From positions 1 through 49,265 of the forward strand of contig JAAFIA010000033.1 in assembly GCA_013298545.1 (NCBI GenBank): a DNA stretch of 49,265 bases. The letters run 5' to 3'. Every line of letters starts with the position of its first letter. The stretch's first letter is position 1. Positions 1-49,265 of the stretch are shown piece by piece. The position numbers and the translations under genes were made by a program. Source of the DNA: Bacteroidota bacterium. Its GTDB lineage: Bacteria; Bacteroidota; Bacteroidia; Palsa-965. The notes beneath the pieces were generated by a model. That model was not told where the DNA came from. It ran no database searches and saw only the letters and a program-made list of their open reading frames with translations.

Positions 1-154
1 TAGGCGTAATCACCGTGCCGGAAAATCCGCCCGTAGTGCGTACCCATTCCCATTGATCAAACACATTTTCAAATGCGGGATCGGGAACATCTAGTTTACG
101 ACAACCGGAAAACGTAACAAGACTAGCAAGCAGAAAAATTAGAAATGGTTTCAT
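1..154 (-). CDS. N-terminal part of a lipoprotein, cut by window edge
   Basis: An open reading frame runs from an ATG at 154 off the left edge without a stop, so only about 51 residues are visible. It begins MKPFLIFLLASLVTFSGCRK: a short charged start, a hydrophobic stretch and a lipobox ending in Cys18 (TFSGC), which is a signal peptidase II lipoprotein signal. The mature part seen is acidic and contains two Trp residues (WEW). It lies 46 nt downstream of the DUF985 cupin on the same strand, so the two may be co-transcribed. The function cannot be told from the visible part; Bacteroidota have many small lipoproteins of this form. Confidence 0.7.
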   Translation of the reverse strand, partial: MKPFLIFLLASLVTFSGCRKLDVPDPAFENVFDQWEWVRTTGGFSGTVITP

Positions 155-200
155 GTTCTTGATGGAATGACGTGTAGATTGAAAGAGGTTGCCTGCGTAT

Positions 201-680
201 TTAGAGAAATTGATTCATGGTTGGAAATTTTGCGGCAAAAAGGGTGGTTTCGGTTTCGTTTAAAAAACGAAAGCCCGAAAAATCGAAGCCTGGACCAACG
301 CTACACCCCGTTAATGTATAATCGCCTGATGAAGCGGCACATTGCCAATATCCGGCGGGAATGGTAAAAACGGGTTGCGTACCAGAAGCCAAATCAACCG
401 CTCCGAGACGAATGTGTGTGATGGAAGAAGCATCTGGCGAAGCCATATACAAATCGAGTGGTGCTCCTTCGTAATAATGCCAAACTTCATCGGCATCAAC
501 TAAATGCCAACGACTGTATTGCTTTTCGGGCAATAAAAAATAAATGGTTGTGATTGCATCGCGTTTTTTGTCGTGAAAATTGACTTGCTCCGCAGAACGG
601 TGCAATTCGCGAAAAAAACCACCTTCTGGATGCGGCTGTAAATTTAATTCGTTGATCAATGCTGTTGCGCGCGAATTCAT
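201..680 (-). CDS. Cupin, DUF985 (Cupin_5) family
   Basis: A 159-aa soluble protein. The N-terminal PHPEGGFFRE, then YFLLP, WHLVDADEVWHYYEG and the C-terminal PAGYWQ and GFDFSGF segments are the conserved blocks of the DUF985 cupin family, a small double-stranded beta-helix fold. The biochemical role of the family is not settled; sugar-related or metal-dependent reactions have been suggested, and I infer nothing firmer. The frame is open 16 codons further upstream, but I chose the ATG at 680 because a TATCTTTG promoter element ends only 4 nt before it, so the longer form would lie upstream of transcription. Length is normal for the family. Confidence 0.85.
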   Translation of the reverse strand: MNSRATALINELNLQPHPEGGFFRELHRSAEQVNFHDKKRDAITTIYFLLPEKQYSRWHLVDADEVWHYYEGAPLDLYMASPDASSITHIRLGAVDLASGTQPVFTIPAGYWQCAASSGDYTLTGCSVGPGFDFSGFRFLNETETTLFAAKFPTMNQFL

Positions 681-684
681 GCAA

Positions 685-692
685 CAAAGATA
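685..692 (-). promoter_or_regulatory. Bacteroidota -7 promoter element of the cupin gene
   Basis: On the minus strand TATCTTTG is followed by 4 nt and then the ATG at 680. It matches the TAnnTTTG consensus exactly and predicts a leaderless or nearly leaderless message. No clean TTG is seen in the -33 position. Confidence 0.55.
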
Positions 693-728
693 CATCTCCT
701 TGAATTGCGTGGGAAACATCTTCCACAT

Positions 729-770
729 AAAAAAGGGAAAGGAGAAATCGGGCTGCGATCCGATTTCTCC
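729..770 (-). terminator. Rho-independent terminator after the PspC gene
   Basis: An 11-bp perfect stem (741-751 with 760-770, GGAGAAATCGG and its complement) with an 8-nt loop. Read on the minus strand it is followed by a T-rich tail. It lies 79 nt past the PspC-gene stop and separates that operon from the cupin gene. Confidence 0.8.
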
Positions 771-848
771 TTTTTTCCTCCCTTGCTAACCTAAACCTGT
801 TCTATCTATGTGTATGACGGTTAGCTTCGTCAAATGTTACAGCTTTTA

Positions 849-2594
849 TTATTTATTTTTCTTGACCGATTTTCGGATGCTATCGCTCATCCGCTGAATC
901 TGTGCTTCTAGGCTATCGTTGGCCAGTTGGGCACTATCTGGTTTTGGAGGAGCTTGGTAGTGGCTGTTTCCATGTTCGTTGTCGTTGATGCGAATATCTT
1001 CTTCCGAACAATCGGTGCAAGAAAGGCCACGTTTGGTCATGAGCCAATAATGGCCGGCCATTTGCGGATCCCAAACATCCTGTACATTGGTAATATCGGT
1101 AATCATTTTAGCGGTTTGTGTGCCAAGCATCACCACTTTTCCATCCGGCACACGCACTTCGACACGCAATTCTTGTTTGCGCCAAATATTTCCTTCGCCT
1201 GGTTCAAAATAACAATCGAGCCAGAGTTGATTCCCTTTTTGCTGCATGTTGTATTTTATTTTACGCACTTGCTGCAAGGCTTCCATTTTATTGCTGCCGC
1301 GCGCATGCTTATATACATACACTTCAACTAAATTATTCTCGCTGCGTACGACTTTCAATTCTGGTGTACCCAATTTCAAGACATTTCCATCGTAATGTAC
1401 ATCTTCCCAATCGCTCACATCAATGGACATATTGCCAAAGCGGTACGATTTTTTTTCGTTTTCCATTTCAGGATCAATATTGACCATGATGTTGAGTGTA
1501 TCGCCAAAATCTTGTGATACTGGAAACACAATGCGTTCGCGTCCGTTTGCTTCAAATTGTTCGCCCGTTCGCACGCCAACATACACACCAAGCATGATTC
1601 CAAGTACCCAAAGTCCAAGCGCAATGGGTTGTACAAAGCGAACAGCGCGAGGAATTCCAAAAATGATGCGCACACCTTTGTAAATTAGCATCAGCAACGG
1701 AATACCAAAGATGAGCAAGATGGCAATGATGCCAAGCACATAGTGCAAACGATCGGCAAAAACAGTATGAATCACTGGGCCAAAATCGCCATTGCGCAGA
1801 ATACCAATATTGAATGTGCGTGTAAGCAGGCCAAACAACAACAAGATTCCCAAAATCAAAAAGAGTATTCCAAAAACACGAGCCAGTATTCTTCCAACGG
1901 TTGCCAGCCAGTCGTGATTTCTCCGACTGTTCTCGTCGCGCCAGTTTCGGCTATGTCGGCCCATTTCGTTTCCTAAACCACTCATGCGGTTGCGAAAATC
2001 GTCGAACTCTTCGCGGATGGTTCTGCTGATGCTATCAACCGTAACGCGTTCGCCTTTCATTTCAAGGCGTTCAGACGTTGTTTTGGCTTTGGGAATGATG
2101 ATAAGCAATACCAAATACAGCAAGAATCCTGTTCCAAACGCAAAAAAAGCGATGGCAAAAATGCCGCGAATCCAAATTGGATCGAGATCGAAATAATGGC
2201 TAATGCCCGAGCAAACACCACCGACAATTTTATCGTCTTCGTCGCGGTATAAGCGGCGGTAGTTGCGACGACGGTTAGTGTCGTTTGTTTGATTGTTTGT
2301 ACCGGAATTGGTCGAGTTGTCGGGCTGTTCATTCGTTTGAAATGTTTCTGGACGGCCCATCACTTCGATCATATCATCCACATCGTCTTGAACAATAACT
2401 TGTTTAGACGGGTTGAGTTTGCTCTGAAACATTTCGGCGATACGCGATTCGATATCGGCCATGATTTCGTCGCGGCCTTCCTCGTTTGCGAAGCCCGATC
2501 GTAATGCGTTGAGGTAACGGCTCAACATCTCGTAGGCATGTTCTTCGATGTAAAAAACAATACCGCTTAAATTGATTGTGACAGTTTTATTCAT
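849..2594 (-). CDS. PspC-domain membrane protein
   Basis: A 581-aa membrane protein. Residues 1-85 form a conserved N-terminal region (MNKTVTINL...) seen in Bacteroidota PspC proteins. Residues about 112-170 are a PspC domain with the signature KIVGGVCSGISHYF followed by a membrane segment. After a charged linker come about three more membrane segments (roughly 235-345), and the last 200 residues are a soluble, beta-rich domain. PspC proteins take part in envelope stress responses in proteobacteria; here the role is inferred to be envelope-related. It lies 19 nt after the PadR gene on the same strand, a standard pairing in this phylum, so it is probably controlled by that repressor. An A8 run occurs in the coding strand near 1449-1456, but a +1 shift there gives no immediate stop. 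Confidence 0.85.
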   Translation of the reverse strand: MNKTVTINLSGIVFYIEEHAYEMLSRYLNALRSGFANEEGRDEIMADIESRIAEMFQSKLNPSKQVIVQDDVDDMIEVMGRPETFQTNEQPDNSTNSGTNNQTNDTNRRRNYRRLYRDEDDKIVGGVCSGISHYFDLDPIWIRGIFAIAFFAFGTGFLLYLVLLIIIPKAKTTSERLEMKGERVTVDSISRTIREEFDDFRNRMSGLGNEMGRHSRNWRDENSRRNHDWLATVGRILARVFGILFLILGILLLFGLLTRTFNIGILRNGDFGPVIHTVFADRLHYVLGIIAILLIFGIPLLMLIYKGVRIIFGIPRAVRFVQPIALGLWVLGIMLGVYVGVRTGEQFEANGRERIVFPVSQDFGDTLNIMVNIDPEMENEKKSYRFGNMSIDVSDWEDVHYDGNVLKLGTPELKVVRSENNLVEVYVYKHARGSNKMEALQQVRKIKYNMQQKGNQLWLDCYFEPGEGNIWRKQELRVEVRVPDGKVVMLGTQTAKMITDITNVQDVWDPQMAGHYWLMTKRGLSCTDCSEEDIRINDNEHGNSHYQAPPKPDSAQLANDSLEAQIQRMSDSIRKSVKKNK

Positions 2595-2613
2595 GGTGGT
2601 GGATGTGTAGGAT

Positions 2614-2958
2614 TCAGGAAGGATTGCTTTTTTGAGTTACCTGAGCAACGGCAGCGACAAGTTCGTCCCAGCTCATGTGGAGTTCCGCGAGGAATTGCTC
2701 ACCGGTTTCGGTAAGCCGATAGTACTTTCGGGGCGGGCCACTCACCGATTCTTCCCAACGGTATGTGAGCAGTCCGGTATTTTTTAGGCGTGTGAGGAGC
2801 GGATAAAGTGTTCCCTCAACAACAACCAATCGGGCGGCTTTCATGCGTTCGATGATTTCGGTAGGATATGCGTCGCCGTCGGCCAAAATAGAAAGGATGC
2901 AGTACTCGAGCACGCCTTTCCGCATTTGGGCTTTTGTGTTTTCTGTGTTTGTAGTCAC
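2614..2958 (-). CDS. PadR-family transcriptional regulator
   Basis: A 114-aa winged-helix protein of the PadR family: a start near MRKGVLEYCILSILADGDAY, the VVEGTLYPLLTRLKNTGLL recognition region, then GPPRKYYRLTETG (the wing) and a short C-terminal dimerisation helix. PadR proteins are usually repressors released by small ligands or envelope stress. The frame is open back to 3018, but a promoter at 2987-3018 lies inside that extension, so translation must start downstream; I chose the GTG at 2958, with the ATG at 2925 as the alternative. It precedes the PspC gene and almost certainly represses its own operon through the palindrome at 3008-3028. Confidence 0.85.
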   Translation of the reverse strand: MTTNTENTKAQMRKGVLEYCILSILADGDAYPTEIIERMKAARLVVVEGTLYPLLTRLKNTGLLTYRWEESVSGPPRKYYRLTETGEQFLAELHMSWDELVAAVAQVTQKSNPS

Positions 2959-2986
2959 GGCTGAAAAGTTCTTTGATTTGACAATG

Positions 2987-3018
2987 CAAAGATATATCCA
3001 TTCAATTGTACTATGCAA
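2987..3018 (-). promoter_or_regulatory. Promoter of the padR-pspC operon
   Basis: On the minus strand TATCTTTG (2987-2994) is a perfect -7 element and TTG (3016-3018) lies 21 nt upstream of it. Transcription should start near 2982, giving a leader of about 20-25 nt before the GTG at 2958. The -33 element falls inside the palindrome at 3008-3028. Confidence 0.7.
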
Positions 3019-3028
3019 TACATAGTAC
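3008..3028. promoter_or_regulatory. Palindromic operator, probable PadR binding site
   Basis: A perfect 8-bp inverted repeat, GTACTATG and CATAGTAC, separated by 5 nt. It covers the -33 region of the padR-pspC promoter and resembles the ATGnnnnnCAT-type dyads bound by PadR dimers. Binding would block RNA polymerase, so negative autoregulation is the expected outcome. It may also affect the divergent TerC promoter 70 bp away. Confidence 0.65.
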
Positions 3029-3097
3029 CATATTATTTTTTAATTTATTGATAATCAAGTAAATAATTTTTAATGCGTGCAGATCAAATCCATTTTT

Positions 3098-3105
3098 TAC
3101 CTTTG
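3098..3105 (+). promoter_or_regulatory. -7 promoter element of the TerC gene
   Basis: TACCTTTG matches TAnnTTTG and lies 21 nt before the chosen ATG at 3127. No clear -33 element is visible. Confidence 0.5.
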
Positions 3106-3126
3106 CAAACCAATTTTTCTATCGTT

Positions 3127-3906
3127 ATGACCGATTTACTTCATTCGTTTTCTGAATTAGGCAAACCCGAAAACCTCATCAATTTATTGACCCTTTCTTT
3201 GTTAGAAGTGGTTTTAGGCATCGATAACATCATTTTCGTGTCGATCATTGCCGATCGTTTGCCTAAAGAGCAGCAGAAAAAAGCATGGAATATTGGGATG
3301 ATCCTAGCGATGGTCTTGCGGGTTGGTCTGTTATTTTTCTTGGGAATAATCCTTCAGATGGACGAAAAATTGTTTACCGTTTTTGGACACCCAATGACCG
3401 GAAAGGATTTGATTTTATTGGGTGGCGGTGTATTTCTCTTGGTAAAAACAACGTCAGAAATGCATGAAAAAATTGAAGGTGGCCACGATGACGAAGAAAA
3501 CAAAACCAAGAAAAAAACAGCTCTATTTGGACAAGTGTTGTTACAAATAGCGCTGGTTAATATCGTTTTTTCGTTCGATTCGATTCTGACTGCGGTGGGC
3601 ATCAGCGATAATCTAGCAGTAATGATTATTGCGGTAATTATTTCAACGGTAGTGATGATGATTTTCTCGCGTCCGGTTGCCGATTTTGTGAACCAGCACC
3701 CAACGGTTAAAATGTTGGCGCTTGCGTTTTTGTTGATGATTGGAATGGTCTTGGTATTAGAAGCGTTCCATGTTGAGGTTCCGAAACCGTATGTGTATTG
3801 TTCCATGTTATTTGCCTTCTTGGTCGAATTGCTGAATATGCGGATGCGTCGGAAATCGGCGAAAAAAGGGGCGGCTACCCGTGAAGAAAACAAAAACAAG
3901 CATTAA
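3127..3906 (+). CDS. TerC-family integral membrane protein
   Basis: A 259-aa polytopic membrane protein with about seven hydrophobic segments. The block LLEVVLGIDNIIFVSIIADR near the N-terminus and FSFDSILTAVGISDN in the middle, each with conserved acidic residues in a membrane segment, identify the TerC family. A charged cytoplasmic loop (GGHDDEENKTKKK) separates the two halves and the protein ends in a basic tail. Family members are linked to tellurite resistance and, for some, manganese export; metal export is the likeliest role but is not shown by the sequence. The frame extends to 3073, but a TACCTTTG promoter at 3098-3105 supports the ATG at 3127. It is monocistronic, followed by tRNA-Arg. 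Confidence 0.85.
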   Translation: MTDLLHSFSELGKPENLINLLTLSLLEVVLGIDNIIFVSIIADRLPKEQQKKAWNIGMILAMVLRVGLLFFLGIILQMDEKLFTVFGHPMTGKDLILLGGGVFLLVKTTSEMHEKIEGGHDDEENKTKKKTALFGQVLLQIALVNIVFSFDSILTAVGISDNLAVMIIAVIISTVVMMIFSRPVADFVNQHPTVKMLALAFLLMIGMVLVLEAFHVEVPKPYVYCSMLFAFLVELLNMRMRRKSAKKGAATREENKNKH

Positions 3907-3931
3907 TTTTTTGCAGAAATTTTTCAATTTC

Positions 3932-3961
3932 TTGCTAGAACAATAAAAAAGCGTATTTTTG
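3932..3961 (+). promoter_or_regulatory. Promoter of tRNA-Arg
   Basis: TTG (3932-3934) and TATTTTTG (3954-3961) are separated by 19 nt, the optimal spacing for the Bacteroidota sigma factor. The tRNA begins 19 nt downstream. Confidence 0.7.
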
Positions 3962-3979
3962 CAGCCTCAATAAAGAGGA

Positions 3980-4053
3980 GGTTATGTAGCTCAACTGGAT
4001 AGAGCACCTGACTACGGATCAGGAGGTTTGGGGTTCGAATCCCTACATGACCA
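3980..4053 (+). tRNA. tRNA-Arg (anticodon ACG)
   Basis: A 74-nt cloverleaf: 7-bp acceptor stem (3980-3986 with 4046-4052, one T-G wobble), a D arm with GCTC/GAGC, an anticodon stem CCTGA/TCAGG around loop CTACGGA (anticodon ACG, read as ICG), and a T arm with GGTTCGAATCC. The CCA end is not encoded. ACG reads the CGN arginine box after A34-to-inosine editing. It has its own promoter and terminator. Partial copies of its last 15-20 nt recur at 4224 and 6693. Confidence 0.95.
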
Positions 4054-4067
4054 CTCAAGCACAAGAA
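4039..4067 (+). repeat. tRNA-Arg 3' tail repeat, copy A (the functional tRNA end)
   Basis: The 29-nt stretch covering the last 15 nt of tRNA-Arg and the following 14 nt recurs exactly at 4224-4252, and its first 15 nt recur at 6693-6707. This is the intact member of the set. Confidence 0.85.
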
Positions 4068-4068
4068 G

Positions 4069-4098
4069 CACCGCTCACTTTTCGTGAGCGGTGTTTTT
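4069..4098 (+). terminator. Terminator of tRNA-Arg
   Basis: A perfect 10-bp stem (4069-4078 with 4084-4093, CACCGCTCAC and complement), 5-nt loop, then TTTTT. Confidence 0.85.
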
Positions 4099-4217
4099 AT
4101 TTTAGCTGCGCAGCGCAAACGTTTTTTCAACGTTTTGCGCGGAGGAGCTAAAATAAAACACTACGCGATTTTTCATCGCGGAGTGTTACTTGTATTTGCA
4201 ACACGGGATTAACGGGA
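4095..4217. repeat. Palindromic repeat element P1
   Basis: A 123-nt element containing two inverted repeats: a long one bounded by TTTTATTTTAGCT and AGCTAAAATAAAA with inner GCGCAAACGTT/AACGTTTTGCGC arms, and a second, CGCGAT with ATCGCG in a CACT/AGTG frame. P2 (4278-4400) is almost identical (about five differences) and the right-hand 69 nt recur as P3 (6618-6686). It resembles a REP/MITE-like non-autonomous element. No coding capacity is evident. Confidence 0.8.
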
Positions 4218-4223
4218 AAATTC

Positions 4224-4252
4224 ATCCCTACATGACCACTCAAGCACAAGAA
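4224..4252 (+). repeat. tRNA-Arg 3' tail repeat, copy B (no tRNA body)
   Basis: An exact 29-nt copy of the tRNA-Arg 3' end plus 14 nt of its downstream flank, but with unrelated sequence 5' of it, so there is no tRNA here. It is followed by its own terminator hairpin of a different sequence and by element P2. The arrangement is tail-terminator-P, the same as after the real tRNA. Confidence 0.85.
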
Positions 4253-4281
4253 CAGTCCCGCTATTTCAGCGGGACTGTTTT
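4253..4281 (+). terminator. Terminator-like hairpin after tail copy B
   Basis: A 10-bp stem (CAGTCCCGCT, 4253-4262, with 4268-4277), 5-nt loop, then TTTT. It follows tail copy B, so it seems to be the terminator of a lost or degraded tRNA copy. Confidence 0.75.
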
Positions 4282-4400
4282 ATTTTAGCTGCGCAGCGCA
4301 AACGTTTTTTCAACGTTTTGCGCGGAGGAGCTAAAATAAAACACTGCGCGATTTTTCATCGCGGAGTGCTCCTTCTATTTGCAACACGGGATTAACGGGA
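4278..4400. repeat. Palindromic repeat element P2
   Basis: A near-identical copy of P1 with the same two inverted repeats, offset by 183 nt. It ends at the left border of the two-gene cassette. The sequence from 4401 to the next gene (4538) shows no further recognisable feature. Confidence 0.8.
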
Positions 4401-4538
4401 AGTGAATGAGAATGGGTAGGAGAATGAGTATGAATTGCCGACTCATTCAACGTACTATAAAACAGTTCGTTCGCGGTTTTTTTATTTATTTTAGTAGCAT
4501 CAAACCATTTACAATCATAGTTGACACTAGCAAAAAGA

Positions 4539-5678
4539 ATGACCTACAAATTATTATTGACCTTTTTTGTTATAAGCTTTTTATCGGCAGCGCATGTTCC
4601 AAAAGAGGCTAAGACATTTTTGTTTATAGGCACATATACGGAAGGAAAACCAGACTTCGGAATTTACGTTTTTGAATTTAATTCAAAATCGGGGCAGTTA
4701 GAACTTACTGGTCATGTAGAAGATATTACGAATCCTTCATTCTTGGCACTTGCACCCAATGGCCGTTTTCTATATGCTTGTACTGACACAAAATTGCCCA
4801 ATAGAGGAAGCGTAACAGCCTTCAAAATAGACAGCATTAATGGTAACATACAACTGATTAATAAACAACTTAGTGGTGGTGAAAATCCTGTTTATTTAAC
4901 GGTGCATAGGAACAATAAATTTGTTGTCATTAGCAATTATACGGAAGGAAATGTTTCTGTTTTTAGCACCAATGCAGACGGTAGCTTAAATCCGTATTCA
5001 CAGATCATACAGTTTACGGATAGTAGCGTCAATAAAACACGACAAGACAAAGCGTATATTCATGCTGCAATTTTTTCCGAAAATAACGACTTCCTTTTTT
5101 TGCCCGATCTTGGTTCAGACAAAATACGCGTATTCAAATTTGATTCAACTGCTTCAAAGCCAATCGCACCAGTCTCTGATTATGTTGTAAATTCCGTTTT
5201 AGGAAGTGGTCCTAGGCATTTTACATTTCATCCCAATGGGAGATTTGCATACTGCATCGAAGAACTAAGCGGTATGATTTCAGCATATTCTTATACCAAC
5301 GGGAAACTGGATTCTATCCAAAGAATACGATCTTATTCTACATTTCAAGACATTTATGCTAGTGCGGATATTCACATTTCCCCAGACGGTTTTTTTCTCT
5401 ATGCGTCAAACCGCCAATTTGAAAACTCGATTTCAATATTTTCAATAGAACAAAGCAATGGGAAACTAACATTGGTTGGACATCAAAATACGTTTGGTGA
5501 GCATCCAAGAAATTTCACAATTGATCCGACTGGAAAATTTCTTTTAGTTGCGAACTTGACAACTAATAATATTGTTGTATTCAAACGAAATTTAAAGACT
5601 GGTTTATTGACAAAAACAAAAAACGAAATACTAGTTCCTAGGCCATCTTGTTTACAAATGAGAAGATATAAATGTTGA
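4539..5678 (+). CDS. Exported lactonase-family seven-bladed beta-propeller protein
   Basis: A 379-aa protein with a signal peptide (MTYKLLLTFFVISFLSAAH). The rest is a lactonase (6-phosphogluconolactonase-like, Pfam PF10282) propeller: the opening FLFIGTYTEGKPDFGIYVF, the repeated pattern ...LAPNGRFLYA..., FHPNGRFAYCIEE, ISPDGFFLYASNR and DPTGKFLLVAN. Enzymes of this fold hydrolyse 6-phosphogluconolactone or other lactones, but an exported form more likely acts on an extracytoplasmic lactone or only shares the fold. I chose the ATG at 4539 rather than 4521 because it begins the signal peptide directly. The gene lies with the next one in a relatively AT-rich cassette bracketed by P elements and tRNA tails, which suggests acquisition by transfer. 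Confidence 0.85.
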   Translation: MTYKLLLTFFVISFLSAAHVPKEAKTFLFIGTYTEGKPDFGIYVFEFNSKSGQLELTGHVEDITNPSFLALAPNGRFLYACTDTKLPNRGSVTAFKIDSINGNIQLINKQLSGGENPVYLTVHRNNKFVVISNYTEGNVSVFSTNADGSLNPYSQIIQFTDSSVNKTRQDKAYIHAAIFSENNDFLFLPDLGSDKIRVFKFDSTASKPIAPVSDYVVNSVLGSGPRHFTFHPNGRFAYCIEELSGMISAYSYTNGKLDSIQRIRSYSTFQDIYASADIHISPDGFFLYASNRQFENSISIFSIEQSNGKLTLVGHQNTFGEHPRNFTIDPTGKFLLVANLTTNNIVVFKRNLKTGLLTKTKNEILVPRPSCLQMRRYKC

Positions 5679-5793
5679 CTGTTTATACAAGAAGTTGAGA
5701 AAGAAAGGTAACCAAGAATTTTTTATAGCTTTGGTATAAGACTATTACTCCATACCATGCTCAATTTCATAACAGCATTTAAAAAATAATCCC

Positions 5794-6570
5794 ATGAATT
5801 CCATTCAATTATACCACATAAGATATTTTATTCTGTCCATATCCATACTGCTGTTGAGCACAGCACTTTGTGCACAAAAGATTCAAATTACGACCAGAAA
5901 GTGTACAATTACAGCAGCCGAGAAAAAGCAAATTTCGGCTATGGCTGTGCAGGAAGCACTTTTTTTCAAGGAGGTATTTGGTGAGAAAAGACTCATGCCG
6001 CTTCGCATTATTATTTATGGTTCTAAAATAGAATACAAAATAAAAGCGTGGAAAAATGATGTTCCCAATAGCGCCGGTTTTTACTCGCCAAAATCAAAAA
6101 CCATGTATTTGATGAAAACAGAACGATTTGTTAATGTCTGTTTTCATGAAATGGTTCATGCTATCTACCACAATTACAGCAATAAAATTCCGACATGGAT
6201 CAATGAAGGACTGGCAGAGCATTTCGAATACGCATCAGTAGATACATTGGGGCGTGTTAGATTTCCAATTCGAAAAAAACTTGTGCAGCAAACAAATGAT
6301 TATTTATCCAACCCGCAACGTATAATTCGATCTTGTCTCAATAAGTCCTATTCAAGTTTTCACAATTTCAGAGAGCATCGAAATTATTCAGTTTCACGAG
6401 GTATTGTAAACTATTTATTCTTCAACAATAAAGAAATGCTATTTACGATTATGCAACAATTGCGTACAGAGAAAAATAGTGTTAAAGTAATTAACAACAA
6501 CTATACTGGCGGAATTCAATCGTTTACAAAAGACATTAAGGATTGGTGCGCGAAAATTGCTGCGGAGTAA
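5794..6570 (+). CDS. Exported HExxH metallopeptidase-like protein
   Basis: A 258-aa protein with a signal peptide ending near LLLSTALCAQK (residue 28). Residues 118-122 are HEMVH and are followed by INEGLAEHFE with Glu138, which together form a gluzincin-type zinc site (HExxH plus downstream Glu) as in peptidase-MA-like proteins. The pattern FYSPKSKTMYLM before it, and the TWINEGLAE segment, also fit that group. It should be a periplasmic or lipid-anchored metalloprotease, substrate unknown. It is 115 nt downstream of the lactonase-like gene on the same strand, inside the cassette bracketed by P2 and P3, and has similar AT-rich composition. Confidence 0.75.
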   Translation: MNSIQLYHIRYFILSISILLLSTALCAQKIQITTRKCTITAAEKKQISAMAVQEALFFKEVFGEKRLMPLRIIIYGSKIEYKIKAWKNDVPNSAGFYSPKSKTMYLMKTERFVNVCFHEMVHAIYHNYSNKIPTWINEGLAEHFEYASVDTLGRVRFPIRKKLVQQTNDYLSNPQRIIRSCLNKSYSSFHNFREHRNYSVSRGIVNYLFFNNKEMLFTIMQQLRTEKNSVKVINNNYTGGIQSFTKDIKDWCAKIAAE

Positions 6571-6617
6571 TTGTTGTTGTTTCATTTGTAAACCGCCATA
6601 GACGTTTATTTGTTTGG

Positions 6618-6686
6618 AAAATAAAAACGCTGCGCGATTTTTCATCGCGGAGTGTTACTTGTATTTGCAACACGGGATTAACGGGA
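6618..6686. repeat. Palindromic repeat element P3 (partial)
   Basis: The right-hand 69 nt of the P element, including the CGCGAT/ATCGCG hairpin and the terminal GGGATTAACGGGA. The left half with the long inverted repeat is missing. It is followed, 6 nt later, by a tRNA-Arg tail copy. Confidence 0.8.
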
Positions 6687-6692
6687 AGAATC

Positions 6693-6707
6693 ATCCCTAC
6701 ATGACCA
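6693..6707 (+). repeat. tRNA-Arg 3' tail repeat, copy C
   Basis: Fifteen nt identical to the last 15 nt of tRNA-Arg, directly after P3. With copy B at 4224 it brackets about 2.4 kb holding the two cassette genes. Confidence 0.75.
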
Positions 6708-6744
6708 ACCTGTTTTCCGGTATCTCCACTAAAAAATTCATCCC

Positions 6745-6789
6745 AAAAAAAACAAAACAGGTTGCCTCGGAGGAGAAGCAACCTGTTTT
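6745..6789 (-). terminator. Terminator of the 1473-aa T9SS gene
   Basis: A 12-bp perfect stem (AAAACAGGTTGC, 6754-6765, with 6778-6789) followed on the minus strand by a T-rich run. It lies 21 nt past the stop. Confidence 0.85.
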
Positions 6790-6810
6790 AAACCATTGAC
6801 AACAGAAAAA

Positions 6811-9800
6811 CTATAACCGTAAAATCCGAATTATCGAAACCTTATTTTCAGTAAACACATTCAAAAAATAAATCCCACTTGCAAATTCACTTGTATTCAA
6901 TTCAAACATGCTTGAATTTACCGCTGTTCGTAAGATCAAACTACCCGTTAAATCATAAACTTCAATCTGATCAATCAATCCTGTTGCACGAATGGTTGTA
7001 GCTGTTGTTACCGGATTTGGGAAAACGTGAACAGTATTTGTCTCCAACGAAACAACATCGGTGCAGAGTTCGACATAAGCAGTTGTTGTATCTGCATTGG
7101 CACAACCGTTAGCATCTGTATAAGTATAGATCAAATCGTTTGCTCCTAATTGTGCCGATGATGGATTGAAAATATTGCCATTCACGCCTGGCCCACTGAA
7201 TACTCCACCAGCCGGACTTCCATTCAATTGAATGCTGCCAATACTCAAACAAAATGTGTCTTGTGCAAGAGAAAAACTCACCAAGGGCAATGGATTAACT
7301 TGAATGGTAATGTTTGCACTATCGGTACAACCGTTTGTAGAAGTTCCAATGACGGTATAAGTTATGGTCGCATTTACGGTTTCATTAATTGTATCACCTA
7401 CGTTGTTATTGGGCATCCATACATAAGTACTTGCCCCTGCTCCAACCAATTCAATATTGGCTTCACCGCATACACTCAAATCAGATGCGTTAGCCAAAAC
7501 TACTGGCGATGCATTTACGGCAATAGCTAAGGTGGCCGTGTTACTACATCCATTTGCCCCAACACCAGTAACCGTATAAGTTGTTGCTACACTTGGCGAA
7601 GCAGTAACAGCACTTCCAGTCAACAAGCCCGGCAACCAAGTATAAACCGTTGCACCAGATGCTGTCATCGAAACAGCATTTCCAGAACAAATTGTAGGTG
7701 TTGATGTATTTGCAACAACTACTGGGCGTGGCAAAGCTGTAATGGCAATAGTGGCCGTATTCGTACACCCATTGGCATTTGTTCCTGTAACCGTGTAAGT
7801 TGTGGTTAATGTTGGAGCAACAGAAACACCACTACCTGTCAAAGAACCAGGCATCCATAAATAAGTTGAAGCACCACTAGCATTTAGGGTAACGGAAGAA
7901 CCTGCACAGATCGCTGTTTGATTTGTACTAGCGGTAACAGTTGGAAGCGAATTTACGGTAACTGCAAGTGTTGTTGTTGCTGTACAACCCACAGCATCTG
8001 TTCCCGTAATCGTATAAGTTGTGGTTGATGTTGGTGATACGGAAACCGAGTTGCCAGCCAGAGCACCCGGCATCCACAAATACGTTGATGCACCACTGGC
8101 ATTCAATGTTGTTGATGAACCAACACAGACTGATGTTTGGCTTGTGTTTGCAGCAACCGTTGGCAATGAATTAACAACAACAGCAAGAGTTGCTGTCGCG
8201 GTACATCCTGCTGCATTTGTTCCTGTAATTGTATAAGTTGTGGTTGTTGATGGCGATACTGTAACCGAGTTTCCAGTCAAAGCACCCGGCATCCATAAAT
8301 AAGACGATGCGCCACTAGCACTCAATGTTGTTGATGAACCAACACAAATTGATGGTTGGCTTGCCGTTGCCAAAACTGTTGGAGGGATTGAAACAGATAC
8401 AGTTGAAAAATCAGTTTTACCCGTACACGCATGCGTTGTAGAACCAATCATAACTTGATATGCGCCGCTTGTATTGGCAAAATAAGTAGCCGTAGTTTCG
8501 CCAACAATAGGGCTACTATTTTGAATCCATTGATACGTTGTATTGGCAACAACAGGAACACTCAATTGAATCGAATCGCCAGAGCAAATTGCGGCAGGTG
8601 CTGTTGGCGAAATAGCAATTCCTGCACGCTCGGCACACGTTGTAATTTGAAAAATAGTAAGCGTACTCGATGTTTCATTGGCCAAAATAATTTGTGCATG
8701 GCCATTTGGTGAAAGAGAATCTGGAATAAAAATAATTCCTTCCGAACCCCGATCAGGGCCATTTGTTGACACACTCCGATTGTTGTAATAACCTACAAAA
8801 ATTGGACTCGCCGGATTGCTAATGTTATAAATAACAACACCGCCAATTCGTTCCAATGCAACAAAAGCGTATTGTTCGCCATTAATTTTTCCTACTGCTG
8901 TTCCTTCTGGCTCAGGACCTTTATCATCACTTCGATTCTTCGCTGTGGCTGATGTGCTGTTGCTCGCATTAAACATGGCTCCAAATACCGGATGTGTAGC
9001 GGTCATTAACTCCAACTGATTACCGCTATCAAAAACTAAAGCACCCGTTGTAGCATTCCAAATCGAAAACGAACGCGATCCGTAAGTATAGATTTCATCA
9101 AAATCGCCATCATTATCCGTGTCGCCCAATTTGTTTGTCGCATTCAAACGACCTAGAAATAAATTTGATTTCATATAAGCACCATAAGGAAAAGCGGTTG
9201 CATCTAATGGCAAACCCGAAATACGCGACTCTTCATTCAATCCGGTATAAGCGCGCGCATCGCCTTCATTAGCCGTAATGAGATAAACCTGATTGCCAAT
9301 GGTAAACTGACTTAAAGCATCAGGTTGGTACATACCTTTTACTGGAAAATTAGAAATGCTAATACCCGCAGTTTGATCAGATGCATCCAACGCATTGTTT
9401 CCTGTACTGTAATCTTTATAGCCCAATGGTCTAATCTGAACAACTGTATTGGTTTGCAAATTAATTTCGGCAATGGCATTATTTTCTTGCAAGGTTACCC
9501 AAGCTTTCTGATCGTTATCCGAAATGGTAATGTACTCCGGCTCAAAATCTTTTGCTGCCGTTGCTGCTGGTCCGTAAATACGAATGCCCTGTGCGCGTAA
9601 TGTACTTTCTTGTCCGTTAAATGCCGTGAAGGTGATGAAGGTAACATTCGCTTGTGTAACATTGGCAACACCACCACTAATATCCACCATCACAACCGAA
9701 CCATCAGGATCATTGGTATAAGCCGTATTCGGTTCTCCTTCGCAAGCCGTATAAACTTTTGTTCCAGCATGATTGAACGTAATCATGTCAGGCATGGCAC

Positions 9801-11232
9801 CGACTTTTACTTCCTTAATAAAAACACCATTGTAATTGAGAAAAACAATTTTTCCACTGTCTTGTGGATTGCTTGCGTTTTCAATGGCCATAGCCACAAC
9901 GCTATCCAAAACGGCAACGCTATTGATGTTGCCATAAGTAGAAACTGGAATTGAACTAATCAAAACGGGAGCAGCAGGGTTTGCGAAATTTAAAATGTCC
10001 AGTTTTGCCCCAATGCTATTTGCGATATATAAACGTTGTGTACTTGGATCATGTACAACAATTTCTGCAGAATTTGTTGCAGCTGTGCCATTTGAAAAAC
10101 TTGTTTGTAAATCGAGAAACAATTCGTTGCTGCCAACAATCGGCAACGCATCATTGTCTTTGATGTATAAATAATGTGCTGCTGTTGCCGAAGCGGTAGC
10201 ATTTGTCAGGTTGCTCAATGCAAGAATCAAATACTCATCACGTTCAATACTTGCATCATTGGTGATCGCAATGGTTACCGTTTGTGTACCATTTGTATTT
10301 GGCGGAACAACAACAGTCGTAGCAACGGGTGTATAATCGACTCCAGCTGTTGCCGTAGAGATAGGAAGCGCAGAAACCGTAAATACGGTTTGTGCACCGT
10401 TTGAATTGCTGATATTAAGTGTAATCGTTGCTGTTCCTGCACTCTCGGAAATTACTTGATTTGTTGTTGCGAATGCAACCGTTGCAGCGGGTGTAGTAGA
10501 TGCAATAGAAACCGTTGTTGTATTATTTGTAAACGTTCCAAGTGCCCAACTACGAAGCGTGGTAAAAGAACCCGTTGTTGGATTGAATGCTCCAGTAGCA
10601 ACTAAAACTTGTCCAGAAGCCGGATCAGGCGCAAGAAAACTTGCTGCTTGCAATTTACCGCCAGCATATACATCATTGAATGGCAATTGATACCCATCTA
10701 CACCAGCATTAACAACAGCAGTTCCTGTTCCCGTTCCAAAAAACAAAGCATCAATGGGAACGCTTGTATTGGTTAATGCAGCCACTGGAGATGCGAATAC
10801 AGCTATTCCATCAGCATTTGTGCCACCATTTCCGAAAACACCACCTGTTGCAAAAGAGCCAAAACCATCGCCCGCAGTAGTGCCTGTATTGATTGCGCGA
10901 AGGATCGTTCCGGTTGCAGCCATCGAAGAGCCACCCACATAAACCACATCACCTTGATTGACTGTTCCCGTATTGATTTCAAATGCATACGAAAGTACGC
11001 CACCCGAAATCCATCCTTGTGCTGTTGCCGTTCCGTTATTGCATACAACAACCGTATAAGGTGTTGAAGCAAAATTGATGGTGCGAGTTGCTACAAATTC
11101 TGCAAACTCGAATGGAGAATCTGTACCAGCAGGATTCGGAAGTATTTCTGAAATAATTAATCCTGGTCCTGCCTGTGCGGAGAGCAAGGCGCATTGGAAG
11201 ATAGTAAAGATGGAAATGAGTGCTTTTTTCAT
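6811..11232 (-). CDS. T9SS cargo: lamin-tail, Calx-beta, choice-of-anchor I, Ig-like repeats
   Basis: A 1473-aa secreted protein. A signal peptide (MKKALISIFTIFQCALLSAQ) is followed by a lamin-tail-like domain (about 20-200, IISEILPNPAG), a Calx-beta domain (about 245-360), a choice-of-anchor I beta-propeller region (about 360-865, with FEPEYITISDNDQKAWVTLQ and DDKGPEPEGTAVG), an Ig-like tandem array (about 870-1380), and a C-terminal T9SS type A sorting domain (about 1400-1473, VFPNP...GIYFLNV, ending in RILRL). Five 73-aa units of the array are near-identical in places (SGASTYLWMPG...TTYTITGT...GCT). The choice-of-anchor I region is related to alkaline-phosphatase-like propellers; its function is unknown. 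Start chosen at 11232 because it begins the signal peptide. Confidence 0.85.
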   Translation of the reverse strand: MKKALISIFTIFQCALLSAQAGPGLIISEILPNPAGTDSPFEFAEFVATRTINFASTPYTVVVCNNGTATAQGWISGGVLSYAFEINTGTVNQGDVVYVGGSSMAATGTILRAINTGTTAGDGFGSFATGGVFGNGGTNADGIAVFASPVAALTNTSVPIDALFFGTGTGTAVVNAGVDGYQLPFNDVYAGGKLQAASFLAPDPASGQVLVATGAFNPTTGSFTTLRSWALGTFTNNTTTVSIASTTPAATVAFATTNQVISESAGTATITLNISNSNGAQTVFTVSALPISTATAGVDYTPVATTVVVPPNTNGTQTVTIAITNDASIERDEYLILALSNLTNATASATAAHYLYIKDNDALPIVGSNELFLDLQTSFSNGTAATNSAEIVVHDPSTQRLYIANSIGAKLDILNFANPAAPVLISSIPVSTYGNINSVAVLDSVVAMAIENASNPQDSGKIVFLNYNGVFIKEVKVGAMPDMITFNHAGTKVYTACEGEPNTAYTNDPDGSVVMVDISGGVANVTQANVTFITFTAFNGQESTLRAQGIRIYGPAATAAKDFEPEYITISDNDQKAWVTLQENNAIAEINLQTNTVVQIRPLGYKDYSTGNNALDASDQTAGISISNFPVKGMYQPDALSQFTIGNQVYLITANEGDARAYTGLNEESRISGLPLDATAFPYGAYMKSNLFLGRLNATNKLGDTDNDGDFDEIYTYGSRSFSIWNATTGALVFDSGNQLELMTATHPVFGAMFNASNSTSATAKNRSDDKGPEPEGTAVGKINGEQYAFVALERIGGVVIYNISNPASPIFVGYYNNRSVSTNGPDRGSEGIIFIPDSLSPNGHAQIILANETSSTLTIFQITTCAERAGIAISPTAPAAICSGDSIQLSVPVVANTTYQWIQNSSPIVGETTATYFANTSGAYQVMIGSTTHACTGKTDFSTVSVSIPPTVLATASQPSICVGSSTTLSASGASSYLWMPGALTGNSVTVSPSTTTTYTITGTNAAGCTATATLAVVVNSLPTVAANTSQTSVCVGSSTTLNASGASTYLWMPGALAGNSVSVSPTSTTTYTITGTDAVGCTATTTLAVTVNSLPTVTASTNQTAICAGSSVTLNASGASTYLWMPGSLTGSGVSVAPTLTTTYTVTGTNANGCTNTATIAITALPRPVVVANTSTPTICSGNAVSMTASGATVYTWLPGLLTGSAVTASPSVATTYTVTGVGANGCSNTATLAIAVNASPVVLANASDLSVCGEANIELVGAGASTYVWMPNNNVGDTINETVNATITYTVIGTSTNGCTDSANITIQVNPLPLVSFSLAQDTFCLSIGSIQLNGSPAGGVFSGPGVNGNIFNPSSAQLGANDLIYTYTDANGCANADTTTAYVELCTDVVSLETNTVHVFPNPVTTATTIRATGLIDQIEVYDLTGSLILRTAVNSSMFELNTSEFASGIYFLNVFTENKVSIIRILRL
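7280..8379 (-). repeat. Tandem 219-bp in-frame repeats within the T9SS gene
   Basis: About five tandem units of 219 bp (73 codons), from 8379 downward (unit borders near 8379, 8160, 7941). Units 1-3 are most similar; units 4-5 have diverged. They encode Ig-like repeats with an SGAS-YLWMPG core. Such arrays are prone to copy-number change by recombination. Confidence 0.8.
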
Positions 11233-11486
11233 ACGTCTGAATTTATAGGCACAAAATTCAGGTGCTTTCAGCAGTAGCAACTTAGCAAATCATTATCCGA
11301 TTGTTATGCTTGTTAACGACTTTATTTAGAATTTTGTTTTTCGTGCAGATTAATTTACACAAGAGGACAGAACAGCTATACAATGGCCTATCTAGTCTAT
11401 TTTCACTCAAAGCACGACCTACTTAAAATGCGTGATTGATCAATTCTAGAATTTCTATTCACATTAAACAACATATACATCCAAAT
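11233..11486. other. Intergenic region upstream of the 1473-aa gene
   Basis: No gene or clear regulatory element is visible apart from a weak promoter-like TTG...GAATTTTG pair on the minus strand near 11250-11280. AT-rich. Confidence 0.4.
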
Positions 11487-11533
11487 AAAAAAGCGTCGTC
11501 CATACTGATTGGTACAGCACGAACGACGCTTTT
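11487..11533 (-). terminator. Terminator of the HmuR-like receptor gene
   Basis: An 11-bp stem (AAAAGCGTCGT, to 11499, with 11523-11533) with a 23-nt loop, followed on the minus strand by A/T-rich sequence. It is 19 nt past the stop. Confidence 0.75.
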
Positions 11534-11551
11534 AATTTCAGTAACTAAGAA

Positions 11552-13981
11552 TTAAAAATTCCCGCGAAGCGTTACGATAAAGTTTCGTCCTGGTGCACTT
11601 ACACCAGAAGCAAAATGACGGTAGTTACGATCTGTGATATTCTCGACAGCCGCATTGATTCCGAAATTTTTATTCACACGATACGATGCACGGAAATTGA
11701 CCGTAGCCCATGCCGGCATACCATAAGCCGTGGCTTGCGATAAATTATCTTCGCCAGACGGACTGTAATCGGCAATACGTTTCCAGCCATTGTAACGGAC
11801 ATAAACAGCAGATTCAATTTTCTTCGCGCGATAAACCAATTCGCCCATACCAAAAACTGGTGGAATGTGATCAAGCGGAAGCAAGGTGTCGTTTTTAGTA
11901 TCGTTATAGCGACCATACGTGTAATTATACGTTGCGCGGAATCCAAAATGATCGTTGAAATCGGCACTGAACAACAGGTTGTACCCGTAAATAAATGCAT
12001 TGTCCACATTTTGCATGGCCACAACTGCCGAAGGCGATCCATCATACACAATCGAGTCTGAACCGTTGTATGTAAATGGACGCACAACCATTGCGTTGCG
12101 CAATGAAGTATAAAACCAATTGGCTTCCAAACGCGCGCCACCATTCAAAGTCAATGCACCACCCAATTCGCCACCAATAGTCATTTCTGGTTTGATGTCT
12201 TCATTTGGAACAATTAAAGTACCAGCAACCGACTCAAATACTTTGGTTAAATCGTCCACGTTTGGTGCGCGGAATGCGGTTGAGATATTGCCATGTACTC
12301 GGAAAATAGAACAAGCATTCCAAACTAATCCGATCGTTCCACTTGGAGCAAGATGTGTTTGTGCAATATCGGTAAATGGAAACGCAAAAAATGTAGTATC
12401 CACAAAAGACGATTTGAGTTGCACATAGCTCATGCGCAACCCTTCTGAAAGCATCAATTTATCATTGATTCGGAAAGAATGAGTTACATACAATGCAGCT
12501 GTTGTCATGCTACTTCCTCCATCGGGATAACGGGTATCTGATTTTTCCTCTACACCAGTTTGAATGTGCGTTTTGGTTGCTGTCGAAGTAACATCATTAT
12601 ACGTCAATTCGACACCATAGTATAAATCATTTTTAGCGTTGATGATTTTTTTCAAATCGCCATTGAATGAATACACCATCACATCTTCTTCTTGACGTGT
12701 GCGTTTTTTATTGTTGAAACGACGAGAAATACGATCTTGATCTATTTTCTGCGCGGCAACAATGAAACGAGCAGTGTTGTATAGTTTCCGTTCACTCGCG
12801 TTTAGACCTAGTGTATAAGAAGCCAACAAACGATTCTGTGGGCCGTAATACCATTCTGCAAAGCGTAAGGTATTGCCGCTGTATTGTTGCAAGCGATCAT
12901 AACGCGGAACATCTGACGAAGTTGAGTATTGGATGTTGACCAAATGCGATACACGATCGTTTGGTTGGAATAAAAATTTCTGCATCACATCAATTTGCGA
13001 ATAGCCTGTAAATTTCTGAACCAATTGGTCTTCGTTTACATACATGCTATCTTTTCCGTTGGCATCGGTCATGACATAATTTTTGCACCAGCCAAAATCG
13101 CCTTGGTAAGGAATACCTCGCGCGCCTTGACGCAAATCGCCAAAACTTGAACGTGTAAAAGATGTTAATGAAGCCCAACGTTTGCCACCAATATTGAAAT
13201 CGAGGTGGCCGGTTTGTTCGTTGTTTGCAGATGAAAAACGGAGGTAGGCACCGGCATTTAAACTGACCTTATCGGTTGTACTGAGTTTGGGCTGACGGCT
13301 ATAAAAAAGCATCGCACCACCCAACGCATCGCTACCATACATAACCGAAGATGGCCCGAATAAAACTTCGGTACGATCCAACATATTTGGATCAATGGTA
13401 ATGACATCTTGTAAATGCCCCGCACGGTAAATAGCATTGTTCATGCGAACTCCATCAACAACCAATAACACTCGGCTCGATTCAAAACCGCGCAAGACCG
13501 GGCTTCCGCCACCCATCTGACTTTTTTGAACAAAAACTTGTCCGCTGTTGGATAACATATCGGCAGAAGTTTGTGGGTTTAGTGCAGCAACATCGCGCGC
13601 GCCAATAACCGTCATGGCATAAGGTACTTCGGCTTGTTTTTCTTCGGTTTTATTGACCGAAAACACAACTTCATTGAGCATCAACGAACGTGGTGTCATC
13701 AAAATTTGGTTGTTAGCCGTAGCAACTGCTGTGCTTAAAAAAGCTTGGCGGCCATACGAAGCGTGCAACACAACGATACTATCTGTTGGGGTTCCGCTTA
13801 ATGTTGCTTCGCCGCGTACATTGGAATAAACGCCAGCAATAGTTGTTCCGGCAGTGCTTGGTTTGTAATAAACGTATGCTTTTTCAATTGGTTGAAGGGA
13901 GGCATTGTCTTTGATGCTTACTGTTTGTGCAGCGAGAACAGCACTAAACGACAACGCAAAAAGCGTCATGATTTTTTTCAT
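11552..13981 (-). CDS. TonB-dependent receptor, heme/siderophore (HmuR-like) type
   Basis: An 809-aa outer-membrane receptor. The signal peptide (MKKIMTLFALSFSAVLAAQ) is followed by a carboxypeptidase-regulatory-like domain (about 20-95), a plug domain (about 110-225, with SVLRGFESSRVLLVVDGVRM and NNAIYRAGHLQ), and a 22-strand barrel ending in the aromatic F (VTLRGNF). The plug motif RGFESSRVLLVVDGVR...GHLQ resembles heme/hemoglobin and colicin-I-type iron receptors, so heme or catecholate siderophore is the best guess for the substrate; the exact ligand is not shown. The gene lies 99 nt downstream of a small His-rich exported protein on the same strand. No Fur box is evident. Confidence 0.85.
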   Translation of the reverse strand: MKKIMTLFALSFSAVLAAQTVSIKDNASLQPIEKAYVYYKPSTAGTTIAGVYSNVRGEATLSGTPTDSIVVLHASYGRQAFLSTAVATANNQILMTPRSLMLNEVVFSVNKTEEKQAEVPYAMTVIGARDVAALNPQTSADMLSNSGQVFVQKSQMGGGSPVLRGFESSRVLLVVDGVRMNNAIYRAGHLQDVITIDPNMLDRTEVLFGPSSVMYGSDALGGAMLFYSRQPKLSTTDKVSLNAGAYLRFSSANNEQTGHLDFNIGGKRWASLTSFTRSSFGDLRQGARGIPYQGDFGWCKNYVMTDANGKDSMYVNEDQLVQKFTGYSQIDVMQKFLFQPNDRVSHLVNIQYSTSSDVPRYDRLQQYSGNTLRFAEWYYGPQNRLLASYTLGLNASERKLYNTARFIVAAQKIDQDRISRRFNNKKRTRQEEDVMVYSFNGDLKKIINAKNDLYYGVELTYNDVTSTATKTHIQTGVEEKSDTRYPDGGSSMTTAALYVTHSFRINDKLMLSEGLRMSYVQLKSSFVDTTFFAFPFTDIAQTHLAPSGTIGLVWNACSIFRVHGNISTAFRAPNVDDLTKVFESVAGTLIVPNEDIKPEMTIGGELGGALTLNGGARLEANWFYTSLRNAMVVRPFTYNGSDSIVYDGSPSAVVAMQNVDNAFIYGYNLLFSADFNDHFGFRATYNYTYGRYNDTKNDTLLPLDHIPPVFGMGELVYRAKKIESAVYVRYNGWKRIADYSPSGEDNLSQATAYGMPAWATVNFRASYRVNKNFGINAAVENITDRNYRHFASGVSAPGRNFIVTLRGNF

Positions 13982-14080
13982 GGTAAAATTGGGTTTAATA
14001 CATTCACCTCACGAACGGCATGTTCGGGATGAATATGTTTGTTGAATTTTTTGAGTGCCTTTAAAGGCTGAGAAAAAAAA

Positions 14081-14581
14081 TCAACCCAATTTTGGTGGCG
14101 GAGAAATTGAAAAGAAAGGAGCTGGGGGCAATAAATAAATACTTACGCAAGGCTGAACCAAAAATCCGGTATCTGCTTGCAAACAAAACGAATCTGTTTT
14201 TAGGTAATCGTCGATTAATTTTTGTGCTTTGCTTGTTTTGTTTTCGTTTTGATGTTTTTGCGCAAAACGATTTTCCGCTTTTTTCTCGTGATCATCTTGA
14301 CGACAGGTAAAGACGATTTCGTTTCCTTCAACGTGCGATTCGATCAGATCGTAGCGGTGGCCTTCAAAATCAAATTCATGTTTGTCGATAAAATGGGGGC
14401 CGGTTTGGGGATTTTCAAAATCAATTTTCGAGAACCGTAAGGTTACGGTCTTGTCGTTTGATTTGCGTTGCATGAATTGCTGGTGCTTGCTTTTTCCCAA
14501 CACAAATTGAAGTGGGGCAAAAAAAGCACTCACGAGAATAAGTGTGGCAATTAAAAAAGCGTAGAACTGCTTGAAACGCAT
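14081..14581 (-). CDS. Small exported His-rich protein of unknown function
   Basis: A 166-aa protein whose first 30 residues are a membrane anchor or signal (MRFKQFYAFLIATLILVSAF). The rest is polar, with many His, Asp, Glu and Lys residues (PHFIDKHEFDFEGHRYD, CRQDDHEKK, QKHQNENK), a few Cys and a C-terminal proline-rich stretch (PPAPFFSISPPPK). I do not recognise the family. It is directly upstream of the HmuR-like receptor on the same strand (99 nt gap), so it may help bind or deliver metal or heme in the periplasm. Start chosen at 14581 because the upstream 21 codons do not look like part of a signal peptide. Confidence 0.55.
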   Translation of the reverse strand: MRFKQFYAFLIATLILVSAFFAPLQFVLGKSKHQQFMQRKSNDKTVTLRFSKIDFENPQTGPHFIDKHEFDFEGHRYDLIESHVEGNEIVFTCRQDDHEKKAENRFAQKHQNENKTSKAQKLIDDYLKTDSFCLQADTGFLVQPCVSIYLLPPAPFFSISPPPKLG

Positions 14582-14684
14582 GAACAAATATAAACATTTC
14601 ATTTCATGCCAGAACAGGACAACCACATTACAGGCTTGTGTCAAAAGTGGTCTGATGCGATAAAAATGTATGCCGCTTTGTCAT

Positions 14685-14692
14685 TACATTTG
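14685..14692 (+). promoter_or_regulatory. Possible -7 promoter element of the rhomboid gene
   Basis: TACATTTG matches TAnnTTTG and lies 31 nt before the ATG at 14724. No -33 element is clear. Confidence 0.4.
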
Positions 14693-14723
14693 AAACGGCA
14701 CGGCGGTTGACGTGTATTGAGCT

Positions 14724-15545
14724 ATGTCAAGAAAATCAAAACATGGAGTCTGGTTTCGGGAGCTTTTCCCGTTTACGTTTGTGATTGCTTTATGGCTCAT
14801 TCATATTATTTTGGGTTTTCTGGATAAAGATCCGGGCCAATATGCCCTCATGCCGCGTTCGCGGGAGGGCTTGTGGGGAATTGTTACGGCTCCTCTACTC
14901 CATGCCGATTTTGGACATTTGTTCTCCAATACCATTCCCTTATTGGTTTGTGGCTTTCTTCTGTTTTATTTTTATCGGCAAATTGCTTGGAAAGTATGGA
15001 TTTGGTCGTGGGTGTTGACCGGAATTTTGGTCTGGATTTTTGGTCGTACTTCGTGGCATTTGGGAGCGAGTGGCTTGGTGTATGGCTTAACTGCGTTTTT
15101 ATTTTTTAGTGGTGTTTTCCGTAGGCATATTCGCCTCATGTTGATTTCGTTGTTGATTGTGTTTCTGTATGGTGGTTTTATTTGGGGTGTTTTTCCGTTT
15201 GATCCTTCTATTTCATGGGAATCGCATTTGTGTGGGGCGTTGACGGGGGTATTGACGGCTTGGTTGTTTCGCAAAGAGGGTTTACAACGACAGGAGCATG
15301 TTTGGCCCGAAGAGGATGATGAGCCTGATCCGGTGGTCGATGCTCAGCCCAGTTCATTTCAAACACCACCCACCGCACCAAATCCATCAACAGCAGATCT
15401 ACAGCAGGATTTCAGCCATTTACTGGATGATGATTCGCACACGCCCGTTGCTCATCCAACAGAGTCAACCTCAAATCCTCGTTTTATATACGATTACCGC
15501 CCTAAAGCAAACGAAGAAAAGCCAGACGAAGACCGAACCTTTTAA
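14724..15545 (+). CDS. Rhomboid-family intramembrane serine protease
   Basis: A 273-aa membrane protein with about six membrane segments in residues 15-182. The catalytic features are visible: H60/H65/N69 in the HADFGHLFSN motif of the second segment, Ser116 in GASG and His168 in SHLCGALTG. Rhomboids cleave single-pass membrane proteins within the bilayer. The last 90 residues (183-273) are a long acidic, Pro/Ser/Thr-rich cytosolic tail, not typical of the catalytic core. It lies 33 nt before the response regulator gene on the same strand, so it may be co-transcribed with the two-component pair; a role in proteolytic signalling would be conjecture. Confidence 0.85.
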   Translation: MSRKSKHGVWFRELFPFTFVIALWLIHIILGFLDKDPGQYALMPRSREGLWGIVTAPLLHADFGHLFSNTIPLLVCGFLLFYFYRQIAWKVWIWSWVLTGILVWIFGRTSWHLGASGLVYGLTAFLFFSGVFRRHIRLMLISLLIVFLYGGFIWGVFPFDPSISWESHLCGALTGVLTAWLFRKEGLQRQEHVWPEEDDEPDPVVDAQPSSFQTPPTAPNPSTADLQQDFSHLLDDDSHTPVAHPTESTSNPRFIYDYRPKANEEKPDEDRTF

Positions 15546-15578
15546 ATTTTACATCGTAAAAATGTTTTTACTAAATCC

Positions 15579-16253
15579 ATGAAAATACTTCTCGTCGAAG
15601 ATGAGTTTTCCTTGTCGCAGACCATAGCCAATTATTTAAAAGATGATGGTTATGTCTGCGAAACTGCGTGCGACTTTGCAATGGCCATTCAAAAAATTGA
15701 GTTATATAATTACGACTGTGTTTTGCTCGATTTGATGATTCCGGGCGGACATGGTTTTGACGTGCTTTCGCGCCTGAAAAAAGACCATCCGCAAACGGGT
15801 GTCATCATTATTTCAGCACGAGATGATTTAGACAATTGCATCAAAGGATTGGATATGGGTGCTGATGATTATTTATCAAAACCATTTCATTTGTCGGAGT
15901 TGCAAGCCCGCGTTCGTTCTGTTTTACGTCGGCGTAAATTTAACGGCCATACTCAAATTCAGTTTCGGGAAATTCAGATCAACCCAACCGAAAAGTTGGC
16001 GTATGTCAATGAAGAACGGCTCAATCTAACGAAAACGGAATATGAGTTGTTGCTGTTTTTTATCATCAACAAACATCGTGTCATGGCTAGGATTTCGATC
16101 GCCGAACATCTTTGGGGCGATAGTATGGACTTAGCCAACAATCATGATTTTTTGTATTCGCACATTAAAAACTTGCGCAAAAAAATGACCGAAAAAGGTG
16201 GTGGCGATTACATTAAATCGGTTTATGGTATGGGTTATCGCTGGGAAGAATGA
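15579..16253 (+). CDS. OmpR/PhoB-family response regulator
   Basis: A 224-aa transcription factor. The receiver domain (1-115) has the acidic pair E7/D8, phospho-acceptor D51 (LLDLMIPGG), S79 and K101. The C-terminal winged-helix domain (about 125-224) contains LTKTEYELLLFFI, the recognition-helix region SHIKNLRKKM and the final SVYGMGYRWE, as in OmpR/PhoB proteins. It overlaps the sensor kinase gene by 4 nt (ATGA), which implies translational coupling. The target genes are not known. Confidence 0.95.
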   Translation: MKILLVEDEFSLSQTIANYLKDDGYVCETACDFAMAIQKIELYNYDCVLLDLMIPGGHGFDVLSRLKKDHPQTGVIIISARDDLDNCIKGLDMGADDYLSKPFHLSELQARVRSVLRRRKFNGHTQIQFREIQINPTEKLAYVNEERLNLTKTEYELLLFFIINKHRVMARISIAEHLWGDSMDLANNHDFLYSHIKNLRKKMTEKGGGDYIKSVYGMGYRWEE

Positions 16254-17515
16254 GTATGAAACTAACCACACAAACCAATCTCTGGTACCTTTTTGTTACG
16301 GCTTTAATTATTTTATTGGGTACAGGTATTTTCTTCTTTTTTCTAAAAGATTTGCTTGACGAAGAGGCCACAGAAACACTTTATAGAGAAAAAGACGACA
16401 TTATTCGTTTTATCAGCCGCGAAAAACGTTTACCTAATAATACTTTGTTTATAGGTGATGAAGTAACCTATAGAGAAACTCCTTTTCCTGTTCAAGAAAG
16501 TTTGAACGATACGTTGCTGACCAATCCTTATGAAGATCAAGAATTGAGTCCATTTCGCTGCTTTCAATTTCCGATAGAAATTCAAAAAAAATACTACTGC
16601 GTAACGATCAAACGCTCTTTATTTGAGGCTAATGAATTGGTTCAAGCTTTAATTTATGCGGCACTTATACTCAGCATCCTTAGTATTGTTATTCTTTACA
16701 TCTCCAATCGCTGGGTATTTAGGCGTATTTGGAGTCCATTTTACAAGACGATTAAAGCATTGAGCCATTTCCAATCAAACCAAGCTGAACCCTTAGATTT
16801 GAAAAGTTCCAATACACACGAGTTTCAGAAATTAAATAAGTCGCTGATTATACTAACCGAAAATGTACGCCGCGATTTTCAAAACATGAAAGCGTTTAGC
16901 GAGAATGCTGCGCATGAATTACAAACACCGCTCTCGATCATTCAAAATAGTGCTGAGGCATTGTTTCAAAATCAAGATTTAACAGAAACACAAGCCATAC
17001 AAATCAATAATATTCTACAAGCAACACATCGCCTTTCGCGGTTAAATAAATCGTTGTTGATGCTTTCGCGTATCGAAAACAAGCAGTTTCAGGAAGCATC
17101 GCAAGTTGATTTAAGTATCTTGTTGAAACAAAAATTGGAATACTATCTTTCTTTAGCTAAAGAGTATAACCACATTTTTGTGATTACCATTCAGAAAAAT
17201 ATCGTCATCAACATTCATCCTGATTTAGCAGCCATGCTTTTTCAAAACCTGATCGACAATGCCATTAAGCATGCTTCAGCAGAAGGCAAAATTACGCTCA
17301 CGTTAACCGACACACATTTTGAAATTCGCAACCCAGGACCGCCTTTAAAATCAGCAATTGAAAAATTATACCTCCGTTTTTATAAAGAAAGTGGAAGAAG
17401 TGATTCTACGGGTTTGGGATTAGCGATTGTGCATTCCATCATTCAAGCAACGGGATTAAAACTCCAGTATCAATATGAGCATGACGAACATGTTTTTCGT
17501 GTCGTTTTTCAATAA
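16250..17515 (+). CDS. Sensor histidine kinase partner of the OmpR-type regulator
   Basis: A 421-aa membrane kinase. Two membrane segments (about 12-33 and 133-152) flank an extracytoplasmic sensor region of about 100 residues. A HAMP-like linker leads to the HisKA domain with phospho-acceptor His222 (ENAAHELQTPLSI) and the ATPase domain with N box (Asn337, LIDNAIKHA) and G box (STGLGLAIVHSI). The two-residue GxGxG of the first G-box is weak. It overlaps the response regulator by 4 nt. The signal it senses is unknown; the small sensor domain has no recognisable fold from sequence alone. Confidence 0.92.
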   Translation: MSMKLTTQTNLWYLFVTALIILLGTGIFFFFLKDLLDEEATETLYREKDDIIRFISREKRLPNNTLFIGDEVTYRETPFPVQESLNDTLLTNPYEDQELSPFRCFQFPIEIQKKYYCVTIKRSLFEANELVQALIYAALILSILSIVILYISNRWVFRRIWSPFYKTIKALSHFQSNQAEPLDLKSSNTHEFQKLNKSLIILTENVRRDFQNMKAFSENAAHELQTPLSIIQNSAEALFQNQDLTETQAIQINNILQATHRLSRLNKSLLMLSRIENKQFQEASQVDLSILLKQKLEYYLSLAKEYNHIFVITIQKNIVINIHPDLAAMLFQNLIDNAIKHASAEGKITLTLTDTHFEIRNPGPPLKSAIEKLYLRFYKESGRSDSTGLGLAIVHSIIQATGLKLQYQYEHDEHVFRVVFQ

Positions 17516-17702
17516 GTATATAAAAAGATTGGAAACACAGAATTTATCCAAAATATGTATTTAGCATTGCCGTCAATTAAAAAGAAAACAAAATGCGTTT
17601 ATGCATCGTATAAACGAATGATATTCAAACTGCGGAAGGGTAACCTTCTCAGCGCGGGAAGTCGAACGTCATGGGGCGTCGTTCGCTTCCCGTTGTTTTT
17701 TT
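17516..17702 (+). ncRNA. Structured 3' UTR or small RNA with three hairpins and terminator
   Basis: Between the kinase stop and the phosphatase promoter lie three successive hairpins: CGTTTAT/ATAAACG (17596-17616), GAAGG/CCTTC (17635-17648) and the terminator stem (17655-17692), then a T run. No open frame or known RNA family is recognised. It could be the 3' UTR of the kinase message or an independent small RNA. Confidence 0.35.
17655..17702 (+). terminator. Terminator of the two-component operon
   Basis: A 13-bp stem with one bulged T (17655-17668 with 17680-17692, CGGGAAG...CGAACG), 11-nt loop, then TTGTTTTTTT. Confidence 0.85.
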
Positions 17703-17748
17703 ATCACGAATGGGGTTTTCTTCCCCGTTAAAACGGCTTTATCCTTTG

Positions 17749-17756
17749 TAATTTTG
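17749..17756 (+). promoter_or_regulatory. -7 promoter element of the phosphatase gene
   Basis: TAATTTTG matches TAnnTTTG and lies 15 nt before the TTG start at 17772. The in-frame TAA at 17757-17759 excludes an earlier start. Confidence 0.55.
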
Positions 17757-17771
17757 TAAAAAAATACATCA

Positions 17772-18419
17772 TTGGATTCACATTTTATTGTTGGCGATGT
17801 TCACGGCTGCTTTCACACATTGAAAGCGTTATTGGCACATTGGAATTCCGAGAACGAACATCTTGTTTTTGTAGGTGATTTGATTGATCGTGGAAATTTC
17901 TCGCCACAAGTTGTTGCGCATGTTCGTGCGCTCATGAGCCATCAAGCATACCGCGTAAGTATGGTAAAAGGGAATCACGAAGCCGAAATGATTCGGCATT
18001 TTAAAGAAGGACCAAGCTGGTGGTATGATGTTTTGGGTGCAAGTATGCTGCAACAATACGAGCGCGCAGGAATAGATCCCAAGTCTGACGCAAAATGGAT
18101 GGCCGAACGGCCGCTCGTCTATGAAACCGAAACACTTCTCGTTTGTCATGCCGGTATTTCTCATACGCCATTTCCATTTATCGAAGATCATCCAGACAGT
18201 GTGCTTTGGGGACGTTTGCCTGTGAAGAAATTAAGTAAACTTCAGGTTTATGGACATACGCCGCAAAAAGAGTTGGTGTACAACCAAGCGACAGATTCGA
18301 TTTGTATCGATACGGGCGCATTTAAAGGCAATTGTTTGAGCGCTGTTGTGGTTGATGCTGCCGGAAAAATCGTAAAATCGCATAGCGTAAAAACATTGCG
18401 CATTGATCTGGATACATAA
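17772..18419 (+). CDS. Metallophosphoesterase, PPP (Ser/Thr phosphatase/ApaH-like) family
   Basis: A 215-aa cytoplasmic enzyme with the calcineurin-like metal-binding motifs in order: GDVHG (D9, H11), GDLIDRG (D36), GNHE (N68, H69), CHAGIS and YGHTP. The family includes Ser/Thr protein phosphatases and ApaH-type dinucleotide hydrolases; which of these it is cannot be told. It starts at a TTG (17772): an in-frame stop lies 12 nt upstream, a promoter element ends at 17756 and the GDVHG motif begins at residue 8, so no later start is possible. It is followed after 5 nt by pgeF, so the two form an operon. Confidence 0.88.
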   Translation: MDSHFIVGDVHGCFHTLKALLAHWNSENEHLVFVGDLIDRGNFSPQVVAHVRALMSHQAYRVSMVKGNHEAEMIRHFKEGPSWWYDVLGASMLQQYERAGIDPKSDAKWMAERPLVYETETLLVCHAGISHTPFPFIEDHPDSVLWGRLPVKKLSKLQVYGHTPQKELVYNQATDSICIDTGAFKGNCLSAVVVDAAGKIVKSHSVKTLRIDLDT

Positions 18420-18424
18420 CGAGC

Positions 18425-19135
18425 ATGAGCATTCAAGCGATTACAAGCACTGTACTAAACGTCAATCATGCTTTTTTCACACGCCATGGTGGTATTTCTG
18501 AAGCGCCTTTTGATTCGTTGAATCTTGGTGGGCAGGAAGATAATCCCGAATCTATTTTGCGCAACCGAAAACTGGCCTTGGCACACCTCGGCGGTTCGAT
18601 GGAACAAGTTGCATTTTTAAAACAGGTACATGGCAATTTGGTTTGCGATGCGGCAATTGGTCAGCAAACGGGCGATGCGCTTGTTACCAACAAAAAAGGA
18701 ATTGCGTTAGCGATTTCAACGGCAGATTGTTACCCCGTTTTATTTCATGATGAAACGAACGGTGTCATTGGTGCGGCGCATGCGGGCTGGCGCGGGACGG
18801 TAGCGCGAATTGCGTCTGAAACAATTCATGCGATGTGTGCGTTGGGTGCTAAACGTCCTTGTATTCAGGTTGCTATTGGCCCAGGCATTTCGCAAGTGAA
18901 GTACGAAGTTGGCGAGGATGTTGTTGCCGAATTTCGAGCAGCTGATTTTCCAGAAACAATTTTCTTAGGAAGAAATTTAGATCTAGCCGCTGCGAATAAA
19001 TTTGTGCTGCTTCAAGCCGGAATTGAAGAAAAAAACATCGATGTAATCAATCGTTGCTCAACAGAACGCGATTTCTTCTCCTACCGCCGCGATGCCGGAC
19101 GCACCGGACGAATGTGGAGTGTTGTTATGCTTTGA
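18425..19135 (+). CDS. pgeF: Peptidoglycan editing factor PgeF (laccase-domain protein)
   Basis: A 236-aa protein with the full set of PgeF (YfiH, DUF152) motifs: FFTRHGG near the N-terminus, LKQVHG, GDALVT, STADCYPVL, AAHAGWRGT, AIGPGIS and the C-terminal FFSYRRDAGRTGRMWSVV. The Cys and His of these motifs bind metal. PgeF hydrolyses misincorporated L-Ser-containing muropeptide precursors, keeping UDP-MurNAc peptides correct; older annotations call it polyphenol oxidase or laccase. It lies 5 nt after the phosphatase gene. The TGA stop runs directly into the 79-bp minisatellite. Confidence 0.92.
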   Translation: MSIQAITSTVLNVNHAFFTRHGGISEAPFDSLNLGGQEDNPESILRNRKLALAHLGGSMEQVAFLKQVHGNLVCDAAIGQQTGDALVTNKKGIALAISTADCYPVLFHDETNGVIGAAHAGWRGTVARIASETIHAMCALGAKRPCIQVAIGPGISQVKYEVGEDVVAEFRAADFPETIFLGRNLDLAAANKFVLLQAGIEEKNIDVINRCSTERDFFSYRRDAGRTGRMWSVVML

Positions 19136-19136
19136 T

Positions 19137-19517
19137 GACAACGCACGGGCTTGTGCTAATTGGTGAATTGATTTCCTTCCCGCATTGCCCACGCTCGTTG
19201 GTGAGTTGGTGAATTGACAACGCACAGAGCAGCGCTAATTGGTGAGTTGATTTCCTTCCCGCATTGCCCACGCTCATTGGTGAATTGGTGAATTGACAAC
19301 GCACGGGCTTGCGCTCGTTGGTGAGTTGATTTCCTTCCCGCATTGCCCACGCTCATTGGTGAATTGGTGAATTGACAACGCACGGGCTTGCGCTAGTTGG
19401 TGAATTGATTTCCTTCCCGCATTGTCCGCGCTCGTTGGTGATTTACTGAATTGGTGATTGAATAACAAATTCAACAATTCAGTAAATCAACAATTCAATA
19501 ATTCGCCAATTCAGTAA
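19137..19517. repeat. 79-bp minisatellite filling the gap between convergent genes
   Basis: Four tandem units with GACAACGCAC at 19137, 19216, 19295 and 19374, an exact 79-nt period. Each has one or two TTGGTGAATTG-type words plus a spacer (CGCACGGGCTTG, TTCCTTCCCGCATTGCCC). The end of the array (about 19439-19510) has words in the opposite orientation, including an inverted TGATTTACTGAATT/AATTCAGTAAATCA pair. It occupies the whole space between pgeF and the ATPase gene; no separate terminator is seen. All minus-frame ORFs in it are artefacts. Confidence 0.9.
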
Positions 19518-20993
19518 TTATTCTGTAAGCATGCTGTTAAACAAATCGCCAAACTGTGCGCCTTGCTCCATCGTATTTTTATTCAGTCGCGAAAATTCCG
19601 CGAGGCCGTGCAATATAAATTCCATCAAGAACAAACGCTCTGTTCCTTGTATTTGTGGGTATAATTTTGTTGCTAACTCATCTAATCCATCAACGACAGA
19701 TAAGGCCGCAGCGTATTTACGATCCGTAATATCGCACATCAGATCAAGCGAATGACCTTCGCCAAACCAATCGATGATGGCTTGATAAGGACTTTCGTCA
19801 GTTTTCTTTTTTAGTTTTTCGGGCGATGGGAAATAGGTTATAAACAAAGAACGGATGGCTTTGCCAATGAGATGACGTGCAACACCAGCCGCTCCCTCCT
19901 GCTCGCCTTCATAAACCATCTCAATTTTTCCGGTGATAGATGGAACAATAGCCGCAAAATCGGTCAGCCGAATCATGGTTTCGGTTTCACCGTTCAGCAA
20001 TGCCCGACGCTCGGCAGCACTCAATAAATTCTCATACGCCGAAATACTAAGTCGTGCCGAAACACCACTCTTTGCATCTACATATTCGCTTTCGCGCGCT
20101 TCAAAACCAATTTGTTCCAAAATAGAAAGCGCGGCATCGGGTACAAGCACTTTAACCAAACGTCCCGATTTTGCTTCTTGTAACGTAATGGCTTTCGCGA
20201 GTTCGATGGATTTGGGATAATGCGTCAGAATCTGGCTTCCAATACGGTCTTTGAGTGGCGTTACAATCGAACCACGGTTGGTATAATCTTCGGGATTTGC
20301 CGTAAAAACAAATTGCACATCAAGCGGCAAACGCAATTGAAAACCGCGTATCTGAATATCGCCTTCTTGCAAAATATTAAACAGGGCAACTTGAATACGC
20401 GCTTGTAAATCGGGCAATTCGTTGATGACAAAAATGCATCGGTTGGCGCGCGGAATCAATCCAAAATGAATGGTGCGCTCATCGCTGTATGGCAATTTTA
20501 AATTTGCTGCTTTGATTGGATCTACGTCGCCAATTAAATCGGCAACCGAAACATCGGGCGTTGCTAATTTTTCGACAAAGCGGTCGTTGCGGTGCACCCA
20601 AGCAATGGGCGTAGCATCGCCTTTCTCCGCAATCAAATCGCGGCTGTAACGAGAGAGCGGTTGCATCGGATCGTCATTCACTTCCGAGCCTTCAACAATA
20701 GGCATCCATTCGTCGAGCAAACGCACCATCAAGCGCGCGAGGCGTGTTTTGGCTTGCCCACGCAAACCCAATAAATTGATATTGTGTTTGGAAAGAATAG
20801 CCCGTTCCAATTCTGGAATAACCGTTTCTTCATATCCGATAATGCCTTCGAAAAAAGGAGTTTGCGTGCGAATGCCTTGTACTAAATTGTCGCGCAATTC
20901 GTCTTTGATGGATCGTGGTTGATATCCTGATGCACGGAGTTCTCCGCGTGTTTTGTGTATTGGCTTGGCCATAATTTTTTTCGTAGTCGTCAT
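19518..20993 (-). CDS. MoxR/magnesium-chelatase-type AAA+ ATPase
   Basis: A 491-aa AAA+ ATPase. The Walker A region is GLRGQAKT (about 76-83). The Walker B region is CIFVINELPDL, with Asn in place of the usual Asp, followed by LFNILQEGDIQIRG. The sensor-1 segment is FVFTANPEDYTNRG and an arginine-finger region lies at LKDRIGSQ. This is the branch of MoxR/magnesium chelatase I-like ATPases that pairs with VWA-domain proteins, acting as a chaperone-like complex in assembling metal-centred or membrane complexes; the substrate is unknown. It lies 9 nt after the VWA gene on the same strand. The NELP Walker B variant is, as I recall, usual in this branch. Confidence 0.85.
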   Translation of the reverse strand: MTTTKKIMAKPIHKTRGELRASGYQPRSIKDELRDNLVQGIRTQTPFFEGIIGYEETVIPELERAILSKHNINLLGLRGQAKTRLARLMVRLLDEWMPIVEGSEVNDDPMQPLSRYSRDLIAEKGDATPIAWVHRNDRFVEKLATPDVSVADLIGDVDPIKAANLKLPYSDERTIHFGLIPRANRCIFVINELPDLQARIQVALFNILQEGDIQIRGFQLRLPLDVQFVFTANPEDYTNRGSIVTPLKDRIGSQILTHYPKSIELAKAITLQEAKSGRLVKVLVPDAALSILEQIGFEARESEYVDAKSGVSARLSISAYENLLSAAERRALLNGETETMIRLTDFAAIVPSITGKIEMVYEGEQEGAAGVARHLIGKAIRSLFITYFPSPEKLKKKTDESPYQAIIDWFGEGHSLDLMCDITDRKYAAALSVVDGLDELATKLYPQIQGTERLFLMEFILHGLAEFSRLNKNTMEQGAQFGDLFNSMLTE

Positions 20994-21002
20994 GCAAACG
21001 CC

Positions 21003-22100
21003 TTAACGCACAGTGCGGCGGCGGTTGCGGGTGTAATCTTCAAAAATGTATTCGCCCAATCCTTTCAGCGAAGTATAAAATGCGCGTCCGTTGTTGGCTT
21101 CTGTAAATTCTTCTACAAATTTTTGCAAGTAAGGGTCTTGCGCAATCATAAATGTGGTTACAGGAATTTTTAAGCGACGGCAAGCATGTGCACGGTTTAA
21201 GCATTGTGCTACAATTTTGCGATCTAGCCCGAAACTATTCATATAATACTCATTGCCTTCTTTCAAGCAACTTGGTTTGCCATCGGTAATCATAAAAATT
21301 TGCTTGTTCGGATTTTTCCGCCGACGCAATAAATCCATCGCCAATTCAAGACCAGCAACCGTATTGGTATGGTATGGACCAACTTGCAAAAAAGGTAAAT
21401 CTTTGATTTCAATTTGCCACGCATCATTGCCAAAAACCAAAATATCAAGTGTGTCTTTGGGATAGCGGCGAGTAATCAGTTCGGCAAGTGCCATCGCTAC
21501 TTTCTTTGCAGGAGTAATCCGATCTTCGCCATACAAAATCATGGAATGCGAAATATCAATCATCAACACCGTCGAAGTTTGCGCTTGATGTTCTTGTTCG
21601 GCAACCTCCAAATCGCTTTCACTCATCATAAATTCATCTGTACCGTGATGAATTTGTGCATTGCGCATAGAAGCCGTCATATCAATCTGTTCCAAACCAT
21701 CACCAAATTGAAATTGGCGGCGATCGCTCGTCATTTCGTCACCTTTACCGGAAAATGGTGTTTTGTGCTGCCCGCGCGATCGTGTCTTTTTTAATTTTCC
21801 GAAAATCTGTTCGAGTGATGCTTGACGAATACTCTGTTCCATTTTATCGGTCGGCACAAATGTTCCCTGCTGCTCGTTTTCTTGTAAATAACCACGGCGT
21901 TTCAGGTCTTCGATAAAATCGCCCATGCCGTAATTTTTATCCGTCAGTTTGTATTCGCGATCCAATTCATTCAACCAGGAAAGCGCTTCATTGACATCAC
22001 CGGAAGTATGCGTGAGCAATTCGCGAAAGATATTGAACAAACGCTCAAATGGCGATTGATCGTCTTTGGGTTGGTGCTTGGAAAAACGGAATCCTGACAT
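21003..22100 (-). CDS. VWA (von Willebrand factor A) domain protein
   Basis: A 365-aa soluble protein. Residues about 175-345 are a VWA domain with a complete metal-ion-dependent adhesion site: DISHS (DxSxS), Thr in TNTVAGL and Asp in MITDGKPS. The N-terminal half is charged and helical, with GDGLEQIDMTASM and a basic stretch before the VWA domain. VWA proteins of this kind work with the adjacent MoxR-like ATPase, presumably as the substrate-binding partner. It is the first gene of a two-gene operon; no clear promoter is seen apart from a TACCTTTA 20 nt upstream of the ATG. Confidence 0.85.
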   Translation of the reverse strand: MSGFRFSKHQPKDDQSPFERLFNIFRELLTHTSGDVNEALSWLNELDREYKLTDKNYGMGDFIEDLKRRGYLQENEQQGTFVPTDKMEQSIRQASLEQIFGKLKKTRSRGQHKTPFSGKGDEMTSDRRQFQFGDGLEQIDMTASMRNAQIHHGTDEFMMSESDLEVAEQEHQAQTSTVLMIDISHSMILYGEDRITPAKKVAMALAELITRRYPKDTLDILVFGNDAWQIEIKDLPFLQVGPYHTNTVAGLELAMDLLRRRKNPNKQIFMITDGKPSCLKEGNEYYMNSFGLDRKIVAQCLNRAHACRRLKIPVTTFMIAQDPYLQKFVEEFTEANNGRAFYTSLKGLGEYIFEDYTRNRRRTVR

Positions 22101-22208
22101 CTTATTTTATTTCCTATAAAGGTAACAAGGAGAATTGGAATAAGTTCGCAGAAAATTTCAATTTAAAAAAATGGAGCATCGTTTATTCAACGAAAGAACA
22201 CGTACGGC

Positions 22209-23141
22209 CTATTTTTTACTTTTTGTGCTTGCAACTTGTTGTTCCTCTTCTTTTTTAAACAAGGTTTTGAAAGGATAAATCAATTGCCCCCAAAACGTTT
22301 CTGGAACATCATTATCGGGTACACCAAGTTGTGGAATCAATTTTGGATCGGTTGGCAAATAATACGAGCGAAACAAATGATCCCAAATCATCAAGACAGA
22401 CGCATAATTGACACCATACTTTCGCGGAATATTTTTTGCGTGATGCCAATAATGATTGTTTGGCGTTATGATGATTTTATTGAGGAAACCAAAATTGACA
22501 TTCACATTGCAATGCGAAAAAAACACCAGCGAGTATGCCACCCACATGTAAATACCATAAAGCAGAATGTATTCTTCGCCCGAGAAGCCAAGCAAACCTG
22601 CGGGAATCCAGCCCATGGGTTTCAACACAAAGTATTCCATAATGTGAAAATGCCGCGTAGAAGCAAATCCAAGTGTTTCTTGAGCATGATGAATCTTGTG
22701 AAACTTCCAGAAAAAATTGATGTGGTGCAATAAATAATGAGCAAAAAATTGACAAAAATCCATCACCACAAAAAAGATAATGGCTTGCGCCCAAAAGGGC
22801 AAATGAATTGGATTCATCAGTGGCAAACTAACACCCATCGCTTGCATTCCCTTTGTAAAAGCAAATTCGACGGTATAGGTCAATGCAATGAAACCGATGA
22901 TACCAAAAAGAAAATCAATAAAAAGCAGATAACCCAAATCTGTCCAAAAACCTTTACGTCCAAGAACTGAGTATGGCTTCTTTGCAGGTAAAAAACTTTC
23001 CAATAAAAATGCAACGATATAGACCAAGAGCAAAACAAAATAAGGATTGGTCCACGAAACATGGAACATGATGTCTCCAATGTTTTTCCAAACGTTAGAA
23101 AAAATAGCCGTGAAATACTCTCCAATTGACATTTCGCTCAT
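22209..23141 (-). CDS. Sterol desaturase / fatty acid hydroxylase family protein
   Basis: A 310-aa membrane protein with about four to five membrane segments. Three His clusters that bind the di-iron centre are visible: HYLLHH, HKIHHAQ with later RHFH, and NHYWHH near the C-terminus. This is the fatty-acid-hydroxylase superfamily (sterol desaturase, carotene hydroxylase, alkylglycerol monooxygenase). Enzymes hydroxylate or desaturate lipids using O2; the substrate in this organism is unknown, though hydroxylated lipids are common in Bacteroidota. A second in-frame ATG lies three codons after the first; either could be used. Confidence 0.85.
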   Translation of the reverse strand: MSEMSIGEYFTAIFSNVWKNIGDIMFHVSWTNPYFVLLLVYIVAFLLESFLPAKKPYSVLGRKGFWTDLGYLLFIDFLFGIIGFIALTYTVEFAFTKGMQAMGVSLPLMNPIHLPFWAQAIIFFVVMDFCQFFAHYLLHHINFFWKFHKIHHAQETLGFASTRHFHIMEYFVLKPMGWIPAGLLGFSGEEYILLYGIYMWVAYSLVFFSHCNVNVNFGFLNKIIITPNNHYWHHAKNIPRKYGVNYASVLMIWDHLFRSYYLPTDPKLIPQLGVPDNDVPETFWGQLIYPFKTLFKKEEEQQVASTKSKK

Positions 23142-23404
23142 ACGGCCTCTAAAATATGAAATACAAATTACATTTCAATTTACCTTTTTTGCGCTTTTCA
23201 ATATTCATGACTTGAGCGAATTGCTACAGACGAATAAAATACGATCCTTCAAAAGCCTTGATCTTAGGTTGTTGCTGTCCCTTTGAGGCAGTAGCACATT
23301 GGTGCTTTATTTAGAATAGCTCAAATACCACGCTTTAGGTATTGTACAATCTAGGCTAGCATGATTTCTTTGCAGTCGATTTTTTTAACAAAATATTAAG
23401 TCGT

Positions 23405-25612
23405 ATGACAAGTATAAATCAAGTAATTGTAGCAATTATCCTGATCTGGTTTAGCTCATTTTCGGACATGCATGCGCAACGAACCGATACCACCAAAGCG
23501 GTGGACCTGAGCGAAGTGGTCATCGAAGAGTACCAATCTGTTGGCGGTGTTGAACGCATGCCCGATGTAAAAGATAATGTGATCTATGCTGGCAAAAAAA
23601 CGGAAGTGATTCAGCTTGATAAACTAAATGCCGACCTCAGTACAAACAATACCCGTCAAGTTTTTAGTAAAGTTCCGGGAATGAGTATTTGGGAAAATGA
23701 CGGTTCGGGCATTCAAGTGGGAATTGCGACACGGGGATTAAGCCCAAATCGTTCTTGGGAGTTTAATGTGAGACAAAATGGATATGATATTAGTGCAGAA
23801 GTATTTGGTTATCCCGAAGCCTATTATAGTCCACCAATGGAAGCCCTATCAAAAATTGAAGTGGTACGAGGTGCTGCCTCGTTGCAATATGGCCCTCAGT
23901 TTGGTGGCTTACTCAATTATCAACTCAAAAAAGGAAATCCAGAAAAGCCAATATCTTTTGAAACACAACAAACACTTGGTTCGTATGGCTTGGTCAATAC
24001 CTTCAATGCTATTGGTGGAACATATAAAAAAGTTTCTTACTACGGATTTATCCATCACCGTAGTGCCGATGGTTGGCGTAGCAACAGCAGGTATAATACG
24101 CTCACCGGATACCTTTCGGCAAGTGTTCAGCTTACAGAAAAAATAAATATCCGAGCAGAGTACACCAAAATGGAGTATGTCAGCCAACAGGCCGGTGGAC
24201 TCACAGATACACAGTTTCAAGAGAATCACCAACAATCTTTTAGAGCGCGAAATTGGTTCAGCGCACCTTGGAATGTTGCAGCGCTTACCTTTCGATATGA
24301 TATTTCTCCATCTGTAAATCTTCAAGTCAAATCGTTTGCAACCATAGCCGAACGCAATAGTGTTGGTTTCACAAAAGCAATCAATATCCAAGACACCATC
24401 AATGCGGCTACGTTACAGTACAATGCGCGACAAGTAGATAGCGATGCTTATGCCAATTATGGCGTAGAAGCACGTGTAGCGGTAAAGTATAAATTACTGG
24501 GCAAGGAAAATACTCTAGCGGGTGGAATTCGTGCCTTTCTTGGTAACACTAAGAGAAATCAACAAGGCGTTGGTACAACGGGTGTTGATTTTGATTTAAC
24601 GCTCACAAACACTTTGTACGGTCGATCTTTGACATTCGGCACGGTCAACTATGCGGCGTTTGTAGAAAATATTTTTTACATCGGGAAACGATTGAAACTT
24701 GTGCCTGGATTTCGTTTTGAATACCTTGAAAACACCCTTGAAGGGTATATCAATACCAGCGCAACGGGAATGTTGAACACAGACAAACGCGTTCGTCAAA
24801 TTTTACTTTATGGTTTGGGTAGTGAATTTATCCTTACCGAAAAGACACAACTCTATGCCAATTACGCACGCGCTTATCGTCCGGTTACGTTCTCAGAACT
24901 CACGCCTAGCGCTACAACAGAACTCATTGATCCAAATTTAAAAGATGCCAATGGCTTTAATGTTGACTTCGGTTATCGTGGAACGGTAAAAGACTTTTTG
25001 AATTTTGATCTTGGTGTATTTTATGTACACTACGATAATCGTATCGGTACGCTGACACAAAACGGTGTACCATTTAGAACAAACATTGGTACTTCGGTGA
25101 GTAAAGGTATTGAATCCTACATTGAAGTGAATCTTGTGAAGGCATTTACAGATCAATCAAAAGTGGGAAGCCTCAGCATCTTTGCGTCCAATGCGTTCAT
25201 TGATGCAAAATATGTAGCATGGAACAATCCAGCAATCGCTAACGACCCGCTCCTATCCATCGCAAACAAACAAGTAGAAAATGCACCCAAGTTCATTCAT
25301 CGTTTTGGAACAACGTATTATTTGAACGGATTCTCGGCTACTGTTCAATGGAGTCGAGTTGGTGATGTGTTTACCGATGCAATCAATACAGACACACCAA
25401 ATGCAACGGGAACAATCGGAAAAATTTCGGGGTATCAAGTTATCGATGCGTCTTGTGCTTTCAACTTTTTGCAGCACTACAATTTCAAAGCAGGTGTAAA
25501 TAATCTGTTGGATGAGCAATATGCTACACGCAGATCGGGTGGTTATCCTGGCCCAGGTTTACTCCCTGGAAATGGAAGAACCTTTTTTATTAGTCTTGGA
25601 GGAAAGTTCTAA
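23405..25612 (+). CDS. TonB-dependent receptor, FecA-like (Fe3+-dicitrate type)
   Basis: A 735-aa outer-membrane receptor. Signal peptide (about 1-24, ending MHAQ), plug domain (about 35-165) with IATRGLSPNRSWEF, YDISAEVFGYPEAYY and VVRGAASLQYGP, then a beta-barrel ending in the C-terminal Phe (ISLGGKF). The plug segment RGLSPNRS...GYPEAYY is characteristic of FecA-type receptors, so iron(III) citrate or a related carboxylate siderophore is likely. It lacks an N-terminal signalling domain, and no anti-sigma or sigma factor gene is nearby. It has its own terminator. Only a weak promoter candidate (TTTCTTTG near 23366) is seen. Confidence 0.88.
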   Translation: MTSINQVIVAIILIWFSSFSDMHAQRTDTTKAVDLSEVVIEEYQSVGGVERMPDVKDNVIYAGKKTEVIQLDKLNADLSTNNTRQVFSKVPGMSIWENDGSGIQVGIATRGLSPNRSWEFNVRQNGYDISAEVFGYPEAYYSPPMEALSKIEVVRGAASLQYGPQFGGLLNYQLKKGNPEKPISFETQQTLGSYGLVNTFNAIGGTYKKVSYYGFIHHRSADGWRSNSRYNTLTGYLSASVQLTEKINIRAEYTKMEYVSQQAGGLTDTQFQENHQQSFRARNWFSAPWNVAALTFRYDISPSVNLQVKSFATIAERNSVGFTKAINIQDTINAATLQYNARQVDSDAYANYGVEARVAVKYKLLGKENTLAGGIRAFLGNTKRNQQGVGTTGVDFDLTLTNTLYGRSLTFGTVNYAAFVENIFYIGKRLKLVPGFRFEYLENTLEGYINTSATGMLNTDKRVRQILLYGLGSEFILTEKTQLYANYARAYRPVTFSELTPSATTELIDPNLKDANGFNVDFGYRGTVKDFLNFDLGVFYVHYDNRIGTLTQNGVPFRTNIGTSVSKGIESYIEVNLVKAFTDQSKVGSLSIFASNAFIDAKYVAWNNPAIANDPLLSIANKQVENAPKFIHRFGTTYYLNGFSATVQWSRVGDVFTDAINTDTPNATGTIGKISGYQVIDASCAFNFLQHYNFKAGVNNLLDEQYATRRSGGYPGPGLLPGNGRTFFISLGGKF

Positions 25613-25637
25613 TAGAAAATACGATCATTCAACAACT

Positions 25638-25672
25638 AACGGGAGGAACCTTGCAGGTACTCCCGTTTTTTT
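25638..25672 (+). terminator. Terminator of the FecA-like gene
   Basis: An 8-bp stem (AACGGGAG, 25638-25645, with 25660-25667) with an inner ACCT/AGGT stem, followed by a run of T. Confidence 0.8.
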
Positions 25673-25753
25673 ATCCTCCCATGCTTGGAACGACTGCGTA
25701 TTTGATGTAACGAACAAATAAACTGATCTACAAAAAAGACGTGAGCGATTTCG

Positions 25754-26215
25754 TTAGTGCATGAGACGCTGTAGGAATTGTTCTTCTACACGTTTTGGAA
25801 ATTGCCCCATTCCCTTATCAGAAATCAATTGGTAATCGGGATTGGGACGATAGCGCGAGACATCGGTTTGTTTATCGTTAACCAAAAAAATTCCGATGAT
25901 ATCTTGTTTCGGAATATCGTTTCCTTCGGGCGCGCGCCGATCAACGATAAACACAAAACCATTGTCTTGTTCAGATGCTTGTTGCAACACATCAACATCA
26001 TCCACCATCGTATCGCGCACAAGTTCGTGTAAGGCAATTAAAAAATCGGCATTGTACGCAATGTTACCCACCACCACACCATGCAAAGGCTCAATCAAAG
26101 AACCGATAATCGCTTCACTAGAAAGCCCAGACGTTGGCAATTCCGTTTGTGCTAGCGGACTGAGTAAAGACAGGATTTTATCTTCGCGTTCTATTTTATA
26201 GAGGTAACAATTCAT
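25754..26215 (-). CDS. Conserved-looking protein of unknown function
   Basis: A 153-aa soluble protein that I do not recognise. It begins MNCYLYKIEREDK, has a central helical region with HELVRDTMVDDVDVLQQ, a segment FVFIVDRRAPEGND and a more polar C-terminus (YRPNPDYQLI...GMGQFPKRVEEQF). There is no signal peptide or membrane segment. A good promoter (TATTTTTG at 26233-26240 with TTG 21 nt upstream) supports it as a real, single gene. The neighbours give no clear hint. A small enzyme or regulatory protein is possible. Confidence 0.6.
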   Translation of the reverse strand: MNCYLYKIEREDKILSLLSPLAQTELPTSGLSSEAIIGSLIEPLHGVVVGNIAYNADFLIALHELVRDTMVDDVDVLQQASEQDNGFVFIVDRRAPEGNDIPKQDIIGIFLVNDKQTDVSRYRPNPDYQLISDKGMGQFPKRVEEQFLQRLMH

Positions 26216-26232
26216 ACTGCTTTAATTTTTCA

Positions 26233-26264
26233 CAAAAATACGCGCAAAAAATAAAACGGGACAA
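26233..26264 (-). promoter_or_regulatory. Promoter of the 153-aa protein gene
   Basis: On the minus strand TATTTTTG (26233-26240) is preceded by TTG (26262-26264) at 21 nt. The promoter overlaps the terminator hairpin of the LamG-protein gene. Confidence 0.5.
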
Positions 26265-26287
26265 CTGCTGTTGCAATTGCCCCGTTT
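26245..26287 (-). terminator. Terminator of the LamG T9SS gene
   Basis: AAACGGG (26254-26260) with CCCGTTT (26281-26287) plus inner CAA/TTG pairing, followed on the minus strand by a T-rich stretch. Confidence 0.7.
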
Positions 26288-26307
26288 GAAAATCGAATGC
26301 TCCTATT

Positions 26308-28770
26308 TTAATCTTGTTTTACGATGCGTTTTACAACCAAACCGTTTGCCGTTTGAATGCGTACAAAATAAACGCCGTTAGCCGCATTGGTGAGTTGAAT
26401 TGTTTTTACAGCACCTGTATTGGCATTAGCAACCTGTTCGCTGTACACAACTTGACCATTTAGACCAATCACTTCAATCATTACTTCACCGAGATCAGTA
26501 CCAAAATTGAGGTTGAATTGTCCGTTGTTTGGATTTGGATAAAGATCGATTGCCGTATTCAAATCCGATTCGGTAATTCCTACGCAAGGATCAACCGTGA
26601 GGTTGACGGTAGCGAAACCAGGACAGCCATTCATATCAATATAAGTATAGGTAATGGTATGTACACCAACACCAGCAAGAGCTGGATCAAATATGTTTCC
26701 AGAAATACCCGGGCCGCTAAATAAGCCACCAGATGGCGATACAGTGAATCCGCCAGTTGCATCTGTTGTACAGAAGAACGATACAGAAGCTGAAAGCGTT
26801 ACATTCGGAGCTGCGTTGATCGTAACAAGAATGGTATCTTCCCCAACACAACCTGTTGCCAAATCGGTCATTGAAACACTATATGTTCCTGTGGTTGATA
26901 CAACAATAAATTGCGACGTATCGCCAGTACTCCAGAGGTAACTGTAACTTCCGCTGTCGGCACTGAGGAACGAAGCACCACCGCATTGTACAATATCATT
27001 TCCAAGACCTGGAATAGGCAATGCGTTGATGGTGATGTTTGTTGTATCGCTTGCAAAGCAACCTGTAACAGAATCGGTAACTGTAACAGCGTACATACCT
27101 GTTGTGGTAACGGTCAACTGTTGGTTGGTGCTATTATCGTTCCACATGTACATATAACCTGCGCCAGCATCCAAGATTACGCTACCTCCGCATTGTGTCT
27201 GATCTTGTCCGAGTGATACAACAGGAATAGCATTGAGCATAACATAAGTAGTATCGTTGCTCGTACAACCCGTAACAGAATCGGTTACCAGAACCGAATA
27301 TGATCCATTGCTTGTTACCGTTAATGTTTGCGCACTGCTGCTATCGCTCCAATTATACACATAAGCACCTGCTCCCGCATCGAGTAAAACTGATGAGCCA
27401 CATTGGCTAAGCGAGTCAACTAAATTTGCAGGTGGTACTGGATTGATTTGAACGGTGATCGAATCTAAGCCAACACAACCCGTTGCTGAATCGGTGAGTG
27501 CTACGGCATACACACCAGATGCGTTTACCGAAAGGCTGCTATTGGTACTGCTATCATTCCAGAGATACGCATAAGCACCCGAAGTGGCTTGCAACGTAAT
27601 TGTTCCACCGCATTGTGTCTGGTCTGCACCAAGATTTGGATTTGGATTTGAGTTGATGGCAATGTTGATGGTATCAAACGCAAAACATCCACTAACGTTA
27701 TCGGTAACGCGTACATAATACATTCCAGATGCGGTTGCTGTAAGTGTTTGGTTGGTAGTTGCGTCGTTCCACAAATAAGAATAAGCACCGGCACCGGCAT
27801 CGAGTAAAACAGTTCCACCACATTGTGCAACATCGGCACCTAAAGTAAACACAGGAGCAGCACCCGGATTGATGAGTACAGTATCGTTGCCTGTTCCACA
27901 AGCACCAGTAATACTAAGTGTAACCATACCCGTAGTTGTTACTGTTGTACTAGAAGTGGTAGAGCCAGTTGACCAAAGTGCATTTCCATAAGGCGAATTG
28001 AATTGCAATTGGATTGAATCTCCTGGACAGAGGCTTTGATCTGCACCCAAAAATCCAGATGGAACAAATGGATTATTTAATTGTGTAATTTCTACTTGCG
28101 TTAAAGCGCGGCTATATACACGGAATTCGTCTAAGTGCCCATTGACTGGCATACCGACATTAGCAGAATAACCCACAACTTTGAATGGTCCTGCGCCAGT
28201 AACATTGGGCGCAGTTTGTGCAACAGTATTTACCAAGACACCATCTAAATAGGCGCGAACTTGATTGAGTGTAGCATCATAAACAAACGTATTCATGTGA
28301 GGAGCAACTGTTGCGCCACCCGTGATGAGAATATCTGTAAGTCCCGCTCCGCGCAAAATCCAATTGTTTGGTCCTGCAACACCATTTGTAAAACAGCGGA
28401 AACTGTTCGTATTGAGATCGCCAAAAATATAAAATAGGGTTGCAGATGCTGTAATGTTCTCTGTACGGAAAGAAATGGTCCAAGAACCCGTACCGAGGTT
28501 CGGTGCCCAGCCTGTATTGACATAATCGGTTGTACTCGAAACTCCAGATCCGATCATGGTGCCTTGGCAAATAGATGAGCCGCCTTGCGTTAAGCCGCCA
28601 AGAATGTTTGCGGTGGCTGTGCCTGGAGGTGGTGCGCTGGCGAGGTTGGGGACAGTTGTACCTGAGCCATCAAACTTGTAATACAATACTTCTGGGGTGA
28701 GTTGTGCGAAAGCACTTGTTCCACCTAACACAGCCAAAAGTGTAACTAGTTTTGTAACGATTTTTTTCAT
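26308..28770 (-). CDS. T9SS cargo: LamG domain and Ig-like repeats
   Basis: An 820-aa secreted protein. Signal peptide (MKKIVTKLVTLLAVLGGTSAFAQ), a laminin-G/concanavalin-A-like domain (about 22-222, with YYKFDGSG, GHLDEFRVYSRAL), about six Ig-like repeats of 66-70 residues (core QCGG...LDAGAGAY.Y.WNDSST...TGCF), a module with SPSGGLFSGPGISGNIFDP that recurs in the 1473-aa protein, and a C-terminal T9SS type A domain (about 745-820, LYPNPNNGQFNLNF...GVYFVRIQT) ending in KRIVKQD. It is probably a surface adhesin or matrix protein; the binding partner is unknown. A good promoter lies upstream. Confidence 0.88.
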   Translation of the reverse strand: MKKIVTKLVTLLAVLGGTSAFAQLTPEVLYYKFDGSGTTVPNLASAPPPGTATANILGGLTQGGSSICQGTMIGSGVSSTTDYVNTGWAPNLGTGSWTISFRTENITASATLFYIFGDLNTNSFRCFTNGVAGPNNWILRGAGLTDILITGGATVAPHMNTFVYDATLNQVRAYLDGVLVNTVAQTAPNVTGAGPFKVVGYSANVGMPVNGHLDEFRVYSRALTQVEITQLNNPFVPSGFLGADQSLCPGDSIQLQFNSPYGNALWSTGSTTSSTTVTTTGMVTLSITGACGTGNDTVLINPGAAPVFTLGADVAQCGGTVLLDAGAGAYSYLWNDATTNQTLTATASGMYYVRVTDNVSGCFAFDTINIAINSNPNPNLGADQTQCGGTITLQATSGAYAYLWNDSSTNSSLSVNASGVYAVALTDSATGCVGLDSITVQINPVPPANLVDSLSQCGSSVLLDAGAGAYVYNWSDSSSAQTLTVTSNGSYSVLVTDSVTGCTSNDTTYVMLNAIPVVSLGQDQTQCGGSVILDAGAGYMYMWNDNSTNQQLTVTTTGMYAVTVTDSVTGCFASDTTNITINALPIPGLGNDIVQCGGASFLSADSGSYSYLWSTGDTSQFIVVSTTGTYSVSMTDLATGCVGEDTILVTINAAPNVTLSASVSFFCTTDATGGFTVSPSGGLFSGPGISGNIFDPALAGVGVHTITYTYIDMNGCPGFATVNLTVDPCVGITESDLNTAIDLYPNPNNGQFNLNFGTDLGEVMIEVIGLNGQVVYSEQVANANTGAVKTIQLTNAANGVYFVRIQTANGLVVKRIVKQD

Positions 28771-28791
28771 GGGATGAATTTGGGTTTAATG

Positions 28792-28821
28792 CAAAGTTAA
28801 GAAAACAGCAGCTTGTCTCAA
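28792..28821 (-). promoter_or_regulatory. Promoter of the LamG T9SS gene
   Basis: On the minus strand TAACTTTG (28792-28799) with TTG (28819-28821) at the optimal 19-nt spacing. Confidence 0.75.
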
Positions 28822-28872
28822 TCAGGTATTTCTACCTATGTTTCAAAATAAAAACTGGTCATCAATTGCAGG

Positions 28873-28911
28873 TAAAAGAAAAATCGCAACAGCATGTAGC
28901 TGTTGCGATTT
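28873..28911 (-). terminator. Terminator of icd
   Basis: A 13-bp perfect stem (AAATCGCAACAGC, 28881-28893, with 28899-28911) and 5-nt loop, with a T-rich tail on the minus strand. Confidence 0.85.
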
Positions 28912-28939
28912 TTATTAATTACTTGATCTATCAACTAAA

Positions 28940-30172
28940 TTACATACCCAATTTATTTTTCAAATTGGTATCCAAAGCGCTCAGGAATTCGTCTGTATAT
29001 AAATAATGTTCGCCGTGATTCACTTTATTGCCATGGATGCAAACAGCTAAGTCTTTGGTCATTTTACCACTTTCAACAGTTTCTACACACACTTGTTCGA
29101 GTGCATGGCAGAAATTGATGAGTTCTTGATTGCCATCGAGTTCGCCGCGGAATGCGAGGCCGCGTGTCCAAGCAAAAATAGATGCAATGGGATTGGTTGA
29201 TGTTGGTTTTCCGGCTTGGTGCTCGCGGTAATGACGTGTAACGGTTCCGTGTGCGGCTTCGGCTTCCATGATTTTTCCGTCAGGAGTAGTCAATACCGAA
29301 GTCATTAATCCAAGTGAACCAAAACCTTGTGCAACGGTATCGCTCTGAACGTCGCCATCGTAGTTTTTGCAAGCCCAAACAAAATTTCCGTTCCACTTCA
29401 AAGCAGAAGCTACCATATCGTCGATGAGGCGGTGTTCGTAAACAATACCAGCAGCCGCGAATTGATCTTTATATTCTGCATTGAAAATTTCTTCGAAAAT
29501 ATCTTTGAAGCGACCATCGTATTTTTTCAAAATGGTATTCTTCGTAGAAAGATACAAAGGCCATTTTTTCATGAGGGCCATGTTGAAGCATGACTTGGCA
29601 AAACCGCGAATAGATTCTTCGGTATTGTACATGGCCATCGCAACGCCATCGCCTTTGAAATTATACACTTCAAAAACTTGTGGCGCAGATCCGTCTTCAG
29701 GTGTAAAGGTCATGGTTAATTTCCCTTTCCCTTTAATAACCGTATCGGTTGCGCGGTATTGGTCGCCAAAGGCATGACGGCCAACAATGATTGGTGCAGT
29801 CCAGTTTGGAACTAAACGGGGAACATTCTGACAAACGATTGGTTCGCGGAAAACAGTACCGTCAAGGATATTGCGGATGGTACCGTTTGGCGATTTCCAC
29901 ATTTGTTTAAGGTTAAATTCTTTTACGCGTGCTTCGTCGGGAGTAATGGTTGCACATTTGATACCAACACTGAACTGCTTGATTGCGTTAGCAGCATCAA
30001 TAGTAACTTGATCGTCTGTTTGATCGCGGTATTCAATTCCAAGATCGTAATATTTGATATCAACCTCAAGGTAAGGAAGGATCAATTTTTCTTTGATGTA
30101 TTTCCAGATGATGCGGGTCATCTCGTCACCGTCGAGTTCAACGACTGGGTTGGCGACTTTAATTTTGTTCAT
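28940..30172 (-). CDS. icd: NADP-dependent isocitrate dehydrogenase (type II)
   Basis: A 410-aa cytoplasmic enzyme that oxidatively decarboxylates isocitrate to 2-oxoglutarate with NADP, a step of the citric acid cycle and a source of NADPH. It begins [19 protein letters not shown] and contains [21 protein letters not shown], the substrate-binding segment with SPNGT and Arg residues, [32 protein letters not shown] and [16 protein letters not shown]. These features and the length match the homodimeric eukaryote-like subfamily rather than the E. coli type. It is monocistronic with its own promoter and terminator. It may cooperate physiologically with the transhydrogenase encoded in this window to balance NADPH. 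Confidence 0.96.
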
Positions 30173-30214
30173 AGTGATGTGTAAAAGATGAGATTGAGTG
30201 CTTTTTTAACGGTG

Positions 30215-30222
30215 CAAAACTA
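30215..30222 (-). promoter_or_regulatory. -7 promoter element of icd
   Basis: TAGTTTTG on the minus strand, 42 nt before the ATG at 30172. No -33 element at ideal spacing. Confidence 0.5.
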
Positions 30223-30350
30223 CATAATCTGTGGCAATAATCGGGTTATAACAGATTTAAAAAAAGAGATTTAAAGACATTAGGCTTATTGCCTTCATTT
30301 GCTTCGATGTGTTTTTAACAGCATTTGGGCTAACCTTATATTTTGTTGAC

Positions 30351-30387
30351 AAATAAAAAAGGGTTGGCCCCCACAGCCAACCCTTTT
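30351..30387 (-). terminator. Terminator of the PKD T9SS gene
   Basis: A 12-bp perfect stem (AAAAGGGTTGGC, 30357-30368, with 30376-30387), 7-nt loop, T-rich tail on the minus strand. Confidence 0.85.
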
Positions 30388-30410
30388 CCGTTCAATTATG
30401 CAAACAAAAA

Positions 30411-32165
30411 TTATTCGCGAATGAAGGCTTGTCGTTGAACACTACCGTCTTTCGATTGAACAATGACCAAATAAATACCGGGTGCAAAAGAAGAGGCATC
30501 TACTTGATATTGATTTTTACCAGAAAGTGTTGGTGCAGCAACATCTTGCCCGTTTGAGTTAATGACCCGAATGCTTGTTGGATTTGGATCGCTGATCAAG
30601 ATTGTTACTTGGCCGTTGGTTGGGCTAGGGAATACTTGCAAGCCGTTTCCATCTGTTGGCGCAGGCATGCGAGAATCGTGGCCTGTTGAAATAACAATCT
30701 TCTTGCAGATTTTATCTTCACACTTGTCGATGGTGTTTCCGTTTGCGTCGTATGAGCAAATGGTTACAGTCATGCACATCAGGAATGTTCCTGTTGTTGG
30801 GTAAGTGTGTGCTGCTGGCATAGTTGGGCCATTGTAAACAAGTGATCCATCACCAAAATCAACTTGGTAGTTGCAGATTGATCCGCCAGTATAGGTAGTA
30901 GCATCAAAGAAGAATGCCGTAAATGGATTGTTGATAGAGATAGCATAGAAGAAATCTGGTTTTACTTTGCAAGGCTGCGGATCGCAGACATCTACTTCGT
31001 AACAGATTTTTTCGCAGCATGTTTCGCCATCAGAACCAACAGCGATGATGGTCAGACACACTTTATACGAACCTGATGCACCATAATAATGCAATGGGTT
31101 TTGAAGTGTTGATGTTTGTCCATCACCAAATTGCCAGAACCAAGAAACAACGCTTGCAGGAGCGCTGTTTGCGCCATAGAATTGAATTGGGTTACAACCG
31201 TCCCATTTGAAATCTGGTTTTGCTTCGCAAGGTACAAAGCAGTTTTGGGTGCAATTGGATTGGTAATAAAGTCCAGCAAAAGCTAAGTTGTAGCAATCGC
31301 CAGGAGCAAATACTCCAAATACAGAAGAAGATTGACCAGCAGTTACAGTAGTTGGTTGATCAACATAGTTCCACCAATCCCAAGCAGTAACAGTAAATGG
31401 AGGATTTCCATTCAATGTAACGGTATTGTTTGGAAACTGAAAATCGCCAACACCCACAAAAGCGCGGGCATTGAATGTTCCAGCAGGGCATGCATTGAAA
31501 CCATTGATGGTTTGGCCTACCGATCCATTCACAACGGTGTTAACGATAGCGCCATCCCAGATGATGATATCGCCAGCAAAAGCTGCAGAAGGTACACTCC
31601 AGATAACCATCATGGTTGCTCCGTCGATGTCATTTGTTCCGCCAGAAGAAGTACTGGTTGGGAAACCGCTTAAGGTGTAATTTCCATTACCACTAATGGT
31701 AGTCGTAACATCTGCACGGTAGGTATGAGAACCTGGATAGCCCCAGCATTTGTCCACATCACTTCCTACAAGAACAGAAGGAATAGTAAATGAAGTTGCA
31801 GCAGGATTAACAACGGTAATGTTGAATGGTGCGCCATTGCCAGAAGCATCGCTCCATACAAATGCACGTTCAATTACTGCACCTCCTGGAATACCAGCAA
31901 TGGTAAATGTTGCCGGTTGTGCAGCACCGATGGGAGAGAAACGCTGACCAAGACGGCGTGTTGCAGTAGTGTAATTGAGACCGCATTTGCTGGCTTGATA
32001 AGCTGGGCCGAGTACGCGATTGCCATTTAGTGGGGTGTAGGGATTGCCCGCTGTTTGAAATGTTTTTGTTTTGCCGCAACTTGGTGAGCCTTCTGCTCCT
32101 TGCGCGCCTGCTTGAAGTGTTCCTAACAGGAGTACTCCTGTCATTAATTTGAAAAGTGTTTTCAT
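30411..32165 (-). CDS. T9SS cargo with PKD domains, Cys-rich
   Basis: A 584-aa secreted protein. Signal peptide (MKTLFKLMTGVLLLGTLQAGAQ), an N-terminal beta-sandwich region of about 290 residues (AFVWSDASGNGAP, ADVTTTISGNGNYTLSG, VVIWSVPSAAFAGDII) resembling DUF3344-like surface domains, two PKD-like domains (about 315-385 and 399-470, with WQFGDGQTS and VDFGDGS), and a T9SS type A domain (FPSPTNGQVTILI...GIYLVIVQ) at the end. Many Cys residues (CTQNCFVPC, TCCEKIC) suggest disulfides outside the cell. The start at 32165 begins the signal peptide directly. It is probably a surface or extracellular protein. Confidence 0.82.
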   Translation of the reverse strand: MKTLFKLMTGVLLLGTLQAGAQGAEGSPSCGKTKTFQTAGNPYTPLNGNRVLGPAYQASKCGLNYTTATRRLGQRFSPIGAAQPATFTIAGIPGGAVIERAFVWSDASGNGAPFNITVVNPAATSFTIPSVLVGSDVDKCWGYPGSHTYRADVTTTISGNGNYTLSGFPTSTSSGGTNDIDGATMMVIWSVPSAAFAGDIIIWDGAIVNTVVNGSVGQTINGFNACPAGTFNARAFVGVGDFQFPNNTVTLNGNPPFTVTAWDWWNYVDQPTTVTAGQSSSVFGVFAPGDCYNLAFAGLYYQSNCTQNCFVPCEAKPDFKWDGCNPIQFYGANSAPASVVSWFWQFGDGQTSTLQNPLHYYGASGSYKVCLTIIAVGSDGETCCEKICYEVDVCDPQPCKVKPDFFYAISINNPFTAFFFDATTYTGGSICNYQVDFGDGSLVYNGPTMPAAHTYPTTGTFLMCMTVTICSYDANGNTIDKCEDKICKKIVISTGHDSRMPAPTDGNGLQVFPSPTNGQVTILISDPNPTSIRVINSNGQDVAAPTLSGKNQYQVDASSFAPGIYLVIVQSKDGSVQRQAFIRE

Positions 32166-32190
32166 AATATAATGTGTTTTGGTGAGGGTG

Positions 32191-32222
32191 TAAATGTATA
32201 ACCCAAAACAGGCCAAAAGCAA
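32191..32222 (-). promoter_or_regulatory. Possible promoter of the PKD T9SS gene
   Basis: On the minus strand TACATTTA (32191-32198, last base off consensus) with TTG (32220-32222) at 21 nt. Confidence 0.4.
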
Positions 32223-32647
32223 TGGATCAAACAACATCCGTTGATAACTTTATTTATTTTATTAATTTTAATAAATAAAATAATAATTATTAATGTGTTA
32301 AAAAATTAAAAGGTTGAACTTCATAACAAACATATCCCTAAAAAATTTATTAATAGTCAAATCGACTATGCCTAAAAACGACAAAGACCAATAAAATAAA
32401 GGAAAGTATATAAAAACACGGGCGTGTGTGTTTTTCATTTTAAAAAATAAATTAATAATTTTTAGCTTAACCCGTTTTAGAAAATAGCAATCGAATAAGT
32501 TCACAAATCGTTTTTTGAGCAATCTGTTTATATTCGTCAAAATCGATCATTATTAATTTTAAATTAATATGGAAATTCGATCGATAGCGTTCTTTGCGCT
32601 ACGAATTAGACTTTTTAGGAAGTAAAAACGGGAAATACGTGTTTGGA
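32223..32647. other. AT-rich intergenic region
   Basis: About 425 nt, strongly AT-rich, with several TTATTAAT-type palindromic tracts. Near 32587-32606 a small hairpin (TAGCG/CGCTA) could be the dnaX terminator but lacks a convincing T run. An 80-codon minus-strand frame here has no recognisable features and I do not call it a gene. Confidence 0.5.
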
Positions 32648-34462
32648 TCAATAAATATCCAAATCAAATTGCTGCTTAAATTTTGCCAAGTTGGGATTAA
32701 GTTCCACCAAACGATCGTAGCGATCTTGATCGGTATAAATCCGTTTCGGGCCTTCTTCTTTGTTCAATTCAAAACGTAAATCAAAATAGTAATTGCGTAA
32801 ATGCTCGCGCAAATGCGTCATGATATCGGTTTTACGGCTTGTTAAACTATCAAGCGCCGCAGCATTGAGTACATGAAAAACCAATTCTGTATCCGAAACT
32901 TTTCGGGGTTGATTCATACTCATGGCACTAGATACATTCAAGTTTGTTGGCTTTACTTTTTCGGCATATACTTTCCACGCTTGCTCTAAAGCCTGTTGTG
33001 TAAAGGGTTCTCGCGGTTTTGACAAATCGGGTTGTCCGTTCGATGTTGCGACATCGTCGGTTTTAGCAGCTGTAGGATTGGTAAACTGATTTATTTTTCC
33101 AACTCCAGATTTTTTCCAAGAAGGTGCGGAACTGGTATTTTGCGTTTCTTCTTTCGAAACAACTGCTGCCGGCTTTTCAGCAACTACTTGATTGGTGTCA
33201 ATCGAGGTCGTTGGAGTTGGCGTACTGACTTCATCGTTCTTTTCAGCACTAGCATGTTGCGAAACGGTGGGTTGCGCAGTCGGAATTTGGGTTAAAGGCG
33301 CCTGATTAAAGCTCGTTGAGATCAGTTCGTCATTTTTTTTTTCACCGGAACTTTGTCCGTTCAATGCGCAGAGCTGCATGAGCATAAATTCGGCAAGCAG
33401 CCTTGGATTTCTGGCACTCTTGTAACCAACATCGCATTTCGTTATCAGGCTCAATCCGCGTAGGAGAAAAATCGGCGGACAATGCATGGCTTGTTCTTTG
33501 TAGCGTTCGCGGATATTTTGCCCAGCTTCTAACAGTTGCAGGGTTTGCGGGTCTTTTGAGACTAGTAAATTTCTAAAATGCTCGGCGAGGCCAGCAACAA
33601 AAGTATGCCCGTCAAAACCATTCGAGAGAATATCATTGTACACCAACATCGCATTGGGAATTTGATCCGCCAGCAAATGATCGGTCATTTTAAAATAATA
33701 TTCATAATCGAGCACATTTAAGTTTTCGATTACGGCTTTGTAGGTGAGGTTTGTACCTGCAAAACTCACCACTTGGTCAAAAATAGAGCAGGCATCGCGG
33801 AGTGCGCCGTCTGCTTTTTGCGCAATGATGTGCAAGGCATCGGGATCGGCAATTACATTTTCGTTGTTGGCGATGTAAGCTAAATGCCCAGCAATGTCAT
33901 CGACCTGAATGCGGTTGAAATTAAAAATCTGACAGCGGGAGAGAATGGTAGGAAGAATTTTGTGGCGCTCGGTTGTTGCGAGAATAAAGATGGCGTAACG
34001 TGGCGGTTCTTCGAGCGTTTTCAGAAATGCATTGAATGCTGCCGCAGAAAGCATGTGTACCTCATCGATCACATATACCTTCTTTGCATTGGAATTACTT
34101 TCCATCAATTGCGGTGGAATACGAACGGTATCTACCAAGTTGCGTATGTCATCAACCGAATTGTTCGATGCAGCATCTAACTCATAAATATCGATGGCTT
34201 GGCCTTGATTGAAGGACGTGCAGGACTCGCATTGATTACACGCTTCCGTTTCGGAAGTTAGATTGGTACAATTGATTGTTTTGGCCAGAATCCGAGCACA
34301 GGTAGTCTTCCCTACTCCACGTGGCCCACAAAACAAAAATGCTTGCGCTAAGTGATTGCTTCGGATTGCGTTTTTTAAGGTTGTGGTGATTGAACTTTGG
34401 CCAACAACCGTATTGAAAAGTGCTGGGCGGTATTTTCGAGCCGAGACAACAAAATTTTCCAT
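32648..34462 (-). CDS. dnaX: DNA polymerase III subunits gamma and tau
   Basis: A 604-aa clamp-loader subunit. The AAA+ core has Walker A GPRGVGKTT (about 45-53), the zinc-binding cysteines (CTNLTSE..ACNQCESC, about 64-82), Walker B VYVIDEVHML, SRC in sensor 1 and the third domain ending near residue 370. The C-terminal 230 residues are a low-complexity linker and a conserved tail. A run of ten A (33333-33342, codons 374-377) lies at the end of the core; one extra A gives E-K-K-K then TGA, predicting a 377-aa gamma form. A TATCTTTG promoter ends 4 nt before the ATG, so the message is likely leaderless. It is divergent from the SiaB-like gene. Confidence 0.95.
   Translation of the reverse strand: MENFVVSARKYRPALFNTVVGQSSITTTLKNAIRSNHLAQAFLFCGPRGVGKTTCARILAKTINCTNLTSETEACNQCESCTSFNQGQAIDIYELDAASNNSVDDIRNLVDTVRIPPQLMESNSNAKKVYVIDEVHMLSAAAFNAFLKTLEEPPRYAIFILATTERHKILPTILSRCQIFNFNRIQVDDIAGHLAYIANNENVIADPDALHIIAQKADGALRDACSIFDQVVSFAGTNLTYKAVIENLNVLDYEYYFKMTDHLLADQIPNAMLVYNDILSNGFDGHTFVAGLAEHFRNLLVSKDPQTLQLLEAGQNIRERYKEQAMHCPPIFLLRGLSLITKCDVGYKSARNPRLLAEFMLMQLCALNGQSSGEKKNDELISTSFNQAPLTQIPTAQPTVSQHASAEKNDEVSTPTPTTSIDTNQVVAEKPAAVVSKEETQNTSSAPSWKKSGVGKINQFTNPTAAKTDDVATSNGQPDLSKPREPFTQQALEQAWKVYAEKVKPTNLNVSSAMSMNQPRKVSDTELVFHVLNAAALDSLTSRKTDIMTHLREHLRNYYFDLRFELNKEEGPKRIYTDQDRYDRLVELNPNLAKFKQQFDLDIY
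33329..33343 (-). promoter_or_regulatory. Candidate slippage site (A10) in dnaX
   Basis: On the coding strand GGTG is followed by ten A and then TGAC. In frame it reads Glu-Lys-Lys-Asn-Asp; insertion of one A (or a -1 ribosomal shift) reads Glu-Lys-Lys-Lys-stop. The position, right after the clamp-loader core, matches where gamma ends in other bacteria. Confidence 0.65.
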
Positions 34463-34466
34463 CGCT

Positions 34467-34474
34467 CAAAGATA
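34467..34474 (-). promoter_or_regulatory. -7 promoter element of dnaX
   Basis: TATCTTTG on the minus strand, followed by 4 nt and the ATG at 34462; predicts a leaderless mRNA. No clear -33 element. Confidence 0.6.
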
Positions 34475-34611
34475 CTTCATTGCCATTCGATCTATTCGTT
34501 AAAACACCCAATCCGATTCCATTTTTTCAACAGAAAAGGCCGATAATATGAACATTTTTCTATTTCCAATCTTTCTTCTGCCCAAAAGAATACAGATTTT
34601 GAATAAATCTG

Positions 34612-34619
34612 TACCTTTA
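34612..34619 (+). promoter_or_regulatory. Possible -7 element of the SiaB/SiaC-like pair
   Basis: TACCTTTA, one mismatch from TAnnTTTG, 9 nt before the ATG at 34629. Confidence 0.4.
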
Positions 34620-34628
34620 GCACAAAGA

Positions 34629-35183
34629 ATGAAGCTGCTCCGTATGTTCAATGAAATGCAAGTAAAAGATCTGCTGGAAGACTCCTCCACTGACTGGTTC
34701 TACTTGGGCGATATTGATAATGATTTAATTGGTGCGTTTGTTTCCTTAATGGAAGAACGACCGATTTATCGCAACATCCCAAGAAGTTCCCGTCGTAAAA
34801 TTATTAGTGCTGTGGTAGAGTGCTTGCAAAACATCCGCAATTATTCCCCGAAAGTAGAAACCAACCGCGCTAAATCTGTGGTGATGGTGAAACGATTTGA
34901 CGACAATAGACTCGGATTTCTGTGTGGAAATATCATGAATACGGCTGAGGTTCCAGCCCTTCAGAAAAAACTAGAATTGATCAATGCCGCTTCGCCCAAG
35001 CAATTGCGAGAAATGTACATGACACAAATGCATTCCACGCTCGAAGATGCTAACCGCAACAGTGCTGGCTTAGGACTCTTTGAAATTGCGCGTGCTGTTA
35101 AAAGTCCCATCGGATTCGAATTTATTTCGCTTCCTGATAACTTTACTTTTTTTAGCGTTGAACTAAATCTTGCTTTTAATTAA
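34629..35183 (+). CDS. SiaB-family protein kinase (DUF6272), GHKL-type
   Basis: A 184-aa soluble protein. WFYLGDID...GAFVSLMEE near the N-terminus, an N-box-like segment SAVVECLQNIRNYS (Glu64, Asn68) and the G-box-like NSAGLGLFEIARAV (about 144-157) match the SiaB/DUF6272 family, which has the GHKL ATPase fold and phosphorylates SiaC. In Pseudomonas aeruginosa SiaB phosphorylates SiaC on a Thr and so controls a diguanylate cyclase; the Bacteroidota pathway is not known. The start at 34629 is chosen over 34548 because a promoter-like element lies between them and family similarity starts here. It is followed after 2 nt by the SiaC-like gene. Confidence 0.8.
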   Translation: MKLLRMFNEMQVKDLLEDSSTDWFYLGDIDNDLIGAFVSLMEERPIYRNIPRSSRRKIISAVVECLQNIRNYSPKVETNRAKSVVMVKRFDDNRLGFLCGNIMNTAEVPALQKKLELINAASPKQLREMYMTQMHSTLEDANRNSAGLGLFEIARAVKSPIGFEFISLPDNFTFFSVELNLAFN

Positions 35184-35185
35184 AA

Positions 35186-35575
35186 ATGGAAACGCTACTC
35201 ATCAAAGAAACCAGAACGACACCAGAAATTGCGTTCGACCCTGCCAAAAAAATATACTCGATTCGGGGCCGTTCCATTCCTGCTGATGCCAATAGCTTCT
35301 TTCGTCCACTCGATCATTGGATCGATAGTTATGCCGAAAGCGCAAGCACGCATGGCATGTCTGTCGATATCAATCTCGAACACCTCAACACAGGATCTGT
35401 ACGTTCGTTACTGATGATTCTGGCAAAATTACTCCGCCACAAATCAACTGGAAAAAACATCCAAATCAATTGGCACCACGAAGAACACGATGAAGACCTA
35501 TTGGACAAAGGCGAAGAAATGTCGTTGATTCTCGAACATCCATTTCGCTTTGTTCCTTATACAGAAGAAAATTAA
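35186..35575 (+). CDS. SiaC-family regulatory phosphoprotein (DUF1987)
   Basis: A 129-aa protein of the SiaC/DUF1987 family: PEIAFDP...YSIRGRSIPADANSFFRPL, then the core INLEHLNTGSVRSLLMILA. Thr69, in HLNTGS, aligns by position with the phosphorylated Thr68 of P. aeruginosa SiaC, in an NTxS-like motif. The last 40 residues (KNIQINWHHEEHDEDLLDKGEE) are typical of the family. It acts as the substrate of the kinase encoded directly upstream (2 nt apart) in a partner-switch. The effector partner is not in the window. Confidence 0.88.
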   Translation: METLLIKETRTTPEIAFDPAKKIYSIRGRSIPADANSFFRPLDHWIDSYAESASTHGMSVDINLEHLNTGSVRSLLMILAKLLRHKSTGKNIQINWHHEEHDEDLLDKGEEMSLILEHPFRFVPYTEEN

Positions 35576-35585
35576 TTGCTTCGCC

Positions 35586-35636
35586 TAAAAAACAACAATG
35601 CCCGCCAGAAAATCCTGACGGGCATTGTTGTTTTAA
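35586..35636. terminator. Bidirectional terminator between the SiaC-like gene and the DUF4476 gene
   Basis: A 14-bp perfect stem (AACAACAATGCCCG, 35591-35604, with 35619-35632) with AAAAA before and TTTT after, so it can end both converging transcripts. Confidence 0.85.
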
Positions 35637-35642
35637 ACTCAT

Positions 35643-36701
35643 TTACTTGCCACCGTTATTGATAAATTTTTTCAATTCATCTTTCTCGGAATCGAAGGTT
35701 AATTCATCAACGAGTTTAAAGTAGTTCTCTTTATCATTGCATTTTTCGTACAACATTTTAAACACTTTCAGCCGTTCGGAGCCAAATGTAAATTCTTTAC
35801 CAATGGTTTTAATTTGTGCAACACTGAAGCAACGGTCTTTTGCAGCTACATTGAGGATGCTCAATTTTTCATCGGGGAAATTTTTCGCTCGCATCGCCTG
35901 TAAAACACCTTTTAAATCTTCTTCGCTGACAAGGCAAGGAGCTGGTGGAGGTGTTAAATACTGAGTAGCAAAAGCGGTCCATTCGTTTTGCGTTTGTACT
36001 TCATTGAAAAGTACAATTCCAGATTGGTAATGCGCTTGGTCGTAAATCTTTGGAAACGCATACATCATGGCTTTGAGTTTGAAGTTGTTGGTTTGAAGCA
36101 AGGACGCAAGTTTCATGCTTTGTGCAAACGATAAACAGTTTTGTTCGACTACCGTTTGAATAGCAACATACTTCGACTCATCCGTAGGTTGAGCGTAAAC
36201 ATTTTTTGCAGCAAGCTTAAACGCAGACTCTGCCATAATTGGTCCGACACAACCTTGTACACCAGTATATCCGGCAATATCGGGGTACGCATAAGCCGGA
36301 AACGTAACTTCAGCGGCTGTTGGTGCTGGGGCATTCACGGTTGCTGTCATTTGCACAAAATTGTACAAACGCAACGCATACGAAAACGAGCGAAAAGCAT
36401 CATAGACATCGTAAAAATTGGCTGGGTCGTATGTATGCGTGTATGCGGTACGACAAAACTCCAAACGGGTAGAATCGGTGTTAAACAACAGTGCTATATT
36501 TTTGACTTGTGTCGCAAGCAAACATTTATCGCTCACAAAGCGCGATGCGCGAATGAGTTTATTTTGATCGCCTTGTTGAACAGCAATGTTATTGAAACCT
36601 GTTTGATAAGCAGTGGCGCTAATTGGATTCTGACAATTCTGCGCAAAACTCGATGTAGCAATAGCTAAAAAGAGTATAAAGAGAGTAGTTATTTTTTTCA
36701 T
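35643..36701 (-). CDS. Exported DUF4476-repeat protein
   Basis: A 352-aa exported protein (signal peptide MKKITTLFILFLAIATSSFAQ). It holds about three copies of the DUF4476 pattern: CLLATQVKNIALLFNTDSTRLEFCR..Y, then a diverged copy near residues 150-250, and CFSVAQIKTIGKEFTFGSERLKVFKMLYEK..D..NYFKLVDELTF at the C-terminus. DUF4476 proteins are common exported proteins of Bacteroidota of unknown role. The protein has no membrane anchor. It ends in NNGGK and lacks a T9SS sorting domain, so it is likely periplasmic. Confidence 0.8.
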   Translation of the reverse strand: MKKITTLFILFLAIATSSFAQNCQNPISATAYQTGFNNIAVQQGDQNKLIRASRFVSDKCLLATQVKNIALLFNTDSTRLEFCRTAYTHTYDPANFYDVYDAFRSFSYALRLYNFVQMTATVNAPAPTAAEVTFPAYAYPDIAGYTGVQGCVGPIMAESAFKLAAKNVYAQPTDESKYVAIQTVVEQNCLSFAQSMKLASLLQTNNFKLKAMMYAFPKIYDQAHYQSGIVLFNEVQTQNEWTAFATQYLTPPPAPCLVSEEDLKGVLQAMRAKNFPDEKLSILNVAAKDRCFSVAQIKTIGKEFTFGSERLKVFKMLYEKCNDKENYFKLVDELTFDSEKDELKKFINNGGK

Positions 36702-36827
36702 GGTATAGGTAGTAATTCAATTACCCTGCCAAAGAAAAGGAATTACTTTCAGAGTCGAACTAATTTTTAACGACGGCTCTTTTCAAGATAACAAAAACGA
36801 TACGCTTCAGTTGGCTTTAAATCATGT

Positions 36828-36855
36828 GAAAAATTAGTTGTTCTATCAACTAATT
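36828..36855 (-). terminator. Terminator of the Gly-rich T9SS gene
   Basis: A 9-bp stem (AATTAGTTG, 36832-36840, with 36847-36855), 6-nt loop, then TTTTT on the minus strand. AT-rich and so weaker than most others here. Confidence 0.5.
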
Positions 36856-36861
36856 ACAAAT

Positions 36862-37842
36862 TTATTGTTTGAGCAATTTCAACACATCAACACCCTTGTT
36901 TCCATAAACACGAATCAAGTAAAATCCCGATGCTAAATCAGAAAAATCGTGATTTGAAATATCTTTTCCACTCCAAATCAACTGGCCCTGCGGATTAACA
37001 ATTTCATACATTTCGTTTCCTTGTGCGTGAAGTACCTGAATACGATCTGTAAACGGATTTGGAGCAATTGAAATTTGCGGTACTTTATTTACAGCTTGCA
37101 GAGCCGATGGCCCCCAAGCAATCACACAATAGCCACCCATTCCATTTCCGGGATTACCCCCGTTTCCATTTCCACCGCCGCCTCCGCCCCCATAATTTAA
37201 TCCACTTCCGGCAGGATCCGTATTGTTGCAATTTGAATCGGTAAAACCAGCACCTTTTCCGCCATCGCCCCCCGGCGCACCACCGCTCGCGCCATACGCA
37301 CCGCCAGGCGTAATGCACATACCCGACCATGCAATTGTATTTCCCCCATTCTGGCCATTGCCAAGACTTCCCGCCGCACCTGCTCCACCGCCTCCAAAAT
37401 AAGTCCAATAGCCACCGCCGCCTGTTCCACCCGTATAGTTCGCGATATTTCCGCCCGACGCATTTCCGCCCACGCCTCCTCCTCCAATATTCGGATTAGA
37501 AACAGATGTACCGTTATCGCCGCCGAAAGCATACATCCCTAAACTTCCAATACCCGTTGCGCCAGCATTTGGACCGCCGCCGCCCAAACCAACATTCACG
37601 CCCAAAGAATCGCCAGGCGAAACTGAAAATGTACCACTTGCATAACCACCACCGCCACCGCCACCACCGCCATTGCCGCCGCCATCGCCGCCTGCACCTA
37701 CAACTTCGACCGAGATTGTTGTAACTCCTGATGGCACAATAAATAAACCCGATGATGTGAATATTTGTGAGCCGCTTTGTGCAACTAAAATTGCACTCGA
37801 AGAAATAGTGAATACTAACGTCAAAAAGTAGTTTCGTTTCAT
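36862..37842 (-). CDS. T9SS cargo with glycine-rich domain
   Basis: A 326-aa secreted protein. Signal peptide (to about residue 22), then residues about 24-240 form a glycine-rich domain starting GSQIFTSSGLFIVPSGVTTISVEVVGAGGDGGG and rich in GGGG runs; this is like the glycine-rich module found in phage-tail and surface proteins. The last 75 residues are a T9SS type A sorting domain (APNPFTDRIQVL...GFYLIRVYGNKG), ending in LKLLKQ. The Gly-rich region is coded by repetitive GCC/GGC-rich DNA, unlike the flanks, which gives many false ORFs in other frames. It is probably an extracellular structural or adhesive protein. Confidence 0.85.
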   Translation of the reverse strand: MKRNYFLTLVFTISSSAILVAQSGSQIFTSSGLFIVPSGVTTISVEVVGAGGDGGGNGGGGGGGGGYASGTFSVSPGDSLGVNVGLGGGGPNAGATGIGSLGMYAFGGDNGTSVSNPNIGGGGVGGNASGGNIANYTGGTGGGGYWTYFGGGGAGAAGSLGNGQNGGNTIAWSGMCITPGGAYGASGGAPGGDGGKGAGFTDSNCNNTDPAGSGLNYGGGGGGGNGNGGNPGNGMGGYCVIAWGPSALQAVNKVPQISIAPNPFTDRIQVLHAQGNEMYEIVNPQGQLIWSGKDISNHDFSDLASGFYLIRVYGNKGVDVLKLLKQ

Positions 37843-37896
37843 GGCTTTGGGTGTTTGGTTCTGTCTAATTTAATTCTTTTTATGACATACACGAAC

Positions 37897-37931
37897 ATAA
37901 AAAAACGCCAACCCGAATGGATTGGCGTTTT
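37897..37931 (-). terminator. Terminator of the pnt operon
   Basis: A 10-bp stem (AAAACGCCAA, 37902-37911, with 37922-37931), 10-nt loop, T-rich tail on the minus strand; 18 nt past pntB. Confidence 0.8.
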
Positions 37932-37949
37932 TACTTGCATTATTAAAAC

Positions 37950-39365
37950 TTATAATGTTTTGATTTCGGCAACTAATTCTGTTAATGCTTTTTTCGCATC
38001 GCCGAAGAACATCGAACATTTCGGATCGTAGAATAGAATGTTGTCGATACCCGCATAACCGGCATTCATAGAGCGTTTGTTGACGATCACATGTTTCGCG
38101 CGATCAACTTCAAGAATAGGCATGCCATAAATCGGAGAAGCCGGATCGCTTTTTGCTGCTGGGTTAACTACGTCATTCGCACCAACAACTAAAACAACAT
38201 CTGTTTGATCAAATTCAGGATTAATCTCATCCATCTCTACCAATTTCTCGTACGCCACATTAGACTCGGCGAGCAATACGTTCATGTGTCCTGGCATACG
38301 ACCAGCAACTGGGTGAATCGCATATTTTACTTCTACACCGCGTTCTTCGAGAATCATTTCGAGTTCGTGAATGATGTGCTGTGCTTGCGCAACAGCCAAT
38401 CCATATCCGGGAACAATGACTACTTTTTTCGAGTAATTCATCATCACCGCAAGATCGGAAACTGTAACGTCTTTAATAGAACCATTTACTTCTGCTCCGG
38501 CTGCAGCACCACTTCCACCACCAAACGCACCAAAAATAACGTTGCTCAGTGGACGATTCATCGCTTTACACATTTCGAGCGTAAGCAATGTGCCAGCAGA
38601 TCCAACCAAGATTCCGCCCGTAAGCATGACGTAATTGTCGTATAAAAATCCGCCAAAAGCCGCAGCAAGTCCGGTAAATGAGTTGAGCAAGGAAATGACA
38701 ACAGGCATATCGGCACCACCAATAGGAACCGTAAATAAGATACCATACACCAATGCGGCGGCAAACAATAAATACAACATGATGTAGCCGCTAGGCGAAG
38801 CATAAACCATCCAAGCACCAAATGCAACAACAGCAATCATCACGATTGTATTGATGATGTTGTATGCTGGCAGACGAATCGGCTTATTCATCGTTCCATT
38901 CAATTTCAAATAAGCGATGATCGAACCTGAAAACGAAATTGATCCGATGACGAGTCCAGCAATGATCGGAATCAGTGGGCCAGTTTGACCAACATTGTGT
39001 TCGTATTCCATCAAACCAATCAACGCAGCACAAGCACCACCCATTCCATTAAACATGGAAACGAGTTCGGGCATTTTGGTCATTTGCACTTTCTTGGCGG
39101 TCATCCAACCGATAGCTGTTCCCAATGCAATAGCACCAAAAATGAGTCCGTAGATGAATCCTGGAATGGTCATGTGTTGTTCAACACCATCGACAGACTC
39201 ATGACGCTCGACAAGGAAAATTGTACCGAGAATCGCAATGGTCATGCCTACTGCGCCAATCAAATTACCGCGACGTGCGGTTTTCGCATTGCCCATCATT
39301 TTCATACCGATAATAAAAGTTACCGATCCAATGAGGTAGCAGATTTCTAAAAGATTGTGTTTCAT
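37950..39365 (-). CDS. pntB: NAD(P) transhydrogenase subunit beta
   Basis: A 471-aa membrane protein. About nine membrane segments (residues 1-270) form domain II, followed by the soluble NADP(H)-binding domain III with VVIVPGYGLAVAQAQHIIHEL and the VVGANDVVNPAA and PIYGMPILEVD segments. It couples hydride transfer between NADH and NADP to proton flow. The start at 39365 is used because the upstream residues (MELVIWNLNP...) come from the minisatellite. It is the last gene of pntAA-pntAB-pntB, but a 524-nt gap filled by an 86-88-bp tandem repeat separates it from pntAB. Strong match to the family. Confidence 0.95.
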   Translation of the reverse strand: MKHNLLEICYLIGSVTFIIGMKMMGNAKTARRGNLIGAVGMTIAILGTIFLVERHESVDGVEQHMTIPGFIYGLIFGAIALGTAIGWMTAKKVQMTKMPELVSMFNGMGGACAALIGLMEYEHNVGQTGPLIPIIAGLVIGSISFSGSIIAYLKLNGTMNKPIRLPAYNIINTIVMIAVVAFGAWMVYASPSGYIMLYLLFAAALVYGILFTVPIGGADMPVVISLLNSFTGLAAAFGGFLYDNYVMLTGGILVGSAGTLLTLEMCKAMNRPLSNVIFGAFGGGSGAAAGAEVNGSIKDVTVSDLAVMMNYSKKVVIVPGYGLAVAQAQHIIHELEMILEERGVEVKYAIHPVAGRMPGHMNVLLAESNVAYEKLVEMDEINPEFDQTDVVLVVGANDVVNPAAKSDPASPIYGMPILEVDRAKHVIVNKRSMNAGYAGIDNILFYDPKCSMFFGDAKKALTELVAEIKTL

Positions 39366-39889
39366 AATTGGATTAAGATTCCAAATTACAAGTTCCAAGT
39401 TCCAAAGAAGTTAGAGTTGTTATTGGTTATGCGTTTTGTTTTTTTTTAGAACGATTTATTAAGACTCCAAATTACAAGTTCCAAGTTCCAAAGAAATTAG
39501 AGTTGTTATTGGTTATGCGTTTTGTTTTTTTTTAAAGAACGATTTATTAAGATTCCAAATTACAAGTTCCAAGTTCCAAAGGAATTAGAGTTGTTATTGG
39601 TTATGCGTTTTGTTTTTTTAAAGAACGATTTATTAAGATTCCAAATTACAAGTTCCAAGTTCCAAAGGAATTAGAGTTGTTATTGGTTATGCGTTTTGTT
39701 TTTTTTTAGAACGATTTATTAAGATTCCAAATTACAAGTTCCAAATTATCAAAAGACTAAAATTACTTTTTGAATTTTGGAACTTGAGATTTGGAACTTG
39801 GAACTTGAAATTTGAAACTTGAAACTTGGAACTTGAAACTTGGAACTTGAAATTTGGAACTTGGGATCTGGAACTTGGAACTTTAACTG
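39366..39889. repeat. 86-88-bp minisatellite within the pnt operon
   Basis: Four full and one partial unit, with CCAAATTACA at 39381, 39467, 39555, 39641 and 39727 (periods 86, 88, 86, 86). Each unit has AAGTTCCAAGTTCC-type words and a spacer with TTATGCGTTTTG and a T tract. The last part (about 39770-39885) is made of the same words in the opposite orientation (GGAACTTGGAACTTG). The array fills the entire gap between pntAB and pntB, starting immediately before the pntB ATG. No promoter for pntB is visible within it. Confidence 0.9.
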
Positions 39890-40198
39890 TTATTTTTTCT
39901 TTTTAAACATTTCGAGCATGCGGTCGGTAACCACAAAACCTCCTACAACGTTGAGTGTTCCGAGCAAAACCGCGAGGAAACCGAGGATCAAAGCCAGAGT
40001 ATTGCTTGGATCGACATGGAGCATAACGTGAATAGCACCAACAATAACAACACCATGAATCGCATTTGCGCCAGACATGAGTGGTGTATGTAATACGGTT
40101 GGAACACCGCCAATAACTTCGACACCGACAAAAATAGAAAGCACTACGAAGTAGATAATTTCTAGGTGGTCGTTGAAAAAATTCAATATTGTTTCCAT
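39890..40198 (-). CDS. pntAB: NAD(P) transhydrogenase subunit alpha, membrane part
   Basis: A 102-aa membrane protein with three membrane segments. The blocks YFVVLSIFVGVEVIGGVPTVLHTPLMSGANAIHGVV and ALILGFLAVLLGTLNVVGGFVVTDRML match the C-terminal membrane domain of the alpha subunit, which is a separate polypeptide in split-type enzymes. It ends in a basic stretch (FKKKK). It lies 10 nt after pntAA and together with it and pntB makes the proton-translocating enzyme. Confidence 0.92.
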   Translation of the reverse strand: METILNFFNDHLEIIYFVVLSIFVGVEVIGGVPTVLHTPLMSGANAIHGVVIVGAIHVMLHVDPSNTLALILGFLAVLLGTLNVVGGFVVTDRMLEMFKKKK

Positions 40199-40208
40199 AG
40201 TTTATGAA

Positions 40209-41339
40209 TTATGCGTTAACCGGTTTTGCAACACTTGGATGTACAGCAACCCCATTGTGAACGATGAGTGAACCCTTGGTAATTTCTTCTTCCATTTCCC
40301 ATTTGAATGCGTCTTTATCGGCCAAATGGTAAAGGCAAGTAACAATATTCTTAGCGTACAAATCACTTGCATTCATAGGTAAAAGCGAAGGGATATTACT
40401 TTCACCGATGATGGTTACGCCGTGTTTTTGTACCGTTTGATTGAGTTCCGAGCCAACAACGTTTCCGCCTTGTTCAACAGCCATATCAACGATAACAGAG
40501 CCAAAACGCATGCTTTTCACCATCTCTTCGGTAACCAAGAGTGGCGCTTTACGTCCTGGAATGAGCGCAGTGGTAATGACAATATCGGCTTCCTTAACGT
40601 GCTTAGAAACGAGTTCTTGTTGCATCTTCAAAAATTCTTCGGAAACGCCTTTGACATAACCGCCTTCGATTTTAATGGAAGCATCGCCTTTGACTTCGAT
40701 GAATTTGCCGCCAAGCGATTCGACTTGTTCCTTGGTTTCAGGACGAATATCGGTTACTTCAACAACAGCACCTAGGCGCTTGGCTGTTGCGATGGCTTGA
40801 AGCCCAGCAACACCAGCACCAAAAATAACCACTTTAGAAGGACGGATTGTTCCTGCGGCAGTGGTCATCATCGGAAGAATTTTTCCAATGGTATCGGCTG
40901 CAAGCAAAACCGACTTATATCCGGCCAAATTGGCTTGCGAACTGAGTGCATCCATTTTCTGTGCGCGGGAAATACGCGGAATGGCATCAATTGAAAAAGC
41001 CGAAATGCCAGCTTTGCAGCATGCTTCAACAACAGCAGGATTGGTAGCAGCCCAAAGGAATGAAATGAGGACAGCGCCTTTTTTCATTCCAGCAATTTCT
41101 TCGGGAAGCGGAGCGTTGACTTTGAGTACAACATCGGCATCAGCGTATAGCTTTTTTGCATCGCTTACAAGCTGTGCGCCCGCTGCGGCATAAGATTCGT
41201 CAGAGAAAAAGGATTTTAAGCCTGCTCCATTCTGAACGTTTACTTCAAAGCCTTTTTTTACGAGGTCTTTTACTACATCAGGTGTAATAGCGACCCGGTT
41301 TTCTTTGAATTTGGTTTCTTGAGGTACTGCGACTTTCAT
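40209..41339 (-). CDS. pntAA: NAD(P) transhydrogenase subunit alpha, NAD-binding part
   Basis: A 376-aa soluble protein, domain I of the transhydrogenase, which binds NAD(H). It begins MKVAVPQETKFKENRVAITPD, with the Rossmann motif GAGVAGLQAIATAKRLGA and TDIRPETKEQVESLGGKF after it, and TTALIPGRKAPLLVTEEMV; the family's alanine-dehydrogenase-like fold. The frame is open 48 codons upstream, but the ATG at 41339 starts the conserved MKVAVPQE. It is the first gene of the operon pntAA-pntAB-pntB. Confidence 0.95.
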   Translation of the reverse strand: MKVAVPQETKFKENRVAITPDVVKDLVKKGFEVNVQNGAGLKSFFSDESYAAAGAQLVSDAKKLYADADVVLKVNAPLPEEIAGMKKGAVLISFLWAATNPAVVEACCKAGISAFSIDAIPRISRAQKMDALSSQANLAGYKSVLLAADTIGKILPMMTTAAGTIRPSKVVIFGAGVAGLQAIATAKRLGAVVEVTDIRPETKEQVESLGGKFIEVKGDASIKIEGGYVKGVSEEFLKMQQELVSKHVKEADIVITTALIPGRKAPLLVTEEMVKSMRFGSVIVDMAVEQGGNVVGSELNQTVQKHGVTIIGESNIPSLLPMNASDLYAKNIVTCLYHLADKDAFKWEMEEEITKGSLIVHNGVAVHPSVAKPVNA

Positions 41340-41439
41340 CTTTACAAGAGTTGAATTGTTTCCGGTTGCCGGAAAGCGGGCCGAAAATACGAAGAATATC
41401 AGGATTTTAGGTGTAGAAAGCGATGATTTTGTGGAAGAA

Positions 41440-41480
41440 AAATAAAAGAGGCCAGATCTGGTGCAGATCTGGCCTCTTTT
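41440..41480 (-). terminator. Terminator of the 590-aa T9SS gene
   Basis: A 16-bp perfect stem (41444-41459 with 41465-41480, AAAAGAGGCCAGATCT) with a 5-nt loop and T-rich tail on the minus strand. Confidence 0.9.
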
Positions 41481-41501
41481 CATAGAGTATTTTAAAGAAA
41501 C

Positions 41502-43274
41502 TTAATACTCGCGCGACATTTTCTGAACTTTACGCACTTGTTGCTTTCCATCAGATCCGGTATAGATCAAAAAATAAATACCATCGGCCTGATCGGTAAT
41601 GCTGATGATTGGCTGTTCGCCTTCGGTCAACACTACTTTTTTAACCAGTTTCATATCAGCAGAAAATACCGCTACTTCGTTTACAATCGCGGTGGACGTT
41701 TGTAAGAATGTAAAAACACCGTCAATAGAAGGATTTGGATAAACCGAAACGGTATTTTGTTGCTCAAAATATACTGGAACAACAGCGGAATAACTTGTTT
41801 GGCCATTAAAATCGACTTGCTTTAGGCGGTAATAAGAAATGCCAGAAAGTGGATTGGGATCGTAAAATTCGTAGCGCAAAATGCTTGTTGAATTGCCTGC
41901 CCCATCAATTTCGCCCACAGGCATAAATGCGCCATCGCCGCTACTGCGTTCTACAATAAAATAATCGTTATTCAATTCTGATGCTGTTACCCAATTTGTT
42001 TTGACTTGTTGACCGAAAGGTGCTGCTGTAAACTCCAATAATTCGATGGGCAATGTACTGGTAGAATAAATCGAAATGCGGAAATGATCGACTTCTAAAT
42101 TCCCGTTTTGGCGTCTGGCTGCCAATGCCGCACCAAATGTTGAGCTATTGATTTCAACTACAGACCAGGTTGTCCCCCAGAGATTCGCTGGACCACCATA
42201 CGAAGTGTACGCATCAGTTGTACCCCAGGCAGTAGCGGTCAGTCCAAGGTTGTTGCCAGCCGGCGAGCCTGATTTTAATAAACGTACTTCATTGTCGAGC
42301 GCACGGGCACGTTGTACATTGATGCCAAAACAAGCATGGCGATTGGGCGAACCTGCGAAATTAAATGTGGGTTGCTCGCTACCATTGGCAGCGATTACTT
42401 TGGTTGCCGTTTGCACAGAGATTCCCGATGTCGAAAAGCTGGGATTAGCAGTGTAAATATCAACTCCTTCGGTGAAACCTGAATTGATTGTATAGGTATT
42501 TGTTGCACCAATTAAGGAAGCGGGTGTGGTATTATTTCCGCAAATAACACCCGTCATGGCAATGCCGCCAGCAAGTGTTGTTACGGCTGTACCCAATTGA
42601 TGCGGATTAACAGCACCGTTACTAAACGATGAACGTATATCAGAAAGTGGTGCAATCTGATCGACATGCTGCATGGAAATACTGGTGAAAAATTCAACAT
42701 TTTCGAGCAATACACCCGCAGCATACGTCGGAACAATTGTTGTTCCAACAGCAGCCGCAATACCAGCTTCGTTTAAGCCCCAAAACTCCAGTTTATCGTG
42801 AAAGCCAGCTGGTGTACCCGAATTCGATTCAAACATTTGTGTCATGGCTTGCCCTCCATACGTCATCGCAGTAACATCGCGTACTACACCTCCGCCATTT
42901 TCGAGTGCAACGATTACAAAAAGGTAACGATTTGTTCCGGCAGAAACCGATTTTGTTAAACCGTTTGACCAATTATCTAAAATAGCCACATTGCTCGGAT
43001 TCAGTTCTTTCTTTTCAATTTCAACAACAATGCCGTCAATATTCGATGGCGATGAAATGGCGAAACCAAAGTTTGTTCCAAACAAGTAGTTGGTATTACC
43101 CGTGCTGGCGACACTGGCGTAGGCATTGTTGCTACTTGCAATATTGGCGGGTGTATTCCAAGCTAATGTACCAACGGTAGCATTGTTTGCGGTAGTGGCT
43201 GGACTATTAGGCCCAGCTTGGCCAAATAGTGAAAAAACACTGAACGAGAAAAGAATTGAAAGGGGGGCTTTCAT
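41502..43274 (-). CDS. T9SS cargo protein, beta-rich
   Basis: A 590-aa secreted protein. Signal peptide (MKAPLSILFSFSVFSLFGQ). The body (about 20-410) is beta-rich and of unclear family, with NSPATTANNATVGTLAW near the N-terminus (a pattern of surface proteins with jelly-roll domains), and a later part with LPIELLEFTAAPFGQQVKTNWVTASELNNDYFIVERS, a fibronectin-like linker common in T9SS cargo. A T9SS type A domain (YPNPSIDGVFTF...GIYFLIYTGSDGKQ) is at the C-terminus. The start at 43274 is chosen because it begins the signal peptide. The binding partner is unknown. Confidence 0.82.
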   Translation of the reverse strand: MKAPLSILFSFSVFSLFGQAGPNSPATTANNATVGTLAWNTPANIASSNNAYASVASTGNTNYLFGTNFGFAISSPSNIDGIVVEIEKKELNPSNVAILDNWSNGLTKSVSAGTNRYLFVIVALENGGGVVRDVTAMTYGGQAMTQMFESNSGTPAGFHDKLEFWGLNEAGIAAAVGTTIVPTYAAGVLLENVEFFTSISMQHVDQIAPLSDIRSSFSNGAVNPHQLGTAVTTLAGGIAMTGVICGNNTTPASLIGATNTYTINSGFTEGVDIYTANPSFSTSGISVQTATKVIAANGSEQPTFNFAGSPNRHACFGINVQRARALDNEVRLLKSGSPAGNNLGLTATAWGTTDAYTSYGGPANLWGTTWSVVEINSSTFGAALAARRQNGNLEVDHFRISIYSTSTLPIELLEFTAAPFGQQVKTNWVTASELNNDYFIVERSSGDGAFMPVGEIDGAGNSTSILRYEFYDPNPLSGISYYRLKQVDFNGQTSYSAVVPVYFEQQNTVSVYPNPSIDGVFTFLQTSTAIVNEVAVFSADMKLVKKVVLTEGEQPIISITDQADGIYFLIYTGSDGKQQVRKVQKMSREY

Positions 43275-43540
43275 GGGACTTTTGTAGGGGGAAATACTGC
43301 TTTGTTTTGACATTCAAACGATTATGATGTTGTAAAGGTTTCGGAATTGTCCCTGAAATCCTTGTACAAAACGATGAAAAGACAGAAAAAATCGATAAAC
43401 AGCAAGTTGATTAATCAAAAACCTAGGCTTTTTCATATCCGTGATTATCAAATTATGGCAATGTCGTAGTCTTTGCGCCTATTTTAGTTTTTATACTTTG
43501 CTTCTATTCGGGATTTAAAAAAAATTGTAATCTTGTTTCA

Positions 43541-44023
43541 ATGGATTTGACCACGTTTAATAAACAAGCAGAGGCACAACATCAGGCCAATCAAAAACTG
43601 ATTGCCAAATTGAAACGCTCCAAACCCAAAGATTTGGATAAACAGGTGCATCAGTTTCACGACGAAGCATTCGAGCACATCGATTGCTTAAAATGTGCCA
43701 ATTGCTGCAAAACAACAAGCCCCATTTTTTATCAGCACGATCTCGAACGGGCAGCAGGTGCTTTGCGCATGAAACCGGGCGATTTTATTCAGACGTATTT
43801 GCACATGGACGAAGACGGTGATTTTGTACTCAATGTTGCACCTTGTCCGTTTTTAGATGCCGATAATTATTGTACCATCTACAACGATCGGCCACGCGCC
43901 TGTCGCGAATATCCGCATACAAACCGCAAAAAAATGTTTCAGATTTTGGATCTCACCTTACTGAATACGATGGTTTGTCCGGCTGTTTTAGAAGTAACAG
44001 AAAAATTGCGGCAGATTTATTGA
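43541..44023 (+). CDS. YkgJ-type cysteine-cluster protein
   Basis: A 160-aa cytoplasmic protein with the Zn/Fe-binding cysteine pattern of the YkgJ family: CLKCANCC at about 51-58, then CPFLDADNYCTIYNDRPRACREYP, and a further Cys near the C-terminus (MVCPAVLE). The function of the family is unsettled; Fe-S or zinc binding is usual. The N-terminal 40 residues are charged and helical (KLKRSKPKDLDKQVHQFHDEAF). The last 7 nt overlap the 3' end of the convergent PorE-like gene. Confidence 0.85.
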   Translation: MDLTTFNKQAEAQHQANQKLIAKLKRSKPKDLDKQVHQFHDEAFEHIDCLKCANCCKTTSPIFYQHDLERAAGALRMKPGDFIQTYLHMDEDGDFVLNVAPCPFLDADNYCTIYNDRPRACREYPHTNRKKMFQILDLTLLNTMVCPAVLEVTEKLRQIY

Positions 44024-46860
44024 ATTCCTTTGCCGTAAAAATCGTTCTGGATCAATTCTTCCAGTGTTTTACGTTCACCTTTGTACATCGCCGTAATCCA
44101 AGCATCTTTAATGCCGAGCGCAATACATTCCTGACGAAAAACTTCTGCTTCGCGAATTGTTTTGAACTGCTTTAATGTGAAACGCGTGATGCTGTCTGGA
44201 TAGTCAATAATTTCTGCTGGCCCAAATTTTTTCAATTGTGGATATTTGAAATTTTCGGGATGACGATATGCACCAATTTGTACTTTGTAAATCAATCCAT
44301 CGGCGCAATAATTTCCGGTAACCTGCAAAAATTTCGCATAAACAGCAGGATCATTCAACGACTTTCCTTTGAAGAAAGCTAAATCAAGTGGTGTGGAAGA
44401 ACAAGGAACATTGCCACCATTGAAAAACTCAGGAACGGTTTTGCGTTGTCCGAAATAGAAAATGGTAACGATGGATTTTTTTGCGGCAGAATCTTGAGCA
44501 ATCAAATACGCTTTAAAATCTTCCGCTTCTTTCAACGTATTCCATGGCCCCATCTGGTAGCGGATGGTTCCGTCAGGGTAAATTTTCTTTTCAATTGGTC
44601 CGTATTTGGCTAAATACCCAAGTTTAAAATCGGAGGAATCTTTTACCGATCCTAATTCTAATTTATACGTCAACCCATCAGCCTGAAATGTACCGTAATC
44701 ATTCTGAATTTTATCGTAACCATAACTACTTCCAATAGTTGTTTCGAGTGTACCTTTTTTACTTTTTACAACTGGAATGTCATCAGGTGGTGTATATGAT
44801 TTGCGTTTATACTCCCGGCGATAGGCTTGCTGAATGATGCTACGCTTACCATTTTCTAAAACGGTTACAACCGAATTGGAAGCAATCACCGAATCGCGCG
44901 TGGCAATGCGCGCGCGGAACAACTCGGCATCGATTAATGTTTTGAATGGCCCAACCGAATACCGCACATCGCCTTCTGGTGTAACATAACGTTGAACAGG
45001 TCCTAAATCAGCAACCTTAGCAGAATCGAAATCGGCAGGATCTTCATACGTTCCGTACTCAACCATAAATTGACGTGTTGAATCGACAGTTGTACCGAAC
45101 TTTTTGAGCAGTGTTTTATACACACTTTGCTCATATACTTGATCGTTTTGTTCGGCTTTGATGCGTTGAATTTGCGCATCCAATTTGCGTTGCAGCAAAT
45201 CGTTGGAATCGGCCACTACAGGTTGAATACGAGTGGGAATACCAGATGCAGCAGTCGTATCGCCTGGTCGTGATACAAAATTGAAATCTTTATTGATCTG
45301 CACATACGTATCTACAGCTTTGACATTCACATATTCGTAATACGGATCGGCACCTTCTACTTCAATCGCTACTTTATACGCATTGCCCGGGCGTAAAGCA
45401 ACGAGGTATTTTCCACTCATGCCATTTGATTTGAATGAGCCGTATTGCTCACCTGTTTCCGAATTGGTTACATTAATATTGGCATCAACAGGATTACCAT
45501 CGAGCGTAATAAATCCAACAACCAACGCAATGACAGGTGGCTCGCCCTGAAACCCAGGCGATACCGTATATAAATCTTGCTGCCCGCTACCGCCTACCCG
45601 ATCTGACGAATAATAACCCGTTGCCCCATCGGCAGACAAAACGTAATAGCGTTCATTCCCTGGCGTGTTGATGGGTGAACCTAAATTGGTTGGTTCATCC
45701 CAAATACCACTTTTATGACTTGTGTAAAATAAATCGTACCCACCAATACTGTTGTGTCCTTCCGAACTAAACATCAGCGTGATGCCATCGGGATGAATAA
45801 ATGGAGCATCGTCGTTGTATTTGGTATTGATTGTAGGTCCTAAATTTTCTGCTGGCCCCCAAGTGCCGTCAGGTTTACGTCGTGAAATATAAATATCGCG
45901 CCCACCTAAACCACCTGGCCGTTCGCTGGCAAAGTAAAGTTCTTTCCCATCGCTAGAGAGCGAACAACTTCCTTCCCATGCTTTCGTATTGATATTTTCG
46001 TCGAGAAGAGTAGGCATTGACCATTGGTCGCCGTTGAGCGTGCTCATATAAATATCGCCATTGTCTTTGGTCGAACTTTTGTATAAAAACAAAATTTGTC
46101 CATCGTTCGACAAGGCAATACACGCATCGTGGTATTTGGTATTGATGTTGTTGCTGATGGGTTCTGGAGCAAGCCAACGATCACCAACACGCTGCGAAAC
46201 TAAAATATCTTCGTAATACTCGCCGGTTGTATCTGGTCGAAATTTTGGGTCTTGCAAACCGCCCGTACTTCGTCCTCCACGATATGTAAACATCAACGTT
46301 GATTCGTCAATTGTAATCACGGGTACATATTCCGAATTGGCTGTATTGACTGTTGGTCCGATGTTTCGTATTTCAATTTCAGCAATGGTATCTTTCACTA
46401 TTTTTTTGGCGTTCTCGCAATAGGTGTAATAGCGTTGGCCCTCTTCTTTTTCTTTCTGCGAGATTCCGGGTGTATTGATATATTCGGTAAAACATTTTTC
46501 GGCCTCATCGAAACGATAATTTAAATGGTATGCACGACCGAGCCAATAATCAACTTTTTCTAATTCGGGATCACCTTTTTTGGCTTCTTTCAATAAGTCA
46601 ATGGATTTTTCTTTCTCATCAATCTTATAGAGGTAGCAAATTCCAAGACGATATTTTAAATACGGATTCTCAGGATTCCGTTCGACAAGTTGCTTGTATA
46701 AAGGCAATGCGCGCAAATAATTTTCTTCGGCAAAGAAAAACTCGGCACTCTCAAATTGTTTATCATCAATATCATCCTTGCTTTTTTTCTTCTGCGCAAA
46801 AACAGACACACTTACGAAAAGCATGAGCAGAAGAAGTCCAAGTGATAATTTACGTTGCAT
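44017..46860 (-). CDS. PorE-like TPR/PD40/CRD envelope protein with SPOR-like C-terminus
   Basis: A 947-aa exported protein. After the signal peptide (to about residue 24) come TPR repeats (about 35-140, AEFFFAEENYLRALPLYKQLV), a PD40-type beta-propeller (about 170-440, with LYFASERPGGLGGRDIYISR and PFIHPDGITLMFSSEGHNS), a carboxypeptidase-regulatory-like domain (about 450-540), and three SPOR-like repeats (about 594-690, 732-815, 858-940) sharing the pattern Y..E.G.Y...F......GP.....P.G..RY..GP..T..EAE. The TPR/PD40/CRD order matches PorE and related T9SS or gliding components, but PorE ends in an OmpA domain. SPOR domains bind denuded peptidoglycan, so a similar envelope-anchoring role is inferred. 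Confidence 0.75.
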   Translation of the reverse strand: MQRKLSLGLLLLMLFVSVSVFAQKKKSKDDIDDKQFESAEFFFAEENYLRALPLYKQLVERNPENPYLKYRLGICYLYKIDEKEKSIDLLKEAKKGDPELEKVDYWLGRAYHLNYRFDEAEKCFTEYINTPGISQKEKEEGQRYYTYCENAKKIVKDTIAEIEIRNIGPTVNTANSEYVPVITIDESTLMFTYRGGRSTGGLQDPKFRPDTTGEYYEDILVSQRVGDRWLAPEPISNNINTKYHDACIALSNDGQILFLYKSSTKDNGDIYMSTLNGDQWSMPTLLDENINTKAWEGSCSLSSDGKELYFASERPGGLGGRDIYISRRKPDGTWGPAENLGPTINTKYNDDAPFIHPDGITLMFSSEGHNSIGGYDLFYTSHKSGIWDEPTNLGSPINTPGNERYYVLSADGATGYYSSDRVGGSGQQDLYTVSPGFQGEPPVIALVVGFITLDGNPVDANINVTNSETGEQYGSFKSNGMSGKYLVALRPGNAYKVAIEVEGADPYYEYVNVKAVDTYVQINKDFNFVSRPGDTTAASGIPTRIQPVVADSNDLLQRKLDAQIQRIKAEQNDQVYEQSVYKTLLKKFGTTVDSTRQFMVEYGTYEDPADFDSAKVADLGPVQRYVTPEGDVRYSVGPFKTLIDAELFRARIATRDSVIASNSVVTVLENGKRSIIQQAYRREYKRKSYTPPDDIPVVKSKKGTLETTIGSSYGYDKIQNDYGTFQADGLTYKLELGSVKDSSDFKLGYLAKYGPIEKKIYPDGTIRYQMGPWNTLKEAEDFKAYLIAQDSAAKKSIVTIFYFGQRKTVPEFFNGGNVPCSSTPLDLAFFKGKSLNDPAVYAKFLQVTGNYCADGLIYKVQIGAYRHPENFKYPQLKKFGPAEIIDYPDSITRFTLKQFKTIREAEVFRQECIALGIKDAWITAMYKGERKTLEELIQNDFYGKGIQ

Positions 46861-47064
46861 AGTGCTAAAATCCGGCAATTGGAAACATTGAAAGAAGTAG
46901 CACTAGCTTACTTATACACAGCAAAACGTTAATAACGACACTATTTTAGTTTCACTTTTTTTTACAACGGTGAAAATCTAAAACGGATAAATAGGCCGTG
47001 CTGCTATAAATACGGGCAAATCCTGTGTTTTTCAATGAATCGTGCCAGCATGTGTTTTGCGACT

Positions 47065-47072
47065 TATCTTTG
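47065..47072 (+). promoter_or_regulatory. -7 promoter element of the M16 peptidase gene
   Basis: TATCTTTG, followed by 5 nt and the ATG at 47078; predicts a leaderless mRNA. No clear -33 element. Confidence 0.6.
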
Positions 47073-47077
47073 CGCCC

Positions 47078-48307
47078 ATGTTTTCAGAAATAAATCGGTT
47101 TGAATTGCCTAACGGCTTGCGGGTTGTGCACCATCGTGTCCAAGGAGAAGTAGCACATTGTGCAATTTTGGTTGATGCTGGTACACGCGACGAGCCGGAA
47201 GGGTTGGAAGGTTTAGCGCATTTTATTGAGCATACCCTTTTTAAAGGAACAAAAAAACGCAGCCCCATGCGTATTCTCGAAGCGGTGGACAGTGTTGGTG
47301 GCGAACTCAATGCTTGGACATCAAAAGAGGAAACATGCATCTATGCTTCTGTTCCTAAAAAATACCTCGGCAAAGCCGTTGATCTCATTGCCGATATTGT
47401 TTTGCATGCACAATTTCCCAAAACCGAATTGGAGAAAGAAAAAGATGTTGTAGCCGAAGAAATTCGTTCTTACCAAGATTCTCCATCCGAGCAATTGTTT
47501 GATGATTTTGAAACGCAAGTTTTCGGCAAACACCCATTGGGACGTAATATTTTAGGTACGGAAGACAGCCTCAAAAAATTTACACGAGCCGATTTATTGC
47601 AATTTGTAAAAACGCATTACACCACAAGCCATCTCGTCTTGGCCATCAGTGCCGATGTAGAAACGGAAGCGATCAAACAACTTGCCTTGCGTCATTTTGA
47701 GCATTTACGCTCATCTACCCGCACCGAGCGCCGCAACCGCTTTACCCGCTACCGCCCGCAAGAAAAAACCGAAAAACGCGATACCCATCAAGCACATTGC
47801 ATGATTGGTGCTCCCGCATTTAGCGCAGCACACCCCAACCGCACCGCCCTCGCGCTCATCACCAATGTCCTCGGCGGCCCAGCCCTCAACTCACGCCTCA
47901 ATATCTCTATCCGCGAAAAAGCCGGACTCGCCTACACCGTGGAAGCTAATTATACCGTTTACAGCGATTCCGGTCTCTTTCAAATCTATTTCGGAACAGA
48001 TACCAGTCAAGTCGATCGCTGCATGCACATCATCGACAAAGAATTGAGCAAGTTTCGCGATCAGAAATTAAGTCCTGCAAAATTAAAAGCCGCAGTTCGG
48101 CAACTCGAAGGACAACTCCTGCTCAACCGCGAAAATAAACTGAGTGTATTGACCAATCTTGCCCGACAAGTGCTCCTCTTTGACCGCATCGAAACGCCCG
48201 AAACGGTGCAAAAACGCTTGCTCGCGCTTTCTCCTGAGCAATTGCAAGACGTTTCTCAAAAATTATTTCACCCAAAACAATTGAGCCGATTGAGTTTTCT
48301 CGGCTAA
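47078..48307 (+). CDS. M16-family (insulinase-type) metallopeptidase
   Basis: A 409-aa peptidase. The zinc site HFIEH (inverted HxxEH; H48, E51, H52) is in GLAHFIEHTLFKGT, and the third ligand Glu falls in the ELEKEKDVVAEEI segment about 75 residues later. The second half (about 215-409) is the catalytically inactive M16 domain, with LGGPALNSRLNISIREKAGLAYTVEA. This is the single-chain two-domain form common in Bacteroidota, related to processing peptidase beta subunits. The start at 47078 is chosen from the promoter element just before it and from the usual MFSE.. N-terminus. It is followed after 7 nt by an O-methyltransferase gene. Confidence 0.9.
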   Translation: MFSEINRFELPNGLRVVHHRVQGEVAHCAILVDAGTRDEPEGLEGLAHFIEHTLFKGTKKRSPMRILEAVDSVGGELNAWTSKEETCIYASVPKKYLGKAVDLIADIVLHAQFPKTELEKEKDVVAEEIRSYQDSPSEQLFDDFETQVFGKHPLGRNILGTEDSLKKFTRADLLQFVKTHYTTSHLVLAISADVETEAIKQLALRHFEHLRSSTRTERRNRFTRYRPQEKTEKRDTHQAHCMIGAPAFSAAHPNRTALALITNVLGGPALNSRLNISIREKAGLAYTVEANYTVYSDSGLFQIYFGTDTSQVDRCMHIIDKELSKFRDQKLSPAKLKAAVRQLEGQLLLNRENKLSVLTNLARQVLLFDRIETPETVQKRLLALSPEQLQDVSQKLFHPKQLSRLSFLG

Positions 48308-48314
48308 TAACTCC

Positions 48315-48956
48315 ATGCACTTCATCGATCCGGCACTCGAACTGTATTGCGAAACACACACCGCAACTGAACCCGAAATTTTACATCAACTTTCGCGCGA
48401 AACACATCTCAAAACAACCATGCCGCGCATGCTGTCGGGACATTTGCAAGGCCGCTTGCTCAGTCTGTTCAGCAAACTCATCCAACCGCGTTGTATTCTT
48501 GAAATTGGAACATTTACAGGCTACTCTGCTATTTGCTTGGCCGAAGGTCTTGCCCAAGATGGAAAAATCATCACCATCGACATCAACGACGAAACATCGG
48601 CCATGGCCAAAAAATATTTTGCTGCTTCTGAGTTCAATTCGCAAATTGATTTTCGCATCGGCAATGCGCTGGAAATAATTCCAACCATCGACTCGTTATT
48701 CGACCTCGTTTTTATCGATGCCGACAAAAATAATTATGTCAATTATTACGAAATGGTTTTGCCACGCCTACGCCAAGGCGGTTTGCTCATTGCCGATAAT
48801 GTGTTGTGGAGCGGACGAATTTTACAAGACGAATCTAAAATGGATCCCGATACGTTAACCTTACGCAAACTCGCAAGCCTCGCCCACACCGATCCGCGCG
48901 TAGAGCCTGTGCTGCTACCCGTGCGCGATGGTTTATTGGTGATGCGGAAGAAGTGA
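48315..48956 (+). CDS. O-methyltransferase, class I SAM-dependent
   Basis: A 213-aa enzyme of the caffeoyl-CoA-O-methyltransferase-like family. The SAM motif I is LEIGTFTGYSAICLAEGL, followed by ITIDINDE (motif II), FDLVFIDADKNNYVNYYE (metal-binding Asp) and GGLLIADNVLWSGRI. Such enzymes methylate catechol-type hydroxyls; the substrate here is unknown. It lies 7 nt after the M16 gene on the same strand, so the two are co-transcribed; the pairing is common in Bacteroidota. The stop codon runs almost directly into the third minisatellite. Confidence 0.9.
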   Translation: MHFIDPALELYCETHTATEPEILHQLSRETHLKTTMPRMLSGHLQGRLLSLFSKLIQPRCILEIGTFTGYSAICLAEGLAQDGKIITIDINDETSAMAKKYFAASEFNSQIDFRIGNALEIIPTIDSLFDLVFIDADKNNYVNYYEMVLPRLRQGGLLIADNVLWSGRILQDESKMDPDTLTLRKLASLAHTDPRVEPVLLPVRDGLLVMRKK

Positions 48957-48960
48957 AATA

Positions 48961-49265
48961 AAGTTCCAGATTCCAGATTCCAAGTTCCAAAGCACAAATC
49001 AAAAAAATAGAAATACCAAGTTCCAGATTCCAAGTTCCAAAGCACAAATCAAAAAAAAATAGAAATACCAAGTTCCAGATTCCAAGTTCCAGATTTCAGA
49101 TTCCAAGTTCCAAAGCACAAATCAAAAAAATAGAAATACCAAGTTCCAGATTCCAAGTTCCAGATTTCAGATTCCAAGTTCCAAAGCACAAATCAAAAAA
49201 ATAGAAATTCCAAGTTCCAGATTCCAAGTTCCAAAGCACAAATCAAAAAAATAGAAATTCCAAGT
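48961..49265. repeat. Minisatellite at the right window edge (truncated)
   Basis: At least five units with AGCACAAATC at 48991, 49051, 49114, 49185 and 49235 (spacing 60, 63, 71 and 50 nt). Each unit has TTCCAAGTTCC and TTCCAGATTCC words and a spacer with CAAATCAAAAAAATAG. Variation in unit length comes from gain or loss of 11-14-nt words. The word CCAAGTTCCAAAG is shared with the array inside the pnt operon. It begins a few nt after the methyltransferase stop and continues past the window. Confidence 0.9.

Follow-up and report, generated by a model that had tools for sequence, protein, structure and literature searches.

A repeat array behind a tRNA-Arg gene points to a possible class of tiny, little-noticed mobile elements beside tRNA genes in Bacteroidota

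The tRNA-Arg(ACG) gene of a Bacteroidota bacterium is followed by an array in which copies of the tRNA 3′ end alternate with a repeat, P, that is predicted to fold. In our judgement, the array is somewhat better explained than not as a set of units that are specific to this species, have no ORF and are members or relics of a class of minimal mobile elements widespread in Bacteroidota; such elements would propagate by a nuclease cut and a repair that uses the tRNA as homology arms. The array is not private to its locus, and what we describe hints at a class of tiny mobile elements that reside next to tRNA genes and have drawn little notice. The window, i.e., the whole stretch of 49,265 nucleotides that was analysed, is one entire contig of a draft genome of 4.53 Mb assembled into 154 contigs.

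The intact tRNA-Arg(ACG) gene occupies 3980-4053 (end 4053/4054; ARAGORN; Rfam RF00005, 67 bits) and, like the array features that follow it, is read on the forward strand. CCA is not encoded in this gene and its tail therefore spans the T loop to the discriminator base. The corresponding 15-mer, ATCCCTACATGACCA, has three exact copies in the window (4039-4053, 4224-4238 and 6693-6707), with none expected from shuffled sequences. According to the repeat search, the match between the first two of them reaches 29 nt (4039-4067 and 4224-4252), the linker behind the tRNA being CTCAAGCACAAGAA (4054-4067). The order along the array is tRNA, a first terminator hairpin (4068-4098), a first P copy (4095-4218), the 29-nt tail copy with its linker, a second terminator hairpin (4252-4282), a second P copy (4278-4401), a 2.2-kb insert, half of a third P copy and a last tail copy. 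Both terminators were recognised from sequence and fold, and their sequences are unlike each other. The insert (4402-6617) is AT-rich and was delimited by repeats and GC content; the third P copy, found by the repeat search, retains only its second half, i.e., hairpin 2 and the 3′ part (about 6618/6619-6687), and the last tail copy (6693-6707) is an exact 15-nt match that ends at the discriminator base. Both the tail recurrences and the P elements between them had been listed in an earlier note made from these letters alone, and both were recovered here.

The first two P copies are 97% identical. P is predicted to consist of two hairpins within a closing stem, formed in the first unit by CAAGCACAAG in the linker (4056-4065) and CTTGTATTTG (4189-4198), and the pairs of this stem are kept in the Arg(ACG), Arg(CCG) and Arg(TCT) units. 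In the first copy, the long hairpin 1 (4095-4158) is apparent as an inverted repeat with covarying pairs, and hairpin 2 (4159-4185) has the core CGATTTTTCATCG. The same core, only 13 nt long, occurs in the hairpin that replaces the anticodon arm in a GIY-YIG nuclease element (L258) of the kind described below. GIY-YIG units contain nothing comparable to long hairpin 1, and P itself has no recognisable D- or anticodon-arm segment. We set aside an apparent genome-wide enrichment of the CAAGCACAAG motif (42 matches vs 9 in the control), given that the 30 matches inspected looked unrelated, tRNA-Arg units excepted.

The main alternative to a mobile element is that P acts as a structured RNA. The array would then be an RNA gene of the Escherichia coli rtT type, i.e., a structured by-product or sponge RNA released by processing of the tRNA transcript, multiplied by unequal recombination between tails with no mobile element involved. 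P does lie directly behind a tRNA and folds as a closing stem plus hairpins, 7 of the 38 predicted pairs show compensatory changes across four copies, and E. coli tyrV, followed by tail copies with a structured T-loop insert, has the same anatomy. However, the fold rests on those four copies with a small covariation term (-0.69), P sits beyond the terminator of the tRNA, and an Rfam scan of 3900-6900 gave only the tRNA as a significant known family, with no match to rtT. An rtT-type RNA also leaves unaccounted for the occurrence of P with different matching tails at tRNA-Arg(CCG), as well as the nuclease-coding units of the same anatomy at other tRNAs; we therefore regard it as rather doubtful.

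A genome-wide search for P and the tail, which the earlier note had advised, located P beside a second arginine tRNA gene, tRNA-Arg(CCG) on contig C67, where the tail copy is the CCG tRNA's own, ATCCCTTCGGGACCA, and not the ACG tail. A decayed relative of P adjoins tRNA-Arg(TCT) on contig C37. Beyond its own genome, P was found in none of 59 relatives and in none of 395 genomes of the class. That each tail copy matches its local tRNA is a general rule in this genome: an exact 12-nt copy of the own 3′ tail lies within 1 kb downstream of 7/38 tRNA genes, vs 0/1376 mismatched tRNA/locus pairs. The 38 genes were found by Rfam and are those outside a phage-like cluster, and the 12-mers were masked since T-arm sequence common to tRNAs inflates an unmasked control. 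Own-tail copies are also present behind Ser(TGA), Ser(GGA), two Met genes and Asn, whereas tRNA-Phe is followed by three 141-bp units with a weaker tail copy. These own-tail repeats form tandem arrays, and other ORF-less units exist in the same genome. Partial copies on the 5′ side were found at Thr(CGT), Gly(GCC), Leu(TAA) and Leu(TAG), with a palindrome of the TCCCGAT...TCGGGA type in the D loop or anticodon arm. Some tRNAs bear only such 5′ copies, with no nuclease gene, an arrangement that a simple homing model does not need.

The own-tail rule bears directly on the idea, put forward in the earlier note, of a mobile island that had lost its integrase or used one in trans. In a tyrosine-integrase island at the tRNA 3′ end, the tail copies would be att sites; they do end at the discriminator base like att cores, and an AT-rich insert does lie between them. 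On the other hand, the same repeat body has different tails at different tRNAs, many tRNA tails are involved, the units measure 100-400 bp, the tails stand in tandem with tRNA terminators, and the class is associated with GIY-YIG genes, which encode the enzyme of its autonomous relatives, and not with integrases. We consider such an island highly unlikely. The absence of an integrase gene from the cassette was correctly noticed, only the lactonase and DUF1570 genes being located between the repeats, and none was seen in or beside the units inspected. The broader suggestion of repeated insertion or recombination at the tRNA 3′ end fared well, given the own-tail repeats at many tRNAs, the tandem arrays and a variable occupancy of tRNA-Val described below.

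At tRNA-Asn of the same genome, the repeat unit encodes a 93-aa GIY-YIG nuclease and is present in tandem (PF01541, 5.6e-12 for the Asn-locus ORF); a run of N lies inside this array in the draft assembly. The genome has five small GIY-YIG matches, all immediately behind tRNAs: three at Asn, a truncated one at Val and a degraded one at Leu(CAA). Residues Y6, Y17, G19, R27, H31 and E64 are invariant in the set, and these autonomous relatives thus have the GIY-YIG domain with its catalytic residues. Among the 59 relatives searched, close homologues of the Asn-locus protein occur in 16 genomes, its own included, most of them located 20-130 bp behind a tRNA, a partial copy of which comes after the gene. 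A protein profile extended the matches to 182/295 genomes of the class. In a sample of 70 loci, weighted to high-scoring matches, a same-strand tRNA lies upstream in 60 and within 100 bp in 54, with 16 tRNA species represented; in several of the 10 loci with no tRNA, the contig extends only a short way upstream. Of the 60 tRNA-linked loci, 49 have a partial copy of the tRNA in question behind the ORF, and tandem arrays reach 10 units (locus L248). Carriers with partial copies include Flavobacterium hungaricum (beside Asn) and a Mesonia (beside Leu); the match in Gillisia mitskevichiae is behind tRNA-Asn with no partial copy, and that in Pedobacter ureilyticus has no upstream tRNA in the stretch. 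In one genome (G235, locus L212), tRNA-Arg(ACG) itself is occupied, with two 5′ copies, the intact tRNA, a terminator, the GIY-YIG gene and a 3′ copy in succession. We found no description of such units on bacterial chromosomes in the limited open-access literature searched.

The partial copy usually starts in the D or anticodon arm and continues to the 3′ end of the tRNA, and a hairpin often replaces an arm, e.g., the anticodon arm, or fills a loop, e.g., the T loop. At some loci, 5′ partial copies with the same type of hairpin precede the intact tRNA. A common form of this hairpin is YCCCGA...TCGGGR, with an upper stem that varies in sequence and yet pairs, and the palindrome is enriched ~46-fold at these loci (41 in 73 kb of GIY-YIG loci vs 1 in 82 kb of tRNA-Arg loci). 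Hairpins with a conserved base and a variable, pairing upper stem set in tRNA arms, together with cassette-like arrays of ORF and hairpin site, recall REP/RAYT or integron attC-type single-strand elements, in which a Y1 or tyrosine recombinase would act on folded DNA and the hairpins would be recombination sites with no double-strand break. The recurrent ORF, however, is a GIY-YIG nuclease, and the copies inspected had no transposase or integrase gene next to them, so this mode of movement seems to us very improbable. An RNA-guided nuclease with the tail as guide was also considered and dropped, as there is no such gene and the intact tRNA would be targeted.

Returning to the nuclease units, occupancy of the same site varies between species. 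At a tRNA-Val locus in one genus, 7 species have the GIY-YIG unit and 9 lack it; most of the loci compared share the left flank, the right flank is too variable to match the exact right junction, and one of the empty loci has just 131 nt of downstream sequence. Such presence and absence at one site is what is looked for in a free-standing homing endonuclease element, and it is a property of the GIY-YIG units that does not cover the P array. For tRNA-Arg(ACG), where the earlier note had called for an empty-site comparison, about 28 loci in other genomes lack an exact own-tail copy, the contig running only a short way downstream in a few cases, but their flanking genes differ, and these loci consequently give no strict empty-site test for the window. 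One tRNA-Arg(ACG) locus (L113) has its own short repeats. Likewise, no empty site with the same flanks as those in the window was found among the other tRNA-Arg loci tested, and TerC, the lactonase and their neighbours are not beside them.

We think that the P array probably belongs to the GIY-YIG tRNA element class. The link is suggested by the same position behind tRNAs, the own-tail rule, the other ORF-less units, the altered T loop and the 13-nt hairpin core shared with L258. As in the class, partial copies of the local tRNA follow a terminator and hairpin in the window (4224-4238 and 6693-6707). No nuclease ORF is found in the unit, with no GIY-YIG ORF at 3900-6900 or anywhere else in the window, and the array is therefore filed only as an ORF-less relative or relic. 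Moreover, as P is present in no other genome, its descent from a GIY-YIG unit is something we infer.

In this reading, the full form of the element comprises an intact tRNA, a terminator, a GIY-YIG gene of ~90 aa and a partial tRNA copy in which a hairpin replaces the anticodon arm or fills the T loop. A unit of the array consists of a terminator and hairpins, after which the 3′ portion of the adjacent tRNA is repeated with a changed T loop. The GIY-YIG nuclease would cut tRNA genes, and the break may be repaired from an element-bearing template with the tRNA itself providing the homology arms, the intact tRNA as the 5′ arm and the pseudo-tRNA tail as the 3′ arm. Such an event would insert the unit, leave an intact tRNA and displace the recipient's own tail downstream; because of this displacement, every tail would match its own tRNA. 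Repeated events could produce tandem arrays, and ORF-less units may spread or amplify in trans or by tail-tail recombination. The association with tRNAs, the own-tail rule, the tandem growth and the presence/absence pattern are observations made here. The model gives no reason for the escape of the element's intact tRNA from cleavage. A more specific scenario, which we put forward tentatively, is that the nuclease homes into tRNA genes as part of widespread autonomous chromosomal Bacteroidota elements of ~300-450 bp and disrupts the resident tRNA copy, one arm of which gives way to a hairpin; the element would then provide the sole intact tRNA, such that loss of the element would mean loss of an essential tRNA (hostage retention), with the P array being a non-autonomous satellite that spreads among tRNA-Arg genes.

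The insert holds two genes on the forward strand, in accordance with the AT-rich pair that had been noticed between the repeats. The first (4521-5678; an ATG at 4539 is also possible) encodes a lactonase-family 7-bladed beta-propeller protein with a signal-peptide-like N-terminus (PF10282, 3.8e-108) and the second (5794-6570) a probably exported DUF1570 protein of the HExxH type with an HEMVH motif (PF07607, 3.1e-6). GC content in the region of the pair is 35.0%, vs 41.9% for the window, and is close to the minimum for any 2.2-kb stretch of it. Direct repeats of P's second half (4333-4401 and 6619-6687) lie on either side of the insert, and the same recombination probably trapped the pair between two P copies. 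Relatives of the two genes elsewhere in the family are not next to tRNAs, and PADLOC gave only marginal matches (17 bits) to defence genes in the cassette or unit; a role of the pair as cargo of the element is unproven.

Partial, hairpin-disrupted copies of the local tRNA may be present at a large proportion of the tRNA loci of a bacterial class, in units that often encode a nuclease small enough to have gone unnoticed. Draft assemblies are prone to break at such arrays. The units would represent a chromosomal counterpart to the amplification of tRNA genes by phage SegB, and a possible origin is suggested for the long-known tyrT/rtT repeats of E. coli.

Several known systems share parts of this anatomy. 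Integrative elements and islands that target tRNAs also duplicate the tail at the tRNA 3′ end, but here there is no integrase, the units are hundreds of bp long and many tRNA species are involved per genome. Fungal mitochondrial homing-endonuclease elements duplicate the 3′ end of their host gene; they combine a nuclease ORF with a donor-supplied gene end and displace the original end downstream, although in mitochondrial protein genes and not, as here, in bacterial chromosomal tRNA genes. The 178-bp rtT (RttR/tpr) repeats of E. coli tyrT/tyrV have units of ~180 bp with a structured T-loop insert, each closing with 19 nt identical to the tRNA tail, and in MG1655 tyrV we found the tail copies at exactly +178, +356 and +534. 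Unlike the units described here, they have no nuclease gene and encode CCA in the tail; no sequence relation to P was recognised, and the likeness is architectural only. The free-standing homing endonuclease SegB of phages T4/T6 is a GIY-YIG enzyme whose gene lies next to tRNA genes of many isotypes; it cleaves its tRNA-containing locus and amplifies in tandem a 718-bp unit of tRNA-Tyr and segB, the repeats of tRNA and nuclease gene being recombination-dependent (PMC13096335). The T6 unit repeats a full tRNA-Tyr gene, whereas here usually one intact tRNA is followed by disrupted partial copies, in units that are chromosomal, distributed across Bacteroidota and encode a nuclease of only ~90 aa. 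With these differences, SegB is an experimental parallel for the mechanism by which the tRNA-associated units may have spread.

Four of the loci that we read (L091, L228, L244 and L248) present a single intact tRNA with a tandem array of units, each composed of a terminator, a GIY-YIG nuclease ORF and a partial copy of the same tRNA (pseudo-tRNA). The units of these arrays are near-identical and number at most ten per array; L091 lies at the tRNA-Asn of contig C35, in the genome from which the window comes.

At the tRNA-Arg(ACG) of G235, another genome of the class, a GIY-YIG element occupies the gene, with two 5′ copies that share a hairpin stem and differ in their loops (AAAGC vs. TAATT; L212). 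Partial 5′ copies with leader are also found upstream of the tRNAs for Thr (L069), Gly and Leu-taa (L077) and Leu-tag (L080), in tandem at Thr and Leu-tag; they harbor the TCCCGAT...TCGGGA-type palindrome in the D loop or anticodon arm, and the nuclease gene is absent from these units at the three loci read.

Short tail-repeat units at tRNA-Phe (L086) and at the tRNA-Arg(ACG) of G003 (L113), i.e., at different tRNAs of two species, have the hairpin core CGCTAAAAATGTCnnCCnGACATTTTTTTnACGC in common and form a second ORF-less family.

Around 14 divergent tRNAs, including a second Arg(ACG) and a second Asn gene, cluster at 29702-32092 of C74, a contig of the window's genome that is probably phage or prophage; one hairpin of the same palindrome type as in the partial 5′ copies lies within this cluster.

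In E. coli MG1655, the rtT repeat of tyrV/rttR can be read as a partial tRNA-Tyr copy with a structured insert in the T loop, which is the same anatomy as that of the Bacteroidota partial tRNA copies.
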